From: Anaerolineae bacterium
GTDB lineage: Bacteria; Chloroflexota; Anaerolineae; Anaerolineales; Anaerolineaceae
Reading direction: 5' to 3'
Assembly (NCBI GenBank): GCA_013178095.1
Contig: JABLXK010000001.1
Span: 62,001 to 126,000 of the forward strand
DNA: 64,000 nt
Below the pieces are notes generated by a model, which worked only from the letters and a program-made list of their open reading frames with translations, was not told the DNA's origin and searched no databases. How positions within the stretch are numbered: position 1 is the stretch's first letter; each line of letters begins with the position of its first letter. Positions 1-64,000 of the stretch are shown piece after piece. The position numbers and the translations under genes are program-made.

Positions 1-506
1 AAGTGGACAAAGATAAATGCATGGGCTGCGGCATGTGCGTGGCCGCCTGCCCGATGGGCGCCATCGCGCGGCCGGGCGTTTCCAACCCCGAGCTTGTCAA
101 CCAGATCAAAATTAAAAAACATAAAGACGCTCCCTCTTTGGTGGTTTTTATCTGCGATTGGAGTTTACGGGCGGATGATGACCTGACGATCCTGGAAAGC
201 TACCCTGAAAACGTGCGCGTCATACATATCCCCTGCTCAGGACGCATCGATCCGCAAATGGCATTGATCGCATTGCGCTCGGGGATTGACGGCGTGCTGG
301 TATGCGGCTGCGCTCCGGGAGAGTGCCACTACCAACGGGGAACGTACGTCAGCGCCTGCAAGATCAGCCTGTTGGACAGCATGCTGGGCCAGATGGACCT
401 GGCGGATGGACGCGTGCGTTTCGTACAGCTAGGCACGCAGGATCGCGGACGAATCCGGCATGAGATCGATGGGATGCTGGCTGGTTTACAGCGGGAGGCG
501 GCATAA
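1..506 (+). CDS. MvhD-like hydrogenase iron-sulfur subunit, 5' end outside window
   Basis: This is the C-terminal part of a protein whose reading frame is open to the left edge, so it is partial. The GTG at position 3 is probably not the true start. Visible first is a 4Fe-4S motif (CMGCGMCVAACP), then about 130 residues of the MvhD family with its cysteines (CDW, PCSG, CGCAPGECHY). In the family this subunit passes electrons from the [NiFe] hydrogenase to heterodisulfide reductase HdrA. A 4Fe-4S segment directly ahead of MvhD suggests an HdrA-MvhD fusion or a ferredoxin-MvhD protein; the missing upstream part would decide. It abuts the small subunit gene with a one-base overlap (taATGg), as expected in an operon. 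Confidence 0.88.
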   Translation, partial: VDKDKCMGCGMCVAACPMGAIARPGVSNPELVNQIKIKKHKDAPSLVVFICDWSLRADDDLTILESYPENVRVIHIPCSGRIDPQMALIALRSGIDGVLVCGCAPGECHYQRGTYVSACKISLLDSMLGQMDLADGRVRFVQLGTQDRGRIRHEIDGMLAGLQREAA

Positions 507-1486
507 TGGCAGGTAAACCGAAACTGGCATTCTACTGGGCAGCCAGCTGCGGCGGCTGCGAAATCACCATCACCGAACTGGGTATGCGCCTGATTGACGT
601 GGGTGACCTGGTGGATATCGTCTTCTGGCCAGCCGCCATGGATTTCAAGTATGACGATGTGGCCGCCATGAAGGATAAGGAAATCGATATTTGCTTCTAT
701 AACGGCGCCATCCGCAACAGCGAGAATGAGCACGTTGCCAAAATGCTGCGGGCGAAATCCAAGCTGCTGGTGGCATTCGGTTCCTGTTCGCATTTGGGCG
801 GTATCCCGGGTTTGGCCAACCTTTTTGACGTGGAGACAATGCTGCAACGCGTTTTCGACACAGCGCCGACCCTGGATGAATCACGCGGAACGCGGCCGCA
901 GATGAAGAATAAGATGCCGGAAGGCGAAATCGAGATTCCCAAGTTATACGAACGCGTCAGAACGCTGGCGCAGACGGTGGAAGTGGACTACTTCCTGCCT
1001 GGCTGCCCGCCGGTGGTGGACCAGGTCTGGAATGTGTTCCAAACCATCCTGGCGGGAAAACTGCCTGCCAAAGGCTCTGTGATCGGCGCGGCGGAAAAGA
1101 CCAATTGCGACGTTTGCACGCGCAAGAAAGGTGCAAGCGGGATGCGCATCAAGGAATTCAAGCGGCCCCATCAGGTGCAGTTGGACCCCGAGATGTGTTT
1201 CCTGACCCAAGGCGTGGTGTGCCTGGGGCCGGTTACACGCGCGGGCTGCGGGCTGCCTTGCCTTAACGGCAACATGCCCTGCCGCGGATGCTACGGCCCG
1301 CCGGAAGGCGTGGTTGACCAGGGCTCCAAACTGGTCAGCGCGGTAGCTTCGCTGGTGGATACGGACGATCCCAAGGTCCTGGAAAAGATACTGGAAGGCA
1401 TTGTCGATCCGGTCGGATTGGGTTACCGCTTTGGATTGGCCGCATCCATCCTTTCGGACCTGAAATACGGGAAAAAAGGAGCATGA
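506..1486 (+). CDS. [NiFe] hydrogenase small subunit (MvhG-like)
   Basis: A 326-residue electron-transfer subunit of a group 3 (MvhADG-type) [NiFe] hydrogenase. The proximal-cluster cysteines are visible near the N-terminus (SCGGCEI at about residue 14), followed by GSCSHLGG and LPGCPP. The C-terminal half is rich in cysteine (CDVC, CFLTQGVVC, CGLPCLNGNMPCRGCYGPP), consistent with further 4Fe-4S clusters. It lies between the MvhD-like and large-subunit genes with ATGA-type overlaps, so translation is probably coupled. The protein should be cytoplasmic: there is no twin-arginine signal. Assignment to the F420-non-reducing/Hdr-linked group rests on the MvhD neighbour. Confidence 0.92.
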   Translation: MAGKPKLAFYWAASCGGCEITITELGMRLIDVGDLVDIVFWPAAMDFKYDDVAAMKDKEIDICFYNGAIRNSENEHVAKMLRAKSKLLVAFGSCSHLGGIPGLANLFDVETMLQRVFDTAPTLDESRGTRPQMKNKMPEGEIEIPKLYERVRTLAQTVEVDYFLPGCPPVVDQVWNVFQTILAGKLPAKGSVIGAAEKTNCDVCTRKKGASGMRIKEFKRPHQVQLDPEMCFLTQGVVCLGPVTRAGCGLPCLNGNMPCRGCYGPPEGVVDQGSKLVSAVASLVDTDDPKVLEKILEGIVDPVGLGYRFGLAASILSDLKYGKKGA

Positions 1487-2973
1487 ACATGCCGGCGAAA
1501 CAACCTGTCAATCAAAAGATCAGCATTGACCCGATCACCCGCCTGGAAGGGCATGGCCGCATCGACTTGTTTTTGAATGAATCCGGCGGGCTGGAAAATG
1601 CGTATATGATCATTCCGGAGTTGCGCGGATTCGAAAAATTCTGCGAAGGCCGTCCGGTGGAAGAAATGCCACGCATCACGCAGCGCATCTGCGGTGTTTG
1701 CCCGATCGCCCATCATATAGCGGCGGCTAAAGCAGGCGACGCGGTCTATCATGTGGAACCGCCGCCGGCCGGCAAGAAATTGCGCGAATTGCTTTACTCC
1801 GCATTCTTCGTGGCCGACCACGCCACCCATTTTTACGTGCTGGGCGGGCCTGATTTTGTGGTCGGGCCGGACGCCCCCAAAGGCGAGCGCAATATCCTGG
1901 GTGTGGTGCGCAAGGTCGGGCGCGATGCCGGGGCGCGCGTGATGGGCTTGCTGAGCGAGAACCACGAAATTGCCAAGATCATCGGCGGGCGCTACATCCA
2001 TTCGGTCGGCGCGCTGGTGGGCGGGATGAGCAAACCCATCACGGAAGACGAACGCAAGCGTATCGAACAGATTGCGCGCAATTCGATTGAAACCGCCAAA
2101 TTCAGCCTGAAATTATTCGAGGATCTGGTCCTGAAGAACAAGGCATACCTGGACATGATTCTGAGCGATACCTTCACTCACCAAACCTATTACATGGGCC
2201 TGGTGGACGAGAACAATTGCGTCAATTTTTACGACGGCAAGGTGCGCGTGGTTGACCCCACAGGAAAAGAATTGGTCAAGTACGGCCCCGAGCAATACCT
2301 GGACGTGATCGCCGAACACGTGGAACCCTGGACTTATTTGAAATTCCCCTACCTGAAAGCGGTGGGCTGGAAAGGGTTGGTGGACGGCATGGACAGCGGC
2401 GTTTACCGCGCTTCTCCACTTTCCCGCCTGAACGCCGCCGACGGCATGGCCACGCCCCTGGCGCAAAAAGAATATGAACGGTTTTTCAAGACTCTGGGCG
2501 GAAAACCGGTGCATGCTACACTGGCAACGCACTGGGCGCGATTGATCGAGTTGCTCTACGCAGCGGAACGTTCGCTGGAGCTGGCTACCGACCCGGAGAT
2601 CACATCCAAAGAGGTACGTACCATCCCGACCGAAACACCCACCGAAGGCATTGCCATCGTAGAAGCCCCGCGCGGAACGCTGACGCATCATTACGCGACT
2701 GACGAAAACGGGCTGATCAAGCAGGTCAATCTGGTGGTGGGCACGACCAATAACTATGCAGCCATCGACATGTCCATCAAGAAAGCCGCGCAGGCGCTGG
2801 TGCAGCCCGGCAAACCTGTGGATGACGCCGTCATGAACAAGATCGAAATGGCTTTCCGGGCATATGATCCCTGCTTCGGCTGCGCCACACATGCCGCCCC
2901 GGGAAACGTCCCGTTGATCGTGCGCGTGTTCGACCATCGGCAGTGCCAGGTGCAGGAATTACGCAGGGATTAG
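1483..2973 (+). CDS. [NiFe] hydrogenase large subunit (MvhA-like)
   Basis: A 496-residue catalytic subunit that carries the Ni-Fe active site and oxidises or evolves H2. Both nickel-binding motifs are present: [10 protein letters not shown] near residue 63 and DPCFGCATH near the C-terminus. About 28 residues follow the DPCxxCxxH motif. In families with maturation proteolysis such a tail may be cut off, but no protease gene is in the window. The ATG at 1483 overlaps the stop of the small subunit. A second ATG at 1489 sits at better spacing from the AAGGAG at 1476-1481 and may be the real start. A poly-ferredoxin gene follows. Confidence 0.93.
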
Positions 2974-2982
2974 GAGCCGAGC

Positions 2983-3960
2983 ATGAGCAAAAGAGGATTA
3001 ACTCAAATTCGAACCAGCCCCAGCGAGATCGTCCTGGAACGCGCCATGGTCACGCGCCATTACTTCCTGCGCTGGGATCTGGAGCGCTGCGCAGGCTGCC
3101 AGATCTGCCCGACCGTTTGCCCGCAGCAAGCCATCACGCACGTGGACGCGGTCCTGGAGAACGGCCGCATGCTTCACAAACAATCGATCGAGGTTGACCC
3201 GGATAAATGTATTTTCTGCGGCGAGTGCGTGGAAATGTGCCCGTTGAACGCCATCGAGATGACCGTCAATGGCGAACCGGAAAATCCGGTGATTAAATAT
3301 GGCGCTTTTCCGCGTTTGACCCAATCGACAGAGTTCGATAAAGAAAAGTTCGACTGGTCGCGAAAAGATTTCGTGATCGACAACTGCCCGACCGGTGTGA
3401 TCAGCTATGATGAAAAGGAAAAGACGCTGAAGGTGGATGACGAACACTGCATCCGCTGCCGCCAATGCGAGATCGCCAGCAGCGGTGCTTTCCGCGTACA
3501 GCAGCCCTGGAAAGGCAGCGTAACGCTGCGGCGCGAATTGTGCGTGGAAGGCTGCCTGGCTTGCGCCGACATCTGCCCGACGCGCGCGCTGCACATTGAC
3601 GAGCAGGGCGCGCTGGTGCTGGCGGATTACTATTGCATCAAATGCGGCGCCTGCATGCAGATTTGCCCGGTGAAACCACAGATGGAAGAATACGAGATTA
3701 CCGTGGAAGCCTACGGCGTGACCAAGAAGGTCAAGCACGAGCGCATCACCAACTCCGAGGAGTTGCCGGTGTTCGTGGAACGGTGGCGTGTGGCGCACGA
3801 GGTGGTGCAGAGCGGCGCGTGGATCCAGGCGCTGCTCAAACTAGCCGATAACAAAGCCGGCATGGTCGAAATCGACCGCAAGCGTGCGCTCAAGCGCATG
3901 GACCTGATCCGTTCGCTCAAAGGCGGGCACGCCATTGAGACGCAGGATAAACAAGAATAA
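2983..3960 (+). CDS. poly-ferredoxin, multiple 4Fe-4S clusters (hydrogenase-associated)
   Basis: A 325-residue iron-sulfur protein, last gene of the hydrogenase operon. Four or more CxxCxxCxxxCP-type motifs are visible: CAGCQICPTVCP, CIFCGECVEMCP, CLACADICP and CIKCGACMQICP. A degenerate one lies in the middle (CIRCRQCEIASSG) and lacks the last cysteine. It probably accepts electrons from the hydrogenase/Mvh module and passes them to a partner such as ferredoxin or a complex I-like enzyme; the partner is not shown by the sequence. The start is the ATG at 2983, nine bases after the hydrogenase stop. The C-terminal 90 residues have no cysteine motif and may be a docking part. Confidence 0.85.
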   Translation: MSKRGLTQIRTSPSEIVLERAMVTRHYFLRWDLERCAGCQICPTVCPQQAITHVDAVLENGRMLHKQSIEVDPDKCIFCGECVEMCPLNAIEMTVNGEPENPVIKYGAFPRLTQSTEFDKEKFDWSRKDFVIDNCPTGVISYDEKEKTLKVDDEHCIRCRQCEIASSGAFRVQQPWKGSVTLRRELCVEGCLACADICPTRALHIDEQGALVLADYYCIKCGACMQICPVKPQMEEYEITVEAYGVTKKVKHERITNSEELPVFVERWRVAHEVVQSGAWIQALLKLADNKAGMVEIDRKRALKRMDLIRSLKGGHAIETQDKQE

Positions 3961-3975
3961 AGAAAAGATTACAAT

Positions 3976-4004
3976 AAGCGCAGGAAACTGCGCTTTATTT
4001 TTTT
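3976..4004 (+). terminator. intrinsic terminator of the hydrogenase operon
   Basis: An 8-bp perfect stem AAGCGCAG / CTGCGCTT with a GAAA tetraloop is followed by TATTTTTTT. It lies 16 bases after the poly-ferredoxin stop and before the next gene. Confidence 0.9.
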
Positions 4005-4015
4005 AAGGGAGAATC

Positions 4016-4444
4016 ATGGAAAAAAGCCAATCACAAATCCTTCGCCGCAATGCCTATCACTATATGGAAAACGGCTACCACTGTTCCGAAGCGATTCTGT
4101 TAGCTCTTGGGGAACGCTATTTAAAACAAGTCAATCCGCTGGCGCTGCGCCTTTCCACACCTTTCGCGGGCGGGGTGGGCGGCACGCACCTGGAGACCTG
4201 CGGCGCGTTGACCGGCGGTATCCTGCTGATAGGGGCGCTGTACGGCCGCGCGAATGGCCAGACCAACGACGATGGCTGCCTGGCGTTGGCAGCCGCGTTT
4301 CGCGAGAAATTCCAAAAGGAATTCGGTTGGACCACCTGCCAAGCGCTCAAGGATAATTGGGTGGGTAAAGCAGGGCAGCCGGATTGTAAAACGCTGACCG
4401 AACGGGCGGCGGGATTGCTGATCGAGATTCTAGAATCTGCATAA
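4016..4444 (+). CDS. C_GCAxxG_C_C family redox protein
   Basis: A 142-residue protein of the C_GCAxxG_C_C family, small predicted redox proteins common in anaerobes. Visible are the first cysteine (NGYHCSEA, about residue 23), the core ETCGALTGG (about residue 61), then later cysteines (DGCLA, TTCQAL, PDCKTL). The biochemical role is not established. The gene starts 12 bases after the hydrogenase-operon terminator, with GGGAG at 4008-4012 as ribosome-binding site, so it must have read-through or its own promoter. The gap leaves no room for a promoter outside the hydrogenase gene or terminator region. Confidence 0.8.
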   Translation: MEKSQSQILRRNAYHYMENGYHCSEAILLALGERYLKQVNPLALRLSTPFAGGVGGTHLETCGALTGGILLIGALYGRANGQTNDDGCLALAAAFREKFQKEFGWTTCQALKDNWVGKAGQPDCKTLTERAAGLLIEILESA

Positions 4445-4469
4445 AGGATTGCGGGAGAGGAAATATTTA

Positions 4470-5483
4470 ATGCTCAGTAAATACTTGGAGATCGTGGAAA
4501 AAGGGAAGGTAGAGGTAAAAACCGAGGAAGTTGACACCGAGAATTTACTGCCATCCGAAGTAATTATTCAGAATGAATCCTCCATCATCAGCGCGGGAAC
4601 GGAACTTTCGCGCGTGTTTGCGCTCAAACCGGGAGTCAAATTTCCGGTGCGCCCGGGCTACGGATCGATCGGGCGCATCATTAAAAAAGGTTCCGCATTG
4701 GCTAATTTCGAAATCGGCGACCTGGTGTATTACCTGGGCAGCCACAGTTCCGTGCAGCGCTTTTCGGCTGCCGGCCAGAGCCAGTGGGATAACCTCTTCA
4801 AAGTCCCGCAGGGATTGGACGCGGTGGAGGCCAGCTTTGTGTGCATGATCGCCATCGCCATCACCGGGCCGAATGCCAGCAATGTGAAGATCGGCGACCG
4901 GGTGGCGGTATTCGGGCTGGGCATGGTGGGCTTGCTGGCGGCGCTGCTTTACGAGATCAACGGCGCGCGCGTGATCGCGCTCGACCCTGTCAAGAGCCGC
5001 TGCGAACTGGCGAAGTCGCTGGGCGTCAGCGAGGTGATAGCCTGTTCGTCGGAAGAACAGGTCGAGGCGGTGATACGCATGACGGACGGGGCGGGAGTGG
5101 ATATCGGCGTGGACGCGGTGGGTCATTCCAGCGTGATTGCCAAAGCCATCCAAGTAACCATGCCTTACGGCGAAGTCATCCTGCTGGGCTCACCGCGCGA
5201 AGCGTACGAAGGCAATTTGACAGACGTGTTCAACCCGATCCACATGAAAATGCTCAATGTGAAGGGCAGCCTGGCGAACATGGTTCCATTGAAGAAAACC
5301 GCCGGCATTAAGCTGAACTTCGAACGCAATTACCAGGTGGCTTTCGACCTGATGGTCAGCAAGCGTATCGATGCAATGAAGATCATCAGCCATGTGATCA
5401 AGCCCGAAGAAGCCGAGCAGGCCTACCACGGTCTGCAGTATGACCGCGAGCAATACCGCTGCGTGGTGATTGACTGGAGATAA
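4470..5483 (+). CDS. zinc-type alcohol dehydrogenase family oxidoreductase (MDR superfamily)
   Basis: A 337-residue medium-chain dehydrogenase. The first half is a GroES-like domain (SAGTELSRV, RPGYGSIGRI, FEIGDLVYYLGSHSS). The second is a Rossmann domain with GLGMVG near residue 150 and an acidic residue at the end of the second strand (ALDPVKS), indicating NAD(H) preference. The classical structural zinc cysteines are absent, as in bacteriochlorophyllide/threonine-dehydrogenase-like members of the superfamily. A TTG at 4449 would add seven residues, but GGGAGAGG at 4452-4459 is well placed for the ATG at 4470. Substrate unknown. It is G+C rich like the hydrogenase genes and lies outside the island. 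Confidence 0.82.
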   Translation: MLSKYLEIVEKGKVEVKTEEVDTENLLPSEVIIQNESSIISAGTELSRVFALKPGVKFPVRPGYGSIGRIIKKGSALANFEIGDLVYYLGSHSSVQRFSAAGQSQWDNLFKVPQGLDAVEASFVCMIAIAITGPNASNVKIGDRVAVFGLGMVGLLAALLYEINGARVIALDPVKSRCELAKSLGVSEVIACSSEEQVEAVIRMTDGAGVDIGVDAVGHSSVIAKAIQVTMPYGEVILLGSPREAYEGNLTDVFNPIHMKMLNVKGSLANMVPLKKTAGIKLNFERNYQVAFDLMVSKRIDAMKIISHVIKPEEAEQAYHGLQYDREQYRCVVIDWR

Positions 5484-5503
5484 GCAATATTTTTGAAAAT
5501 TAA

Positions 5504-5532
5504 AAAGCCTGAGAATGTAACTCTCAGGCTTT
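5504..5532. terminator. bidirectional intrinsic terminator
   Basis: An 11-bp perfect inverted repeat, AAAGCCTGAGA / TCTCAGGCTTT, with a short loop lies just after the dehydrogenase stop. A-rich and T-rich flanks let it work for the plus-strand gene; it also lies beyond the minus-strand island boundary. Confidence 0.8.
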
Positions 5533-5552
5533 CACGACGTATAAATTGCGAT

Positions 5553-5604
5553 TTATGCCAATGGCTTCCTGGTGGGCGTCATCAAACCCCACAGGATCAG
5601 GCCC
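5553..5604 (-). pseudogene. displaced 3' end of the membrane-protein gene now at 17879-18898
   Basis: Read on the minus strand, this segment encodes GLILWGLMTPTRKPLA followed by a stop. The intact gene at 17879-18898 ends GLILWGLMTPRKTD. The first 30 bases are identical to that gene, in the same frame. I read this as the original 3' end left behind when the 12.3-kb island entered the gene end. The alternative, the remnant of a paralogue, is less likely because identity stops abruptly at both edges. Confidence 0.65.
5575..5604. repeat. 30-bp direct repeat, left flank of the sugar-acid island
   Basis: It is identical over 30 bases to 17895-17924 and starts GGCGTCATCAAACCCC. Similarity ends sharply on both sides. 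The two copies bracket the A+T-richer catabolic cluster. Confidence 0.93.
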
Positions 5605-5621
5605 GAGAAGCAACGCTCGAA

Positions 5622-6497
5622 TTACTGTTTCTTATAATTGAGAAAGGTCTTTCGAATGGCCATCAATCGAGAAAGCGCATCCTCACCGCGGCCGAGACTG
5701 ACAATTGAAAACAGGGAATCGATCGCACATATTTGAGCTACGCGGGAATTCATGGCGTCCGTAGCGATGCTGGTTTCATCTGATTTGGTGACCAGAACAA
5801 TATCAGCCATTTTTGCCAGCGTGGAATTTTCTTTACTGGTGATCAACAAAATGGACACATCATTTTGAGGCATTTCCTCGATCAGATCAATCAAGTCGCG
5901 CGTTTCGCCGGAATGAGAAACGCAGAAAAGTAAATCTTTTGGGTTAGGATTTGACAATAGAGCTGCATTGATATGTGAATCCATGAAGAAATGACAATCC
6001 AGGCCCAGTTGTAAAAACCTGAAATATGCGTAATAACAAAGAGCCGCTGAAGCTGCGTAACCCAGGAAGATGATACGGTTTGATTGATTGATCATATCAC
6101 GGGCAGCTTCGTATACATTGATGTTATCAATTTGTGAATTGGCTATCAATGTTGAGATGGCGCCGTTGAATATTTTGTTTTTTACTACTGAAGGTTCGTC
6201 ATCAACATTAATATCTTCGTAAGAATGGTAGAAAGTTCTTCCTGCCAGTTCCTGGGCCATGCGAATTTTAAATTCCTTATAGCCCGAAAAGCCCAAGAGT
6301 CTATAGAATCTAACGATCGAGGCTTCGCTTTTAACTCCTGTTTTATTACAAAGCTCAGTAATGGAACTCTTAATTACGCTCGAAGGTTCTTTTAGAATGT
6401 ATGCACCGATCTTTTTTTGAGAGCTGGTCATATTGCCGTATTCGTCTTTTATTTTCTGCAATGTTGGCTGCGAAGGTTGTGCAAGTTGATTATTCAT
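5622..6497 (-). CDS. RpiR/MurR-family transcriptional regulator (HTH + SIS)
   Basis: A 291-residue regulator. Residues about 10-85 form the RpiR-type helix-turn-helix (SSVIKSSITELCNKTGVKSE, then ASIVRFYRLLGFSGYKEFK). Residues about 120-270 form a SIS sugar-phosphate-binding domain (YAASAALCYYAYF, then CVSHSGETRDLIDLIE). Family members sense phosphosugars and usually repress or activate the neighbouring sugar operon. It is transcribed away from the SDR/ABC cluster across a 260-base A+T-rich gap, the usual arrangement for a local regulator. The expected ligand is a phosphorylated intermediate, plausibly the product of the DgoK-like kinase. Confidence 0.9.
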   Translation of the reverse strand: MNNQLAQPSQPTLQKIKDEYGNMTSSQKKIGAYILKEPSSVIKSSITELCNKTGVKSEASIVRFYRLLGFSGYKEFKIRMAQELAGRTFYHSYEDINVDDEPSVVKNKIFNGAISTLIANSQIDNINVYEAARDMINQSNRIIFLGYAASAALCYYAYFRFLQLGLDCHFFMDSHINAALLSNPNPKDLLFCVSHSGETRDLIDLIEEMPQNDVSILLITSKENSTLAKMADIVLVTKSDETSIATDAMNSRVAQICAIDSLFSIVSLGRGEDALSRLMAIRKTFLNYKKQ

Positions 6498-6619
6498 TCA
6501 TTATCCCTATTTAATGGCTTTTAAAAAATAAATTACCCATGTTCATAATATCACACGTAAAAAGAAAAAAATTTTTTTAAATAATGACCATATAGAGCCA
6601 ATTTTACCTTAAAATCCCT

Positions 6620-6637
6620 GAAAATAAAAAAATTTTC
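6620..6637. promoter_or_regulatory. candidate RpiR operator
   Basis: An inverted repeat, GAAAAT-N6-ATTTTC, lies immediately upstream of the -35 box of the catabolic promoter. Position and symmetry suit a regulator site. A+T-rich palindromes arise easily by chance here, so this is a candidate only. Confidence 0.4.
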
Positions 6638-6666
6638 TTGACTTTTTCACCTATTTTCAATACAAT
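6638..6666 (+). promoter_or_regulatory. sigma-70-type promoter of the sugar-acid operon
   Basis: TTGACT at 6638-6643 and TACAAT at 6661-6666 are separated by 17 bases. Transcription would start near 6673, leaving an approximately 85-base leader before the first SDR gene, which has AAAGAGGT as ribosome-binding site. Confidence 0.75.
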
Positions 6667-6757
6667 AGCTTTTGGATAAAGTGAATGTTTTTGAAGTCAC
6701 AGAAGAAACTTAAAACCAAAACATGAATGAAATTTAATGTTTAGGTAAAGAGGTATT

Positions 6758-7540
6758 ATGGTTATTGACCTTTCTGGGAAAGCCTGTTTGGTTACAGGAG
6801 CCAGCAGCGGAATCGGGAACGAGATTGCCAAGAAGCTGGCCAATTCCGGCGCCGATGTAGCAGTGACTGCGCGTAATGTTGAAAAATTGAGTCAATTAAC
6901 CGAAATAATTAATCAAAATGGGGGAAATGCGATTTATTTTCCAGCAGATATATTAAACGAAAAAGAAATCGATTCCTGTGTAAATTCCGCATATAAAAAG
7001 TTAGGCAAGCTGGACATAATCGTTCATTGTGCAGGTATGACCATAAAAGGTTTACTGCAGGATATGCAGCCAACCGATTGGGATACAATCATTGATACCA
7101 ACCTTCGCTCTGCTTTCAGTTTAGCTCGAGCATCATGGAAATATCTCCAACGACCGGAAGCGGAACAAAATGCCAAATTCCTTGTGATCGGATCAGTTGG
7201 TTCATTTTTCGGAATTCCACTTTCAGCAGCTTATTGCGCATCAAAGGGCGGTTTGGTTCAGTTAGCAAAATCTCTGGCCGTTGAGTGGGCCAGTCAAAGA
7301 ATCAACGTCAATATCATATGTCCCGGTTATGTACGAACACCGTTATCCGAGTCGGTTCTAAAGATAGGTGAGACTTACCAAAAAGTCCTTTCCCGTATTC
7401 CGATGCGGCGAATAGGGAGTACTGAGGATGTAGCTAATGCTGCCTTGTTTCTGGTTTCACCTTTATCGGATTACATCACAGGAACTACATTAAATGTGGA
7501 TGGCGGGCTGATGAATGCAGCCTATACCATGGATAACTAA
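6758..7540 (+). CDS. SDR-family oxidoreductase 1
   Basis: A 260-residue classical short-chain dehydrogenase. It has the cofactor motif TGASSGIG at residue about 13, NAG-equivalent HCAGMT, catalytic Ser in GSVGSFF, and the YCASK catalytic pair. The C-terminal DGG is typical of sugar and gluconate dehydrogenases. TARNVEK after strand 2 suggests possible NADPH use. It is first in the operon and probably oxidises the imported sugar or interconverts a keto-acid. Three SDRs in tandem share only family-level similarity, so they look like separate steps rather than recent copies. Confidence 0.87.
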   Translation: MVIDLSGKACLVTGASSGIGNEIAKKLANSGADVAVTARNVEKLSQLTEIINQNGGNAIYFPADILNEKEIDSCVNSAYKKLGKLDIIVHCAGMTIKGLLQDMQPTDWDTIIDTNLRSAFSLARASWKYLQRPEAEQNAKFLVIGSVGSFFGIPLSAAYCASKGGLVQLAKSLAVEWASQRINVNIICPGYVRTPLSESVLKIGETYQKVLSRIPMRRIGSTEDVANAALFLVSPLSDYITGTTLNVDGGLMNAAYTMDN

Positions 7541-7562
7541 ATCTTTTCTCAAGAGGTAAATT

Positions 7563-8348
7563 ATGGAGCTGTTGAACAAAATAAGCGTAATAACAGGTGG
7601 TACATCAGGTATTGGGAAAGCAACCGTGATTCGGTTTGCCGAAGAAGGTGCCAAAGTCGCTTTTTGCGGACGACGCAGCGACCAAGGAAAGCAAGTTGAA
7701 AAGGAAATTAATGCTGCCGGTTATCCCGGCCAGGCATATTTTTTCCCGTGCGACGTCAGCATTGAACAAGAAGTAAAGGAATTTGCTGCATTTGTAAAAG
7801 AGAAATTGGGCAATTGCGAAGTGTTATTTAATAATGCGGGTATTCACCTGGCGGGAAAATTGCATGAAACGCCACCCCAGGAATGGGATCGGATCATGAA
7901 TGTTGATCTGCGCGGTGCTTACTTGGTTTGTTACTACTTCTTGCCGCAAATGCTGGAAAAGAAATATGGAACCATTATTAATATGTCGTCCGTATCCGGA
8001 TTGCTTGGTGATACCGAGATGGTTGCTTACAACACTGCCAAAGGCGCAATTACCAACATGACCCGCTGCATGGCGTTGGATTATGCAATGGATGGCATAC
8101 GCGTGAATGCGGTTTGCCCTGGTATTACTCGCAGTGAGATTGTGGAGCATACATTCACTTCGATAAAAGGTGCTGAGGAGAAATTCAAAGCAGCATACCC
8201 AGTGCATTACATTGCCGAAGCAGTGGAAGTCGCCAATGCAGTTGTTTTCCTTGCCTCGCGCAAGTGTGATTTTATTACAGGTGTAAACTTGCCAATCGAT
8301 GGCGGTATTACAGCCCATACCGGTCAGCCGTATATGGGTACTTATTAG
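7563..8348 (+). CDS. SDR-family oxidoreductase 2
   Basis: A 261-residue classical SDR. It has TGGTSGIGKA, FCGRRSDQG after strand 2, NNAGIH, catalytic Ser in NMSSVSG, and YNTAK. It starts 22 bases after SDR 1, with AAGAGGTAAATT upstream of the ATG. PIDGG near the end is the common substrate-side signature of the glucose/ribitol-type group. The exact substrate cannot be assigned; it probably acts on a sugar, lactone or uronate within the same pathway. Confidence 0.87.
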   Translation: MELLNKISVITGGTSGIGKATVIRFAEEGAKVAFCGRRSDQGKQVEKEINAAGYPGQAYFFPCDVSIEQEVKEFAAFVKEKLGNCEVLFNNAGIHLAGKLHETPPQEWDRIMNVDLRGAYLVCYYFLPQMLEKKYGTIINMSSVSGLLGDTEMVAYNTAKGAITNMTRCMALDYAMDGIRVNAVCPGITRSEIVEHTFTSIKGAEEKFKAAYPVHYIAEAVEVANAVVFLASRKCDFITGVNLPIDGGITAHTGQPYMGTY

Positions 8349-8356
8349 GCTCAACC

Positions 8357-9100
8357 ATGGTTGAAAGCAGGGTTATTTTTATTACTGGTGCTGGAAGCGG
8401 AATCGGCTTTGATACCGCATGCCGTTTTATTAAAACTGGCGCAACAGTAATTGCCTGTGATCGAGATGTTTTAGGGCTGCAAAAATTAGAGCAATTTTCA
8501 CAAAGAGAGGGGAAAATTGTTGAAATTCTTCCCCTCGATTTGCTTGATGTACCATCTTTTAATTTGGCCGAGGATGCCGTACGAAAATATGGACATTTGG
8601 ATGTTCTTGTGAATTGTGCGGGAATCTGCTCCGGCACGCCTTTGGATCAAATAACAATTGAAGAATGGGATCGTACCTATGCCGTTAATGTAAAAGGCCC
8701 CTTTTTCCTGACGATTAGATTACTTCCATTTCTAAAAGCTGGAAATCAACCGACAATAATAAATATTAGCTCAATGGCGGGTTTTACCGGTGGAATTAAA
8801 AGTAATCCTGCTTATTCCAGTTCTAAGGCTGCATTAACTTGCATGACCAAGAATCTGGCAAAATTCTGTGCGCCTTTCGGGATTCGAGTTAATGAAGTTT
8901 CACCAGGAACTGCCAGAACTGCTATGGTTGAAAATTGGCTGGATGAAAATGAAATCCAAAAATTTATCCTCCAGATTCCCATGGGCCGGTTGGCTGAGGC
9001 TGATGATATTTCAAGAGTGATTGTATTTCTCGCTTCGAAGGATGCGGGTTTTATAACCGGTCAAACGATTCATGTAAATGGCGGTATGTATATTCCATAG
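8357..9100 (+). CDS. SDR-family oxidoreductase 3
   Basis: A 247-residue classical SDR. It has TGAGSGIGFD, an Asp after strand 2 (ACDRDVL) that favours NAD(H), NCAG, catalytic Ser in NISSMAG, and YSSSK. It starts eight bases after SDR 2, so the two are translated together. It ends with HVNGGMYIP. Substrate unknown; it is part of the island operon. Confidence 0.87.
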   Translation: MVESRVIFITGAGSGIGFDTACRFIKTGATVIACDRDVLGLQKLEQFSQREGKIVEILPLDLLDVPSFNLAEDAVRKYGHLDVLVNCAGICSGTPLDQITIEEWDRTYAVNVKGPFFLTIRLLPFLKAGNQPTIINISSMAGFTGGIKSNPAYSSSKAALTCMTKNLAKFCAPFGIRVNEVSPGTARTAMVENWLDENEIQKFILQIPMGRLAEADDISRVIVFLASKDAGFITGQTIHVNGGMYIP

Positions 9101-9135
9101 GAAAGCATATTAAGAGTCCAAGGAGAGATGATCAA

Positions 9136-10647
9136 TTGGAAGCTGTGAATGAACCAGTTGTTGTACTGCAGAATATCAGTAAAAAATTTGGCGGAATTTT
9201 TGCTCTAAATCAAGTGACTTTCGATCTGAGAAATGAAATCCATTCCATTGTCGGTCATAATGGAGCAGGAAAATCGACGCTTGTCCGCATTTTAATGGGA
9301 GCAATTCAACCGGATGATGGTGAGATTTATCTGAATGGAAGTCCCGTATCTTTCGACTCTCCCAGGGAGGCTCAAGAAAACCGCATCTCGATGGTATGGC
9401 AGGAGCTTTCGAATTTTCCGAATCTTACAGTCACTGAGAATCTGCTAATGCAGCGGTTTGTTACTAAAGCCAATGGCGCAATCAATTGGAAAGCCAGCCA
9501 TGATTTATGCAAGCAATTCCTGCAGCGCTTGAGTTTGGATATTGATCCAAAATCCATGATGGGCAAGCTTTCTTTGGCGCAGCAGCAATTGGTCGAGTTC
9601 TCAAAAGCCCTCTCTTACGATCCGGTTGTTTTAATCCTGGATGAACCAACCTCGGCTTTGTCGTTCAGAGAACAGGAGATTCTTTACGAGAAGATAATCA
9701 AAATCAAATCTCAGGGTGTTGCGGTTGTTTTTATCTCACATAAACTAGATGAAATCATGACATTATCCGATCGTGTGACTGTCCTGCGTGATGGACAAAA
9801 GATTTTCACCAAAATGGGGAACGAGCTGGACAAGGATAGTTTGGTAGAAGCGATTGTTGGCAAACCATCCGAGCGAAAGAAAGAAAAAATTCGCAATACG
9901 GGTCAAAGGGATGTCGATAGCAATACAGGTTTGATACTCGAGGTCAAGAATCTGAGCCTGGAACGACGTTTAGAGAAAGTTTCATTTAGCCTCAATAAGG
10001 GAGAGATCCTCGGGATCACCGGCGTTTCCGGATCGGGAATATCGGACATTGGAAAGATACTCTTTGGGATTGAGCAAGATTACACGGGAGAAATTTCCCT
10101 GGAAGGACATCCTTATGAAAGCCTGACACCTCAAGATGCCGTTAAGCAAGGACTCGGTTATGTTCCTAAAGATCGAAAAGAGGAAGGCATCATACCGGGA
10201 ATGACTGTGGGAGATAATATTGTTCTTTCAACCCTTAAGCAAATTTACATGACCGGTTTTGTCAATAATCGGATCCGCGATGAGGTCATCTACCGCATCA
10301 TGGATATTATTGACCTTAAACCGCGTAATCCGGAAATTGCTATCAGTTCGTTAAGTGGCGGCAACCAACAGAAAGTGGTCATGGCGCGTTGGATCAGTAA
10401 GAAAACACGCGTTTTAATTCTCGATGAACCCACCCGTGGTGTTGATGTAGGCGCAATAGGAAAAATCTATTCGTTGATCCGTGATTTGACCCATCAAGGC
10501 GTGAGTGTGATCGTAATTTCCAGCGAATTTGAAGAAGTTCATTCAGTTGCCGATCGGATGCTCGTCTTTAACAAAGGAAAAATTGTTGGAGAGATTAAAC
10601 CTGCAAGCAGTGTTTGGGAAGATGCTTTTGCGTTGGCGATTAAATAA
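9136..10647 (+). CDS. sugar ABC transporter ATP-binding protein (RbsA/MglA type)
   Basis: A 503-residue duplicated ATPase of the carbohydrate uptake CUT2 family. Domain 1 has Walker A GHNGAGKST (residue about 37), the Q-loop WQELSNF, a degenerate signature LSLAQQQ and Walker B LILDEPTSAL. Domain 2 has a degenerate P-loop (GVSGSGISD), as usual in this family, with an intact signature LSGGNQQK and LILDEPTRGVD. It energises import with the permease and lipoprotein that follow. The start is TTG at 9136 with AAGGAGAG about ten bases upstream. The ATG at 9128 is out of frame and closes at once. Confidence 0.95.
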   Translation: MEAVNEPVVVLQNISKKFGGIFALNQVTFDLRNEIHSIVGHNGAGKSTLVRILMGAIQPDDGEIYLNGSPVSFDSPREAQENRISMVWQELSNFPNLTVTENLLMQRFVTKANGAINWKASHDLCKQFLQRLSLDIDPKSMMGKLSLAQQQLVEFSKALSYDPVVLILDEPTSALSFREQEILYEKIIKIKSQGVAVVFISHKLDEIMTLSDRVTVLRDGQKIFTKMGNELDKDSLVEAIVGKPSERKKEKIRNTGQRDVDSNTGLILEVKNLSLERRLEKVSFSLNKGEILGITGVSGSGISDIGKILFGIEQDYTGEISLEGHPYESLTPQDAVKQGLGYVPKDRKEEGIIPGMTVGDNIVLSTLKQIYMTGFVNNRIRDEVIYRIMDIIDLKPRNPEIAISSLSGGNQQKVVMARWISKKTRVLILDEPTRGVDVGAIGKIYSLIRDLTHQGVSVIVISSEFEEVHSVADRMLVFNKGKIVGEIKPASSVWEDAFALAIK

Positions 10648-10667
10648 CTCAAGGAGAAAGACTGATT

Positions 10668-11645
10668 ATGAAGTTCCGCGACTCGAAATTCATTTCATTT
10701 TTTAGTAACCTTTCAAAAAATGGTGTAGTAATCATTTTCATTGTCATTGTCATCGCTTTGGCATTCCTGACCAAAGGGAAGAGTATCAAGCCATCCAACA
10801 TTGTAAATATCATGCTGCAAACCACAACCATCGGAATTCTGGCGATCGGGATGACGTTGGTGATCATTGACCGCGGAATCGATCTTTCGGTTGGTGGAGT
10901 GGCTGCCTTAAGCAGCGCGGTGGGTGCAATTTGCATGACTAAATTAGGGGTTCCCTGGATTCTGTGCGTTCTGATCATGCTGGTAATTGGCACTCTAGTA
11001 GGAATGATCAATGGATTCTCCATCTCAGTACTCAAAATGCCGGCTTTCATTACGACAATGGCCATGCTCAAGATAACCCAAGGCTCTGCGCATTATCTAC
11101 TGGGAGGGACAACCATTTTTGGATTACCGGAAATCCATTCGGTTTTTGGTCAAGGTTCTTTTATCGGTATCCCGGTGGCGGTCTGGATTTTGATATTCTT
11201 CACCTTAATCGGTTTCCTGTTATTGAAATATTCGCGTTTTGGGCGTGAATTATATGCGATGGGAGGCAATCCAAAAGCTGCCTGGATAGCTGGTATTAAT
11301 GTAACTCAGAATAGAATACTGATTTATGCCATTTCCGGTTTTCTAAGCGCGGTGGCGGCATTGATTATTACATCTCGTATCATGTGTGCGCAAGTTACAA
11401 TCGGCGATGGCAGTGAATTGGACGCAATCGCCAGCGCAGTCATTGGTGGAGTGAGCATGGCTGGCGGTGAGGGTGGTGTGTTAGGTGCAGTAGCAGGGAC
11501 TTTCATCATTGTCATGATCAATAATGGATTAAATCTTTTAGCTGTATCTCCCTACATTCAGACAGCAATCAAGGGAACTGTAATTTTTACTGCGATTGCT
11601 TCCGACGTTATCCGCCGCAGAAAAGAATTGCGGCTAAAGCAATAA
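10668..11645 (+). CDS. sugar ABC transporter permease (RbsC type)
   Basis: A 325-residue polytopic membrane protein of the CUT2 permease family, about 8-10 hydrophobic helices. It has the typical GMTLVIIDRGIDLSVGG segment (residue about 65) and GGVSMAGGEGG near residue 265. The start is preceded by AAGGAG. It is partner of the RbsA-like ATPase directly upstream; only one permease gene is present, as expected for a homodimeric CUT2 channel. Confidence 0.94.
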   Translation: MKFRDSKFISFFSNLSKNGVVIIFIVIVIALAFLTKGKSIKPSNIVNIMLQTTTIGILAIGMTLVIIDRGIDLSVGGVAALSSAVGAICMTKLGVPWILCVLIMLVIGTLVGMINGFSISVLKMPAFITTMAMLKITQGSAHYLLGGTTIFGLPEIHSVFGQGSFIGIPVAVWILIFFTLIGFLLLKYSRFGRELYAMGGNPKAAWIAGINVTQNRILIYAISGFLSAVAALIITSRIMCAQVTIGDGSELDAIASAVIGGVSMAGGEGGVLGAVAGTFIIVMINNGLNLLAVSPYIQTAIKGTVIFTAIASDVIRRRKELRLKQ

Positions 11646-11764
11646 TCGTTGAAGAAAAACATTATCGGTTTTGTTGCAGGAAAGGAGAATGCCTATGCAC
11701 GATGCGAAATAAAAAGATATTAATGACTGAATAACAGATAAAAAAAATAAGGAGCGTAAAGATA

Positions 11765-12913
11765 ATGAAGAAATTACTGTCAATTACCATGATTGTAGCT
11801 TTCATGTTAAGCTTCGCGGCTTGCTCAAGCGGAGCTGCAGCAGAAGAAGCGCCCACAGCCGAAGAACCGGCTGCCGAAGCCCCAGCGGCAGAAGAACCCG
11901 TGGCTGAAGAACCCGCGGTTGTAGATACCGATAATCCTCTAGCTGGCAAGGCTGTGGATGAGAATGGCGATCCATATTTACTAGGTTATGTGCTGAATGA
12001 AACCAGTAGTGGTTGGATGTCCGCTAACCTTGGTTACACCAAGAGTTTATGGGAACGTGCCGGCGGCGAATTTGTTTCATACGTATCCGATTATGACATG
12101 AACAAAGAACTCTCCATGATGGATGATTTGAAGCAATTGACCCCGGATGCAATCCTAGTTCATCCCAGTGACAGCGCTGCAATTGCACCTGCAGTTCAAA
12201 CAGCCATGGATGAGGGTTACCCTGTTTTCGCAGTGGATATGGCAGTTACCGGTGCAGAAGTGAATTCCTACATTCATATCGATCAGGTGATGCTGGGTGA
12301 AGCTTGCGGTGAATACATCGCTGCAAATTTCTCGGCGGAAAAGCCGGCTGTTATCCTGGAAATTGCAGGCGGCCTGCAGCAGTCTGGTGCGCAGCAGCGT
12401 ATGGAAGGCTTCCATAACATAATCGAACCCTTGGATTACGCCGAAATTGTTCAAACGGTTGATACAGGTTGGTCCAGTGACGTGGCGTTCGATGGAATTC
12501 AGGATGCCTTTGAGCGCAACGATGCCATCAATGTACTGTATTCCCATTCCGATTTTATGATGCAGGGTATCTTGGAAGGTCTGCGCGTGAAGAACAAACT
12601 TGTCCCGGCTGGTGAAGAAGGCCATATTGTATTGTGCTCCATTGATGGTGACCCCACCGGTTTAGCCGGTATCCGCGATGGATACATTGATGCGATTGCC
12701 GAACACAACCCGGTTTTACATGCAGCTATTGCGGTAAATGTCATTTTGGCCGAACTTTACGGACAGGAATATGAAAAAGATTACACATTGCCCGTAACTC
12801 TAATCACGGCTGAAAATGTAGAATCAATGGACCGTTGGGCGAATTTACCGAGCGGTGAATTTGATTCATGGCCTGTAATGAACCAGGTAGTTTTCCCTAT
12901 TCCTAGCCGGTAA
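11765..12913 (+). CDS. sugar ABC transporter substrate-binding lipoprotein
   Basis: A 382-residue periplasmic-binding-protein-like lipoprotein. The signal peptide is followed by a lipobox (SFAAC, Cys at about residue 20), then an Ala/Glu/Pro-rich linker (residues about 25-55), then a type 1 sugar-binding fold (Peripla_BP_4). The fold has motifs such as AILVHPSDSAAIAPAVQ and CSIDGDPTGLAGIRDG. The ligand is presumably the sugar, sugar acid or glycoside degraded by the island enzymes. A 119-base gap separates it from the permease, and AAGGAGC provides the ribosome-binding site. Confidence 0.93.
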   Translation: MKKLLSITMIVAFMLSFAACSSGAAAEEAPTAEEPAAEAPAAEEPVAEEPAVVDTDNPLAGKAVDENGDPYLLGYVLNETSSGWMSANLGYTKSLWERAGGEFVSYVSDYDMNKELSMMDDLKQLTPDAILVHPSDSAAIAPAVQTAMDEGYPVFAVDMAVTGAEVNSYIHIDQVMLGEACGEYIAANFSAEKPAVILEIAGGLQQSGAQQRMEGFHNIIEPLDYAEIVQTVDTGWSSDVAFDGIQDAFERNDAINVLYSHSDFMMQGILEGLRVKNKLVPAGEEGHIVLCSIDGDPTGLAGIRDGYIDAIAEHNPVLHAAIAVNVILAELYGQEYEKDYTLPVTLITAENVESMDRWANLPSGEFDSWPVMNQVVFPIPSR

Positions 12914-12933
12914 ATTATAGTCTGGTTAGGTGG

Positions 12934-12975
12934 GGGGTGGCCTCCCCGCTTTTTCGGGGTAGGGGAGGCCATCCC
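12934..12975 (+). terminator. strong hairpin after the binding-protein gene
   Basis: A 14-bp stem, GGGGTGGCCTCCCC / GGGGAGGCCATCCC, with one G-T pair encloses an inner CCCCG/CGGGG stem. No clean T-run follows directly (GGGTTTGGGTTTTT). It may act as a partial terminator or as a stabiliser of the abundant binding-protein message ahead of the catabolic genes. Confidence 0.6.
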
Positions 12976-13039
12976 GGGTTTGGGTTTTTAAACCCAATAA
13001 GATAATTTTACGCGAAATTAATCCGTCAGGAGGATTGAA

Positions 13040-13726
13040 ATGTTGATCGAGATCAGTTACGTTCTAGGTACTTCCATTCCAAAATGGCCGACCAATCCGT
13101 CTGAAAAACCTGACATTAATCTAAGTTTCGATAAGGGAGATCCTTGCAACGCAAGCTCGATCTACCATCATATGCACAACGGTACCCATGTTGATGCTCC
13201 AAAGCATTTTTCAAGGAATGGCCGTGATATTACCGATCTGCCGATTGAGGATTTTTATTACACCAATCCATTGCTGCTTTCATTAAAAAAAGCAAAGGGT
13301 GAGTTTATTAACCAGACTGATCTTTTATACCATGAGAGTGCAATCGATAATTGCGACATTCTATGCGTCTATACGGGCTACGCAGATATTCGCGAGAGCG
13401 CCCCGTTAGATTACGTGGATGATTTTCCGGCTTTCTCCTTGGATGCCGCATGCTATTTGCGTATGAACTTTCCAAAATTAAAAGCAGTTGCCATCGATGT
13501 TATCAGTGTGGAAAGTTCTATCGAAGGACCAAAGAATAAATTTCCTGTCCATCGCACATTCCTCGACTCCCTGGAAGGAAAGAATCCTAGAACGTTGTTA
13601 CTTTATGAAGATGTGAATTTAAAAAAACTGGCCACAATCAAAACTCCTGTTCGGGCGATTTATGCTTTCCCGATACGATGGGAGGGCGCAGAAGCTGCCC
13701 CGGTGAACATGGTTGCGGAAAGTTAA
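13040..13726 (+). CDS. cyclase-family metal-dependent hydrolase (kynurenine formamidase-like)
   Basis: A 228-residue protein of the cyclase family (PF04199). The metal-binding motif HxxNGTHVDAPKHF lies around residues 47-60. Further conserved elements are CVYTGYAD-like and VAIDVISVES. Family members hydrolyse amides or lactones with bound metal. In this operon a lactonase or ring-opening role on a sugar lactone would fit between dehydrogenase and dehydratase; this is inference. AGGAGG lies just before the ATG. Confidence 0.85.
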   Translation: MLIEISYVLGTSIPKWPTNPSEKPDINLSFDKGDPCNASSIYHHMHNGTHVDAPKHFSRNGRDITDLPIEDFYYTNPLLLSLKKAKGEFINQTDLLYHESAIDNCDILCVYTGYADIRESAPLDYVDDFPAFSLDAACYLRMNFPKLKAVAIDVISVESSIEGPKNKFPVHRTFLDSLEGKNPRTLLLYEDVNLKKLATIKTPVRAIYAFPIRWEGAEAAPVNMVAES

Positions 13727-13743
13727 TCTGGAGAGATTGAATA

Positions 13744-14628
13744 ATGGAAAAATTAAAGGGCGTAGTTCCCCCAATGATCACCCCGTTTAGCCAGGATGGT
13801 AAACTGGATGAGAATAATCTAATTAAACTTGTTGAATATCTTTCACCAAGAGTGGATGGTCTTTTTATTTGTGGTTCATATGGCAGCGGGCCATTGATGA
13901 CTTTTGAAGAACGCGAACATGTAGCCGAAATTGTCAAAAAATATGCCTCACCCAAAACCAAGGTCATCGTTCACACAGGTACTGCAACAACAAAAGATAC
14001 CATACGATTGAGCAAACATGCCGAAGAGATTGGATGTGATGCGGTTTCCGCGGTAGGTCCTTACTATTATACGTACAATGATCTCGACTTAATAAAATAT
14101 TATGAAAGTATCATTGAAGCTTTAAAAGGATACCCTGTATATGTGTATCACAATCCGCAATTTCAGGGCTACAAGACTAGTATGAATGTGATGCGCAAAC
14201 TTAAAGAGGTGGGGTTGGCGGGTATCAAGGATGCCACTTTTGACATCCTGCAATACGCTGTTTACGCGAGAGAATTGATGGATGAAAATTTTGATGTTCC
14301 CCTAGGAACTGAAGCATTGTGGATTTCAGCGCATGCCTTAGGATGCCTCTCTTATATACCCGGGATTGGCAATGTGTTCCCGGAACTTTGCCATGAAATG
14401 TGGCAGCAATCGATGGATGGTGAACAAGAAGCTGGCTTAAAAAGCCAATTCAGAATTAACAAAATTCGTGACATCATGTATCTTGCACGGTCAACCCAAT
14501 TGGCAGTATATGCGATTGCAGAAATTAAAGGGATTATTAAGGCATATCCACGCTCCCCCTTTATTCCTGCAACTGAAGAAGAGAAAAAACAGATCCGGAA
14601 TGCATTATCCGAGTTAGGAGTATTGTGA
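13744..14628 (+). CDS. dihydrodipicolinate synthase-family aldolase
   Basis: A 294-residue class I aldolase of the DapA/NanA/KDG-aldolase family. The Schiff-base lysine is in GIKDAT (residue about 160), and the conserved tyrosine region reads YVYHNPQFQGY. The usual GTTGE loop is replaced by GSYGSGP (residue about 43), so a biosynthetic DapA role is unlikely. The neighbours point to cleavage of a 2-keto-3-deoxy sugar acid to pyruvate plus an aldehyde. Its stop overlaps the start of the DgoK-like kinase gene. Confidence 0.88.
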   Translation: MEKLKGVVPPMITPFSQDGKLDENNLIKLVEYLSPRVDGLFICGSYGSGPLMTFEEREHVAEIVKKYASPKTKVIVHTGTATTKDTIRLSKHAEEIGCDAVSAVGPYYYTYNDLDLIKYYESIIEALKGYPVYVYHNPQFQGYKTSMNVMRKLKEVGLAGIKDATFDILQYAVYARELMDENFDVPLGTEALWISAHALGCLSYIPGIGNVFPELCHEMWQQSMDGEQEAGLKSQFRINKIRDIMYLARSTQLAVYAIAEIKGIIKAYPRSPFIPATEEEKKQIRNALSELGVL

Positions 14629-15662
14629 TGTATTTTGTGACTATCGATTGCGGAACAACCAACTCAAGAGCCTACGTCGTCGATGCAAAAGGTACAATCT
14701 TTGGCAAAGCGACCAAGATGGTTGGCGTTAAGGATACGGCCACTACTGGAAGCAAGAAAACATTGCAGGAAGGTATTCGTGAGATTATCCAATCGGCGAT
14801 CGATCAAGCACAACTGCAACTAACAGATATTCAAGCAGTCTTTTCTTCAGGGATGATCACTTCCGAAATTGGTTTAGCGGAGATTCCACATCTCGAAGCT
14901 CCCTGTGGTATTGATGAATTGGCCGGTAATATAAAGTCTGTCACGGATTTAAACATCATTGACGGGAACATTCCGGTTTATTTTATCCGCGGGATAAAAA
15001 ATCGGATGAATACTGCTGGCAGAAGTGCAACGAAAGTTGTCGGGGAACTTGATTTCATGCGCGGAGAAGAAACGCAAGTTATGGGTTTATTGGAGCATCC
15101 CGAATTCTCTTTGCCAGCTATCGTTCTTATATTATCTTCTCATACAAAATTCATTCCGATAGATGCCGCAGAACTGATTCAAGGCAGTCTGACTACAATG
15201 AGTGGTCAAATTTATGACGCAGTGATCAACCATACATTTGTTGGTAAATCGGTTGCAAATGATCAAGGTGAATCGGAAGTAAAAGATGATTTTTTCGATT
15301 CGGCTATCGTTGAAGATGCAATTGATTGGATAAAAAAAGCGGGTTTGGTTCGGTCATTAATGTACCCGCGATTTTTGGATGTTTTGCTGCATAACAAATG
15401 GTATGAAAGGCATTTGTTTTTTGAAGCTTTGATCGCTGCTGAGGATATGCTGGCAATTGGACAATTGGATTTTTTGATTCAAACAATGCCTTCCAATTTT
15501 TATCTGGTGGGCACTCCGGAACGATGCCGGTTGTATATGCACATCTTGGAGAGACAATTCCCAAAGGCAAAACTGGGGACAATTTCCGATATCAGGGAAA
15601 TTGATGAACTAAGCATTAAGGGCATTTTGAGAATTGTAAAAAGAGCAGGGTTGATCGGATGA
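14628..15662 (+). CDS. 2-dehydro-3-deoxygalactonokinase-family kinase (DgoK-like)
   Basis: A 344-residue member of PF05035. The N-terminal phosphate-binding motif is TIDCGTTNSRAYVVD; RGEETQVMGLL and SSHTKFI are family landmarks. It phosphorylates 2-keto-3-deoxy sugar acids before aldol cleavage. ATG 14628 overlaps the aldolase stop (TGATG), and TTAGGAG at 14614-14620 fits this start better than GTG 14625. Having both kinase and DHDPS-type aldolase supports a De Ley-Doudoroff-like route. Confidence 0.86.
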   Translation: MYFVTIDCGTTNSRAYVVDAKGTIFGKATKMVGVKDTATTGSKKTLQEGIREIIQSAIDQAQLQLTDIQAVFSSGMITSEIGLAEIPHLEAPCGIDELAGNIKSVTDLNIIDGNIPVYFIRGIKNRMNTAGRSATKVVGELDFMRGEETQVMGLLEHPEFSLPAIVLILSSHTKFIPIDAAELIQGSLTTMSGQIYDAVINHTFVGKSVANDQGESEVKDDFFDSAIVEDAIDWIKKAGLVRSLMYPRFLDVLLHNKWYERHLFFEALIAAEDMLAIGQLDFLIQTMPSNFYLVGTPERCRLYMHILERQFPKAKLGTISDIREIDELSIKGILRIVKRAGLIG

Positions 15663-16642
15663 AAAAATACAAAATTGTTATTTCTGATTATTATTATCCA
15701 AATCTGGATAATGAGCTTATTGAGTTTAAAAAACTTGGGGATAGTGTTGAGATAGTTGATTGTACAAAAATAATACAAGGTGGAGCAAAAACACCTGAAC
15801 AATTGATCCCTTATATTAAGGATGCAGACGCTCTGATTGTTCAATTCGCTATGGTAACTAAAGATGTCATTCAGGCGATGGATTGCTGCAAAGTAATTGC
15901 CAGATATGCGATTGGGGTTGACACGATCGATATATCTGCCGCTACTCAAAAAAATATATTTGTGGCAAATGTACCGGATTATTGTATTGATGAAGTTGCC
16001 GATACTGCCATTGCACACATACTGAACGCCATGCGAAAAATCTCGTTGTCGCGCGATTTGGTTCTAAATGGTCAATTCTCCATGGATGCAATCCGGCCGA
16101 TAAAGAGGATCAGTGAGACAACACTGGGTTTACTCGGTTTTGGAAATATTGCCAGGGATGTTGCTGAAAAAACGAAGAGATTATTTCAACAAATTGTTGT
16201 TTACGATCCGTATTTCAAATTTGTGAATGATTACCCTTTTGTGAAATTTTTACCGTTTGAATCCACAATTAAGTTGGCGGATGTCATTTCCATTCACGTT
16301 CCGTTGAACGACTCAACCCGAAACATGATCTCAAAACCCCAGTTGGAATTAATGAAAGATGGCGTAGTGATCGTTAATACCTCGCGCGGCGCTGTGATTG
16401 ATGAAGCTGCTCTGATGGATGCCCTGAACTCCGGTAAGGTAAATTTCTGCGGTTTGGATGTAATTGGCACGGAGGATTTTGTAAATTCCCCATTTTTACA
16501 GCATCCCCGCGTTTGCCTCACGCCACACATTGGCTGGAATTCTGAAGGCGCAATGAATGAGCTGCAAAAAAAGACAGCGCAAAATGTTGTGACTACGCTG
16601 ATTGAAGGGCGACCCAAATACTCCGTTAACCTGGGAGCATAA
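15659..16642 (+). CDS. D-isomer-specific 2-hydroxyacid dehydrogenase (CtBP-like)
   Basis: A 327-residue NAD-dependent dehydrogenase. It has GLLGFGNIARDV as dinucleotide-binding loop (residue about 155). The catalytic set is Arg in NTSRGAVID, Glu/Asp in GLDVIGTED, and His in TPHIGWNS. The ATG overlaps the kinase stop (ATGA), so the two are co-translated. It resembles the C-terminal-binding-protein-like subgroup. The likely role is reduction or oxidation of a 2-keto or 2-hydroxy acid intermediate of the pathway; the substrate is unknown. Confidence 0.87.
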   Translation: MKKYKIVISDYYYPNLDNELIEFKKLGDSVEIVDCTKIIQGGAKTPEQLIPYIKDADALIVQFAMVTKDVIQAMDCCKVIARYAIGVDTIDISAATQKNIFVANVPDYCIDEVADTAIAHILNAMRKISLSRDLVLNGQFSMDAIRPIKRISETTLGLLGFGNIARDVAEKTKRLFQQIVVYDPYFKFVNDYPFVKFLPFESTIKLADVISIHVPLNDSTRNMISKPQLELMKDGVVIVNTSRGAVIDEAALMDALNSGKVNFCGLDVIGTEDFVNSPFLQHPRVCLTPHIGWNSEGAMNELQKKTAQNVVTTLIEGRPKYSVNLGA

Positions 16643-16646
16643 AAAA

Positions 16647-17816
16647 ATGAAGATCACAAAATACCAGTGTTTTACGATGGGCACTGGCTGGAGAAATTTA
16701 ACCTATCTCCTGGTCGATACAGACGAGGGGATTAGTGGGTTTGGAGAAGCTCATATTGTTGGAAAAACTCACACAGTCCGCGAGTATCTGAGGGATATCA
16801 AACGTCACATCATTGGACATGATGTGTACAACATCGAGGACCTATACAATAAAATTACACTTTTGGATTTTGGGGCTCCGGGACAAGTCGCCATGACTGG
16901 TTTCTCCCTGATCGAGATGGCATGTTGGGATTGTATCGGTAAGAAAGCTGGATTACCGGTATATCAATTGATCGGCGGCGCGGTTAGGGATAAAATTCCG
17001 GCTTACGCGAATGGTTGGTATAAAGTTGAGAGAACTCCTGAAGCATTCTACCAGGCAGCAAAAAAAGTTGTAGAAAAGGGATATAAAGGATTGAAATTCG
17101 ATCCATTTGGCAATGGCAACCTTGAACTGACTCGGGATGAATATGCCAGAGCGATGGAGTTGATTGAAGCAGTAAGCCAGGCAGCGGGAAACACTGCCCA
17201 GATCATGATTGAAATGCATGGTCGATTTTCACCACATCAAGCTGTTGAAATTTGCAGAGATATTGAGAGACTAAAACCAGGTTTCGTTGAAGAGCCATGC
17301 CGTCCGTTGGACGTACAAGCACTGAAATATGTCATTGCGCATACGATCGTTCCAATCGCTGCCGGAGAAAGACTGTACCATGCGGTAGCATTCAATGAGA
17401 TTTTCCGAGAGAGATTGTTGAATATTGTGCAACCGGATATTTCACAATGTGGCGGACTTTTGGAAGTTAAAAAAATCGCTTCCACTGCCGAAGCTCTCTC
17501 CATGACTGTTGCTCCGCACAACGTCGGCGGAATTATTGCAACGACTGCAAATGTTCACCTGATGGCAACATTACGTAATGGGAAAATTTTGGAGCATTTC
17601 AATGATTTTTCAGATTCGTTTGTAAAGAATGCCGGATCCCCTTATCCCGAAGTTGTGGATGGGTATTTCAGCCTCCCGCAAGGGGCGGGTTGGGGAGTGG
17701 AGGTTGATGTTGAATTTTTGAAAAATCATGGTGTGGAAACAGAGGATGGGGTGATAGTGGATGCGGGCTTGAATATGTATAAATCCACCAATTGGAATTT
17801 GAGATCAAAAAAATAA
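16647..17816 (+). CDS. mandelate racemase/muconate lactonizing family dehydratase (galactonate dehydratase-like)
   Basis: A 389-residue enolase-superfamily protein. The metal ligands are recognisable as acidic residues in IMIEMHGRFS, FVEEPCRP and PIAAGERLYH. The catalytic histidines are in EMHGRF and VAPHNVGG. The EMHGRF and AAGERL motifs are those of galactonate/gluconate-type sugar-acid dehydratases. It would convert a sugar acid to a 2-keto-3-deoxy acid, feeding the kinase and aldolase upstream. ATG 16647 has GGGAG at 16633-16637; an upstream in-frame start would overlap the previous gene. Last gene of the island. Confidence 0.9.
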   Translation: MKITKYQCFTMGTGWRNLTYLLVDTDEGISGFGEAHIVGKTHTVREYLRDIKRHIIGHDVYNIEDLYNKITLLDFGAPGQVAMTGFSLIEMACWDCIGKKAGLPVYQLIGGAVRDKIPAYANGWYKVERTPEAFYQAAKKVVEKGYKGLKFDPFGNGNLELTRDEYARAMELIEAVSQAAGNTAQIMIEMHGRFSPHQAVEICRDIERLKPGFVEEPCRPLDVQALKYVIAHTIVPIAAGERLYHAVAFNEIFRERLLNIVQPDISQCGGLLEVKKIASTAEALSMTVAPHNVGGIIATTANVHLMATLRNGKILEHFNDFSDSFVKNAGSPYPEVVDGYFSLPQGAGWGVEVDVEFLKNHGVETEDGVIVDAGLNMYKSTNWNLRSKK

Positions 17817-17834
17817 TACCTGACTTATTGGATA

Positions 17835-17875
17835 GAGAGGATAATCGATACCTGGTTGATTATCCTCTCGTTTTA
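17835..17875. terminator. terminator at the end of the island operon
   Basis: A 12-bp perfect stem, GAGAGGATAATC / GATTATCCTCTC, is followed by GTTTTATTATT. It lies between convergent genes and may serve both. Confidence 0.9.
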
Positions 17876-17878
17876 TTA

Positions 17879-18898
17879 TTAATCAGTTTTTCGAGGCGTC
17901 ATCAAACCCCACAGGATCAGGCCCAAAGCTAACCCGCCGCAGATGCCGCCGACCATCAAGAAGGAAGCTGAAACGCGCGGCAAGGCACTGGTGCTGAGCG
18001 CTTCCAGAATGGCTTGCGCGCCGGTCAAGCCGGTTTGAATTTGCAGGTTGGTGTACTGTAAGCCATAATTCAACCAATATTGCGGTGTATTGCCTTGCAA
18101 CAGGATTCCCAACAAGAAAACCAGCCCGGAGGGAAGGATCAACGTCCATCCCAGCCATTGCAACCGCGCACGCCAACTCCCGTCGGCGATCAAAGCCGTG
18201 ATGTACCAGAAGCACACTGCAAGGAAAGCGAGGAAGAGCACAGCAAGGATCAGGCTGGCGGGCAGCGCCATGCCGGGAAGAAAACGTCCCCAGGGATTAC
18301 GGTTTACCAGGTTCTGCCAGTTTCCTTCAAGAGATAGCTGATCGGGTATCTGCGCCAGCGCAGCCGGCATGGCCGGTTCAAGGTAATTTTCAATCAAGGT
18401 TGCGTCGTCGATTCCCTGCGGTTTGCACGCGCCTTGATCCGCTCCACCAAAACCGGGAGTTTGTCCGGCCTGGCAGACAGGCATAACTGCCACCAAAGCA
18501 GTCAGGAATTCCGATTGTTTTTCCGAGGTCAACGCGGATTTAACCGGCTGCAGATCGATGACCGGTTTGAATTGATCGGTTTGACCGTGGAGATAATCGA
18601 AGAAGTCCGAGACTATCGCAGAGGTTTGTTCTTTTAAATATTCTTCGCCGAGAATGCCTTGCACAATTGTCCGCAAACCGCTGGTGTCCGTTTCCGCCGG
18701 CAAGGCTAACTGGCTGCGCAGGATACCATCCAGCATATTATCGGATAACACAGCCTGGTAGACTTTTTCGTCGTCCAACGCGTGGATATAAAACTGTTCG
18801 TCCAAAATCCAACTGGCGGTTCCAATTGCGATCTGGCTGGCAAATAAAAGTGGGATCACCAGGCAAATGGAAAAGATAACTGCGATCAATTTACGCAT
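17879..18898 (-). CDS. conserved hypothetical membrane protein
   Basis: A 339-residue protein of unknown function. It begins with a signal anchor (residues about 5-27), then an extracytoplasmic region of about 180 residues. Two or three further hydrophobic helices follow: about 213-240, about 250-270, and one near the C-terminus (FLMVGGICGGLALGLILWG). There is no recognised catalytic motif. The last ten codons carry the repeat that ends the island, so its present C-terminus (MTPRKTD) was probably supplied by the incoming element; the older end (MTPTRKPLA) lies at 5553-5604. Confidence 0.8.
   Translation of the reverse strand: MRKLIAVIFSICLVIPLLFASQIAIGTASWILDEQFYIHALDDEKVYQAVLSDNMLDGILRSQLALPAETDTSGLRTIVQGILGEEYLKEQTSAIVSDFFDYLHGQTDQFKPVIDLQPVKSALTSEKQSEFLTALVAVMPVCQAGQTPGFGGADQGACKPQGIDDATLIENYLEPAMPAALAQIPDQLSLEGNWQNLVNRNPWGRFLPGMALPASLILAVLFLAFLAVCFWYITALIADGSWRARLQWLGWTLILPSGLVFLLGILLQGNTPQYWLNYGLQYTNLQIQTGLTGAQAILEALSTSALPRVSASFLMVGGICGGLALGLILWGLMTPRKTD
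17895..17924. repeat. 30-bp direct repeat, right flank of the sugar-acid island
   Basis: Identical to 5575-5604. It lies inside the 3' end of the minus-strand membrane-protein gene, a typical position for an attachment or recombination site. Confidence 0.93.
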
Positions 18899-19051
18899 GT
18901 TGAACTCCTTTTTTCTTGGTCATATGAAATCATATACGCTTAACCGGCGGTTAAAGTTTTAGATTTCACTTATGATTATATTGATTTTGTATCATAATAA
19001 AGAGAGAAGTGTTATCCTACCATAGACGATTATCAGACAAGGAGTAAAGAA

Positions 19052-19651
19052 ATGATCGACAAGATTATCGGAGCATTTACATTTAAAACCGGAGTTTATA
19101 AAGAGGTCGAGGAAGACACCTCATTCACGCCGAACGCCTGGCTGATTGTGGCGGCAGCCGCATTGCTATCGAACCTGGGCTCGAGTGCCGGATCGGTTCA
19201 TGCCATCGGCGCGCGCTGGATTGTCGGTGCGTTGAGTGGAACGGTGGTAACGGTCGCTTCATTTGCCCTAGGGGCTTTCGTGATGAATTGGGCGGGTAGA
19301 TCTTTTTTCAATGCGGATGTCACCTATGACGAACTGATTCGCACGATTGGATTAGCTTCCGTCTGGAACGCAGTGGGTTTTTTGGGGATCATTGCTCTGG
19401 CGGCGCCGGGATTGACCTGCATCACCGGCCCGATCACCTTTTTAGCAGCAATTGCCGGATTGGCAGCCTGGTTCTTCGCCGCTAAAGAAGCGCTGGATCT
19501 GGATTGGCCGCAGACGATTGGCGCGGTGATCATCGGTTGGGTGACCATGATGATCGTCGCGGCACTGGTATCCGGCGTTATCCTGGGTTTGCTGGGACTG
19601 ACTGCCGCCGGGATGCGCTCGATCTTCAGCACTGTTGGCGGATCACTATAA
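19052..19651 (+). CDS. YIP1-family membrane protein
   Basis: A 199-residue integral membrane protein with about five hydrophobic helices from residue 28 to the C-terminus, in the pattern of the YIP1 family. The N-terminal cytoplasmic 25 residues read FTFKTGVYKEVEED, a common start in this family. Function in bacteria is not established. The ATG is preceded by AAGGAG. It is probably transcribed alone, with a terminator just downstream. Confidence 0.75.
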   Translation: MIDKIIGAFTFKTGVYKEVEEDTSFTPNAWLIVAAAALLSNLGSSAGSVHAIGARWIVGALSGTVVTVASFALGAFVMNWAGRSFFNADVTYDELIRTIGLASVWNAVGFLGIIALAAPGLTCITGPITFLAAIAGLAAWFFAAKEALDLDWPQTIGAVIIGWVTMMIVAALVSGVILGLLGLTAAGMRSIFSTVGGSL

Positions 19652-19669
19652 AAAAAATATTCGAAAACG

Positions 19670-19697
19670 GGCTGCATCGTGAGATGCAGCCTTTTTT
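19670..19697 (+). terminator. intrinsic terminator
   Basis: A 9-bp stem, GGCTGCATC / GATGCAGCC, with a GTGA loop is followed by six T, 19 bases after the YIP1 gene. Confidence 0.93.
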
Positions 19698-19771
19698 AAT
19701 ATCTGAGAAACTAAACGATAGCCGTTTCGTATTAAAGATATAGTCTGTTAAAAACGAGGAGATTAGAAAAA

Positions 19772-20437
19772 ATGGCTGAACAAGTGTCGGAACGGCGGGA
19801 ATTGGGTGAATTCAATCGCATTGCCATGCGCGGTGTTGGCAAGATGTTCATTAACCAGGGCAAGGAACAATCGGTTGTGATTGAAGGCGACAAAATCGGT
19901 GTGAGCCGTATTTCCACCAATGTATCGGATGGCAGGCTGGTGATCGATATCGGCCGTGATTGGGTGGAAAAGATCAGCGCGGGCTTTGATTTTATTTCCA
20001 ATGATATCCTCATCAAGATCACTTTGAAAGACCTGCGGGAACTGGAAGTGACCGGAGCGGCGGATATCGAAGTGGGCGAGATTAAAACCGATGCGCTGGA
20101 GTTGAAATTGATCGGCGCTTCCAATTTAAAGGTAACAGAACTGAAAGCCGACAGCCTGAAAACCGAGATCCCCGGGGCAGGCAAAGTGCAGGTTGAAGGA
20201 AAGGTCAAAGACCAATCTGTGACTTTAGCCGGCGCGGGCAATTTCAGCGGCTATAAGCTGGAATCGGAAACCGCCAAGGTAGTTTTAAGCGGTGTTGGCA
20301 GCGCCCAGTTGTGGGTGAAGAAAGAGCTGGATGCAACCATCGCCGGTGTGGGCAGCGTGGAATATTATGGTAATCCGACCATCAAACAAAGCGTGGCAAT
20401 GCTGGGAAAAATTACTTGCCTGGGTGATCCAAAATAG
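19772..20437 (+). CDS. DUF2807 (head GIN domain) beta-helix protein
   Basis: A 221-residue protein with the repeated beta pattern of DUF2807. Successive segments read LRELEVTGAADIEVGEI, LELKLIGASNLKVTEL and VTLAGAGNFSG, then VVLSGVGSAQL. Such domains form a right-handed beta-prism or helix and are often surface exposed, but no signal peptide is visible here, so location is uncertain. It starts with GAGGAG ten bases upstream. Confidence 0.8.
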   Translation: MAEQVSERRELGEFNRIAMRGVGKMFINQGKEQSVVIEGDKIGVSRISTNVSDGRLVIDIGRDWVEKISAGFDFISNDILIKITLKDLRELEVTGAADIEVGEIKTDALELKLIGASNLKVTELKADSLKTEIPGAGKVQVEGKVKDQSVTLAGAGNFSGYKLESETAKVVLSGVGSAQLWVKKELDATIAGVGSVEYYGNPTIKQSVAMLGKITCLGDPK

Positions 20438-20467
20438 GGAATTCTACGGCAATACTCACTAAAAAGA

Positions 20468-20497
20468 TTGACAAGATTGAATTCAGTATAGTAAACT
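20468..20497 (+). promoter_or_regulatory. promoter of magnesium leader element 1
   Basis: TTGACA at 20468-20473 and TAAACT at 20492-20497 are spaced by 18 bases. The same layout (TTGAC[AG], 18, TA[AC]ACT) precedes leader element 2, giving a 16-17-base 5' untranslated region in both. Confidence 0.6.
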
Positions 20498-20520
20498 CAT
20501 TTTGAAAAATGGTTACATTA

Positions 20521-20616
20521 ATGAAGGAAGAAAACAACCTTGATTTAGATCCTGACCCTCAAAGTAATACTTTGTGGGTTAGCAAACATGCAATCTTCGG
20601 AGGTTATTGCCGTTAA
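20521..20616 (+). CDS. acidic/proline leader peptide 1 (31 aa) of the MgtE-N/NRAMP operon
   Basis: A 31-residue open frame beginning MKEENNLDLDPDPQS and ending IFGGYCR. It aligns with the second leader peptide at 23314 in M-x-EEN-x-[LI]-DLDPDP-x-S and in the GG near the end. Conservation at protein level in two places, both just ahead of magnesium-transport genes, supports translation. The acid-plus-proline N-terminus resembles the EPDP stretch of E. coli MgtL, which loosens the translating ribosome at low Mg2+. An in-frame ATG at 20509 could add four residues, but the distance to the promoter and the second copy favour 20521. No strong Shine-Dalgarno is visible. Confidence 0.75.
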   Translation: MKEENNLDLDPDPQSNTLWVSKHAIFGGYCR

Positions 20617-20633
20617 CTGACTATTCCTAACGG
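20610..20633 (+). promoter_or_regulatory. hairpin over the stop codon of leader peptide 1
   Basis: CCGTTA (20610-20615) can pair with TAACGG (20628-20633). The leader stop TAA (20614-20616) lies at the left-arm/loop junction, so a terminating ribosome would prevent the pairing. Leader 2 has an analogous hairpin. Confidence 0.55.
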
Positions 20634-20647
20634 TCTGTAACCCTCAG
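20632..20647 (+). promoter_or_regulatory. conserved block GGTCTGYAACCCTCRG, copy 1
   Basis: Sixteen bases shared with 23432-23447 with two transitions. It lies between the stop-codon hairpin and the terminator and forms the left terminator arm. Confidence 0.75.
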
Positions 20648-20684
20648 TGCGTGTTTGTTAATTCACACTGAGGGTTTCGTATTT
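20639..20684 (+). terminator. attenuator-like terminator ahead of the MgtE-N gene
   Basis: An 11-bp perfect stem, AACCCTCAGTG (20639-20649) / CACTGAGGGTT (20666-20676), is followed by a broken T-tract. It lies between the leader peptide and the AAGGAGG of the first structural gene. Confidence 0.7.
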
Positions 20685-20712
20685 AAAAAATCAGAGACTG
20701 AAGGAGGTAGGC

Positions 20713-21972
20713 ATGATCTACATCAGCACGGTTATCGATCAAAAAGTTTGGGATATCTGGGGGAATTCGATCGGCAAGTGTAAAGACATCGTTATTGGTC
20801 ATGATGATAGAGTCTTCCCGTTGATTACGGCCATCAGCGTGCAAAAGGAAGACGGGTCTACAATCTTGATCAAGGCCAGTCAAATCAGCAGTCTCTTCCC
20901 CAGTATTACCTTGAAAGTACCAGCTGAGGACATTGCGATTTACGAACCAGTCGGGAATGAATTGTACCTGCGGCACCAGATCCTCGATCACCAGATTGTC
21001 GATGTGGAAGGCAAACGGGTGGTGCGGGTGAACGATATCCAGATCGCTTTTTCCAAAGATAACTATGTGGTCACCGGGGTGGACATCAGCAACCTGGGCT
21101 TATTACGCCGCCTGGGATTGGAAAAAACAGCCATGCGCGTATCACGCGTGGTGAACAGACCGCTCAATAAAGGCGTGATTGCCTGGAAGGACGTGGCTTA
21201 TGTCCAAGCCAAGGATCCGCTGCGATTGAATAAATCGCAGGAAAAAATCAGCAAATTACCGCCGGCGGACATTGCCATGATTTTGAATGACCTCGACCGG
21301 GTTACCACCCAGAAATTGATCGAGGAGATGGATAACGAAGTGGTGGCGGACGCCCTGGAAGAAAGCCCCTCCAAGACCCAGATCGAAGTACTTTCCAGCC
21401 TTGAATCGGAACGCGCGGCGGACATCCTGGAAGAAATGGATCCCGACGAGGCGGCTGACTTGCTGGCGGATCTGCCCAAGGAAACCAGCGCTGAATTGCT
21501 GGGTTTAATGGAGAGCGACGAAGCGGATGACGTCCGGAAACTGCTGCATTACCCGCCGGAATCGGCTGGCGGTATCATGACCACTGATTACGGCTGGATC
21601 CTCAACGGGCTGAAAGTTGGCGAGGCTATTGAATTTTTACGTTCTTCCGAAGATGCGCAGGAAGTCGAGGACATGTATTACATTTACGTCCTGGATAAGA
21701 AAGAAAACCTGATGGGCGTCATCTACCTGCGCGACCTGGTGATGGCATCGCCGCAGGAATTAGTCGATACCCTGATGGATCACGATCCGGTTTATGTCGA
21801 ACCAATGACCCCTCAGGATGAGGTGGCTTACCTGATTGCCAAATATAATCTCCTCTCAATCCCAGTACTAAAAGAAGGGACAAGGACAATGCTTGGAATC
21901 GTGACTTTGGACGATGCAATTGATTCCGTATTGCCAACTGCATATAAAAAACGATTACCGCGTTTCTTCTAA
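20713..21972 (+). CDS. MgtE N-domain/CBS regulatory protein without membrane domain
   Basis: A 419-residue soluble protein. Residues about 1-180 look like two PRC-barrel-like segments (VWDIWGNSIGKCKDIVIG; DVEGKRVVRVNDIQI). Residues about 185-290 match the MgtE intracellular N-domain, with alternating acidic helices (ADILEEMDPDEAADLLADLP). A pair of CBS motifs runs from about 290 to 410. The five-helix Mg2+ channel of true MgtE is missing. In MgtE the N and CBS domains sense cytoplasmic Mg2+ and close the channel. Here they would regulate the NRAMP-like transporter encoded 20 bases downstream. AAGGAGG lies five bases before the ATG. Confidence 0.85.
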   Translation: MIYISTVIDQKVWDIWGNSIGKCKDIVIGHDDRVFPLITAISVQKEDGSTILIKASQISSLFPSITLKVPAEDIAIYEPVGNELYLRHQILDHQIVDVEGKRVVRVNDIQIAFSKDNYVVTGVDISNLGLLRRLGLEKTAMRVSRVVNRPLNKGVIAWKDVAYVQAKDPLRLNKSQEKISKLPPADIAMILNDLDRVTTQKLIEEMDNEVVADALEESPSKTQIEVLSSLESERAADILEEMDPDEAADLLADLPKETSAELLGLMESDEADDVRKLLHYPPESAGGIMTTDYGWILNGLKVGEAIEFLRSSEDAQEVEDMYYIYVLDKKENLMGVIYLRDLVMASPQELVDTLMDHDPVYVEPMTPQDEVAYLIAKYNLLSIPVLKEGTRTMLGIVTLDDAIDSVLPTAYKKRLPRFF

Positions 21973-21992
21973 AACAATATGAGGTTATTGCA

Positions 21993-23237
21993 ATGAGCAA
22001 CATCAAAAAGAAGAATTTGTTCCAGAGAATCTGGTTATTTTTAGCAGTGCTGGGTCCTGGTCTGATTACAGCCTCGGCGGATAACGATGCGCCTGGTATC
22101 GCCACCTATTCCATGGCCGGATCTTTTTATGGATACCGTTTTCTATGGTTGATTCTGGTGATCACATTCGGCGAAGTGATCATCCAGGAAATGGCTGCCA
22201 GGATGGGGGCGGTGACCGGCAAAGGAACCGCTGACTTGATCCGTGAAAGATATGGAGTCAAGATCACATTTTTCGCCATGATTTGCCTGTTGATAGCAAA
22301 CCTGGGTACTACGATTGCCCAATTTGCAGGAATTGCAGCCGGCGGGGAGTTGATCGGTATTAACCGTTATATCTTCATCCCGATCATCTCAATTTTGCTG
22401 ATCTTTATGGCCTTGAAAGGCAATTATAAATATATGGAAAAAGTATTGCTGGTACTTTGCCTGGCTGCCCTGAGTTATGTGATCACGGCTATCATGATCA
22501 AACCGGATATTAAAGATATTCTGAAAAATACTTTTGAACCCAGTTTTACATTTAACCGGCAATATCTGCTGGCCATGCTGGCTACCATTGGTACTACCAT
22601 CACCCCCTGGGGAATTTTTTATATGCAAGCTTCGGTTGTGGACAAGGGCGTAACAGTTGAAGATTATCCCCTCACTCGAGCGGACGTGATGTTCGGTTCG
22701 GTATGGGGAAACCTGATCTCGGCGTTCATTATCATCTGCACGGCTGCGACGCTCTATTCTTCCGGCGTGCGGGTTGAAGAAGCCGGGCAAGCCGCTCTGG
22801 CACTGGCGCCATTGGCGGGTGAATGGGCGACCATCCTGTTTGCCATTGGTTTATTGGGCGCTTCCATCCTGGCTTCCACCGTGCTCCCTTTATCTACGGT
22901 GTATGCGATCACCGAGGCTTTTGGTTGGGAGCGGGGGCTGGACCAGCGCCGTGAAGATGCCCCGGTATTTTACGGATTGTTCATTGGCTTGATCCTGGTC
23001 AGCTCGTTATTTGTCATGATCCCCGGACTACCATTGTTCCAGATTATGTGGTTGTCGCAATCGGTGAATGCCATCCTGCTTCCGATTCTATTAATACTGC
23101 TTTTAAAATTAGCAAATAACAAGGAAATCATGGGCGCATATTCCAACACCAAATTTCAGAATTATTTTGCTATGGCGTTGACCGTGTTGATTGTTGTGAT
23201 CACTTTTGCTCTCTTTGTTCTATCGGCGATACCTTAA
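21993..23237 (+). CDS. NRAMP-family divalent metal transporter with non-canonical metal site (probable Mg2+)
   Basis: A 414-residue protein with about 11 transmembrane helices and the NRAMP fold. Helix 1 reads GPGLITASADNDAPGIATYS, where classical NRAMPs have a DPGN motif. Helix 6 reads TTITPWGIFYMQAS, where Mn/Fe transporters have MPHN. The metal-selective methionine and the histidine are therefore absent. Loss of that methionine is known from NRAMP-related magnesium transporters. Together with the MgtE-N/CBS partner and the leader element, this points to Mg2+ import rather than Mn or Fe. It is in an operon with the gene before it. Confidence 0.85.
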   Translation: MSNIKKKNLFQRIWLFLAVLGPGLITASADNDAPGIATYSMAGSFYGYRFLWLILVITFGEVIIQEMAARMGAVTGKGTADLIRERYGVKITFFAMICLLIANLGTTIAQFAGIAAGGELIGINRYIFIPIISILLIFMALKGNYKYMEKVLLVLCLAALSYVITAIMIKPDIKDILKNTFEPSFTFNRQYLLAMLATIGTTITPWGIFYMQASVVDKGVTVEDYPLTRADVMFGSVWGNLISAFIIICTAATLYSSGVRVEEAGQAALALAPLAGEWATILFAIGLLGASILASTVLPLSTVYAITEAFGWERGLDQRREDAPVFYGLFIGLILVSSLFVMIPGLPLFQIMWLSQSVNAILLPILLILLLKLANNKEIMGAYSNTKFQNYFAMALTVLIVVITFALFVLSAIP

Positions 23238-23261
23238 GCGAATGATGAGACCACAGCCAAC

Positions 23262-23291
23262 TTGACGCACTGATTGATAAAGGTGTACACT
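23262..23291 (+). promoter_or_regulatory. promoter of magnesium leader element 2
   Basis: TTGACG at 23262-23267 and TACACT at 23286-23291 are 18 bases apart, matching the layout before leader 1. It lies 24 bases after the NRAMP stop. Confidence 0.65.
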
Positions 23292-23313
23292 CTCACTACA
23301 GGAAATGAATAAG

Positions 23314-23412
23314 ATGAACGAAGAAAACGCAATCGATTTGGACCCTGACCCTAAAAGCAGCCCGGTTCTGTGTCCTGTTGATATTGCCCATTCGGGAGGC
23401 GCAATGATTTAA
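23314..23412 (+). CDS. acidic/proline leader peptide 2 (32 aa) ahead of the corA-like gene
   Basis: A 32-residue open frame beginning MNEENAIDLDPDPKS and ending HSGGAMI. AGGA at 23300-23303 is a suitable ribosome-binding site ten bases before the ATG. The N-terminal 15 residues match leader peptide 1 at 11 positions, while the middle has diverged. That is what selection on the nascent-peptide sequence would give. The predicted role is a Mg2+-dependent translation sensor controlling the downstream gene. Confidence 0.75.
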   Translation: MNEENAIDLDPDPKSSPVLCPVDIAHSGGAMI

Positions 23413-23421
23413 AGCGCCTCC
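23395..23421 (+). promoter_or_regulatory. hairpin over the stop codon of leader peptide 2
   Basis: An 8-bp perfect stem, GGAGGCGC (23395-23402) / GCGCCTCC (23414-23421). The TAA stop at 23410-23412 sits in the loop, two bases before the right arm. Confidence 0.7.
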
Positions 23422-23431
23422 GGGATTCGGT

Positions 23432-23447
23432 GGTCTGCAACCCTCGG
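23432..23447 (+). promoter_or_regulatory. conserved block GGTCTGYAACCCTCRG, copy 2
   Basis: Second copy of the block at 20632-20647, in the same place between stop-codon hairpin and terminator. Confidence 0.75.
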
Positions 23448-23478
23448 CAATCTTCACAGGATACGGCCGGGGGTTTTT
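23439..23478 (+). terminator. attenuator-like terminator ahead of the corA-like gene
   Basis: A 10-bp stem, AACCCTCGGC (23439-23448) / GCCGGGGGTT (23466-23475), has one G-T pair. Its 3' arm runs into TTTTT (23474-23478). The corA-like ribosome-binding site lies 30 bases further on. Confidence 0.8.
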
Positions 23479-23521
23479 GCTTCCCAGGGCTCAGATTAAA
23501 AGAGAATTGGAGGTAAGCAAA

Positions 23522-24211
23522 ATGTTCAAAATATTAAAGACCACAGAAAACAACCTGACGGTTATTCCCGGCGTGGTAGAAGGCGCCTGGGTGCACGTTG
23601 TGAATCCCACACCGGAGGAATTCGAAAAAACCTATGGGTTGGGAATTCCCCAAAAATTCATCACTGCTCCCCTGGATTTGAATGAAAAACCGCACATCGA
23701 GCAGCAAGCCGGTTCGACCCTGATTTTGCTGCGGATGCCGTATTACCGTGCAGGGGTAGACGCACATTATGCCACCATCCCGTTGGGTATCATTTTGTGC
23801 AATGGGTTTGTCATCACTGTTACCCGCTGCCATAATCCTCTATTGGAAATGGAAGAGAAAAAGAACCGGCCATTTTCAACCGACCGGCGCAACCGGTTTA
23901 TTGTGCAAATCATCACGGCAGTGGTCAATGATTGCGTTTCCGCTGTGCAATTGCTCGGCCGAAAAATTAAGGAGGGCAGGACGATTCAACCAGGAGTCGA
24001 GGGCGAAAATACCGCCGCTGATTTTAAAATTTTCCTGGATGACCTGGGGCAGTTGTTGAAAGCGATGTCAGGCAACCAACAAGTTTTTGATGAGATGCGG
24101 CGCATGAAATTCTTTCAGATCCATTCCGAAGAATCCGTTGATTTCAGCGACCTCTTATCAATGAACCAACACTTCCTTGAAACCGGTTTACGATTGACGC
24201 GCGAAGGCTAA
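23522..24211 (+). pseudogene. CorA-like magnesium transporter lacking the membrane domain
   Basis: A 229-residue protein matching the cytoplasmic funnel of CorA. It has a beta-alpha N-domain (WVHVVNPTPEEFEKTYGL, then ITAPLDLNEKPHIE), an ITVTRCHNPLLEM strand, then the long stalk helix to about residue 215. It stops (LRLTREG) just where the pore helix and the YGMN loop should begin. Neither of the other plus-strand frames downstream encodes transmembrane helices before the convergent kinase gene. Either it is a 3'-truncated gene or a soluble remnant reused as a regulator. Start ATG 23522 has TTGGAGG eight bases upstream. Confidence 0.72.
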
Positions 24212-24299
24212 CAGGGTTACGAAGGGAACAACTTTCCAAAAATACCCCATTGATTTTGAACCGACAGATTGTCGGGCAAGCTGCCGGTCTGTTATCACC

Positions 24300-25877
24300 T
24301 TATTCCTGTTCCAGATTACTCAACGGAAGACGGATATAAAATATTGTCCAACCCTTTCGAGGAAGCAGGCCGATCTCGCCGCCGTGCTTCTCGACGATGG
24401 CGCGGGCGATCGCTAAACCCAAACCTGATCCCGGATACTTTTGCGTGTTCTGGCCGCGGTGGAAGCGGTTGAATAAATGATCGCGTTCTTCGCTTGGGAT
24501 ACCGATCCCGTTATCCTGCACCTGAATGGTTACGGCATGCGGCTCAGAATGCATACTCAGGACGACTTTGCCCTCAGTCTGCGAAAATTTGACCGCGTTG
24601 CTCAGCAAGTTGCTGACCGCGCGTTTCAATTGTTCAGGATCTCCATCGATAAATAGTGTTTTTTGGGGAAGCTGGATCTCGAAATCGATTCCCGCTTGTT
24701 CCGCGGCAGAAGCATGAGTTTCACAGATTTCCGATAAAAGTTGGTTGAGATTCAATTTTTGATAATCGACCTTCTCATTTTTTGCTTCCAGCCGCGAGAG
24801 GTCCAACAGATCGTGCGAAAGACGATCGAGCCGTTCAATTTGTTCCAAAGATCGTTCCACCAAAGGGCGGCTTTCGTTGAGGTTTTTTTCCGCCAGCGCC
24901 AGGTTCAGGTCGGCTCGAAGAGAAGTCAGCGGCGTACGGATTTCATGAGCGGCATCCGACACAAACCTGCGCAATGTCTCGATGTTCTGTTCAATGTGAG
25001 CCGCCATCTGATTGAAGGTTTCCGACAATGAAGCCAGTTCGCTTGGTTTGAAAATAGGCGACCGGATTTCATAATTTCCATCCCTCATTTCCGAGGCGAC
25101 ATGTTCCAGATCAACCAATGGTTTGATCAGACCGCGGCTGACCAGCAATCCAAGCAGGGTGGAAACCGCCACGCCCACCAGGCTGGCAATTGCCCATCCG
25201 CGGATGACATTTTCAATAATCTGGCGGCCATATTCCGGGCTTTCCGAGAGTTCCACAAATCCCAGAGTATTCTTATCCGCATCATGAAATGGCGCTGTTA
25301 CGACTAAAGAGGAGCGGTCACTGAATTCATCGGTGGATTCTTGCATCAACAGGTACCCAAACATAATCGGATTGGCCTGGAAAGAGTAAGCCGGCGGGTT
25401 TTCCCCCTGCTGTGGAGGCTTGTTTTCAGAGGGTTCAATTGAAAAGGCGGGCTGCTCCGTTACATTTTCCTCCGATAAAGGCGGCGGTTGTTGGCTTTTT
25501 TCCTTGGGTTTGGGAACAGTGATATTCCAGCTTTGCGATGGAGATCCGGTATCGTATATCACCATGTTGTTCGTGTCTAGCACGCGAACCCGGCATTGCA
25601 CCAGAAAAGCCGCCACCCTGGATTGGTTCTGAATGACATCGGTAAAATCGCTGAGCGAATCTCCCGCCTGAATTCCCGAATTTTCCGCGATTCGGCTCAG
25701 GCTGTTGGCAGTGCCGCGGACGTTGGATTCCAAATATTGCTTTTCAAGACCACCATAATAATTCCAGATAATTGCCAGCAGCACCGCACCGATCAGGGTG
25801 GTGGTTAATAGCGCAATCGCAGCGAAAGAGATCGGCAGTTGGGCGCGCAATGATTTGAATTGCCGGATAGTTTTCAT
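24300..25877 (-). CDS. sensor histidine kinase (HAMP, HisKA, HATPase_c)
   Basis: A 525-residue membrane kinase. It has transmembrane helix 1 at residues about 15-37 and an extracytoplasmic sensor of about 185 residues with a Pro/Gln/Glu-rich insert (residues about 125-165). Helix 2 is near residue 230, followed by HAMP. HisKA has the phospho-acceptor in DAAHEIRTPLTSLRADL (about residue 310). HATPase_c has N, G1 and G2 boxes (NLLSNAVKFSQ, DNGIGIP, GSGLGLAI). Its likely partner is the OmpR-type regulator at 27378-28103 on the same strand. A secreted protein gene and two terminators lie between, so kinase levels may be set separately. Confidence 0.93.
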   Translation of the reverse strand: MKTIRQFKSLRAQLPISFAAIALLTTTLIGAVLLAIIWNYYGGLEKQYLESNVRGTANSLSRIAENSGIQAGDSLSDFTDVIQNQSRVAAFLVQCRVRVLDTNNMVIYDTGSPSQSWNITVPKPKEKSQQPPPLSEENVTEQPAFSIEPSENKPPQQGENPPAYSFQANPIMFGYLLMQESTDEFSDRSSLVVTAPFHDADKNTLGFVELSESPEYGRQIIENVIRGWAIASLVGVAVSTLLGLLVSRGLIKPLVDLEHVASEMRDGNYEIRSPIFKPSELASLSETFNQMAAHIEQNIETLRRFVSDAAHEIRTPLTSLRADLNLALAEKNLNESRPLVERSLEQIERLDRLSHDLLDLSRLEAKNEKVDYQKLNLNQLLSEICETHASAAEQAGIDFEIQLPQKTLFIDGDPEQLKRAVSNLLSNAVKFSQTEGKVVLSMHSEPHAVTIQVQDNGIGIPSEERDHLFNRFHRGQNTQKYPGSGLGLAIARAIVEKHGGEIGLLPRKGWTIFYIRLPLSNLEQE

Positions 25878-26267
25878 TTTATTCCTTCATTTGTATTTTA
25901 ATTCAATCACCTACGGCATTGGCTACGCTTTGCGAATCGGGCACTATCCGGATGATTAATTAAACTGGTGATGGCGGGCAGCGCATTGAGCGCTGGATGG
26001 AACGGTCTGGATATACCCGAATGCACCGGTGCAATTCAGCCGCTGCATTTGCCGGTAGACGCGCAAGCGATTTTTTGTGATGGCTGCAACCGGACGAAAC
26101 TGACTTTTTCAAGTCACCCATCGAAAATCCCTTTTGATTTATTTGGCGAGAATTCACATTTTCAAGAAAGTCCTGATCCGGTTGATTTCTTTGAACCCGT
26201 TCATAAGTGTAGCCAGATAAGATTTCAAACGACTGCAAGGGATATTACAGTCCTTTCATAAAAAATA
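25878..26267. other. 390-base gap upstream of the kinase gene
   Basis: I see no convincing gene here. Short open frames on both strands lack ribosome-binding sites and family resemblance. A kinase promoter is expected because a terminator closes the upstream gene, but no clear -35/-10 pair was found. Confidence 0.4.
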
Positions 26268-26293
26268 GGGTGCCGCAGTCGCCAGCAGCACCC
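26268..26293. terminator. terminator after the secreted-protein gene (minus strand)
   Basis: On the minus strand, GGGTGC / GCACCC with a 14-base loop is followed by TATTTTTTA. On the plus strand the same stem is followed by TTTTT, so it can work both ways. Confidence 0.75.
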
Positions 26294-26314
26294 TTTTTGA
26301 GACGCATTCCAAGA

Positions 26315-27052
26315 TCAGGCGGCTTTGGATTCCAGCAATGCGATCAATGCATCGATCAGGTTCTGCGAAGCGACCCGCATGCTTTCGTTCTTTCCCTCAG
26401 GCTGCCCGCCCTGGCCCGGCTGGCCGGATTGGGGATTGGCGCCTGGCTGCTGAGCGTCCGCGGCCGGAGTGCCCTGAGGCGCTGGCATTTGATCGGCGGA
26501 AGGCGTACCTTCGGGCTGGTTTCGACCGGGCCCCATTCCCTCCGGCATTTCAATGCCTTGTTCATCCATGAACGATTTCATCCCCGCCTGGTCAAGCTCG
26601 AGCGCGGAAATGGCTGCGGCCTGTTCGGCGGTCAGTACAGCTTGGATCTGATCGAATAGCGCAGCGATTTCTTCCGAATGATCGACAGGTTCTTCCGGGG
26701 TAGCCGAAACATCCGGAGTGGCAGCGGGTGTGCCGTCAGGCTTTGGTTGGAATACCTGGCTGTATGCTTTCATCGAAGTCCATAAAGGGATCAGACTGGC
26801 AGCCTGGTCGGCAGTAATTGCCAGGTCTGTTCCCTCCAGTTTAAAGACACCGAGGATAAATCTTTCCTGATCGGAAATCGGACGCTCTGTGCCTTCTTTG
26901 GGATCTGCGGCGGGTGCGCCAGCTTGAGGCGTGGCGGCGGTATCGGCAGAAAGCGTATCGATCGAATTGACAGGAATTTGGTTAAACGAACCGGTGAAGG
27001 CGGATGCCAGTAATGCAGACAGCGCCAAAGCAATCAGCATGATTTTTTTCAT
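26315..27052 (-). CDS. secreted Pro/Ala-rich protein within a two-component locus
   Basis: A 245-residue protein with a Sec signal peptide (residues about 1-18; no lipobox seen), then low-complexity Ala/Pro/Thr/Gly/Gln-rich stretches. Two short ordered segments stand out: residues about 60-95 (FILGVFKLEGTDLAITADQA) and residues about 130-165 (IAALFDQIQAVLTAEQAAAI). LTAEQ resembles the LTxxQ element of the envelope-stress chaperones Spy and CpxP. Placement between response regulator and kinase suggests an external accessory sensor for the kinase; this is inference. No known family is assigned. Confidence 0.7.
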   Translation of the reverse strand: MKKIMLIALALSALLASAFTGSFNQIPVNSIDTLSADTAATPQAGAPAADPKEGTERPISDQERFILGVFKLEGTDLAITADQAASLIPLWTSMKAYSQVFQPKPDGTPAATPDVSATPEEPVDHSEEIAALFDQIQAVLTAEQAAAISALELDQAGMKSFMDEQGIEMPEGMGPGRNQPEGTPSADQMPAPQGTPAADAQQPGANPQSGQPGQGGQPEGKNESMRVASQNLIDALIALLESKAA

Positions 27053-27161
27053 TTATTCTCCTGTATAGGTTGCATTTTCATTGACAATTTTGCCCAAGCC
27101 AAACCCAAAAATCGGGCGGCAGAGCGTTTGTTTTTTGTATCTGAAATTTTGGTTCCATTAT

Positions 27162-27189
27162 TTAATAGTTATTTTGGTTGTCCTTTCAA
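27162..27189 (-). promoter_or_regulatory. candidate promoter of the secreted-protein gene
   Basis: On the minus strand TTGAAA (27189-27184) and TATTAA (27167-27162) are separated by 16 bases. The rest of the 325-base gap 27053-27377 holds the response-regulator terminator and nothing else recognisable. Confidence 0.45.
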
Positions 27190-27315
27190 TATAGTATTTC
27201 TTTCCTGGTTTTTCCCCACACAGAGAGGCATAACATTGATAAAAATGATTCCCAAACAAAGGCGGAATTAAATTCACTACAAGCTGCTGAGAGGTAGGTC
27301 ATCGGTCAAATGAAA

Positions 27316-27347
27316 AATATCGACCGTAAGTTTAGCCGATCGATATT
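27316..27347 (-). terminator. terminator after the response-regulator gene
   Basis: On the minus strand AATATCGA...TCGATATT forms a stem around a GGCTAAACTTACG-type loop and is followed by TTTT. It separates the regulator from the secreted-protein gene. Confidence 0.6.
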
Positions 27348-27377
27348 GCGCCCCCCTGAACGATTAATTACAGTCTA

Positions 27378-28103
27378 TTAATAGGATTCGGGATTGGCTG
27401 ACAAGCGATAACCGATGCCGGGCACCGTGAGAATCAACTTTGGATGCGCCGGATCGCTTTCCAGTTTTTCACGCAGGCGGCGGATGTACACAGTGATGGT
27501 TTGGCTATCGTTGACCTCTTCGGTTTCGTACCCGCGGATGCTACTGACCAGCTGCGAACGACTGAGCACCTGCCCGGGGTGTTTGGCCATATGCACAAAC
27601 AGCCGATACTCGGTGGGAGTCAGGTTGATGATAGTATCGCCGCGCGCGACGGTGGCGCGCAGGATATCAATGGTCAAGTCACCGATGAATAACAGTTTGG
27701 ATTCGGTGGAGGAGAATTCTCCATACGCGCGCCGCAGCAAAGCGCGGATGCGGGCATTCAGTTCGTTGGGATTATAAGGTTTTGTCATATAGTCGTCCGC
27801 GCCGATTTCCAATCCCAATACTTTATCGATGGCTTCGTCCCGCACGGTTAGGATCAGAATCGGCTGGTGCAGGCCGGATTGGCGGATCTGGCGGCAAAAA
27901 TCGAAGCCGGAACCGTCCGGGAGGCGGATATCCAGGATGATTAAATGCGGCTGTGTTTTTTGGACAGCTTCGATACCCTTGCCACCGGAATCGCAAATTT
28001 GGACAGTGTAACCCTCACGAATCAGCCCATCATGCAGGCTGCGAGCCACTGCAGTGTCGTCTTCGATGATCAGAATACGAGGATTTTGAATCTGAAGTGC
28101 CAT
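27378..28103 (-). CDS. OmpR/PhoB-family response regulator
   Basis: A 241-residue regulator. The receiver domain (residues about 8-122) has the acidic pair (IIEDD), the phospho-acceptor Asp in LIILDIRLPDGSG and the conserved Lys in YMTKPYNPNE. The winged-helix DNA-binding domain (about 140-235) has NLTPTEYRLFVHMAKHPGQVLSR and TVYIRRLREKLE. It is probably paired with the kinase at 24300-25877. Target genes are unknown; the secreted protein gene next to it is the obvious candidate. Confidence 0.93.
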   Translation of the reverse strand: MALQIQNPRILIIEDDTAVARSLHDGLIREGYTVQICDSGGKGIEAVQKTQPHLIILDIRLPDGSGFDFCRQIRQSGLHQPILILTVRDEAIDKVLGLEIGADDYMTKPYNPNELNARIRALLRRAYGEFSSTESKLLFIGDLTIDILRATVARGDTIINLTPTEYRLFVHMAKHPGQVLSRSQLVSSIRGYETEEVNDSQTITVYIRRLREKLESDPAHPKLILTVPGIGYRLSANPESY

Positions 28104-28684
28104 TTTTTTTCACTCATTTCCTGTTTTTGGCGATATTATAGCTTCCAGACTGGATACCAATATTTCAATGAGGAAGGCGTATATTTATCGGATATTAATA
28201 TTCCTTTCTTTAATACAATGGAATCATTAACCTATGTTTATTTTATTTGCGAATTCTTTCATTTATTTATTATGCCTGTAAAAAGATTGTAAATCTTCTC
28301 GGGAGCGTCATCCGAAAAAACCGGCAAGATTTCGTATGATTTTTTGAATGAATCTTTATATAATAAAGATGTGGGCGATCATTATGGGTGGGTGAGAGCG
28401 GTTACCCTGGTTTTAGAACTTTCACCAAAGGTCATCAATATTTAATAAAAACGTTACTGCTTTGCGCTGCACTCGATTATGTTATAATTGTAGTAACAAC
28501 ATTACATTATTACAAATATGGTGTAATCATATATGAAACAGCTCAATTTAGAGATTGGATAGATGAACCTTTAGCGAATTTACCAATTTTCTATTTTTAT
28601 TAAAAAAAAGATCTCAGGAGGTGCATATCGAAAAAAAATCAGTTCTGCAAATTTATCAAAAAAAATCATAAAAAGGAGTAAATA
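28104..28684. other. 580-base A+T-rich gap between regulator and PTS operon
   Basis: No credible gene. A 71-codon frame at 28388-28603 has no ribosome-binding site or family features and overlaps the best promoter. The region holds the PTS promoter (28462-28488) and an ATTACA...TGTAAT inverted repeat just downstream of it that could be an operator. Confidence 0.5.
28462..28488 (+). promoter_or_regulatory. extended -10 promoter ahead of the PTS operon
   Basis: TGTTATAAT (28480-28488) gives an extended -10 (TG-n-TATAAT). A weak TTGCGC at 28462-28467 lies 15 bases upstream. The message would have an approximately 190-base leader. Confidence 0.55.
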
Positions 28685-29431
28685 ATGTCACCAGTACTTA
28701 CTGCACTAGTATTAGCATTACTGGCCTACATCCTGGTCTTCGATATGTTGGCCCCCATGTTTGTCCTGGGAAACCGCCCCTTGATCGCCGGTTTCTTGAC
28801 CGGCTTGATTGTCGGCGACGTGAAAACCGGCATGTTGATCGGCGGCACCCTGGAATTGATGTCATTGGGCGTCTACACCTATGGCGGTGCCACTGTACCG
28901 GACTATATGTTGGGCGCAATTCTTGGTACTTATTTCGGTAAAGGCGGCAATTTTGACGTTGGTATTGCCCTGGCCATCCCCGCAGCCCTGCTCATGACCC
29001 AGGTTGATATCCTCAACCGGTTCCTGAACTTCGTCTTTGTCCACAGGGCCGATCGCTACGCTGAAGCCGGTGATGTCAAAGGCTTCGAGCGCATGATGGT
29101 TTGGACGAGCCATATGATTTGGGGCTTCTCCCGCGCAATCCCGGTGTTCCTGGCGATTGCTTTGGGTGAGCCGGTCGTGAAGAGTGTCAGCGCTTTCTTC
29201 GATGCCTTCCCCTGGATCAACAAGGGTATCACCGCTGCCGGCGGCATCCTGCCTGCAATCGGTTTCGCCATGCTGCTGAAAATCCTGCCGGTTGAGAAAT
29301 ACCCTGCGTTCCTGCTGGTCGGCTTTGTCCTGTTTGCTTACCTGAAGATGCCGTTGGTGGGTATCGCTCTGTGCGGGGTAGCATTGGCTGCAATCTACCA
29401 ATATCTCAAATACGAAAAGAAGGAGGCATAA
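28685..29431 (+). CDS. PTS mannose/fructose/sorbose-family EIIC
   Basis: A 248-residue polytopic membrane protein, the channel component of a mannose-family phosphotransferase system. Visible are LVFDMLAPMFVLGNRPLIAGFLTGLI near the N-terminus and the family signature GGTLELMSLGVYTYGGATVPDY. It has about seven hydrophobic segments and ends in EKKEA. With EIID it forms the sugar-translocating unit. AAAAGGAG precedes the ATG. EIID starts two bases after its stop. Confidence 0.94.
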   Translation: MSPVLTALVLALLAYILVFDMLAPMFVLGNRPLIAGFLTGLIVGDVKTGMLIGGTLELMSLGVYTYGGATVPDYMLGAILGTYFGKGGNFDVGIALAIPAALLMTQVDILNRFLNFVFVHRADRYAEAGDVKGFERMMVWTSHMIWGFSRAIPVFLAIALGEPVVKSVSAFFDAFPWINKGITAAGGILPAIGFAMLLKILPVEKYPAFLLVGFVLFAYLKMPLVGIALCGVALAAIYQYLKYEKKEA

Positions 29432-29432
29432 G

Positions 29433-30263
29433 ATGGCTACCAAAGCAACAAAAGTCACAATGGCTGATATCAAAAAGGCTTTCTGGCGTTATGTTTTCTT
29501 CTCGCAATGCGGTTGGAACTACGAACGCATGCAGTCGGTAGGCTATTGCTATTCCATGCTTCCCATTTTCAAGAAAACCCGCCCGGATCCTGAAGAATTC
29601 AAGGAAGCGTTCATCACCAACCTCAACTTCTACAACACCAACCCCATTCTGGGTACCCCATTGATCATGGGCGCTCATATCGCGTTGGAAGAAGCAGGGG
29701 CCTCGTTCGATACCACCGAAGGTTTGAAGGTCGGTTTGATGGGACCTTTGGCTGGCGTCGGCGACACACTGGTTTGGGCTCTGTACAACAGCATCATCTT
29801 CAGCATTTGCTCCAGCATGGCTCTGGCCGGCAATTCGCTTGGCCCCATCCTGGCCATGATCCTGGTATTCTTCCCTTACATGGCATTGCGTTGGTGGCAG
29901 ATCACCTGGGCTTACAAACAGGGATCCAACCTGATGGCTTCGATTGGCGGCGGCGCGATCGGTCGTATCACCGAGTTCGCGACCATCGTCGGCCTGGTTG
30001 TGATCGGCGGCTTTGCGCCCTCGATCGTACACCTGGTCACCCCGCTGGCTTACAGCCAGAACATCACGGTCGGCGGCGAGACAGCCACCCAAACCGTGAG
30101 CGTTCAGGCGCAATTGGATGCCGTTTTACCGTACATGCTGCCCGCTCTGGTCATCTTCCTGGCTTATTGGCTGTTGAAGAAGAAAGGCTGGAGCCCGGTC
30201 AAGGTAATCATGCTGCTGGTTGTGATTGGTTTCCTCGGCGGCGCCTTCGGTATCTTCGGCTAA
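29433..30263 (+). CDS. PTS mannose/fructose/sorbose-family EIID
   Basis: A 276-residue membrane protein of the EIID family. The N-terminal amphipathic part has FFSQCGWNYERMQSVGYCYSM and NPILGTPLIMGAHIALEE. Then comes the GPLAGVGDTLVW signature (about residue 105) and four or more hydrophobic helices to the C-terminus (GFLGGAFGIFG). It is obligatory partner of EIIC. Sugar specificity cannot be read from sequence; the family takes mannose, fructose, sorbose, glucosamine and glycosaminoglycan-derived sugars. Confidence 0.94.
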   Translation: MATKATKVTMADIKKAFWRYVFFSQCGWNYERMQSVGYCYSMLPIFKKTRPDPEEFKEAFITNLNFYNTNPILGTPLIMGAHIALEEAGASFDTTEGLKVGLMGPLAGVGDTLVWALYNSIIFSICSSMALAGNSLGPILAMILVFFPYMALRWWQITWAYKQGSNLMASIGGGAIGRITEFATIVGLVVIGGFAPSIVHLVTPLAYSQNITVGGETATQTVSVQAQLDAVLPYMLPALVIFLAYWLLKKKGWSPVKVIMLLVVIGFLGGAFGIFG

Positions 30264-30286
30264 ACTGTGGTTTGTTGAATTGAATT

Positions 30287-30321
30287 AAAAGCAGGGTAAA
30301 AGAAATTTTTACCCTGCTTTT
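30287..30321 (+). terminator. terminator or processing hairpin inside the PTS operon
   Basis: A stem of about 14 bp, AAAAGCAGGGTAAA / TTTACCCTGCTTTT, is followed by ATT. It lies between EIID and the SIS gene and could let the membrane components be made in excess over the downstream genes. Confidence 0.8.
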
Positions 30322-30346
30322 ATTGAGCGAACTTAAGAGGTAGAAA

Positions 30347-31057
30347 ATGCAGGAAAAATATTTTGACCTGGTCCTCAAACTGGTTGCGGATATTGAGGTA
30401 TCGGAAGCGGATAACATTCGCAAAGCCGCCAGGCTGGTCGCGGATTCACTTATCAGCAATAATTGGGTTTATACATTCGGAAGCGGCCACTCGCAGTTAT
30501 TGGCAATGGAAGTCCACTCACGCGCCGGGGGTTTGTACCCGGTGGTGCATTTACCGGATCCCATGAATGGGCGGGCAGAAAAGGTGGAAGGTTTCGGGCC
30601 GGTGTTGGTGGAGGGTATCAACTTTAAGAAAGGGGAGACAATTTTCGTGATCTCCAATTCAGGCCGCAACCCCGAACCGATCGAGATTGCCATGACGGCT
30701 AAAAGCGCCGGCGTGAAAGTGATCGTGCTTTCATCCATGGCCCATTCCAAATCCATCAAATCACGCCATTCATCAGGAAAAATGCTGTACGAATTGGGCG
30801 ACGTGGTGATCGACACGCATACCCCGGCGGGCGACACTTCTATCCCCTATGAAAACAGTCCGGTGAAATCGGGCGCGATGTCGACCATCACCGGAGCGGT
30901 GATTATGAACGCTGTAATGGTGGAAGCCATTCAATACATGCTGGATGCGGGCGTCGAACCGCCTGTGTTGTTGAGTTCCAACATCGATGGTTCCGATGAA
31001 CACAACCAGCGGCTGATGGACAAATTCGGACAATTCCCCCAACCGCGTTTCGTTTAA
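30347..31057 (+). CDS. SIS-domain phosphosugar-binding protein
   Basis: A 236-residue single-SIS-domain protein similar to the UPF0309 group. The phosphosugar loop is YTFGSGHSQLLAMEVHSRAGG (about residues 44-64), with FVISNSGRNPEPIE near residue 105. Such proteins are isomerases or phosphosugar binders. Sitting inside a PTS operon, it probably handles the imported sugar phosphate, for example an aldose/ketose or amino-sugar isomerisation. The ATG has AAGAGGT upstream. Confidence 0.85.
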   Translation: MQEKYFDLVLKLVADIEVSEADNIRKAARLVADSLISNNWVYTFGSGHSQLLAMEVHSRAGGLYPVVHLPDPMNGRAEKVEGFGPVLVEGINFKKGETIFVISNSGRNPEPIEIAMTAKSAGVKVIVLSSMAHSKSIKSRHSSGKMLYELGDVVIDTHTPAGDTSIPYENSPVKSGAMSTITGAVIMNAVMVEAIQYMLDAGVEPPVLLSSNIDGSDEHNQRLMDKFGQFPQPRFV

Positions 31058-31084
31058 GATTAGTTGGCAATATTTGGAGGAGCA

Positions 31085-31501
31085 TTGATCAGTATATTGG
31101 TTGTATCGCACGGAGCGCTGGCTGAAGGGATGCTGGATGCCATGCAGATGATCACCGGCCCGCAGGAAAAAGTGCTGGCGTTGGGTTTAAAAGAAACAGA
31201 AGCACCGGAAGATTTGATTGACCGCATCCGGGAAGCCGCCGATGCACTGGATGACGGCGATGGCGTATTGATTATGGTTGATTTATATGGAGCCACGCCT
31301 TTCAATTCCAGTTCGCGCCTCTTTATGGAAAGCAGCCATCCCATTGAAGTGGTCACCGGAGTCAATTTACCCATGCTGGTTGAAATCGTCATGAGCCGGG
31401 AAGGGGTAAGCCTGGCCGACCTGCTGCAACAAGCGTATCAGGCGGGTCAGGAGGGTATAAAACTGCTCCCCGACAGCATCCGCAAAGGGAAAACGTTATA
31501 A
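31085..31501 (+). CDS. PTS mannose-family EIIA
   Basis: A 138-residue EIIA. The phosphorylated histidine is in ILVVSHGALAEGM (about residue 9); MVDLYGATPFNSSSRL is the second family signature (about residue 66). It takes phosphate from HPr and passes it to EIIB. The start is TTG 31085, five bases after GGAGG (31075-31079). An upstream TTG at 31064 would precede the ribosome-binding site. EI and HPr genes are not in this window. Confidence 0.9.
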   Translation: MISILVVSHGALAEGMLDAMQMITGPQEKVLALGLKETEAPEDLIDRIREAADALDDGDGVLIMVDLYGATPFNSSSRLFMESSHPIEVVTGVNLPMLVEIVMSREGVSLADLLQQAYQAGQEGIKLLPDSIRKGKTL

Positions 31502-31527
31502 AATTATCGTAAGGAAGGAGATTTATC

Positions 31528-32028
31528 ATGACAGTATCGCATGTTCGTATGGATAATCGCCTGATCCATGGGCAAATTTTGGTATCATGGAATTCTCATT
31601 TGAAAATTGATCACCTCATTGTGACCAATGACAAAGTCGCGCAGGACCCCATGCAGGTTACCCTGTTAAAAGCCGTCACACCCATTGGCGCGAAAGTCTC
31701 GGTTCTTTCAGTGGCTGATTGCGTGAAATATTGCCAAAGCCCAGAATCTGAAAAAGAAAACATTTTTATCATTGCGAAATTCCCGGAAGACGGGTGCGAA
31801 TTGGTTGAGCGGGGATTAAGCATTCCGGTGCTCAATCTGGGAAATCAGGCTTTTGTGCGCGGTTCGATGAAGTTATCCAACACGGTTTTCTTGACAGAAA
31901 GCGGCGTGAAAGCATTGAAGAAAATCCACGAAAAAGGGATCAAGATCACCTGCCGCATGATGCCCAACGATTCGGAGAATGAGTTCTGGCCGAATATCGA
32001 AAAGACCTTCCCGGATTGGGTCAAGTAA
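31528..32028 (+). CDS. PTS mannose/sorbose-family EIIB
   Basis: A 166-residue EIIB with the phosphorylated histidine in HVRMDNRLIHGQI (residue about 14) and the usual ending region FWPNIEKTFPDWVK. It transfers phosphate to the sugar during translocation through EIIC/EIID. AAGGAGG lies just before the ATG. IIA and IIB are separate genes here, unlike the fused ManX. Confidence 0.93.
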   Translation: MTVSHVRMDNRLIHGQILVSWNSHLKIDHLIVTNDKVAQDPMQVTLLKAVTPIGAKVSVLSVADCVKYCQSPESEKENIFIIAKFPEDGCELVERGLSIPVLNLGNQAFVRGSMKLSNTVFLTESGVKALKKIHEKGIKITCRMMPNDSENEFWPNIEKTFPDWVK

Positions 32029-32081
32029 ACTAAGGGCGTATCAGTATTCGTTTGCCGGAATTGAATTAGGAGATAATGACG

Positions 32082-33359
32082 ATGGTTCATGCTGCCTCGG
32101 TTGAGATTGATATCACTCCCCCAATCGGGGGAAAAATGGCCGGGTACGGCGCGCGCACGGAGGTCAGCCGGGGAATTCATGACCCCCTGAAAGCCCAGGT
32201 GCTCCAGATACAAGTGCGCGATTCTTCCGCCCTGATCGTGACCATGGACTTGCTGGCGATCCAGGCGCAATTTTCGCAAAAGGTTCGGGCTGCTATCAGC
32301 CGGGAAACCGGCGTTGCCGAAGCCCGTATTATGCTAACCTGTTCGCATACCCACTCAGGTCCGCAAGGTTTCAACCTGGATGACGTGATCCTGCAGGAAA
32401 GCCCGGATGAGAATTTGCAGGAAATCACCCTGCGGAAACTGGCGGGAGCCAGCCGCGCAGTGGGCGGGCTGCTGCAGCCGGTAACCTTATCGCTGGGTTA
32501 CGCCGATGGCGGCGGGGCGGGCCTAAATCGCAACGATGCGCTGTATGGATTATCGGACCAACAGGTAACCGTTTTACGGGTGGACGACCTCAATGGAAAA
32601 CCAATCGCTGTTCTTTACAATTACGGCTGCCACCCGACCGTGATGGGATCGGACAATCTCTTCATCAGCGCCGATTATCCGGGCGCAGTGCGCAGATGTC
32701 TGAGCGGGGTTTATCCGGAAACGGTTTTTCAATTTGCCAACGGCTCGGCGGGCGACGTCAGCACGCGTTTCACCCGCCGGAGCGCATCTTTCGACGAAGT
32801 CGAGCGCATCGGCCGGATTGTGGCCGGGGCAGTGCTGCAAGCGATGAACACAGCCGAACCGATCGAGGTGGACGCGATTGACGACCGATGGGCGGATGTG
32901 GATTTGCCTTTAAAAGAGTTTCCGACTATCCAGGAAGCCAACGAACTGATCCAAAGCTTGCGGGTCGAATTAACCGAGAAACAAAAAGCCAACGCGCCTG
33001 CGGCTGAAATGCGCAAGATCGTGACAAAAACAGAAGGTGCTGAAATCCTGTTGCAGCAAATCAAGCAATTTGAAGGTGTGAAAAGTTTACCAGCCAGGTT
33101 GCAGCAACTGCGCATTGGGCCTTTGTCGCTGGTAGGCGTACCGGGTGAACCTTTCTCAAAAACTTTCCTGGATATCAAGGAGCGCACTCGCCCTAAAAAG
33201 ATCATGCTGATCGGGTATGCCAATGATTGCAAAGGCTATTTCCCCGAGTCGGCTCCTGGTTTGCCCGGAACGTATGAGAATTTCGTCAGCCCCTTTTCTA
33301 TCCAAACCGCATTGAATATTAAAGATACAATTATCCAAATGCTAAAGGAATCGAAATGA
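32082..33359 (+). CDS. neutral/alkaline ceramidase N-domain-like hydrolase
   Basis: A 425-residue protein matching the N-terminal domain of neutral ceramidases (PF04734). It has ASVEIDITPPIGGKMAGYG at the start, TCSHTHSGPQG (metal-binding histidines, about residue 90), NYGCHPTVMG and NGSAGDVS. No signal peptide is seen, so it is probably cytoplasmic. In PTS and carbohydrate loci such proteins are presumed amidases or hydrolases on sugar conjugates, not ceramide. ATG 32082 is nine bases after AGGAG; ATG 32076 is too close. Confidence 0.85.
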   Translation: MVHAASVEIDITPPIGGKMAGYGARTEVSRGIHDPLKAQVLQIQVRDSSALIVTMDLLAIQAQFSQKVRAAISRETGVAEARIMLTCSHTHSGPQGFNLDDVILQESPDENLQEITLRKLAGASRAVGGLLQPVTLSLGYADGGGAGLNRNDALYGLSDQQVTVLRVDDLNGKPIAVLYNYGCHPTVMGSDNLFISADYPGAVRRCLSGVYPETVFQFANGSAGDVSTRFTRRSASFDEVERIGRIVAGAVLQAMNTAEPIEVDAIDDRWADVDLPLKEFPTIQEANELIQSLRVELTEKQKANAPAAEMRKIVTKTEGAEILLQQIKQFEGVKSLPARLQQLRIGPLSLVGVPGEPFSKTFLDIKERTRPKKIMLIGYANDCKGYFPESAPGLPGTYENFVSPFSIQTALNIKDTIIQMLKESK

Positions 33360-33772
33360 ATGAATTATGGATCATCCGAATGTTGGGGATATTCTTTGTT
33401 ATGCTCGGCATCGTTATTCGCATGGGCTACCTGCGTAAGTTGTATTTTGCCAGCCGCGGGGGAATTTACGGGTACATTCCCATGGGGTTGGTATTTATCC
33501 TGTACACCTTCTACGAAGAGGTAAAAACTACCCGGCCGGAATTGATCTACTATTATTATGCTGCGTTCGGAATCTTGATCGCAGCCGCAGTTTATCTCAG
33601 CGTTGCAAAACCGCGTTTTATTAAACCAGCCTGGACGATTTGGCTGGATAAATACCCGGAAAAAGTGATCAAGTCCATGACGGAAGATATTAAGAATAAC
33701 CCGGATTGGGAGAAGAACACTGTCAACGAAGAAGCCGTAGAACGTTGGGCCAAGAGTTTGAAGCGAAAATAA
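33356..33772 (+). CDS. small membrane protein of unknown function
   Basis: A 138-residue protein with three hydrophobic segments (residues about 5-22, about 40-55, about 67-83) and a charged C-terminal tail. It overlaps the ceramidase-like gene by four bases (ATGA) and belongs to the same operon. No family recognised. Confidence 0.65.
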   Translation: MNELWIIRMLGIFFVMLGIVIRMGYLRKLYFASRGGIYGYIPMGLVFILYTFYEEVKTTRPELIYYYYAAFGILIAAAVYLSVAKPRFIKPAWTIWLDKYPEKVIKSMTEDIKNNPDWEKNTVNEEAVERWAKSLKRK

Positions 33773-33793
33773 TATTTGATATACTTGACGGCT

Positions 33794-34447
33794 ATGACCA
33801 ATAGCCCCTCCAAGACAATTCTGTGTGATTTCGATGGGACCATTTCGCGTACCTGTTTGTGCGACTTCCTTTACGGCCAATTTGCTTCCTGCGGCATGAA
33901 GTATACGGAAATGTGGACAGCCGGCAAGATCGGCACGCGGGAAGAGATCCAGACGACGTTTCAATACATCAACGCTTCGCGCGAAGAAATGGAAAAAGCC
34001 CTGGATAGCGTTGAATTGGTGCCGGGATTCGGCCAGTTTTACAACCAATGCCGAGAAGCGGGAAACGAGTTGATCATCGTCAGCGATGGATTGGAATGGG
34101 CCATCCGTTACATGATCGCCAAAGCGGGGGTCACCGATATCCAGGTGATGGCCAACCACATCTTTTTTGAAGACCAGGGATATCGATTCGAATTTCCGTA
34201 TTTCAACCCCGTTTCACCGAAAGCCGGCGTGCACAAACTGAGTATTGCCCAAAAATTCAAGGATGCCGGCCAGCAGGTTTACCTGGTTGGGGATGGGCGC
34301 ACCGACTTTGAGGCGACGCAGGCAGCCGATTTTGTTTTTGCCCGCGATGCGCTTTGGGATTACTGTCAGGAGAACGGAATTCCCTCATTCCATTATGAGG
34401 ATTTCTTTGACATTCTGGATTACCTGAAGAAGCCGAATAATCCATAA
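33794..34447 (+). CDS. HAD-superfamily phosphatase (MtnX/HAD-IB-like)
   Basis: A 217-residue HAD hydrolase. The nucleophile motif is LCDFDGTISRT (residues about 10-20), motif II LIIVSDG, motif IV VGDGRTDFEA. The fold and length match MtnX-like and phosphoserine-phosphatase-like enzymes. As last gene of the PTS/SIS/ceramidase operon, it could dephosphorylate the imported sugar phosphate; a methionine-salvage role lacks neighbour support. The start is uncertain: ATG 33794 lacks a good ribosome-binding site, and TTG 33776 is the other choice. Confidence 0.82.
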   Translation: MTNSPSKTILCDFDGTISRTCLCDFLYGQFASCGMKYTEMWTAGKIGTREEIQTTFQYINASREEMEKALDSVELVPGFGQFYNQCREAGNELIIVSDGLEWAIRYMIAKAGVTDIQVMANHIFFEDQGYRFEFPYFNPVSPKAGVHKLSIAQKFKDAGQQVYLVGDGRTDFEATQAADFVFARDALWDYCQENGIPSFHYEDFFDILDYLKKPNNP

Positions 34448-34807
34448 AAATGAATCAATCGCAGACTGAGCATGACCGGGTCTGCCGTTGTTCTATTAAT
34501 TAGTGGAAGGTAGCCGGCGGAATGTTTATGTTGGCCGAGATCCTTCGCTTTGCTCAGGATGACAATGAGAGGGCAATTGTAGTTTGGCGGGTATAGATAC
34601 CCGCTCGGGATGACAATGATACAGGTAACGAGAGGATGCAATCCGGTCACCCCTCCCCGCCCCTTTCTATATTAAAAACGAAAAAGGGGGAGGGAGATGC
34701 TGGAGATTGGGCGGAATTGTATGCCGGCCGAGATCCTTCGCTCACAAGGGGGCTGTGCGATCGCTGCCGTTAAAGATGATGAGGAAAATGCACCCTGAAG
34801 GAATTTT
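34448..34807. repeat. 360-base gap with short dispersed-repeat units and a C/G-rich hairpin
   Basis: GGCCGAGATCCTTCGCT occurs at 34533 and again near 34727, each followed by diverging sequence. GGATGACAATGA also occurs twice (about 34556 and 34608). The inverted pair CCCTCCCC / GGGGGAGGG (about 34650-34695) can form a hairpin. This looks like debris of a small non-coding repeat family rather than a gene. No promoter was identified. Confidence 0.55.
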
Positions 34808-37039
34808 TTACAGCATCTGCATCTGGGGGGAGGCGTCCCATTGCAGCGGGTCGTCGTCCAGCAATTCAGCCCATAAATCCAGCGTGACCCATTCGCGGGC
34901 CGCCAGCCAGCGCAGGTGACGGTATTTGAGGATGAACCAGCGGGATTCGAACGCGGCTTCCAGGCGCGGGTCCTGTCGCAGGCGGTAGAGCAGCCAGCGT
35001 GCGCGGCCGCCCGGCAGCACCAGCACTTTTGTGGCGTTTTCCGGCTGGGCAGGATCGAGCACGAAAGGCGAGAGCGCCGTGCCGGATATCAGGTGATAGG
35101 CGTATTGCGGTTCTCCCTGTTCATTTTCCCAGATCACTGATGCCGCCTCGCGCCGGACGCGCAAGCCGAACTTCTCCCCGGTGGTCATCAATATGGCGGC
35201 CAGCTCGTCCACGTCACGGGCGCGTGCGTTGGGTTCCTCGCTGCTCTTCAGGCGATACAGGCCGGGAGCATGCGGTGCTTCCTCGGCATAACATTCCAGG
35301 CAGGCACGCAGGGCTTCGCTTTCGGGCGTGTGCTGACCGGAAAGCCGGTTGAACAACGCGCTTTCCAGATCGGCGAGAGCAAGGGGGGCTTTTTCCTGCA
35401 AAAATTGCAGCAGGGCGGCTTCGAGGCGTTCCGATAAAGGCGGCTGGGCGGCGCGGCTGTCCACCAGCCAATAAGCGCTGCCGCCGGAAGGACCGCTCTG
35501 GAAAGATTGCACAAAGTACGGATCGTGCAGCAATTCACTGACTTGCTGCTGGAGCTGGCTGAAATAGGTTTCTTCCAAAGCGCTGATGTCGGCGGGGAGT
35601 TTTCCCTGCCGGGCGAGCTGCGCCAGGCAGTCGTTCAGGATGGGCTGGAATTTGGCCGGTTCACCGCGCGCCTCCAGAAAACCCTGGATGGCGGCGCGGA
35701 AGGGGAGCGGCCCCGAGCCGCCGCTGGAAGCGGTGCCGCTTTGCCAGGTGCACTGGATGATTTCCTCGGACTGGCTGGCCGTCAGACCGCGCAGTTGAAA
35801 ACCGGAGGCGTTGGCTCCCACCAGCAGCCCCAACAGATGATTGGGCGCAGCTTGCGAGAGCAGGCCGAACATGGGCGTAGCCGGGGGGATGAGGCGTGCG
35901 AGGTCTTTGAAAGCCGCTTCCAGAGCCTGGGCGAACCAGCGCCAGTCGTAGCGGCGGCGGCCCAGCGCACTGCGCATGGGGATCACGCCCTTGCGGCCCC
36001 ACAACCAGCCGGACCACAGGGCGCTCAATGTCCAAAATGCCTGGTTGGGACGGGGAAAGACTGAGACAACCACTGCAGGCTGCTCATTTTGGAACAGGTC
36101 CTCTTTTTCAGCCAGCCGCCTTTGATAGAAGCAGATCCCGCCGGAGGAGGGCGGCAAGTTCGGCCAATAGCTGATCGGGATACTTTGGCGGAATTGCATA
36201 AATCGTTCCGGCGCTTTTTCGAGCGAAAGCCACAGGTTTTTTTCAAGAAACCGGGAAGGGACGTTCAACTGAAAGACGGATTGTTCGCGGGCCGGCCAAT
36301 GCCACAGGGAATTGGCGTCATCGAACACCAGCAGAATCATGGCTTGCAGCAGCAGGCGCTCGTCATGCTCCAGCTCGAGCTGCTCCAGGCGGTTGGCCAG
36401 CGTCATGCAACCGTACAAGGCGCGCGGCAGATAGCAATCCAGGGCGGCTTCAATGGAAGCTTGTTCATAGTCCCCGCCCTGCAGCACGCGCTGCAACGCG
36501 CGTGCCCGGTGCAGGCCCAGGCCGCCGAGGCTGTTCAGGTTTTGCAGGTCGCTTTCCGTGACCTCCCTTTCACCCTCATCGCCGCAAAACGGGCACTGGT
36601 ATACGCGCCCAACCGGCTGGCTGCCGGCCTGCTCCCAGATAAAACCCTGCGGCTGAATCATCTGGCCGCAGCCGGCGCAGGGCGTGGCATACACCGCGCG
36701 CAACTGGTCTTCGAGGGTTTGGCCGCCGCGCCGCGAGATCATCAATTTGGAGAGCGGTTTTTGGAGCTGTCCGCGCGCAGGCGCGCGCGCCATGCACTCC
36801 AGCATCAGCCATAAGATGGGATTGTTGCGCGCCACCAGCACGCGCATGCCGGCTTGCGCGGCTTCGATGGAAAGCAGCGGATGGGCGCCGAGCGGGTCCA
36901 AAATCAGGCTGCCGGGTTGGGTGTGCGCGCCGGCCCAGGCGCTGATCACTTCCCTGGGCAGCAGAGGCAGGAACCTCCCGAGAGGCAGGTCATAAAACCC
37001 CCGGCTGGCGGGGATGTACGCGAAGGTCTCTTCCGCCAT
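34808..37039 (-). CDS. large zinc-ribbon protein resembling a degenerate DNA-methylase (DUF1156-like)
   Basis: A 743-residue cytoplasmic protein. Residues about 44-75 (SLILDPLGAHPLLSIEAAQ) align in pattern with the ILDPFAGSG motif of N6-adenine methylases that carry a zinc ribbon, but the glycine-rich loop is altered. A CxxC...CxxC ribbon follows (C121, C124, C149, C152). At residues 327-333 the sequence FPRPNQA stands where the catalytic DPPY motif would be, followed by a hydrophobic LSALWSGWLWG like the FFYVWL of such enzymes. I infer a methylase-fold protein that lost catalysis. The remaining 350 residues are unrecognised. The family assignment is tentative. Confidence 0.55.
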   Translation of the reverse strand: MAEETFAYIPASRGFYDLPLGRFLPLLPREVISAWAGAHTQPGSLILDPLGAHPLLSIEAAQAGMRVLVARNNPILWLMLECMARAPARGQLQKPLSKLMISRRGGQTLEDQLRAVYATPCAGCGQMIQPQGFIWEQAGSQPVGRVYQCPFCGDEGEREVTESDLQNLNSLGGLGLHRARALQRVLQGGDYEQASIEAALDCYLPRALYGCMTLANRLEQLELEHDERLLLQAMILLVFDDANSLWHWPAREQSVFQLNVPSRFLEKNLWLSLEKAPERFMQFRQSIPISYWPNLPPSSGGICFYQRRLAEKEDLFQNEQPAVVVSVFPRPNQAFWTLSALWSGWLWGRKGVIPMRSALGRRRYDWRWFAQALEAAFKDLARLIPPATPMFGLLSQAAPNHLLGLLVGANASGFQLRGLTASQSEEIIQCTWQSGTASSGGSGPLPFRAAIQGFLEARGEPAKFQPILNDCLAQLARQGKLPADISALEETYFSQLQQQVSELLHDPYFVQSFQSGPSGGSAYWLVDSRAAQPPLSERLEAALLQFLQEKAPLALADLESALFNRLSGQHTPESEALRACLECYAEEAPHAPGLYRLKSSEEPNARARDVDELAAILMTTGEKFGLRVRREAASVIWENEQGEPQYAYHLISGTALSPFVLDPAQPENATKVLVLPGGRARWLLYRLRQDPRLEAAFESRWFILKYRHLRWLAAREWVTLDLWAELLDDDPLQWDASPQMQML

Positions 37040-37119
37040 AGCTGATTTTTATTTATGTATATTGGCAAGTATACCGGAAATAAAGAAAAGTAAAATAAGG
37101 GAGATTTGTACTGATAGAA

Positions 37120-38217
37120 TTGAAACGGACCAATAACCTTGACAGGAATCGGATTAAAATCGTGAGTTACCGCTTCGAAATAATTGAAAAATACCCCCGC
37201 ATCACCATCATCCACCAACGCTGCGACAACGGCGACTTGTGGGCCACCTCCAGACGCACCATCCTGCAGCGGAAAGCCGGCACCTGGCAGGCAACGGCGG
37301 AGTTTCCGCGCTGCTACCCGCGCGACCTGTTCGGCTTTTCCCGTCCAAGCGCGCGCGCCATGCGGGCGGACAAATGCAACCTGTACGCCAATCAGCATGG
37401 AAAATTGTTAGGCATTCGCGGCGGTTGGGCATACGCGATCGAGGGCGGTACAGTCACGCGGTTATTTGAAATCCAGGGGGATTGCGTGCTGCACCGCGCG
37501 ATCAGCGAAGACGGCGCGGGCAACATCTATTTCGGCGAATATTTCATGAATCCGGAACGCCGCGCGGTGTGCATCTGGCGGGTGGCGCCCGACTTGAAGA
37601 GCTGGGAAGCAGCCGCCGAATTGCCCGGCATCCGCCATGTGCACGGCATTTACCCCGATCCTTTCAATCCGGCCACCTTTTGGGTGACGGTGGGTGATTT
37701 CGAGGGGGAATGTTATTTGCTGCGCACGCGCGATCACTTCAGAACGATGGAACGTTTCGGCGATGGCAGCCAAACCTGGCGGGCGGTGAACCTGTTTTTC
37801 ACTGCGGATAGCGTCAACTGGCTGACCGACAGCAACCTGGAAACCAACCATGCCTGCCGCATGACCCGCCGGAATGGCAAGCTGGAAATCGGCCAGGAGA
37901 TCGATTGTTCGGCCTGGTACGGCGGCACCACGCGCGAAGGGCTGCACGTGGCTTTCACCACCGTGGAAAAAGGGCCGGCCATCCACAGCAACGAAAGCGC
38001 CGTGCTGGTCAGCGCGGACGCCTTTCACTGGCAAAAGATTTTCGGTTTCAAAAAGGATTTCTGGAAACCGGTAAAAGTTTTCAAGTACGGCGTGATTGCC
38101 CTGCCTTCCGGCGAACTCAGCCTGGAGGAAGTGTATCTCAGCGGGGAAGGCCTGGTGGGGCTGGATGGATGCAGCCTGAAGGCCGCGATCAGGGAGGACG
38201 ATCCGACAAATGTTTAA
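37120..38217 (+). CDS. hypothetical protein, possible beta-propeller
   Basis: A 365-residue protein of unknown function. Repeated beta-strand-like units with aromatic/Asp signatures (ISEDGAGNIYFGEYF, GIYPDPFNPATFWVTVGD, LLRTRDHFRTM) suggest a propeller similar to BNR/sialidase-like folds. No catalytic motif, signal peptide or membrane segment. The start is unclear: TTG 37120 or GTG 37162, neither with a strong ribosome-binding site. It overlaps the next gene by eight bases and probably forms a four-gene operon with it, the formyltransferase and the flavin-type protein. Confidence 0.6.
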   Translation: MKRTNNLDRNRIKIVSYRFEIIEKYPRITIIHQRCDNGDLWATSRRTILQRKAGTWQATAEFPRCYPRDLFGFSRPSARAMRADKCNLYANQHGKLLGIRGGWAYAIEGGTVTRLFEIQGDCVLHRAISEDGAGNIYFGEYFMNPERRAVCIWRVAPDLKSWEAAAELPGIRHVHGIYPDPFNPATFWVTVGDFEGECYLLRTRDHFRTMERFGDGSQTWRAVNLFFTADSVNWLTDSNLETNHACRMTRRNGKLEIGQEIDCSAWYGGTTREGLHVAFTTVEKGPAIHSNESAVLVSADAFHWQKIFGFKKDFWKPVKVFKYGVIALPSGELSLEEVYLSGEGLVGLDGCSLKAAIREDDPTNV

Positions 38218-38872
38218 AAACCTGCTGGGTGAGGCACTGGAGCGGCTGGCCGCGCGGTTGGACAGGAGCGTGAAAGAAGATGAAATTCGCGCGTACGTGA
38301 TGGAGCGCTACGCCCGGCTCAACCGGCCGGGCGCGGTTGACGCCAGCCTGGACAGGGAAATCACCGAACTGGAAAACCGATTAATGCAATTAAACTGGAT
38401 CGGGCAGACCGCCAACAGGACCATCTCGGAGCAGCCCCAGAACCGTCATGACTGGCAGGGATACAACTGGCTGGCAGAGGGGAATTGTTTCGGGAAGAAT
38501 GGCCTTGAACCGGGCTGCGGGCAATTTTTGGACTGGATGGACGAAAATGCCGATACAGGCAGCCGGCGGGAAACGGACGAGCTGCTGGAGAAACTGATGC
38601 GGCAGGTGGAGGTGAAGCGCGAAAAAGCGCTGCGCAAGTTCGCGCGCGAAATCTCAGCCGAGCAGCAGTGGATGGAACGCTGCGACATCAGCATCCTCTT
38701 CAGCCGCACCGCGCGCCGCCGGAAGGATTTGAGATTTCTAAACACAGCCCTGAAAATGAACGAATGGTATTTGCGCGAGGCGGGGAAACTGCGCACGGAT
38801 CATTGCACGGTAAGGTTCCTGACCGCCCTGGCGGAACAGGAAATCAGCGCGCGGGAGCTGCTGGTATGTTGA
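38210..38872 (+). CDS. hypothetical helical protein
   Basis: A 220-residue, charged, mainly alpha-helical protein without signal peptide, membrane helices or known motif. Residues about 40-62 and 118-150 could form coiled coils. It lies between the propeller-like protein and a formyltransferase with overlaps on both sides, so the three genes are translationally coupled. Confidence 0.6.
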   Translation: MFKNLLGEALERLAARLDRSVKEDEIRAYVMERYARLNRPGAVDASLDREITELENRLMQLNWIGQTANRTISEQPQNRHDWQGYNWLAEGNCFGKNGLEPGCGQFLDWMDENADTGSRRETDELLEKLMRQVEVKREKALRKFAREISAEQQWMERCDISILFSRTARRRKDLRFLNTALKMNEWYLREAGKLRTDHCTVRFLTALAEQEISARELLVC

Positions 38873-39681
38873 AAGTTGCCCTGCTGGCCCCCATTCACAA
38901 CAGCCTGTACGCGCGATTGACGCTGGACGCGCTGGCGCGGATGGAGGATGTGGAAGTGAGCGCAATTGTGGTGCGCAACCATCTGAATTGGCAGCGTTTT
39001 AAGAGTGAATTTGCCCGCGATGGAGCGCGGCTGATTGGCAAGATCCGGCAGAAATATCTGCTGGGCGACCGGCGCTTCTCAGCGAGTAATCACGACAACC
39101 TGGGGAAGCTGGCGCAAGAACGCCAGTTATCCTTCAATTCGTTGAAAGAATTTGCCCGGCAGAAAGAGATAGCCTACCGGGTGGTGGGAGATTTAAACGA
39201 GCCGCGCTGCGAAGCGCTGCTGCGGGAAACCGCGCCCGACGCGGTGGTATTCACCGGGGGCGGCTTGCTGCGCGGGAATATCCTGAAAATTCCAAAGATC
39301 GGCGTGCTGAACTGCCACACCGGCATCCTGCCGCAATACCGCGGCATGGATGTGGTGGAATGGACGGCGGCCGAGGGCAAAGCGGCGACGGTGGGTTTCG
39401 GCGCCACGCTGCACTTGATGGACACGGGCGTGGACAGCGGGCCGATCCTGTTAAGAAAGACTATAAACCCTCAGCCGGGAGAAGATTTCAATATAATCCG
39501 TGAACGACTGGAGGTGGTAATGGTCGAATTGATGCTGGCGGGCATCCGCAAGCTGCGCGATGGGGAACTGCAGCCGCAGCCCCAGAATGCGGCAGACGGC
39601 CGGCAGTATTACGTGATGCACCCGCGCGTCAAGCAATTCGCCGCCAGGATGCTCGAATTGCAATTGAATACGCACAAATGA
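38866..39681 (+). CDS. formyltransferase-fold protein (methionyl-tRNA/sugar formyltransferase family)
   Basis: A 271-residue protein with the formyltransferase core. It has LNCHTGILPQYRGMD (the NxHxxLPxxRG active-site motif, about residue 140) and DTGVDSGPIL with the catalytic Asp region. It lacks the C-terminal OB domain of Fmt, so it is more likely a sugar-nucleotide or small-molecule formyltransferase. ATG 38866 has GGGAG at 38853-38857 and overlaps the previous stop. The longer upstream frame is a shadow of that gene. Its partner substrate is unknown. Confidence 0.8.
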   Translation: MLKVALLAPIHNSLYARLTLDALARMEDVEVSAIVVRNHLNWQRFKSEFARDGARLIGKIRQKYLLGDRRFSASNHDNLGKLAQERQLSFNSLKEFARQKEIAYRVVGDLNEPRCEALLRETAPDAVVFTGGGLLRGNILKIPKIGVLNCHTGILPQYRGMDVVEWTAAEGKAATVGFGATLHLMDTGVDSGPILLRKTINPQPGEDFNIIRERLEVVMVELMLAGIRKLRDGELQPQPQNAADGRQYYVMHPRVKQFAARMLELQLNTHK

Positions 39682-39726
39682 ACAGATGGCAATCAGGGCT
39701 TTGAAATGCTGATTTCAGGAGGAAAA

Positions 39727-40302
39727 ATGAAAGCAGGTCTTGAAAAATATCGGAAATATATTCCCGAAGGATGGAAAGCCTATGAACGCGGCGTGGTTTT
39801 GCTGTGGAAATTGGGGCTGGGGAAATTGATCAATTTGTGGCCGGAGGTAACCGGGCACAGCCTGGTGCTTGGTTTGAAAGGCAGCGCCGGCGCCCGCTTA
39901 ATCCCCATGCACTATTGCCGGCGGGACGATCTTATTTATTGCACCAGCCTGCTTAAAGAAAACCAGGAAGCCGCTATGGAGGTGGTTGCCAACCCGCAGG
40001 TCGAAGTATGGCTGCCGGACGGCTGGTATACCGGCAGTGCGGAAATCGTTGAGGACGCAGAAGAGCGCGCCGGCTTGCTGCGCGAGGTGCTGCGTGAGGG
40101 CGGTTTTGTGATTCCCTGGCTGCTGGGCTTCCATCCCCAATCGGCTGCAGAAGGGCACTTCCGTCAGGCAACCGCGGGATACCGTTTGCTGCGCGTCAGC
40201 CGCCAATCTGCGCGGACGGGTTCAGACGGACCCGGCAGCCTGGCATGGCTGTGGCCGCTGGCTTTGCTGGTGGTTTGCTTGCGGGGCAAGCGCCGCAAAT
40301 AA
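39727..40302 (+). CDS. deazaflavin/nitroreductase-like (PF04075-type) protein with C-terminal membrane anchor
   Basis: A 191-residue protein. Residues about 35-150 follow the split-barrel pattern of F420/flavin-dependent nitroreductase-like proteins (GHSLVLGLKGSAGARLIPMHY; ANPQVEVWLPDGWYTGSAEIV). A hydrophobic helix (LAWLWPLALLVVCL) and a basic tail (RGKRRK) follow. That terminus resembles a sorting-type tail but lacks a recognisable LPxTG. ATG 39727 has AGGAGG ideally placed. Family assignment is moderate. Confidence 0.6.
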   Translation: MKAGLEKYRKYIPEGWKAYERGVVLLWKLGLGKLINLWPEVTGHSLVLGLKGSAGARLIPMHYCRRDDLIYCTSLLKENQEAAMEVVANPQVEVWLPDGWYTGSAEIVEDAEERAGLLREVLREGGFVIPWLLGFHPQSAAEGHFRQATAGYRLLRVSRQSARTGSDGPGSLAWLWPLALLVVCLRGKRRK

Positions 40303-40306
40303 GCGC

Positions 40307-40843
40307 TCAACTATTCTTTAAATCGTGCTGGAAAAGATCGTCGGCCGGCACAAATTCAACTGCACCGAGTGAATCCGCCCGCAGAATCATTGGAAATTTC
40401 AATTGCGCGCAGAGAGTCATGGCTTTTTCCAGCTTACCGGTTTCCAGGTCGATGGCCAGCGTGCAATGGGGCACCCAGTGTCCGGGGCGGTAGATTTTCC
40501 AGGATTTGCCCGAAGGGATTTCCAGGTTGGTGTGCACCTGGGCGTGAAATTCCAGGAGCGGCATGGTCACGGAGGGCGCGAGGAACAGGACAGCGCGGGG
40601 ATTGAAAAATACCCCCACGTGATCCACACGGATTTTTAACTTTTGCAGCGCGGGCTGGAAGACGGCCAGATGTTCCTCACAGGGCAGACAATCCAGGTCG
40701 TCGTACACCGCCAGCGTGATATGCGGGCGGATTTGGGCGGCGGGGACATCGCGGGAGATGCCCCGCGCAGCCAGATCATCCCAAATCGCGCGGACAGCGC
40801 GCTCGGTGGGCGGGTCGAAATAGGTCACAACGGCGTAGGGCAT
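40307..40843 (-). CDS. 2'-5' RNA ligase family protein (2H phosphoesterase)
   Basis: A 178-residue 2H-phosphoesterase-superfamily protein. Both HxT/S motifs are visible: RPHITLAV (about residue 42) and VPHCTLAI (about residue 130). Members act as cyclic phosphodiesterases or RNA ligases. It is downstream of the ATP-cone/kinase gene on the same strand, 16 bases away, and is probably the last gene of the nusA-to-ligase run. The true substrate is unknown. Confidence 0.85.
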   Translation of the reverse strand: MPYAVVTYFDPPTERAVRAIWDDLAARGISRDVPAAQIRPHITLAVYDDLDCLPCEEHLAVFQPALQKLKIRVDHVGVFFNPRAVLFLAPSVTMPLLEFHAQVHTNLEIPSGKSWKIYRPGHWVPHCTLAIDLETGKLEKAMTLCAQLKFPMILRADSLGAVEFVPADDLFQHDLKNS

Positions 40844-40859
40844 GCGGCAGGCTCGCGGG

Positions 40860-42203
40860 CTAATGATAATTCAATGAACTGCCGCCGATGAATTCACGAA
40901 TGACCGAATCGCCGGGAACGAAGGAATCATCATCCAGGGCAGTGATTTCGTTGAACAGCGCGTTTATGCGGACCGCGCGCGCATACGCGTCTTCGCGCAG
41001 CGGATCATGGTTGAATTTTGCCACCCAATCGGTAAAATATTGGCGCAATTTGGACTTGTAAATCGATAACTCGTAGGGCATGGCGCTGTTGACGATGAAA
41101 TCGGCATGGGCGTGGTTGGGGATGATGTTGCGCATCTCGCTGGTGCGCACGTAATGCCAGTGGGTGAGGGTTTTCTCCGGATCATAAGCACGGTAGGCGT
41201 GATCGCGCAGCATGCGGCGCATGAGGCGGATATCCGTCCAGCGGATGTAGTTGCCCTGTTCGTCCTTCATTTGCAGCAGCGGTTCCAGGTAGAGCTTGAA
41301 TTTGTTCTCCGGATTGATCTTTTCGGTCATGGCCGGGTAAAGCCCATGCAGGCTGTCGATCAGGATGATATCGTCGGGGCCGATGCGCATAGGCGTGTGA
41401 TTATCGTTGCGCCTGCCGGTGCGGAAATCGTAGAACGGGATCAGCACTTCCTTCCCGTGGATCAATTTTTCAAGGTGATCGTTGATCATCTCCAGGTCAA
41501 GCGCCTGAGGGGTTTCAAAGTCAAAATCGCCGAATTCATCCCTGGGATGTTTCTCCAGGTCGTGGAAATAGTGGTCCACATTGAGCGCCACCAGACTGAT
41601 GCCTTGCTGCTTGAGCATCTGGCCGACCTTGATGGTCGTGGTGGTCTTGCCGGAGGAGGAAGGGCCGGAAATCAGCACGATCTTGACCTCGCCGCGCCGC
41701 CGGCAAATGGCCTGGGCTGCCAGTTTGATGTCCTCCTCGTAAAAAATCTCCGATTCGGAAGTGATCTGCTGCAACTCACCCTTTGCCAGGCGTTGGTTGT
41801 ACCTTTGCACGGTATGCAGGTCATGGTTTGCTGCCCAATCCAGCACCTGCCAAATCTTCGACCAGGGGATGTTATCGGAGGGTCGGATGGTTTCCTGTTC
41901 GCGTTGGCGGCGCATGCGCGCGCGTTCATCGCGGTAGAGGATGTAAGCTTTGGCAACCCGGGCATGGCCGTTTTCGATGAGAGTTTTTTCAACCGCGTCC
42001 TGAACTTCTTCAACGCTGGGGATGTGCTTCGGCGGCAGGTTTTGCTCGAGGTATTGGATAACCTGCTCGGTCAACTGCTCGGCTATCTCGCGGTTGCGGC
42101 CGCCCACCGAAACCGCCGCCCGGTAGATAGCGTTGGTGATGCGCTGGGGTGTGAACGGGACCTTTGCCCCGCTGCGTTTGAGGATATATTTAAATCGGGT
42201 CAT
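40860..42203 (-). CDS. ATP-cone / uridine kinase-like fusion protein
   Basis: A 447-residue fusion. Residues about 1-100 form an ATP-cone (KRSGAKVPFTPQRITNAIYRAA), the nucleotide-sensing domain normally found on ribonucleotide reductases. Residues about 155-430 form a uridine-kinase/phosphoribulokinase-like P-loop domain with Walker A GPSSSGKTTTT, NVDHYF and the substrate region PFYDFRTGRR. Similar kinases are fused to TGS domains in other bacteria; the ATP-cone suggests allosteric ATP/dATP control of a nucleoside kinase. It lies near thyX, another nucleotide gene. Confidence 0.85.
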   Translation of the reverse strand: MTRFKYILKRSGAKVPFTPQRITNAIYRAAVSVGGRNREIAEQLTEQVIQYLEQNLPPKHIPSVEEVQDAVEKTLIENGHARVAKAYILYRDERARMRRQREQETIRPSDNIPWSKIWQVLDWAANHDLHTVQRYNQRLAKGELQQITSESEIFYEEDIKLAAQAICRRRGEVKIVLISGPSSSGKTTTTIKVGQMLKQQGISLVALNVDHYFHDLEKHPRDEFGDFDFETPQALDLEMINDHLEKLIHGKEVLIPFYDFRTGRRNDNHTPMRIGPDDIILIDSLHGLYPAMTEKINPENKFKLYLEPLLQMKDEQGNYIRWTDIRLMRRMLRDHAYRAYDPEKTLTHWHYVRTSEMRNIIPNHAHADFIVNSAMPYELSIYKSKLRQYFTDWVAKFNHDPLREDAYARAVRINALFNEITALDDDSFVPGDSVIREFIGGSSLNYH

Positions 42204-42249
42204 ACGCTTCTCCCTGTGCCTGATTTTATTATAGCAAGGGAAAAAGCGA

Positions 42250-43185
42250 TCAATTGAGGTCCGGGGATCCTTTTGAATGCTTGCGGGAATAATACCAGAT
42301 CAAAAACAGCGAGCCGAGCAGCGTGGCGGCCAGGCCGATCAATCCGGCTTCCGGGCCGAAATTGCCGCCGGTGAACAACTGCGGACCGGATTGCTGAATG
42401 CGGATCAGGTTGGCAGGGGCGAGCGTACCGCTGATGGGGAAACCGAAGATCACGCCCTGGAAAAAATTCCAGGAAAAATGCAAGCCGATCGGAAGCGCCA
42501 TTTCGCCTTCATAGATCAGCCCCAGGGATAACATCATCCCGGCGAAGAAAATATTGCCGGCCGCGATCCAACTGGCATGCGGATTGCCCAAATGCGCCAG
42601 GCCGAAAACAAGCGATGTCAGAATGGCTGCCAGCCAGAGGGCTAGATTTCGCGGGATCTTTTGGTTGTAAAATCCCTCGCTGAGATTGATTAATGGATAA
42701 GCGCGGAAGAACAGTTCCTCCGCAGCCGCGGCGCAGAAATAAAAGAACAAAGATTGAAAGAACTGGCTCCAAAAATAAGCCGCGGTGGGAAACGAGGAAA
42801 GCATGGTATTGGTTCCCATGAAACCGGTCACCTGCACCCAACCCAGCGCCCATTCCAGCAGGAAAATCGCCGCCATCAACAAGGCGCCCAACAGGATTCC
42901 CTGACCGAGTCGGCGCCACCAGAGCCGGTTGATGTGAAAACCGAAACCGGCAAATTTGCGGCGATCGAGCAGCCAGCCTGCCAGGAATACCGCCACTCCC
43001 GCCAGCCCGATTTGGACCAGGCCGGAAGCGACCCGGTTTTGGGCCAGGAAAAACAGACCGAACCGCACCATTAAGGAAGCGTATCCGAAAAAGAACGTGA
43101 AAACCAACAGGAGATAGAGCATCACCCGCAAGAGCATGCGCAGGCGCTTTTGCTCCTTATTCCAGAATAAATTTAAAAATTTCAT
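42250..43185 (-). CDS. CPBP-family intramembrane protease
   Basis: A 311-residue membrane protein with about eight helices. The CPBP/ABI motifs are present: AAAEELFFRAY (EExxxR, residue about 155), GLAHLGNPHA and LHFSWNF. Proteins of this family are CaaX-like or bacteriocin-immunity-type proteases. The gene lies three bases after thyX and may be co-transcribed; a functional link is not evident. Confidence 0.88.
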   Translation of the reverse strand: MKFLNLFWNKEQKRLRMLLRVMLYLLLVFTFFFGYASLMVRFGLFFLAQNRVASGLVQIGLAGVAVFLAGWLLDRRKFAGFGFHINRLWWRRLGQGILLGALLMAAIFLLEWALGWVQVTGFMGTNTMLSSFPTAAYFWSQFFQSLFFYFCAAAAEELFFRAYPLINLSEGFYNQKIPRNLALWLAAILTSLVFGLAHLGNPHASWIAAGNIFFAGMMLSLGLIYEGEMALPIGLHFSWNFFQGVIFGFPISGTLAPANLIRIQQSGPQLFTGGNFGPEAGLIGLAATLLGSLFLIWYYSRKHSKGSPDLN

Positions 43186-43188
43186 GGA

Positions 43189-44619
43189 TCAGAAATTCCT
43201 TGTGAAATATTCCGAGCTGACGGATTGCCAGGTTTCCCCCGGTTCGGGGGCGAGGTAATCGCTGAACAACGGGAAACGCGCCTGCGCTTCATCAGCCAGG
43301 CGCTGCGCCACGCGGCGGATGGCAAAATGGGCGTTGGGCGCGCTGCGCAGGCGGATAAAATGGCGGGCACTGCGCAGGTTCATCTCCAGCAAAACGCGCC
43401 GGTTGAATGCGTTGGGAAGGATATAAGCCGCGGCTTCGGGGTTGGCTTTGGCCAGCGTTTCGTAAACCTGTTTGACTTCTTCCATATCGCTGACGAAATC
43501 ATCCAGCAAACCGGCTTCGGTGATCAGGCGTGGGACGGCGTAACCCAGGTTGGCGGTGAAGCGCTGGGGTGTTTGGGTCATCATGCGGTGGCGTTTCAAC
43601 TCGAAGTACGCGCCCTGATCGAGGATCAAATCGATGGTGAGTCCGGCGTATTCCAGCTCGCGCAGGGGAAGGTCGTGATCGCCCAGGCGGCCCAGGAAAG
43701 CAGCGGCCAGCGCGCGTTTTTCCGCCGGCGGCATTTGGCTGACGGATGCGAAAGCCTGTTTAAATGAACACTCTCCGAAACGAACCAGCAGAGCGGCCAA
43801 GACGCGTTCTTCGCCCGCGGCATCTGAACTTACCACGCTCAACCAGTCCGTGCCTTGATCGGCGGATGCCAAACCCAGCTTCTTCGCCCCGGCAACGAAA
43901 TCCTGCGCGATGCGGAGATCGCACTCATTGCGGTCGGCATATTTGACCAGCGTGGGCACATTTTCCTGCGAAACTTGCTTGATCTGCCGGCCGATGTGTT
44001 GGACTTCCTCGAGCGGATGAGAGAGCATTTTGCAGATGGCGTGTTCGAGCGCGCGCGCGTTGATGGTCATGCCCAGGTTGGCCAGCGAACAAGCCGGCAG
44101 GTAATAGCGGCAGACGTCGGCGCAGCGCGTGCGGATACGCATCCGAAAAGCCGCATCGGATTCATTCTCATTTTTAGAGCAGGTTTGCTCAAGGTAAGCT
44201 TTTACGGTGTCCAGAGCTTTCTCATAGTTGACGAACAAGCGACGGCAGGTGCGATCGTATAGATCGGCCAGGGGGGCGGCGCTGAATTCAGAAGGTGTGT
44301 AAAAATGGTCCAAGCCCCAAATCTGGTAACGGGAGGATTTTTCCGTATACGAAGCCAGCCGGTTGGATTCCAGGCACTCCACTGCCAGGCGGGAGACATT
44401 TTCCACCGCGATGTGCAGCACGGCATGTTCCGCGACGGACGAATGGCCGTAGCCGACGATCCACTTCTCGCTGAAATCAGCCGATTTTTCGTCGGATAAT
44501 TCGTTGGCTATTTCGTTGAAAGATTGGGGGGATCGCGAAGTCTTCGCGAAAGTTACTGCGATGGTTTCGGGACTCAGTTTCTTGGGGTCAAGCAGGTAAA
44601 TTTGTGTGGTTAAGCTCAT
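43189..44619 (-). CDS. thyX: tandem-domain FAD-dependent thymidylate synthase (ThyX)
   Basis: ThyX methylates dUMP with methylene-tetrahydrofolate and FAD; usual members have 220-260 residues. This one has 476 and two ThyX-like halves. The N half (residues 1-225) has ESNRLASYTEKSSRY at 84-98, where RHR is replaced by SNR but the serines and the final RY are kept. The C half (from about 320) has the intact KRHRMMTQTPQRF at 342-354 but lacks the serines. Each half thus keeps a different part of the canonical RHRxxSxxxxSxR motif. The start ATG 44619 lies within the 3' end of ribF (32-base overlap), so synthesis of FAD and of the FAD enzyme are coupled. Confidence 0.88.
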   Translation of the reverse strand: MSLTTQIYLLDPKKLSPETIAVTFAKTSRSPQSFNEIANELSDEKSADFSEKWIVGYGHSSVAEHAVLHIAVENVSRLAVECLESNRLASYTEKSSRYQIWGLDHFYTPSEFSAAPLADLYDRTCRRLFVNYEKALDTVKAYLEQTCSKNENESDAAFRMRIRTRCADVCRYYLPACSLANLGMTINARALEHAICKMLSHPLEEVQHIGRQIKQVSQENVPTLVKYADRNECDLRIAQDFVAGAKKLGLASADQGTDWLSVVSSDAAGEERVLAALLVRFGECSFKQAFASVSQMPPAEKRALAAAFLGRLGDHDLPLRELEYAGLTIDLILDQGAYFELKRHRMMTQTPQRFTANLGYAVPRLITEAGLLDDFVSDMEEVKQVYETLAKANPEAAAYILPNAFNRRVLLEMNLRSARHFIRLRSAPNAHFAIRRVAQRLADEAQARFPLFSDYLAPEPGETWQSVSSEYFTRNF

Positions 44620-45541
44620 CGGAAAGCACCTCGCGCGCAAGTTGAATATCCTGGTTGATTTGTACCATTAAATGGTCGGCGCTGTCGAATTTTATTTCCG
44701 GGCGGATGCGGTGGATGAAACGCAGGCGCATTTCGCGATTGTAGATTTCCTGATTGAAATCCAACAGGTGCGCTTCGACAGTTTGTTCAAAAGGTTTTTC
44801 GTAGAAGGTCGGGCGGTTGCCGATGTTGACCACGCTCATCCAGCGATGGCCATCCAATTCGGCAATGGCGGCATAAACGCCGACGGCCGGCATCAGTTTT
44901 TCCTGCCAGATGTCCAGGTTGGCGGTGGGCAATCCGATGTGCTTGCCGCGCCCGTCGCCATGGATGATGCGACCCTGAACGGAATATGGGCGGCCCAGCA
45001 GTGCATTAGCTTCCGACAAGCCGCCGTTTTTTAATAATTCCCGAATTAATGAAGATGAAATGATTTTAGATGATAACTGGAAAGGTTCAATCGCTTGAAC
45101 CCGATACCCGAGCTTTTTACCCAACTCGGTCAGGGTGTGGATATCGCCGCTGCGGTTAGCTCCCAGGCGGAAATCGTGACCGATCAGCAAGGTTGAAAAA
45201 TTCAACTGCTGGTGCAAGGTTTGAATGAAAGATTCTGCGCTTTGCGAAGCAAGGGTGTGGTCGAAATGAAGCGTCAATATGGTATCCACACCCAATGATT
45301 TCAGAATTTGGTTTTTTTCTTCCGGCGAGGACAGATAATAGGGTTGATGGTTGCCCCGCAAGACTTTTACCGGATGGGGAAAAAAGGTCACAACAATCGA
45401 AGCGCTTTGCCGGCTGTGACTCTCCCCGGTCAATAATCGGATAACGGCCTGGTGACCGAGGTGAACACCATCGAAAGAGCCGATGGTGAGCCAGGGTCCG
45501 TTGAGATTGTATTGAGGCTCGCGATCCGATTCTGTAGACAT
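44588..45541 (-). CDS. ribF: bifunctional riboflavin kinase / FAD synthetase
   Basis: A 317-residue RibF. The N-terminal nucleotidyltransferase domain has GSFDGVHLGHQAVI (about residue 22). The C-terminal flavokinase domain has GRGKHIGLPTANL and VGVYAAIAELDG. It converts riboflavin to FMN and FAD. It is placed after truB, as in many bacteria, and overlaps thyX. The extra residues before the domain (MSTESDREPQYNLN) are few, so the start is credible. Confidence 0.95.
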   Translation of the reverse strand: MSTESDREPQYNLNGPWLTIGSFDGVHLGHQAVIRLLTGESHSRQSASIVVTFFPHPVKVLRGNHQPYYLSSPEEKNQILKSLGVDTILTLHFDHTLASQSAESFIQTLHQQLNFSTLLIGHDFRLGANRSGDIHTLTELGKKLGYRVQAIEPFQLSSKIISSSLIRELLKNGGLSEANALLGRPYSVQGRIIHGDGRGKHIGLPTANLDIWQEKLMPAVGVYAAIAELDGHRWMSVVNIGNRPTFYEKPFEQTVEAHLLDFNQEIYNREMRLRFIHRIRPEIKFDSADHLMVQINQDIQLAREVLSDELNHTNLPA

Positions 45542-45547
45542 TGTTTA

Positions 45548-46456
45548 TTACGCAAAAAAGACCTTTTTCGGTTGGTACTCGCTGGTTTCCGCATCGAATT
45601 CCATTAACGCAACCAATTCGCCTTGTTCGGTGATGGCGCGCACGGTCTGGCCGGCTGAACTCTCGCGGGCGACGCGGTGGCCGTGGCGGACCGCGTCCAC
45701 TTCTTCATTTGTGAGCGTAATGGCAGGCCAATCGCCCAGAGCTTCCGCAGCCGGGATCAGGAATTGATACCAACTGTTGTTGTCAAATGATTCTACCAGC
45801 CTGCGCAGCGGAATGGCGTCTTTGAGGGTGAAACGACCGCTCTTGGTACGGCGCAGCCCGGTCAGGTTGGCGCCGCAGCCCAGCTTTTCACCCAGGTCAT
45901 GCGCCAGCGAACGGACATACGTGCCGGAGGAGCAGTGAATATCCACAACAGCCTCAGGCGGGTTCCATTCGATCAATTCCAGGCTGTGAACCGTGATGAT
46001 ACGCGGTTCCAGTTCCACTTCTTCCCCCTGGCGGGCCATGTCGTAAGCCCGGCGGCCGTTGACGTGGATGGCAGAGTAGGGCGGGGGAACTTGTTCGATT
46101 TCGCCAATAAAACCTTTTAAGGCGTCTTCAAACTGGTCGGCTGTCACATTGACCTCGGCGGTGCGAGTGATAGTGCCGTCGCCGTCGTAGGTGTCGGTGC
46201 GTTCGCCTAACTTGATGGTGGCCTGATAGCGCTTATCCTCGGCAGAGACATATTCGCTCAAGCGAACCGCCGGGCCGATCAGCACCACCAAAACGCCGGA
46301 TGCCCTGGGGTCCAGCGTGCCGGTATGGCCGGCTCTTTTGATCCGGGTACCGTTGCGAATGACTTGCACGACCTGGTGCGAGGTCATGCCAATGGGCTTG
46401 TCGATGACCAGTACGCCGGAAGCTGAATTTCGCGATGGGTTGAAACGATTTTCCAT
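45548..46456 (-). CDS. truB: tRNA pseudouridine-55 synthase TruB
   Basis: A 302-residue enzyme making pseudouridine 55 in the tRNA T-loop. It has the catalytic Asp in HTGTLDPRASGVL (about residue 46), the N-terminal DKPIGMTSHQVV and the SSGTYVRSLAHDLG motif (about residue 178). A C-terminal PUA-like extension is present. It follows nrnA by one base, in the standard infB-rbfA-nrnA-truB-ribF order. Confidence 0.96.
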   Translation of the reverse strand: MENRFNPSRNSASGVLVIDKPIGMTSHQVVQVIRNGTRIKRAGHTGTLDPRASGVLVVLIGPAVRLSEYVSAEDKRYQATIKLGERTDTYDGDGTITRTAEVNVTADQFEDALKGFIGEIEQVPPPYSAIHVNGRRAYDMARQGEEVELEPRIITVHSLELIEWNPPEAVVDIHCSSGTYVRSLAHDLGEKLGCGANLTGLRRTKSGRFTLKDAIPLRRLVESFDNNSWYQFLIPAAEALGDWPAITLTNEEVDAVRHGHRVARESSAGQTVRAITEQGELVALMEFDAETSEYQPKKVFFA

Positions 46457-46457
46457 G

Positions 46458-47441
46458 CTAATTTTCTCCCTTTGATTTTTGTGCTTTTAAATATTTTTTT
46501 GTAACCGTTAAAACCATATCTTCAACCTCGTTAAGATTACCTTTAATTTCAGCGCCTGCCGCGGGTGGGTGCCCTCCGCCTCCGAAACGTTGGGCAATCT
46601 TAGAAACATCAATCCCCGAATGGGAGCGCCAGCTCACTTTAATTTTACAATCATTTTGTTCATTAAATAATATAACAATATTCAGATTTTCGATAGCAGA
46701 CAATTGATTGGTCAGATCTGCGTCATCCCTCCCGCTGTACCCGGCTTTCTTGCGGTCTTCCATTGTAATGGAGGTCCAGGCCAGCTTTCCTTCTTTTTGC
46801 AAACGGCTCAACGCCAGCCCCCACAACAGGCTGGCAGCGTAGGATTGATAAGTCAGTGCATTTTCGTAAACGTCGCTGAGGTTGGCGCCGGCTTCGATCA
46901 GCGCGGCGGTTTGGCGCAGAGAATCAGGCGACACGTTCGAGGTGCGGAAACCGATGGTATCGGTGACGATGCCGGTCAGCAGGGCATTGGCGACCGCAGG
47001 CGTCAACGGAAAACCCCACTCCGGCAGATAGCGGGTCAGGATGGCGGCGGTGGCGGGTTCTTCCGGCAGCACCAGATTGAATTTCGCAAAATGTTCGTTG
47101 GTGATGTGATGGTCGATGTTGATGTCCACCGGAATCCCGGAAAGATCCTCCCCCAACCGTTTTTGATCGGAACAATCCAGAGCGATCACCAGGTCGTACC
47201 CGGGTTCCATCCGGTTGCGGATATTCCGGCTGCCTTCCAGGAATTTGAACCTTGCCGGAATACCATCCGGCAGCACCATCTGGCACTGCTTGCCCGCGTC
47301 AGCCAGGCATAAACCCAACCCGAGCGTGGAGGCGATGGCATCGCCGTCCGGGCGGATGTGGGCAACGATTAAGGGTTTTTGGGCTGTATGCAGCAGGGAA
47401 CGGATTTCGCGGCTGGCAGCACGTAAGTCTTTGCTGATCAA
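46458..47441 (-). CDS. nrnA: DHH/DHHA1 phosphoesterase, NrnA-type nanoRNase
   Basis: A 327-residue bifunctional oligoribonuclease / pAp phosphatase family protein. It has HIRPDGDAI (about residue 28), the second metal motif ALDCSD, INIDHHITN (DHH) and the DHHA1 motif FGGGGHPPAAGA near the C-terminus. It degrades short RNAs or dephosphorylates 3'-phosphoadenosine 5'-phosphate. Position between rbfA and truB is typical of Gram-positive-like genomes. Confidence 0.93.
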   Translation of the reverse strand: MISKDLRAASREIRSLLHTAQKPLIVAHIRPDGDAIASTLGLGLCLADAGKQCQMVLPDGIPARFKFLEGSRNIRNRMEPGYDLVIALDCSDQKRLGEDLSGIPVDINIDHHITNEHFAKFNLVLPEEPATAAILTRYLPEWGFPLTPAVANALLTGIVTDTIGFRTSNVSPDSLRQTAALIEAGANLSDVYENALTYQSYAASLLWGLALSRLQKEGKLAWTSITMEDRKKAGYSGRDDADLTNQLSAIENLNIVILFNEQNDCKIKVSWRSHSGIDVSKIAQRFGGGGHPPAAGAEIKGNLNEVEDMVLTVTKKYLKAQKSKGEN

Positions 47442-47448
47442 ATCTGTA

Positions 47449-47814
47449 CTACCCGTTTTTGTCCGATTCTTCTTTCAAATTATCGAGCATGCGCTCGATC
47501 TTTTCCGCGCGTTCGGGAGTTTCATCCCAAAAGAATCTCAATTTGGGGAAAGTACGCAGTTCGATGCGATCTGCCAAGGCGCTGCGCAGGAAACCGCTGG
47601 CATGCTCCAGTCCCTGGAGGATGCTTGCCGATTCTTCCAAGCCTTCCAGTGAAGAAACGTAGATGTTGGCAAAGTACAGCTCGCGGTCCACCGTGACATC
47701 GGTGATGAAAACCGAAGCAATGCGCGGATCGCTGATCTGGCCGGTGACCAGCATTTCCGATATCTCTTGTTTAATACGATCCGCAATTTTCTTTAACCGT
47801 AAACTTGATGGCAT
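47449..47814 (-). CDS. rbfA: 30S ribosome-binding factor A
   Basis: A 121-residue KH-fold protein needed for maturation of 16S rRNA. It matches RbfA throughout (RIKQEISEMLVTGQISDPRI, then LRSALADRIELRTFPKLRFFWDE). It starts 22 bases after infB, with GGAGGC upstream. Confidence 0.95.
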   Translation of the reverse strand: MPSSLRLKKIADRIKQEISEMLVTGQISDPRIASVFITDVTVDRELYFANIYVSSLEGLEESASILQGLEHASGFLRSALADRIELRTFPKLRFFWDETPERAEKIERMLDNLKEESDKNG

Positions 47815-47836
47815 TTAAATTGCCTCCAATCGGGAG

Positions 47837-49618
47837 CTAACGTTGAACTTCCTCGACGATGAATGCAATAACCGTATCTCCGATTTCAAAATCATTGAAT
47901 CCTCGAACGCGCAATCCGCATTCGAAGCCTTCCCGTACTTCTTTCTCATTATCCTTCTCATGTTTGAGTGATGCCAATTCACCGGTAAAGAGCTCGGTGC
48001 CGTTGCGCATGACCCTGACGCTGGCATTGCGGCGGATTTCTCCGGAAGTGACGCGGCAGCCGGCAATCGTGCCAACTTTAGAAATCTTGAAGGTTTGCAG
48101 CACATCGGCTTTACCGATAACCGTTTCTTTTTTCTCGGGAGCCAGCATCCCTTTAAGGGCCTTCTCGACATCCTCAACCAAACGGTAAATAATATCATAA
48201 GTCCGGATGGATACGCCTTCCTTCTCTGCAAGATTCTTGGAAGAGGCGTCGGCGTGGACGTTGAAACCCAGGATGATGGCGCTGGAAGCGGTTGCCAGCA
48301 GGACGTCATTCTCGGTCACATTGCCGGCTTCCTTGTAAAGGACATTGATCTTGATTTCGCTTTGATCGATGTCGTTGAGGGCCTTGATGATGGGGTCCAG
48401 CGATCCCTGTACATCCGCCTTGAGGATCAGGCGCAGCTCGCCCATTTCGCCTGATTGGACTTTGGAGAACAGATCCTCCAGAGTCGTCATGGTTTTGGTA
48501 GTTTTGGCGGCATCGGCTTTCATTTTGCGATCGTTCACTATGGCGCGCGCTTCGCGTTCGGAGGCGCAAACCTGGAAGATATCACCCGCGTCCGGCACAT
48601 CGTTGAGGCCTAATACCTGCACCGGAGTGGAGGGTTCGGCGCTTTCAATGGGTTTGCCCTTGTAATCGAACATGGCGCGGATTTTGCCGTAAGCCATGCC
48701 GACCGCAATGGCGTCGCCGGAGCGCAAGGTGCCGTTTTGAACCAGCAGGGTGGCGATCACGCCGCGGTTCTTGTCGACCGAGGCTTCGATCACTGTTCCC
48801 ATCACCGTGCCGTTGGGATTGGCCAGGATGCTGATGTTATCCGCCACGATTTGGATGGCTTCCAGCAGGTCTTCGATGCCAGTGTTTTTCTTGGCCGAAA
48901 CGGGCACAATGATCGTATCGCCGTCCCATTCATCCGATACCAAACCGGCATCGGCAAGCTGCTGCTTGGTGAAATCGGGGTTGGCGTCGGGCAGGTCGAT
49001 CTTGTTCAACGCGACGATGATCGGCACGCGCGCAGCGCGCGCGTGGGCAATGGCTTCGCGGGTTTGCGGCATCACGCCGTCGTTGGCCGCCACCACCAGG
49101 ATGACAATATCGGCGCCCTGGGCGCCGCGCGCGCGCATGGCGGTGAAAGCCGCGTGGCCGGGCGTATCCAGGAAGGTGATCCTTTTCTTTTTATGCTCCA
49201 CCTGGTACGCACCGATGTGCTGCGTGATGCCGCCGGACTCGCCGCCGGCAACGTTGGTGTGGCGGATGGCGTCCAGCAAGGTGGTTTTGCCGTGATCGAC
49301 ATGTCCAAGAATGGTGACAACCGGCGCGCGATTGACCAGCTGGCTCGGGTCTTCCTGTTCAATCATCCGGCGCCAGAGCGGGACCTCGCCAACCTGCTCT
49401 TCCTTGACTTCGATCACTTCCATGGCAGCCTCGAAACCCAATTCGGCTGCTACCACCGCGGCGGTGTCAAAATCGATTTGCTGGTTAATATTGGCCATAA
49501 CACCATTCGCCATTAAGACTTTAATGACTTGAATGGGGCTGCTGTTGACTTTTTTGGCTAAATCGCGAACAGTCGTTACGCTGGGTAATTCGATGGTTTT
49601 TGTGTTCTTATCGCTCAT
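47837..49618 (-). CDS. infB: translation initiation factor IF-2
   Basis: A 593-residue short-form IF-2. It has a brief N-terminal IF2_N region (residues about 8-55). The GTPase domain follows with GHVDHGKTT (about residue 106), DTPGHAAF and NKIDLP, then the domain II beta-barrel and C1/C2 domains. The long variable N-terminus of Proteobacterial IF-2 is absent, as in several Gram-positive-type phyla. ATG 49618 is used; an upstream TTG would include the GGAGG ribosome-binding site in the coding region. Confidence 0.96.
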
Positions 49619-49753
49619 AGTTGCCTCCAATTCAGATTGCCCCTGCGGTGAGATCCCGTTGAAGCTTTGGTCATTTTGGGTAGTGCGGCGAGCGACTGGA
49701 ACGCTTGTTTTATTGTGGCATGGCCTTTTCGGTCAAACGATGGTCAGTTTATC

Positions 49754-50044
49754 TCAATCTTCACCCTCATCCAGTTCACTCATGACTTGGTTCAGATGCT
49801 CTTTGTCTGATTGAGATAATTCTGTTTTCAATGCGTGCGCCAGACTACCTTTAAGTGCTTGCTCCCAACAGGATTTTTTGTCGTGCAGATACGCTCCTCT
49901 GCCGTCTTCTTTTCCGGTCGGATCGTAACGGACTCCTTGCGAAGTCCGTACAATGCGCATCAGCTCCCTTTTGGGAAGCGTTTCCCGGCAGCCGATGCAA
50001 GTTCGCTGCGGGATATGCTTCACGCGAGACTTTTGTTTATTCAC
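49754..50044 (-). CDS. ylxR: YlxR/RnpM family RNA-binding protein
   Basis: A 96-residue DUF448 protein with the signature RTCIGCRETLPKRELMRIVR and GRGAYLHDKKSC. It sits between nusA and infB, its usual place. Family members bind RNA and have been reported to modulate RNase P. An acidic C-terminal tail (SELDEGED) is a local addition. Confidence 0.92.
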   Translation of the reverse strand: MNKQKSRVKHIPQRTCIGCRETLPKRELMRIVRTSQGVRYDPTGKEDGRGAYLHDKKSCWEQALKGSLAHALKTELSQSDKEHLNQVMSELDEGED

Positions 50045-50063
50045 CGCCTTGTTCTATTTTTAT

Positions 50064-51965
50064 TTATTCTTCCCATTCATTCCAGCCGGCGTCCCCGCGT
50101 TTGTGTTTTTTCTTGGAAACCACCAAATCGCGTTCGGGATCGTACTCCAGCTCACGGAATTTATTGATTTTCTTCTTCTTTGTTTTCTTGCCGGTGGGCT
50201 TACCGTTTTCGTCCGTCACTTCTTCTTCCTCATCCTCGCTGGCCTCCCCGGCTGCTTCAAAAGCCTCGGGTTTGATGGCGAACAATTGGTCGAACGACAC
50301 ATCTCCGGCAGGCTGCCCATCGGCAGCGGGTTCAGATTGTGCGGCTGCTTCGACTTCAGGCATTGTTTCGCCCTCTGGCTGCGCTGCCGCGGCGCCATCC
50401 GCTAACGCGGATTCAACCGGTTCCGCAACCGCTTCTTCAAGCGGGGCTTCTTCGACTTCTTCAGGGATCAGTTCAGGCAGCACGTCATTGAATTCCGCGA
50501 TGCGGTCAAGCACTTTCTGATCCACGCCCTCAATTGCTTTTAAAGCATCCGAATTCATTTTACTGGCCAGGATCAATTTACCGGCTGTATCGAATCCCGC
50601 TTCGTTGAGAGCGTCCGCGATATTGAGGGGCAGACCAATCCCGGAGAGATCCATCTCAAATGCAGCGGGCGGAATGGTGGCCAGGACGGCGTTGCGAGCC
50701 TGAGCCTGTTTTTCAAATTCAGCCTGATGCTTGCGGGAGGCGAAGCGCTCCAGGCGATCGTTCAATTTCGACAGGAAATCATATTCCTCGGGATTGATCA
50801 CGCGGCCGTCGGCTTTGCGAGCCATAATATCCTCGGCCTGAGCAATGGCTTCTTTTTCTTCTTTGGCCAGCTCTTTATATTCGTCCTTGTTTTGCAGGGC
50901 GAACAGCCAATCAGAAATCGATTCAGGCAGGCTCTTGATATCGATGCGCCAGCCGGTCAATTTGGCGGCCAGGCGGGCGTTCTGCCCGTCGCGGCCGATG
51001 GCCAGGCTGAGCTGATCTTCGGGGACGACCACCAGCGCGTTGCGTGAACCGTCGATGCTTTCCTTGAGGTAAACGCCATTGACGCGCGCGGGGCTGATGG
51101 CTTTGGCAATGAAAACGGTCGGATCGGAGTTCCACTCGATCACGTCGATTTTTTCATCGTGCAATTCGCGCACGATGGCCTGGATGCGCACGCCGCGCTG
51201 ACCCACGCAGGCGCCGACAGGGTCGATGCCCTGCTGGGAAGTGGACACGGCGACTTTGGCGCGGTGGCCGGGTTCACGCGAAATGGAGCGGATTTCAACC
51301 ACGCCGTGGAAAATTTCGGGTACTTCGTTTTCCAGCAAGCGGCGCAGGAAATCGCGGTGGGTGCGCGAGAGAATGATTTGCGGGCCGCGCCCGGTTTCTT
51401 TGATCTCGGCAACCAGCGCGCGCACGCGATCGTGAATGCGGAAGCGTTCGAAGGGGATCATTTCTTTGCGGGGCATGGTGCCTTCGGCGTTCAACTCGAG
51501 GCCGATGGTCATGCCCTGCGAATTGGTGGCCTGCACGATGCCGCTGATGATCTCGCCCAACTGCTTTTCGTAATATTGAATTTGGGCGGCATATTCCGCC
51601 TGGCGAATTTTTTCCTGGATAACCTGGCGGGCGTTTTGGGCAGCCACGCGGCCGAAATCCTCGGGAGTGCTGTCCACCATGACCAGATCGCCCAGATTGG
51701 CGTTCGGGTCGTACTTGCGGGCCACTTCCAATTCGACTTCGGTCAAGTCATTTTCTACGGATTCAACGACTTCCTTCTCCGCCAGGATGCCGAATTCGCC
51801 CTTATCCAGGTCGATAACGGCTTTCACTTCCTGGGCGCTGGAAACGTTCAGCGATTTACGGTATGCGGAAACGAGGGCATGCCCCAAGGCTTCCAGAATG
51901 GTTTCTTTAGGCAGTCCTTTTTCTTCCAGAACTTCGTTGAATGCCAGCACAAATTCGTTTTTCAT
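50064..51965 (-). CDS. nusA: transcription elongation/termination factor NusA with extended C-terminus
   Basis: A 633-residue NusA. Visible in order are the N-terminal RNAP-binding domain ([21 protein letters not shown] is its start), the S1 domain (about 130-200) and KH1/KH2 ([37 protein letters not shown]). A helix-hairpin-helix-like region lies near 455-490. Then comes an unusual acidic Ala/Glu-rich tract (about 500-600) closed by a basic [13 protein letters not shown] segment. The tail is roughly 130 residues beyond the core. No rimP gene precedes it here. A TATAAT at 52000-51995 may be its -10 box. Confidence 0.95.
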
Positions 51966-51994
51966 GCCAGTGTTACTCCAAATTCATCTTTTCT

Positions 51995-52037
51995 ATTATA
52001 AGCAGAAAAGTGGGGTGAGCCCACTTTCCGACGAAAA
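51995..52037 (-). promoter_or_regulatory. possible nusA promoter and upstream hairpin
   Basis: On the minus strand TATAAT lies at 52000-51995, 30 bases before nusA, with no good -35. Just upstream AAGTGGG...CCCACTT forms a 7-bp hairpin that ends in TTTT, possibly terminating upstream transcription. Confidence 0.4.
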
Positions 52038-52147
52038 CGATAAAGATTTTACCAACGGCATGGATTTTATCATGCTTTGTCCATAGCTGCAAGACAGCGC
52101 ATTTCAATCTAATAAAAATCTGATAAATCCGGTTAAAGCCCGGCAGA

Positions 52148-53113
52148 TCAGTCCCCGGCGGCGCTCAGAAAAGTAGCGTCAAAGGAGAACTCGGGAAGTC
52201 TATCGATTTGACCCAGCGCCAGCAATTCTGAGGCGGTTTCGCGCAGATCGGCAAGGGCGGCATCGTCGATCTCCAGGGTGTAGTCCACGCGCATGAAGAC
52301 AATGTGAAAAGCGGATGCGGGAATCTCCAGATCATAGGTTTTGGCGGCATGCGCAGCGATGCGGGCAGTTTTCGCGGGGTCGCTGCGGATCAGGGCGAGT
52401 TTATCACGCTGACCGCGCAGGAAGGCGGATAGTTTTTCAGGATTGCGCGCCGCGAAATCGCGCGTGGTGACCAGCACCATCGGCGAGGGGCAGCAATCGC
52501 CGTAGCTGAGCAGCACGCGCATGCCTCCCGCGGCTTGCGCCATGGCCGGGACGGGCTCCAGGGCGCAGATGGCATCCACCGTGCCGGAAGTCAGCGCCGC
52601 CGGCATATCCTCGGCCGCCAGGTTGATCCATTCCACTGCGTCCCAATCCAATTGCGGGTGGAGAGCGAAATAGCGCTTCATGGCGAGCTCGACGCCGCTG
52701 CCGCTGCGCAGGGCGACCTTTTTGCCTTGCAGGTCGGCCCAGCTTTGGATGCCTGAATCCGCGCGCACCAATGTGCTCATGCGGTCGCCGCGCTCGGAAA
52801 TGGCGATAATCAGGGCTTGATCGCCCATCTCCGCGAACACACGCGCCGCCTGGAGATCCGAGAACAAAGCGACATCCACCACACCCGATCGGAAGGCTTG
52901 AACGAGGTCATCCGGGTTGGTAAAGAGCACGTGTTCGATTTTTAAGTCATAAGGTGACCAGACATCCAGGCCTTGCAGGAGCAGTTCTTCGGCATAGATT
53001 TGACCGCCGTAATGAAGCGGTTCTTCGGAAGACTTACACGATGAAAACAAACATAGCGCTAATGAAGATAGCAAAATGAGACAAAATTCTTTATATTGCA
53101 GTTTGACTTTCAC
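52148..53113 (-). CDS. ABC transporter substrate-binding lipoprotein (SsuA/TauA/NMT1-like)
   Basis: A 321-residue lipoprotein. The signal peptide ends in LFSSC (Cys about residue 24). The body matches the nitrate/sulfonate/thiamine-precursor-binding group (GVVDVALFSDLQAARV, RSGSGVELAMKRY, ALTSGTVDAICALEPV). No ATPase or permease gene is adjacent. GTG 53113 with AGGGAT upstream is chosen because a longer frame would overlap the divergent ComB gene and bury the signal peptide. The neighbouring sulfolactate-type phosphatase hints at organosulfonate uptake; this is speculative. Confidence 0.85.
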   Translation of the reverse strand: MKVKLQYKEFCLILLSSLALCLFSSCKSSEEPLHYGGQIYAEELLLQGLDVWSPYDLKIEHVLFTNPDDLVQAFRSGVVDVALFSDLQAARVFAEMGDQALIIAISERGDRMSTLVRADSGIQSWADLQGKKVALRSGSGVELAMKRYFALHPQLDWDAVEWINLAAEDMPAALTSGTVDAICALEPVPAMAQAAGGMRVLLSYGDCCPSPMVLVTTRDFAARNPEKLSAFLRGQRDKLALIRSDPAKTARIAAHAAKTYDLEIPASAFHIVFMRVDYTLEIDDAALADLRETASELLALGQIDRLPEFSFDATFLSAAGD

Positions 53114-53224
53114 ATTTATCCCTGTGGACTTGCCTTTTGGATTACCTTTGCCATCAACAACTATATCATCTAAAATCAATAAATCCTCAAATATTGCAAA
53201 AAACGAAAAGATTAGGTCATCCAA

Positions 53225-53911
53225 ATGAAAATCAATAGAGTAGACCTTGAGCACTGCGGGCATGAAACGGATATGGTTGTTGTGATCGATGTTCTGCGCG
53301 CATTCACTACAGCAGCCATCGCATTTTCGAGAGGCGCAAAGGATATCATCCTGGCTGGAAGCGTGGAGAACCTGTTTCAATTGGCAAAAAATTTCCCACA
53401 GGCTTTAACAATAGGCGAGGTTAATGGCATTCCAATTGAGGGAGTCAATTTTGGTAATTCACCGTCAATCATTGAGAAAGCAGATCTGGAAAATCGTACG
53501 ATCATTCAACGAACAACAGCCGGGACTCAGGGAATTCTGAGGTCTACCAATGCCAGGATTATTCTGGCAACATCCCTATGCTGCGGATGGGCAACTGCCC
53601 GCTGGATTGAACGAGAATCTCCTGATTCTTTAACTTTAGTTGAAACAGGCGTTCTGGATGGCGGTTGGGGAGATGAAGACAAGGCTTGCGCGGATTATGT
53701 CGAGGCATTGATTCGAGGAGAGACTATTGATCATCATGATTTGATAAGAAGGGTGGTTGGATCAAGAAGCGGTAGTTTTTATTCGAGCGTACATGATGAT
53801 GTATTTCCGCGTCAAGACCTCGCTATTGCCACTGATATCGATCGATTTAATTTCACGATGAAAGTATTCCAGATTGGGGATAATTATTGCCTGCGTCCAC
53901 TTTGGGAATAA
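53225..53911 (+). CDS. 2-phosphosulfolactate phosphatase family protein (ComB-like)
   Basis: A 228-residue protein of PF04029. It has VVVIDVLRAFTTAAIAFSRGA near the start, GEVNGIPIEGVNFGNSP and QRTTAGTQGI, then SLCCGWATARW and ACADYVEALI. The family removes phosphate from 2-phosphosulfolactate in coenzyme M and sulfolactate metabolism, but many bacterial members lack the rest of that pathway and act on unknown substrates. It is divergent from the lipoprotein gene with a 111-base gap. Confidence 0.88.
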   Translation: MKINRVDLEHCGHETDMVVVIDVLRAFTTAAIAFSRGAKDIILAGSVENLFQLAKNFPQALTIGEVNGIPIEGVNFGNSPSIIEKADLENRTIIQRTTAGTQGILRSTNARIILATSLCCGWATARWIERESPDSLTLVETGVLDGGWGDEDKACADYVEALIRGETIDHHDLIRRVVGSRSGSFYSSVHDDVFPRQDLAIATDIDRFNFTMKVFQIGDNYCLRPLWE

Positions 53912-53927
53912 ATCCTGATTAAAGGTT

Positions 53928-55304
53928 TTAGATTTTCTCCATTTCCGTGAGTGTCTTGACCAATTCCGGTAGGAACGCTCCCCACTCGCGCCACTCGCGG
54001 TTCAGGCAGGCATTGTGCCACAGCAGGGTAAAGGTGCCGTTGACGGATTGGCAGACGCGGGCCAATTCCAGGATGCGGCGGCGGCCTTCAGCGGCGGACA
54101 GCTTGCGGTAGCTTCGCAGGGAGGCGTCCATCACGATCAGCGGGCGCTCGTAAAAATCCAGCTCGCGATCCTGCAGCAGGTCGAATACCGGGTATTCGTA
54201 ACAGGTGCCGCAGCGGAAACCCTCGTGTTCGGAAAAGCTGTAGGATTCATCGCAGCGCAACCCGGCGGCCTGCATGTGGGTCCAGGTGTGGGGGGTGCGG
54301 ATGCGCAGGAAATGCGCGCGCGCGTCGGTAACGCGGACGCCGGCGGCTTTTTCCAGGCGCTCTTTTTCAAGCGCAAAGAGTTCCGGCCGGTCGAAGGAAG
54401 CATAGCTGGTGTGCAGGCCGATGCGCATGCCGCTGTTTTTCAGGAGTTCCAGCGCAAAACGGCTGCGCTGAGCATGCAGCGAATAACCGTCGCGGGAGAA
54501 AAACGGTTTGGAAGTGAGCAGGTAGAAAATATCCTGATTGCCGTTTTCCTGCGCGATCTCCACCAGCCGTTGCAAATCCTTATAATAACGATCCTCGGTG
54601 TAGGGAGTCAATAAAGCCGGCAGGTCTTCTTTCAGAAAATCCACGCGGCCTTTCAACAGGTCGCGGGCGACCACGTCCAGCCATTTATGGAACGGATGGG
54701 AGAGGAACAGATAGTCCACGTCGTGCGAGAAATGGAAGCGGAATTTGTGGGGGGGCGTGACCCGGCTGCCGGTGAGTTTTTCAAGCCAGGCTTTGAACAG
54801 CAGGGCATAGTAATCCACGATGGGCAGATCGATCAGGTCAAAGCGGCTGCAAACGCTGGCCCGGTAGGGATAGCGGCCGTGCTTGTCGCGCGCGGCGGCA
54901 TTCACTTCCTCGTAGCGGGAGAGCATGAAAAAAACCGCGGCCAGGATATCGGCATGGATGATCAATTGCTTCCCGCGGATTTCGGCGAATTTCTCGCAGC
55001 TGCGATTGCCCCAGAACAATACCGGCAATTCTTTGACGGGAAAGTCCGCCCCGCCATCGGGCAGGAAATGCGATTTTGGCAGCCGCGCAAGCTCGCTGAT
55101 TCGCCCTGAGGCCAGCTCATCCAGGGCGTCATCGGCGCATTTCTCAACGAGGATGGAAAACCCCGAGCCCGGGTCGGTCTGATCCCCGCCATAACCATAG
55201 CGGATTTTTTGACCATCGATGACGAAATGGCCATTTTCGGCTTCGATCCCCAGGCGGTAAAAGATTTGTTTCCAGGCATACGCAACGGCGTTTTTCGAAA
55301 GCAT
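53928..55304 (-). CDS. polysaccharide-deacetylase-like protein (DUF7033 type)
   Basis: A 458-residue cytoplasmic protein. The N-terminal half (residues about 1-190) resembles the DUF7033 domain found on exopolysaccharide deacetylases. The C-terminal half has elements of the NodB fold: HFSHDVDYLF for the metal Asp pair, GLHTSYASFD for the His motif, and LLWHNACLN. It stands at the edge of the surface-polysaccharide region and probably acts on a glycan precursor. No signal peptide is visible. Confidence 0.72.
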   Translation of the reverse strand: MLSKNAVAYAWKQIFYRLGIEAENGHFVIDGQKIRYGYGGDQTDPGSGFSILVEKCADDALDELASGRISELARLPKSHFLPDGGADFPVKELPVLFWGNRSCEKFAEIRGKQLIIHADILAAVFFMLSRYEEVNAAARDKHGRYPYRASVCSRFDLIDLPIVDYYALLFKAWLEKLTGSRVTPPHKFRFHFSHDVDYLFLSHPFHKWLDVVARDLLKGRVDFLKEDLPALLTPYTEDRYYKDLQRLVEIAQENGNQDIFYLLTSKPFFSRDGYSLHAQRSRFALELLKNSGMRIGLHTSYASFDRPELFALEKERLEKAAGVRVTDARAHFLRIRTPHTWTHMQAAGLRCDESYSFSEHEGFRCGTCYEYPVFDLLQDRELDFYERPLIVMDASLRSYRKLSAAEGRRRILELARVCQSVNGTFTLLWHNACLNREWREWGAFLPELVKTLTEMEKI

Positions 55305-55522
55305 CTCTATTATTCCTCAGGCAGCCCTGCGGCGGGAGAAAAGTTCACGCGGACAGGTCTATATTCATTTTTACCATACTCTGCGGGCAGGAACGCGCCG
55401 GCAATAACAGCGGTTGCGAAGGATTGGCTTGCGCCACGTATCCGGCAGTGCCGACTCACCCGCTTGCGGGAGGCAGAGGCGTAGATTAGAATAAACCCAA
55501 CTCCATAATGGGATCGTGATCG

Positions 55523-56935
55523 ATGCTTTTTCCTTCATTAGCTTTCATTTATATCTTCCTTCCGGTCTTCTTGGTCCTGTATTTTATTAACCGTTCCAGC
55601 TTGTATCGCAATCTCCTGCTGCTGATCGGTTCGCTGGTTTTTTACGCCTGGGGCGAACCGGTTTTTGTTCTGCTGTTGATGGCGATGATCCTGGTCAACT
55701 GGGGCGCGGCGCTTTGGATCGAAAAACACAAACAAGCCAGCCAACCGCACGGCACGCTGATCGCGGCCGGCGCAATTGCCCTGAACCTGCTCCCGTTGGT
55801 TTTCCTGAAGGTGATCACCACTTCCCAATGGGATGGCGCCTGGCTGCAGAGCCTGCGGGCGGCCTGCCCCAAGCTTTCTTTTCCGCTGGGGATCTCTTTC
55901 TTCACCTTTTCAGCCATTGCATACATCGTGGACGTTAACCGCGACGAGATCAAAGCCGAGCACAGCCTGCTGCGGGTGGCCAATTACATGGCGTTCTTCC
56001 CCAAGCTGCTGCAGGGTCCCATCACGCGCTATGCGGACATCCAGGAGGCGCTGCAACATCCGCACAGCGACGCAAATGAGATCGCAGAAGGCGCGCGCCG
56101 CTTCATCATGGGGCTGGCTAAAAAGGTGATTATCGCGGACAACCTGGCAGTCGTGGTCAGGCGGGTGTTCGAGGTCGAATTTCACGAGCTGTCCGCCGGG
56201 CTGGCATGGTATGGGCTGCTGGCTTTCGCGATCCAAATCTACCTGGATTTCTCCGGCTACTCCGACATGGCTATCGGGTTGGGAAGCATACTGGGTTTCA
56301 AGCTGCCGGAGAACTTCAATTATCCTTACCTCAGCCGCAGCATCGCCGATTTCTGGCGGCGCTGGCACATGTCGCTGATGAACTTCTTCCGCACTTACAT
56401 TTTCATGCCGCTGGAAATCGCGCGGCGCAAGGAGAGACACTTCCGCCAGCAATCCAACCTGTTGATCGTCTTCCTGGTGACCGGGTTCTGGCACGGCATC
56501 AGCGGCAATTTCATCCTGTGGGGATTGTATTTCGGCGTGATCAGCGTGCTGGAAGCAACTTTTCTGGGCAAATGGCTGAAAAAACTGCCGGCAATCGCGC
56601 AAAACCTGTATGCCCTGGCGCTCATCCTGTTCGGCTGGGTGTTCTTCAAGATCGAAGCGGTGGCATCTTGGGGGCCATTCTTCAAGGCGCTGTTCGGCTT
56701 GAATGCACCTTCGCCGCTGGTCACACTGCGCACGCTCAACATCCTGATGTATCTGCCGCTGTTCATGCTGGGGTTGATCGCCAGCACGCCGCTGCTGAAA
56801 GCCGTGTACGAGCGCCTGAAAGAAAACCAATTTCTTTCCATATTAACAGACGCGGGTTTGATCGCGCTGTTCATCCTGTGCACCGCCATCACCGTATCCG
56901 GCAGCTACCAGGCTTTCTTGTACTCGGAGTTCTAA
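55523..56935 (+). CDS. MBOAT-family O-acyltransferase (AlgI/DltB-like)
   Basis: A 470-residue membrane protein with about 11 helices. The MBOAT landmarks are PLGISFFTFSAIAYIVDV, the Asn/Asp region DFWRRWHMSLMNFFRTYIFMPL and the catalytic histidine in VTGFWHGISGNFILWG (about residue 330). Such proteins carry acyl groups across the membrane onto extracellular polymers (alginate, lipoteichoic acid). A DHHW-family protein gene follows after 12 bases, the normal AlgI-AlgJ/X or DltB-DltD pairing. Confidence 0.94.
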   Translation: MLFPSLAFIYIFLPVFLVLYFINRSSLYRNLLLLIGSLVFYAWGEPVFVLLLMAMILVNWGAALWIEKHKQASQPHGTLIAAGAIALNLLPLVFLKVITTSQWDGAWLQSLRAACPKLSFPLGISFFTFSAIAYIVDVNRDEIKAEHSLLRVANYMAFFPKLLQGPITRYADIQEALQHPHSDANEIAEGARRFIMGLAKKVIIADNLAVVVRRVFEVEFHELSAGLAWYGLLAFAIQIYLDFSGYSDMAIGLGSILGFKLPENFNYPYLSRSIADFWRRWHMSLMNFFRTYIFMPLEIARRKERHFRQQSNLLIVFLVTGFWHGISGNFILWGLYFGVISVLEATFLGKWLKKLPAIAQNLYALALILFGWVFFKIEAVASWGPFFKALFGLNAPSPLVTLRTLNILMYLPLFMLGLIASTPLLKAVYERLKENQFLSILTDAGLIALFILCTAITVSGSYQAFLYSEF

Positions 56936-56947
56936 CAGGACAGGACG

Positions 56948-58243
56948 ATGAAATTTCATAAAAATATCCAGACGATTGTTTTTCTGCTGGTGATTGGCAT
57001 CCTGCTGATCAGCCCGGCAGTCTATTGGCTGTCGCGCAACGGGCAATGGACGCTGGATTCCATCCTGGAAGACCGCGAGTTGACCGTTTTTCCGCAGGTT
57101 TCGGCGCGTGATTTCAAGACAGCCTTGAAACGTATCTATCAGGGGCTTTATCCCGAAGCCGGCGAAATATTCTTTAACCAATTCCTGGATACCTCCTTCC
57201 AACGCCGGGTCAATAAAGCGGCAGCCGAACAAATGCTTGCGCGCATCCCGCTGGTGGAATTGTCCAAGGTCTTTGAGCGGCTTACCATCCGCAGCGCGTA
57301 CCTGGCGCTGCCGGATCAAGCCTTGCCGGCTTCCTTCGACAGCGGGTTGTTTGTTGCCCGGGATGGAAGCTGCCTGATGCAGGAGGTGGTCAATTTCACG
57401 GAGGTTGAAAAGGCCGCCGTGGATGCGCGGATCGCCAATTACGAAGAATTGCTGGAAAAGCATCCGGACATCCATTTTTACGTGTTCAACATCGAAACGC
57501 TGCCTTATTCCGCTTTTCACCCGATGGCGGCATATTTCCCGCAGTCAGACAGCGGGCGCTCGTTGGCATATTTCCTGGAAAACAAGCCCGCGGATTTGCC
57601 CTTTGTGAATTTCAGCCTGTCTGATTTTCAGGATTACCGGGAGAAATTCTTTAGAACGGACCAGCACTGGAACATCCGCGCTTCCCTGGAAGCATACCGG
57701 CAGCTCTACGCGATGTTCAAGGAGCAATACCCCGACATCAGCCCCATGCTCCAGCCTAAGTACATCCGGCAGGTGGAGGGGCTGGAATTTTACGGCTCGC
57801 TGGCGCGCAAGTCGCTCTACCCGGTGCCGCCGGATATCCTGGAATACACCAGCGTGGGAAAGCTGGATTATCAAACCTTTGTGGACGGCATCGAAACCAA
57901 GTATGGCGGACGGGATAAATACCTGAGCGGCGCATACAACCAGAGCGATAAATACGCGAACCATTACCGCGGTTTTTACGGAGTTCAGAAAGTCCTGATC
58001 CAGTACCATTTCAACAACGATTCGCAGCGCAACCTGTTGATGATCACATCTTCCTATTCACGCACCATCCAGCTTTACCTGGCCGCGCATTTTCATGATA
58101 CCTACATCATCGACCTGCGCTTCGAGGAAGACCGCGAGAAATCCCTGCAGGACTTCATCGACGAATACCAGATCACCGACGTGCTGGTGCTGGGGCAGCC
58201 GAGCGTGACCTATTCCTCGGCGGAAGACGCAATCAAACCCTGA
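56948..58243 (+). CDS. DHHW-family extracytoplasmic protein (AlgJ/X, DltD-like partner)
   Basis: A 431-residue protein with one N-terminal transmembrane anchor (residues about 10-30) and an extracytoplasmic SGNH-hydrolase-like domain. The family motif appears as FFRTDQHWNIRAS (about residue 235). ITSSYSRTIQLYLAAH stands at the usual GDSF position, so the nucleophile serine is plausible but not certain. It works with the MBOAT protein upstream in attaching acyl groups to a surface polymer. Confidence 0.88.
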   Translation: MKFHKNIQTIVFLLVIGILLISPAVYWLSRNGQWTLDSILEDRELTVFPQVSARDFKTALKRIYQGLYPEAGEIFFNQFLDTSFQRRVNKAAAEQMLARIPLVELSKVFERLTIRSAYLALPDQALPASFDSGLFVARDGSCLMQEVVNFTEVEKAAVDARIANYEELLEKHPDIHFYVFNIETLPYSAFHPMAAYFPQSDSGRSLAYFLENKPADLPFVNFSLSDFQDYREKFFRTDQHWNIRASLEAYRQLYAMFKEQYPDISPMLQPKYIRQVEGLEFYGSLARKSLYPVPPDILEYTSVGKLDYQTFVDGIETKYGGRDKYLSGAYNQSDKYANHYRGFYGVQKVLIQYHFNNDSQRNLLMITSSYSRTIQLYLAAHFHDTYIIDLRFEEDREKSLQDFIDEYQITDVLVLGQPSVTYSSAEDAIKP

Positions 58244-58255
58244 TAAAGAAAATTG

Positions 58256-58492
58256 TTATTTTGTGAGCTTGGCTTGAACGCAGGCCGCCATCTGGCCGAC
58301 GTTGTCGAATGAGCGGATCTCTTTTTGGGTGAATTCGATGCCGAATTTGAGTTCCACGGCAATCATCAGGTTCACGTGGGACAGCGAATCCCAACCCTCG
58401 ATATCATCCGCGGTGGTTTCGGGGGTCAACTGGATGCTGTCATCCGCGAACACTTCGCGAAATACTTCATTTAATTGATCGTACAAATTCAT
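58256..58492 (-). CDS. acyl carrier protein (DltC-like)
   Basis: A 78-residue carrier protein with the phosphopantetheine serine in GWDSLSHVNLMIAVE (about residue 36). It overlaps the ligase gene by four bases and faces the MBOAT/DHHW pair (12-base gap). Dedicated carriers next to an AMP-ligase and an MBOAT recall the DltA-DltC-DltB system. The ordinary fatty-acid AcpP would be in a fab cluster. Confidence 0.9.
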   Translation of the reverse strand: MNLYDQLNEVFREVFADDSIQLTPETTADDIEGWDSLSHVNLMIAVELKFGIEFTQKEIRSFDNVGQMAACVQAKLTK

Positions 58493-60108
58493 GCTTCCTC
58501 CATGGTGGACAGGTCGCCGGGGTCTTTGCCTTCATACCAGGCTTTCAATACGCGGCGCAAGATCTTGCCGCTCTTGTTCTTGGGAATGCGATCCACAAGG
58601 TGGTATTCCTGCGGCGTGGCGGTGGTAGAAACTTTATTAGAGATGTTCACCCGGCATTTCAATTCCAACGCGCGCGACCACTCGCAGCCCTTTTTCAAGC
58701 AAAGGAAGGCGATGATCTTTTCGTGCAGGATTGGGTCGGGAACGCCGATTACCGCCACATCCACAACCTCTTCGATTTCCAGCAGAGCGCTTTCGACCTC
58801 AAATGGACCGACCAGGTGGCCGGCGGTGTTGATCACGTCATCGGAGCGGCTGACGTACCAGAAATACCCGTCCTCATCCCGGTAAGCCAGGTCGCCGGAG
58901 ATGTAGAAATCGCCGTTGAATTTTTCGCGGTAAAGATCTTCTTTGTTAATGTATGTGCGGAACATAGACGGCCAGCCCTTTTTCAAACAGAGAAATCCCT
59001 GTTGGCGCACCGGCGCGGGCTGCATTTGCTCATCCAGAATACAGGCTTCGATATAGCTGAGGGGCTTGCCCATCGAGCCGGGTTTGACGGCCAGGCCGGG
59101 CTGGTTGGTGATCATGATGCTGCCGGTTTCAGACTGGAACCAGTTGTCGTAAATATCCACGCCGAATACCTTCTTGCCCCAATGGTACACTTCCGGGTTG
59201 AGCGGCTCGCCCACGCTGTACATGCGTTTGAGGAGCGAATAATCGTATTGCCTGAACAAGGCTTCCTCTTCCTGCATCAACATGCGCAGGGCGGTGGGGG
59301 CGGTGTACCAGACATTCACCTGTTCCTGCTGCAGGATGCCCAGCCAGCTTTCAGCGTTGAAATTGCCGCCGAATTGAACCTGATCGGTGAGGGTGACGAG
59401 CGGCGCGATGACGCCGTAAACCAGGCCGGTGATCCAGGCCGGGTCGGCCGTGCACCAGTAGCGGTCACTTTCCTCGAGGTGAAAGACTTCTTTGAACGAA
59501 GCGACCATGGAAGTTGAAGCTGAGTGAACGTGCAGCGCGCCCTTGGGCTTGCCGGTGGAGCCGGAAGTATATTGGATGAAAGCCGGCGTTTCCGCATCCA
59601 CCTGCGCGGGAAAATCGAATGACCCTGAAGCCGTTGATAATAACGCGGGTAAACTGAGGACAAAATCATCCTGATGCTCTTCGAGGTCGGTGACCAGGAT
59701 TGCCTGCAGGTTGGTGGGACCTTCTTCCAGGGCTTTGCGGATGCGTTTCAACAGACTCAGCCGGGTGACCACAAAGCGCGTTTGACTATCGGACAGGCGG
59801 TCATACAGAGCGCTTTCGCCGAAGGTTGAAAAGAGGATGCAAGACACTGCTTCATTTTTCAGGATACCGAAAAAGCACTCGATCAATTCAGGGGATTTGG
59901 GCAGGTAAACGCTGACCCGTTCGCCTTTTTTAATGCCGAGGGATTTTAATACCTGCGCGAAACGATTGGAGGCCTGGTCGATCATTTCATAGGTGTATTG
60001 GCTGTCGCTCAGGTCGTTGTGGATCCATTTATACGCAATCCGCCCGCCCTGCCCAAGTTCACAGGGCTTGCGAAGGCACGTGTAGGCAATATTTTCACAG
60101 GTATTCAT
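58489..60108 (-). CDS. AMP-dependent acyl-CoA synthetase/ligase
   Basis: A 539-residue ANL-superfamily adenylating enzyme. It has FIQYTSGSTGKPKGALHVH (P-loop-like A3, about residue 165), YDNWFQSETG (A5), YISGDLAYRDEDGYFWYVSR (A7/A8) and the catalytic lysine in PKNKSGKILRR (A10). The closest pattern is the acetyl/medium-chain acyl-CoA synthetase group rather than DltA. Given the overlapping carrier-protein gene, it probably loads a short acyl group onto that carrier. The ATG at 60108 starts the recognisable family sequence; a longer frame would run into the divergent gene. Confidence 0.88.
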   Translation of the reverse strand: MNTCENIAYTCLRKPCELGQGGRIAYKWIHNDLSDSQYTYEMIDQASNRFAQVLKSLGIKKGERVSVYLPKSPELIECFFGILKNEAVSCILFSTFGESALYDRLSDSQTRFVVTRLSLLKRIRKALEEGPTNLQAILVTDLEEHQDDFVLSLPALLSTASGSFDFPAQVDAETPAFIQYTSGSTGKPKGALHVHSASTSMVASFKEVFHLEESDRYWCTADPAWITGLVYGVIAPLVTLTDQVQFGGNFNAESWLGILQQEQVNVWYTAPTALRMLMQEEEALFRQYDYSLLKRMYSVGEPLNPEVYHWGKKVFGVDIYDNWFQSETGSIMITNQPGLAVKPGSMGKPLSYIEACILDEQMQPAPVRQQGFLCLKKGWPSMFRTYINKEDLYREKFNGDFYISGDLAYRDEDGYFWYVSRSDDVINTAGHLVGPFEVESALLEIEEVVDVAVIGVPDPILHEKIIAFLCLKKGCEWSRALELKCRVNISNKVSTTATPQEYHLVDRIPKNKSGKILRRVLKAWYEGKDPGDLSTMEEA

Positions 60109-60249
60109 CTTTTCACCGATTAATGTATTTAAACATAGATTCAAAACCTGATGCTGTATGAAAACCATTATAGGGGCGGAAAATAGAAAAAGCAAGGAAA
60201 CCGGACGTGCAGGCTGCCGGATAAATCGCATGCGGTAAAATGGGGGAAT

Positions 60250-62391
60250 ATGAAACGCGCAACCCTGTTTTTTCGTGAATTGTCCGCATCGCCGAAACTG
60301 ATCCTGACCAGCCTGTTGGTTGGACTGAGCGCCGGCGCTTCGGTTTACCTGGGCGTCTTGCAGCGCCATTTTTTCAGCAAGCGTTACCTGCTGTACGCCA
60401 TTCTCATCTCAATTGCCGTCACGCTGCTGGTGGCATGGCTGCGCAAATGCCTGCTGGCGCGCCGCTTCGCAGCGCTGCCGCGCGGCATGCGCATCACGGC
60501 GTTGGTTTTCACCGTGCTGATGAGCCTGGTGGTGCTGGCGAACACGCGCATCCAACCGATTTACTACCTGCTGCCGGACACGCAAATGAAAGTCCGCATC
60601 CCGATCGGGGATGTGCCGCAAGATCAGGAAAGCGTGCGCCTGCTTTGGGTGGAAACCGGGCAGGGGACGGTTTATTACGAGAACATGCATTTTGAGGGAG
60701 AGTGGGAACGGGTGGCGAAAAACATTCTCTTCGCCCCCAACCAAGAAGTCACCATCACCTGGCAGGGCAAGGCGGGGGCGCAGCCTGAAATCGCTTTCCG
60801 CATGACCCGCTACGATCAACCGGTTTTCGTGTCCTGGAATGGCGTGGAAAAAGAATACAACCTCAACCAGCCCAAAGTGCCGAATGTCCTGATCGAAACC
60901 CCGCTCGATATCCCGCTGATCTACAAACTCCCCTTTATCATCGCATTCTGCGTGAGCTGTGGTTTTGTCATCTTTTCGCTGCTGGTGATCCTGGGCACCT
61001 GGCATCCGCAGCGCCGGCAGAAAAAACAAGCTGGCAAATATGCCTGGCTGCTTTATATGCTGCCGATGACCGCGGTTTGGGGATTTACACTGCTGGTTTT
61101 CTGGCCGGGGGTGATGAGCAACGACTCGATGGCTTTATGGATTCAGAACCTGTCGGGAGTGTATTCCGACTGGCAATCCGCCCTGTATGCTTTCGGGTTG
61201 GCGGTATTGATGAAAATTTGGTATTCACCGGCGCTGGTGGTGATCCTGCAAATCCTGCTGCTTTCCCTCCTGACCGCATGGGGATTGAAGACGCTGGAAG
61301 ATTCGGGCGTGCCGCGCTGGCCGCTTTGGATCGTCAGTTTTTTGTTTGCGCTGTCACCGGTAAACAACCAGCTCATCATCGCGTTATGGCGCGATATTCC
61401 TTACGCGATGGCCATGTTATGGTTGACGATTTTGGTCTTGAAAATTTTCCTCAGCCGGGGAGAATCCCTGAAGGGCTGGGGTTGGGTTTGGCTGGGTTTA
61501 TCGGGTTTTTTGATCGCGATCTTGCGGCAGAATGGCATCCCGGTGGCTTTCGCGTTATTGATCGCGCTGCCGGTCATTTATCGAAAGTACTGGAAGCAAG
61601 CTGCCGGCAGCTTGCTGCTATGCCTGCTGGTATTCCTGGCGGTCAAGGGACCGCTTTATACCTGGCTGAACGTCGACCGCACCAAAAGCGGGCAATCCAA
61701 CCTGATCCTGCTGCATCACATCGCCGCCCATTTGAACGCCGGCACTCCGCTTGAGCCGGAGGAAAGGGCTTACTTAGATTCTTTCCTGCCGGTGGACGAA
61801 TGGGATTATTTCTGCTGTTACGTTGGCACAATTTCGTACGACAAGGATTTTGAACGGCAAGCGTTCCTGGACAGCAGCGCCGAAAACCGCAAGCTGGCGC
61901 TCGACCTGTTCCTGCGCGACCCCTGGGTGGACGTGGAGCACACTTTCTGTTCGGGCGAACTGGTGTGGCGGTATCACAACAACCAGTGTTATATGAAATC
62001 GATCCATGGTTTCAACTCCTGGGTGCCGGGCGAGGTCAGTTGGATCATCCCCAATGAAGTGGGTTTGAAAGACGATTCAAGGATCCCGGCGCTGGTCCAG
62101 CCTTACGTGGACATGCTGCGCGCTTTCGGGTTCCGCGACGATTTCCTGGTGATTTACCTGCGGCCGGCGCTGTACCTGTACCTGGCTGTTATTTGCGTGG
62201 CGGCATTGCTATTGCGCCACAGGGATTACAAAGCCCTGCTGGTGATCTTCCCCAGCTTGCTGCAATCTGCCATCCTGTTTTTAGTCAGCTACGCGCCGGC
62301 CATCCGCTACCAGTACAGCATCTACCTGGTGGGAACGCTGCTGTTGGTTTTGCCATTCCTGCCGGACACGGACGCAGAAAAAAGCAACTGA
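60250..62391 (+). CDS. large membrane protein, DUF6020-like (GT-C/polymerase type)
   Basis: A 713-residue protein. It has three helices in the first 100 residues, an extracytoplasmic domain of about 120 residues, then about nine more helices. The signature stretch PGVMSNDSMALWIQNL... followed by LWRDIPYAMAMLWL resembles DUF6020 and related glycan-processing membrane proteins. The acidic residue in the first outer loop (MSNDS) would be the catalytic candidate. It is probably involved in surface-glycan synthesis with the next gene. Confidence 0.7.
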   Translation: MKRATLFFRELSASPKLILTSLLVGLSAGASVYLGVLQRHFFSKRYLLYAILISIAVTLLVAWLRKCLLARRFAALPRGMRITALVFTVLMSLVVLANTRIQPIYYLLPDTQMKVRIPIGDVPQDQESVRLLWVETGQGTVYYENMHFEGEWERVAKNILFAPNQEVTITWQGKAGAQPEIAFRMTRYDQPVFVSWNGVEKEYNLNQPKVPNVLIETPLDIPLIYKLPFIIAFCVSCGFVIFSLLVILGTWHPQRRQKKQAGKYAWLLYMLPMTAVWGFTLLVFWPGVMSNDSMALWIQNLSGVYSDWQSALYAFGLAVLMKIWYSPALVVILQILLLSLLTAWGLKTLEDSGVPRWPLWIVSFLFALSPVNNQLIIALWRDIPYAMAMLWLTILVLKIFLSRGESLKGWGWVWLGLSGFLIAILRQNGIPVAFALLIALPVIYRKYWKQAAGSLLLCLLVFLAVKGPLYTWLNVDRTKSGQSNLILLHHIAAHLNAGTPLEPEERAYLDSFLPVDEWDYFCCYVGTISYDKDFERQAFLDSSAENRKLALDLFLRDPWVDVEHTFCSGELVWRYHNNQCYMKSIHGFNSWVPGEVSWIIPNEVGLKDDSRIPALVQPYVDMLRAFGFRDDFLVIYLRPALYLYLAVICVAALLLRHRDYKALLVIFPSLLQSAILFLVSYAPAIRYQYSIYLVGTLLLVLPFLPDTDAEKSN

Positions 62392-62437
62392 TGGATTGCG
62401 GACAATCAATAACAGAGGGCGAGAAAGCATTCTGAAG

Positions 62438-64000
62438 ATGGGAAAGATTTGGGAACAATCACAAGAATTCCTGGAAACCAGGCGGGGCGCTCTGGCCGCT
62501 TTGCTGTTGATTTTCGTTCTGGGCGTGCTGGGGACTGTGTATCTGGTGGATGCGAACGTGTACGGCCCGATGCATTTCAACGACGAGGTGCGCTATTGGG
62601 AAATTGCACTTAACCTGTATAAAGGCAGCTTTTCCTTCGCCGAAAACACCGATTACCCGCCTTTTTACTCCATTTCCCTCCTGCCGGCTTTTTACTTCTT
62701 TTCGCCGTTTGCGCGCTACGCCGCCGCACGCTGGCTGAATGCGATTTATGTGACCAGCGCGATTATCCCGGCTTACCTGATCCTGCGCAAATTTCTCAAC
62801 CGGCGCGCGTCTCTGCTGGCGGTAATTGTGCTGCTGTGCAGCCCGATCCAGGTGGTCATCCCGCGCGTGCTGATCAGCGAGAATACTTTTTACCCGCTGT
62901 TCATGTGGGCGTTCCTGCTGGCTTTCACCAACCTTTCGCCGGTTGAGCGCAAGTTGCATTACCTGGAAGACGCCGCATTCGGAATCCTGCTGGCGCTGCT
63001 GTACGCTACGCGCTTCATCGCGCTGGTGCTGATCCCGGCGCTGCTGCTGATCTGGTGGCTGAAACCGTTTGGGGATGAAAAACCTCCGCTGTTTTTATCG
63101 TGGAAGAAGGTGCTTCATCTGGCGATCGTGCTGGCGCCCATGCTGGCGCTGGTGGGGATTTGGTTCGCGCAGGGCCTGGCGGATGGGGCTGCGTTGAAAA
63201 TGATGATGGGATTCTCCATCGCGGACCATCCCAACCCGGCCCAGCTCGGCAGGCGCCGGCTGGTTATGTGGATGATTTTCTATTTATCCTACAGTGTTTT
63301 AATCGCCGCGCCGTATTTGGGGCTGATGCTGGCGTCGCTCGGGCAATTCAAGATTAAGAAATGGCGCGAGGATGAAAACCGTTGGTGAGTCGCGCTGGCG
63401 ATCATCGTTTTCTTCTTCCTGCTGGCCTGCGTGCGTCATTCCTGGCGGGCGGCCTATAACTACCCCGATCCGGTGAAGCTGCAGGGACGCTACATCATGT
63501 ATTTCGGCCCGCTGTTCCTCATCAGCGCTTTTATTTATTTCAAGGAGCGAGCGCTGCCTAAAAGGTCCGCTCTGTATCAAGGAGCGATCATCCTGTTATC
63601 CTGCGCATTGGTGGTCTTTTCCTATGCGGTGTTGTTCGAGCAATTCATCTTCCTGAAAGCGGAGCTGGGCGCTTCGGTGAATTCGCCTTACGGCAGCCTG
63701 ATGCGCACCCTGAAGAGCGGTTACGTTGCCCTGACGCTGGCGGCAGCGGCGGTCAGCATACTCCTGGTCGGGAGAAAGCGATCGCTTCACATTGGGATTT
63801 TCTCATTATTGCTGATTGCCTTTTACCTGTTCGGCGACGTGCGGATTTACCAAAGAATCCTGACTTCGCGCCAATTATTGAATTCCCACATCCACAACCT
63901 GCTGGCAGTCATCGAACCCTACATCCCCGAAGCGGAAGAGCGCGCGGCCATCACACTGGAAATCCCCAGCGACAGCGAATCGCGCGTGATCCGTTCCTGG
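62438..64000 (+). pseudogene. GT-C-fold glycosyltransferase-like membrane protein interrupted by TGA, 3' end outside window
   Basis: The frame begins MGKIWEQ and shows a GT-C pattern: first helix at about 18-38, then the acidic outer-loop motif FNDEVRYWEIA (about residue 48), then many helices. At 63386-63388 the frame meets TGA (NRW-stop-VALAII). Without any shift it continues for more than 200 open, hydrophobic codons to the window edge. One base change would restore TGG. It is either a recent nonsense mutation, a sequencing error, or far less likely a read-through codon. ATG 62438 has no strong ribosome-binding site; TTG 62396 is an alternative. Confidence 0.75.

Follow-up and report, generated by a model that had tools for sequence, protein, structure and literature searches.

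An NRMT-type magnesium importer operon in an Anaerolineae bacterium and its putative translated Mg2+-sensing leader

Organization of the locus

The window, that is, the whole stretch of 64,000 nucleotides that was analyzed, carries two plus-strand genes separated by 20 nt, located exactly where the preliminary description placed them, which encode a protein of 419 aa with MgtE_N and CBS domains (gene 1) and a protein of 414 aa belonging by sequence to the NRAMP-related Mg2+ transporters, or NRMTs (gene 2). The pair is preceded by a leader with a short open reading frame (ORF), and a homologous leader lies between gene 2 and a CorA-like gene. The features are listed below, with the evidence for each in parentheses.

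20468-20497, plus strand: promoter-like site TTGACA-18-TAAACT in the leader of the MgtE_N-NRMT operon (consensus scan; genus alignment)
20521-20616, plus strand: leader ORF, 31 aa, MKEENNLDLDPDPQSNTLWVSKHAIFGGYCR (homologs at 23314 in the window, in three congeneric genomes and in a second genus)
20542-20559, plus strand: acidic/proline codons for DLDPDP (motif counts in the window and in family genomes)
20554-20592, plus strand: part of the leader ORF, predicted to act as antiterminator strand by pairing with the loop and 3' arm of the terminator (full-leader minimum-energy fold, z=-4.4)
20639-20676, plus strand: hairpin resembling an intrinsic terminator, AACCCTCAGTG...CACTGAGGGTT, with a weak U tract behind it (11-bp helix; covariation)
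20713-21972, plus strand: gene 1, soluble PRC-barrel/MgtE_N/CBS protein, putative Mg2+ sensor partner (Pfam; AlphaFold model compared with MgtE cytosolic domains)
21993-23237, plus strand: gene 2, NRMT (match to EleNRMT, PDB 7qia; tree; DxxG-TxxT site)
23262-23291, plus strand: second leader's promoter-like site, TTGACG-18-TACACT (consensus scan; genus alignment)
23314-23412, plus strand: second leader ORF, 32 aa, MNEENAIDLDPDPKSSPVLCPVDIAHSGGAMI (homology, alignment, folds)
23439-23475, plus strand: second terminator hairpin AACCCTCGGC...GCCGGGGGTT, then TTTTT (folds, terminator scan, covariation)
23522-24211, plus strand: CorA-like gene, 229 aa from its likely start, short of the membrane/GMN part (Pfam CorA, E=2e-10; alignment of relatives)

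Both leaders have a sigma-70-like promoter, an ORF that begins with MKEENNLDLDPDP or MNEENAIDLDPDP and runs for 31 or 32 codons, a GGAGG block near the end of the ORF and a GC-rich hairpin followed by T residues. The TTGAC block and a -10-like ACT block line up in five genus-level leaders located before NRMT and CorA genes. Shine-Dalgarno sequences ahead of the ORFs are weak, as is the U tract at 20677-20688, and the hairpin at 20639 fails a criterion of five T in seven. Just upstream of the operon is a gene for a DUF2807 (head GIN domain) protein (19772-20437); in the genome G002, the sequence ahead of the leader encodes a similar peptide end (LGKITSLGDPK), and this neighborhood seems to be kept within the genus.

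The transporter and its soluble partner

Gene 2 matched the Nramp family in Pfam (E=1.2e-94), and its best solved relative was the Mg2+ transporter EleNRMT (PDB 7qia) with 354 bits, the next Nramp scoring 94. In a tree of 43 proteins, which lacks the NrmT sequences of C. acetobutylicum and Acidobacterium capsulatum, gene 2 grouped with EleNRMT and with genes lying behind M-box riboswitches, and all seven canonical Nramps were found across a branch of support 100, as the preliminary description had supposed when it set this protein apart from the Mn/Fe Nramps. That description had also pointed to the motifs DNDAPG in helix 1 and TPWG in helix 6; the motifs are indeed there, and the alignment now sets their register, the metal site being D32-x-x-G35 (DAPG) and T201-x-x-T204 (TTIT, then PWG), so that DxxG-TxxT replaces the DxxN-AxxM of canonical Nramps. 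A DxxG-TxxA/T site defines the NRMTs according to Ramanadane et al. 2022 (PMC8806188). The tree and the metal-site motif rule out a canonical Mn/Fe NRAMP, and by sequence membership gene 2 is an NRMT; the genome has no second Nramp. Membership in this group leaves some room for the reading that the protein carries Mn2+ and not Mg2+ despite its MgtE-like partner, for which the A. capsulatum relative offers a precedent (PMC4072509). We consider this quite improbable, since the site has the DxxG-TxxT form found in Mg2+ NRMTs (PMC8806188), the same leader serves a CorA gene and the genome is without a full MgtE.

Gene 1 was confirmed by Pfam as an MgtE_N (E=2.2e-24) plus CBS (E=6.9e-12) protein with no membrane part, as first described, although an N-terminal PRC-barrel had been overlooked: PRC was matched at the N terminus of nine of nine family members with a best E of 2.8e-07, the window protein itself reaching only 0.0024. 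The MgtE channel domain (PF01769) was absent from the protein in the Pfam search and from the rest of the genome. An AlphaFold model built with 43 sequences had a mean pLDDT of 85.5 and a pTM of 0.53, the latter leaving the arrangement of the domains unsure, and it matched solved MgtE channels at E about 1e-20, the match being confined to their cytosolic parts and covering residues 172-406 of the window protein. Alignment mapping placed acidic residues at the positions of Thermus MgtE E59, D91, D95, D247 and D250 in nine of nine relatives, while the D226 position was mostly Asn, so that five of the six sensor positions checked are acidic; the roles of these residues are described in PMC5882242. 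As modeled and aligned, gene 1 thus matches the cytosolic Mg2+ sensor fold of MgtE, with its N domain, CBS pair and acidic bridging residues.

Two further observations concern this gene family. After the second CBS domain, a tail PTA(Y/W)KKRLPR (window 21934-21969) hardly varies among the nine nearest relatives and is less well kept in more distant ones; it sits where MgtE has its plug helix, has low pLDDT when modeled alone and is a candidate contact with the NRMT. In addition, the MgtE_N gene lies in two reading frames in L215/L216 (genome G105) and at L098:3696-4899, splits that may be real or sequencing errors and that resemble the one reported for C. acetobutylicum.

The pairing of the two genes is widely conserved. 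A MgtE_N gene adjoined the NRMT gene in all eight NRMT-bearing relatives checked and none of six canonical Nramp genes, and it was adjacent in most of 80 NRMT loci spanning Chloroflexota, Nitrospirota, Omnitrophota, Myxococcota and Actinomycetota; where it was not, the locus mostly lay at a contig end. This conservation of adjacency rules out a chance neighborhood. The arrangement has in fact been reported: according to Shin et al. 2014 (PMC4072509), most NrmT-group genes adjoin a gene for the N-terminal cytoplasmic domain of MgtE, and feedback regulation by this fragment is proposed. Therefore, the two-component magnesium importer suggested in the preliminary description is sound as a hypothesis, and the NRMT identity on which it drew is upheld by motif and phylogeny, but the idea is not new. 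The window pair is a known kind of bacterial Mg2+ importer with a detached MgtE-type sensor partner. It resembles the published NRMT/NrmT operons in transporter clade, DxxG-TxxA/T site and adjacent MgtE-fragment gene, and differs from them in an N-terminal PRC-barrel region of the partner, which the consulted parts of PMC4072509 and PMC8806188 do not mention for theirs, and in having a leader ORF and terminator but no M-box, where the Mg2+-specific NrmT members tested in 2014 are tied to M-box riboswitches. The protein pair represents a new lineage for a known arrangement, in which the gating role remains putative.

That role may be larger than a supplement to transcriptional control. The feedback inhibition of the NRMT proposed in 2014 would have the soluble MgtE_N-CBS protein bind the transporter and gate it at high cytosolic Mg2+, and this could be the main control, with the leader secondary. 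The near-invariable gene pairing across phyla, the acidic Mg2+-site residues retained in the partner and the C-terminal tail that Chloroflexota relatives conserve where MgtE has its plug helix all point in this direction; however, in the one published functional test, made with the A. capsulatum pair, co-expression of the partner brought no effect or benefit and the transporter carried Mn2+, and NRMTs function without the partner (PMC4072509). We put gating as the main control at slightly below an even chance. It does not compete with control by the leader, as both can hold.

Distribution of the leader

The leader motif occurs twice in the window, where 0.08 occurrences were expected, and its exact form is found at only these two places in the genome, so that two homologous leaders within one window precede two unrelated types of Mg2+ transporter gene. 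These leader elements lie outside the positions covered by the preliminary description, which missed them, and are more surprising than the gene pair itself. The CorA-like product (23522-24211), aligned with full-length relatives, was missing the two membrane helices and the GMN motif, as the ORF ends first; the gene retains its own promoter, leader ORF and terminator and is either a decaying gene or one encoding a soluble CorA domain. In G001 and L032, a full-length relative is found immediately ahead of MgtE_N. The same leader was found before MgtE_N-NRMT in G002, before a CorA gene just upstream of MgtE_N-NRMT in G001, and before a CorA gene in G003, where a full MgtE gene follows shortly downstream.

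A scan of 147 family genomes with the coding motif gave 13 matches, compared with three for a reversed-pattern control. Seven of the 13 are leaders, five in the genus of the window and two before CorA in a second genus, and all seven lie ahead of Mg2+ transporter genes. Read individually, the matches in G086, G087, G014, G021 and G146 and one of the two in G138 fell in other reading frames and were set aside as chance matches.

In a blind scan of 15 loci plus the window, a strict leader rule was satisfied by nine of 16 NRMT operons and by none of 53 unrelated genes (p=2e-7), the latter count being zero because four initial matches, once read, belonged to CorA or MgtE_N genes whose start had been called differently; the remaining seven NRMT operons fail the rule. 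Within the order, such a leader is the exception for CorA and MgtE genes: it was present before four of 25 CorA genes, three of them from one genus, and four of 30 MgtE genes; the other CorA type showed no enrichment (1/24). Enrichment for MgtE and second-type CorA genes was weak (p about 0.01, with non-independent genomes), and neither differed significantly from other genes under a looser first score, so that for these two classes we claim only the individual cases. The first examples influenced how the scoring rules were set, genomes that are related do not count as independent, and start codons are approximate.

Genus g16 provides a second, separate picture. All 28 loci examined have a leader ORF, ending 80 to 96 nt before MgtE_N, and the consensus ME...GSE...DDQPxPAS was matched in 28/28 loci against a shuffle mean of 1.3. 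The exact motif had ten matches in 29 genomes, every one of them before a MgtE_N gene, and the pooled dN/dS was about 0.48, a value obtained from some 30 codons and affected by RNA-structure constraint. Several MgtE genes of full length, from other families within the order, also have comparable ORFs in front of them (for example MSAFADPDSDPLKPG, MNTDLDQPDPSHS and MNTDSPDLDSSKPPPAP), though they form a minority. The acidic/proline content persists across lineages while the leader peptides and RNAs differ. At the level of sequence, these data strongly support the leader as a conserved, presumptive regulatory element before Mg2+ transporters.

Predicted folds and the proposed attenuator

Among seven aligned leaders, the terminator helix of 11 bp had changes on both sides at five of its pairs, and the terminator cells were 94.8% paired, compared with 36-55% when slid by one to three columns. 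When the whole leader is folded, the minimum-energy structure of four of the five genus leaders sequesters the terminator with ORF sequence lying directly behind the DPDP codons, the exception being the leader of G002, which folds as a terminator even when whole; the RNA beyond the stop codon alone folds as a terminator in all five. A constrained consensus fold of the antiterminator over the seven leaders found no shared helix, and the antiterminator is therefore seen per sequence and not as a consensus. The predicted folds have the geometry of a ribosome-controlled attenuator.

Folding of this strength (z=-4.4 and -3.3), with alternative hairpins, could also be that of a riboswitch binding Mg2+ directly, in which the short ORF would be incidental to the fold. 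Outside Chloroflexota, NRMT operons do have M-boxes: the M-box (ykoK, RF00380), which holds the same place before those operons, was found in seven of 16 such loci. The same Rfam search found none in 15 Chloroflexota NRMT loci, the window had no M-box match either, and the leader matched no Rfam family, which disposes of a known riboswitch upstream of the operon. A direct riboswitch is also hard to reconcile with the coding motif being the conserved part in the genus of the window, with the in-frame peptide pattern in 28/28 loci of g16, whose RNA differs, and with genera sharing acidic/proline content but not RNA primary sequence; we regard it as unlikely. Two other RNA elements were noted at the loci: in two Anaerolineae genomes, a fluoride riboswitch that follows the NRMT gene at a distance of a few hundred bases (L035:6714-6782 and L036:6702-6770), and a PyrR binding-site RNA just before MgtE_N but on the opposite (minus) strand in two Smithella genomes (L050:3448-3552 and L054:3451-3553).

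The repeated Asp and Pro codons might instead suggest a classical attenuator that reads an amino acid or its charged tRNA and is unrelated to Mg2+, and Salmonella mgtP does respond to charged tRNA-Pro (PMC8092293). However, every leader instance found precedes a Mg2+ transporter and none an amino-acid gene, and the interchange of Glu and Asp (DLDPDP, DLEPDP, DDQPGP) keeps the charge rather than one tRNA, making such an attenuator highly improbable.

A translated attenuator that senses Mg2+ through the ribosome is better suited to these data. In the MgtL system, completion of the leader results in termination and ribosome drop-off results in read-through. By this analogy, a ribosome would translate the short leader ORF, giving a nascent chain with the DLDPDP acidic/proline stretch early in it. 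With ample Mg2+, the ribosome would reach the stop codon and mask the antiterminator segment of the ORF, the hairpin would form and transcription would stop; at low Mg2+, the acidic/proline nascent chain would destabilize the ribosome, which would depart at or near DPDP and leave the ORF segment free to pair with the terminator loop and 3' arm, so that polymerase could read into the transporter genes. We infer leader translation, its Mg2+ dependence, the drop-off and the direction of control, the sensing mechanism as a whole being a well-founded inference by analogy. In part of genus g16 the leader hairpins have no U tract, so that the output step there either differs or is misread; it may be translational, as for MgtQ (PMC8092293), or our reading of these leaders may be wrong. 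We consider it probable that a translated Mg2+-sensing attenuator sets the expression of this NRMT-type importer of Mg2+ and of the soluble MgtE_N-CBS partner that usually accompanies it.

Comparison with known Mg2+ leaders

The leader is most likely MgtL-like, its sequence pattern being well supported and its function argued by analogy. Like MgtL of enterobacterial mgtA, it has a short ORF before a Mg2+ transporter gene, with alternative RNA folds downstream, and an acidic/proline motif near the N terminus, EPDP in MgtL and DLDPDP in the window leaders. Ribosomes drop off at the EPDP of MgtL in low Mg2+ (PMC11282234), and intrinsic ribosome destabilization by MgtL was reported by Chadani et al. 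2017, as cited in PMC11282234. Unlike MgtL, which works via a Rho-dependent terminator, the window leaders have an intrinsic-terminator-like hairpin; they also belong to another phylum, precede other transporters, show no overall sequence similarity to MgtL and are common to several transporter types. MgtQ of Salmonella mgtCBR (PMC8092293) is likewise a short ORF with acidic codons, accompanied by alternative stem-loops and followed by a Mg2+ transporter, but it lies inside its operon and frees a ribosome-binding site for translation, whereas the window leaders are located at the 5' end of the operon and end in a terminator. Those g16 leaders that are without a U tract could be nearer MgtQ.

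Implications for Mg2+ sensing in Anaerolineae

The open-access literature, to which our search was confined, contained no report of such leaders in Chloroflexota, and a putative switch combining an acidic leader with a terminator is apparently undescribed in this phylum. On balance, and by a modest margin, we favor the view that in this Anaerolineae lineage acidic/proline leaders may act as a general sensor of low Mg2+ through ribosome destabilization, common to NRMT, CorA and, in some families, MgtE genes, replacing the M-box and independent of enterobacterial MgtL. Where a genome has no M-box, the leader serves as a marker of Mg2+ transporters, and it bears on the distinction between Mg2+ and Mn2+ transport among NRMT-group proteins. 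Since the peptides and RNAs vary in sequence but retain their acidic/proline content, the loci constitute natural variants for the features of nascent chains that destabilize ribosomes. If this view is true, the use of the ribosome's own Mg2+ dependence as a sensor would not be an enterobacterial curiosity, but would have evolved independently in a phylum far removed from the enterobacteria, where it is linked with an intrinsic terminator and common to unrelated transporters.
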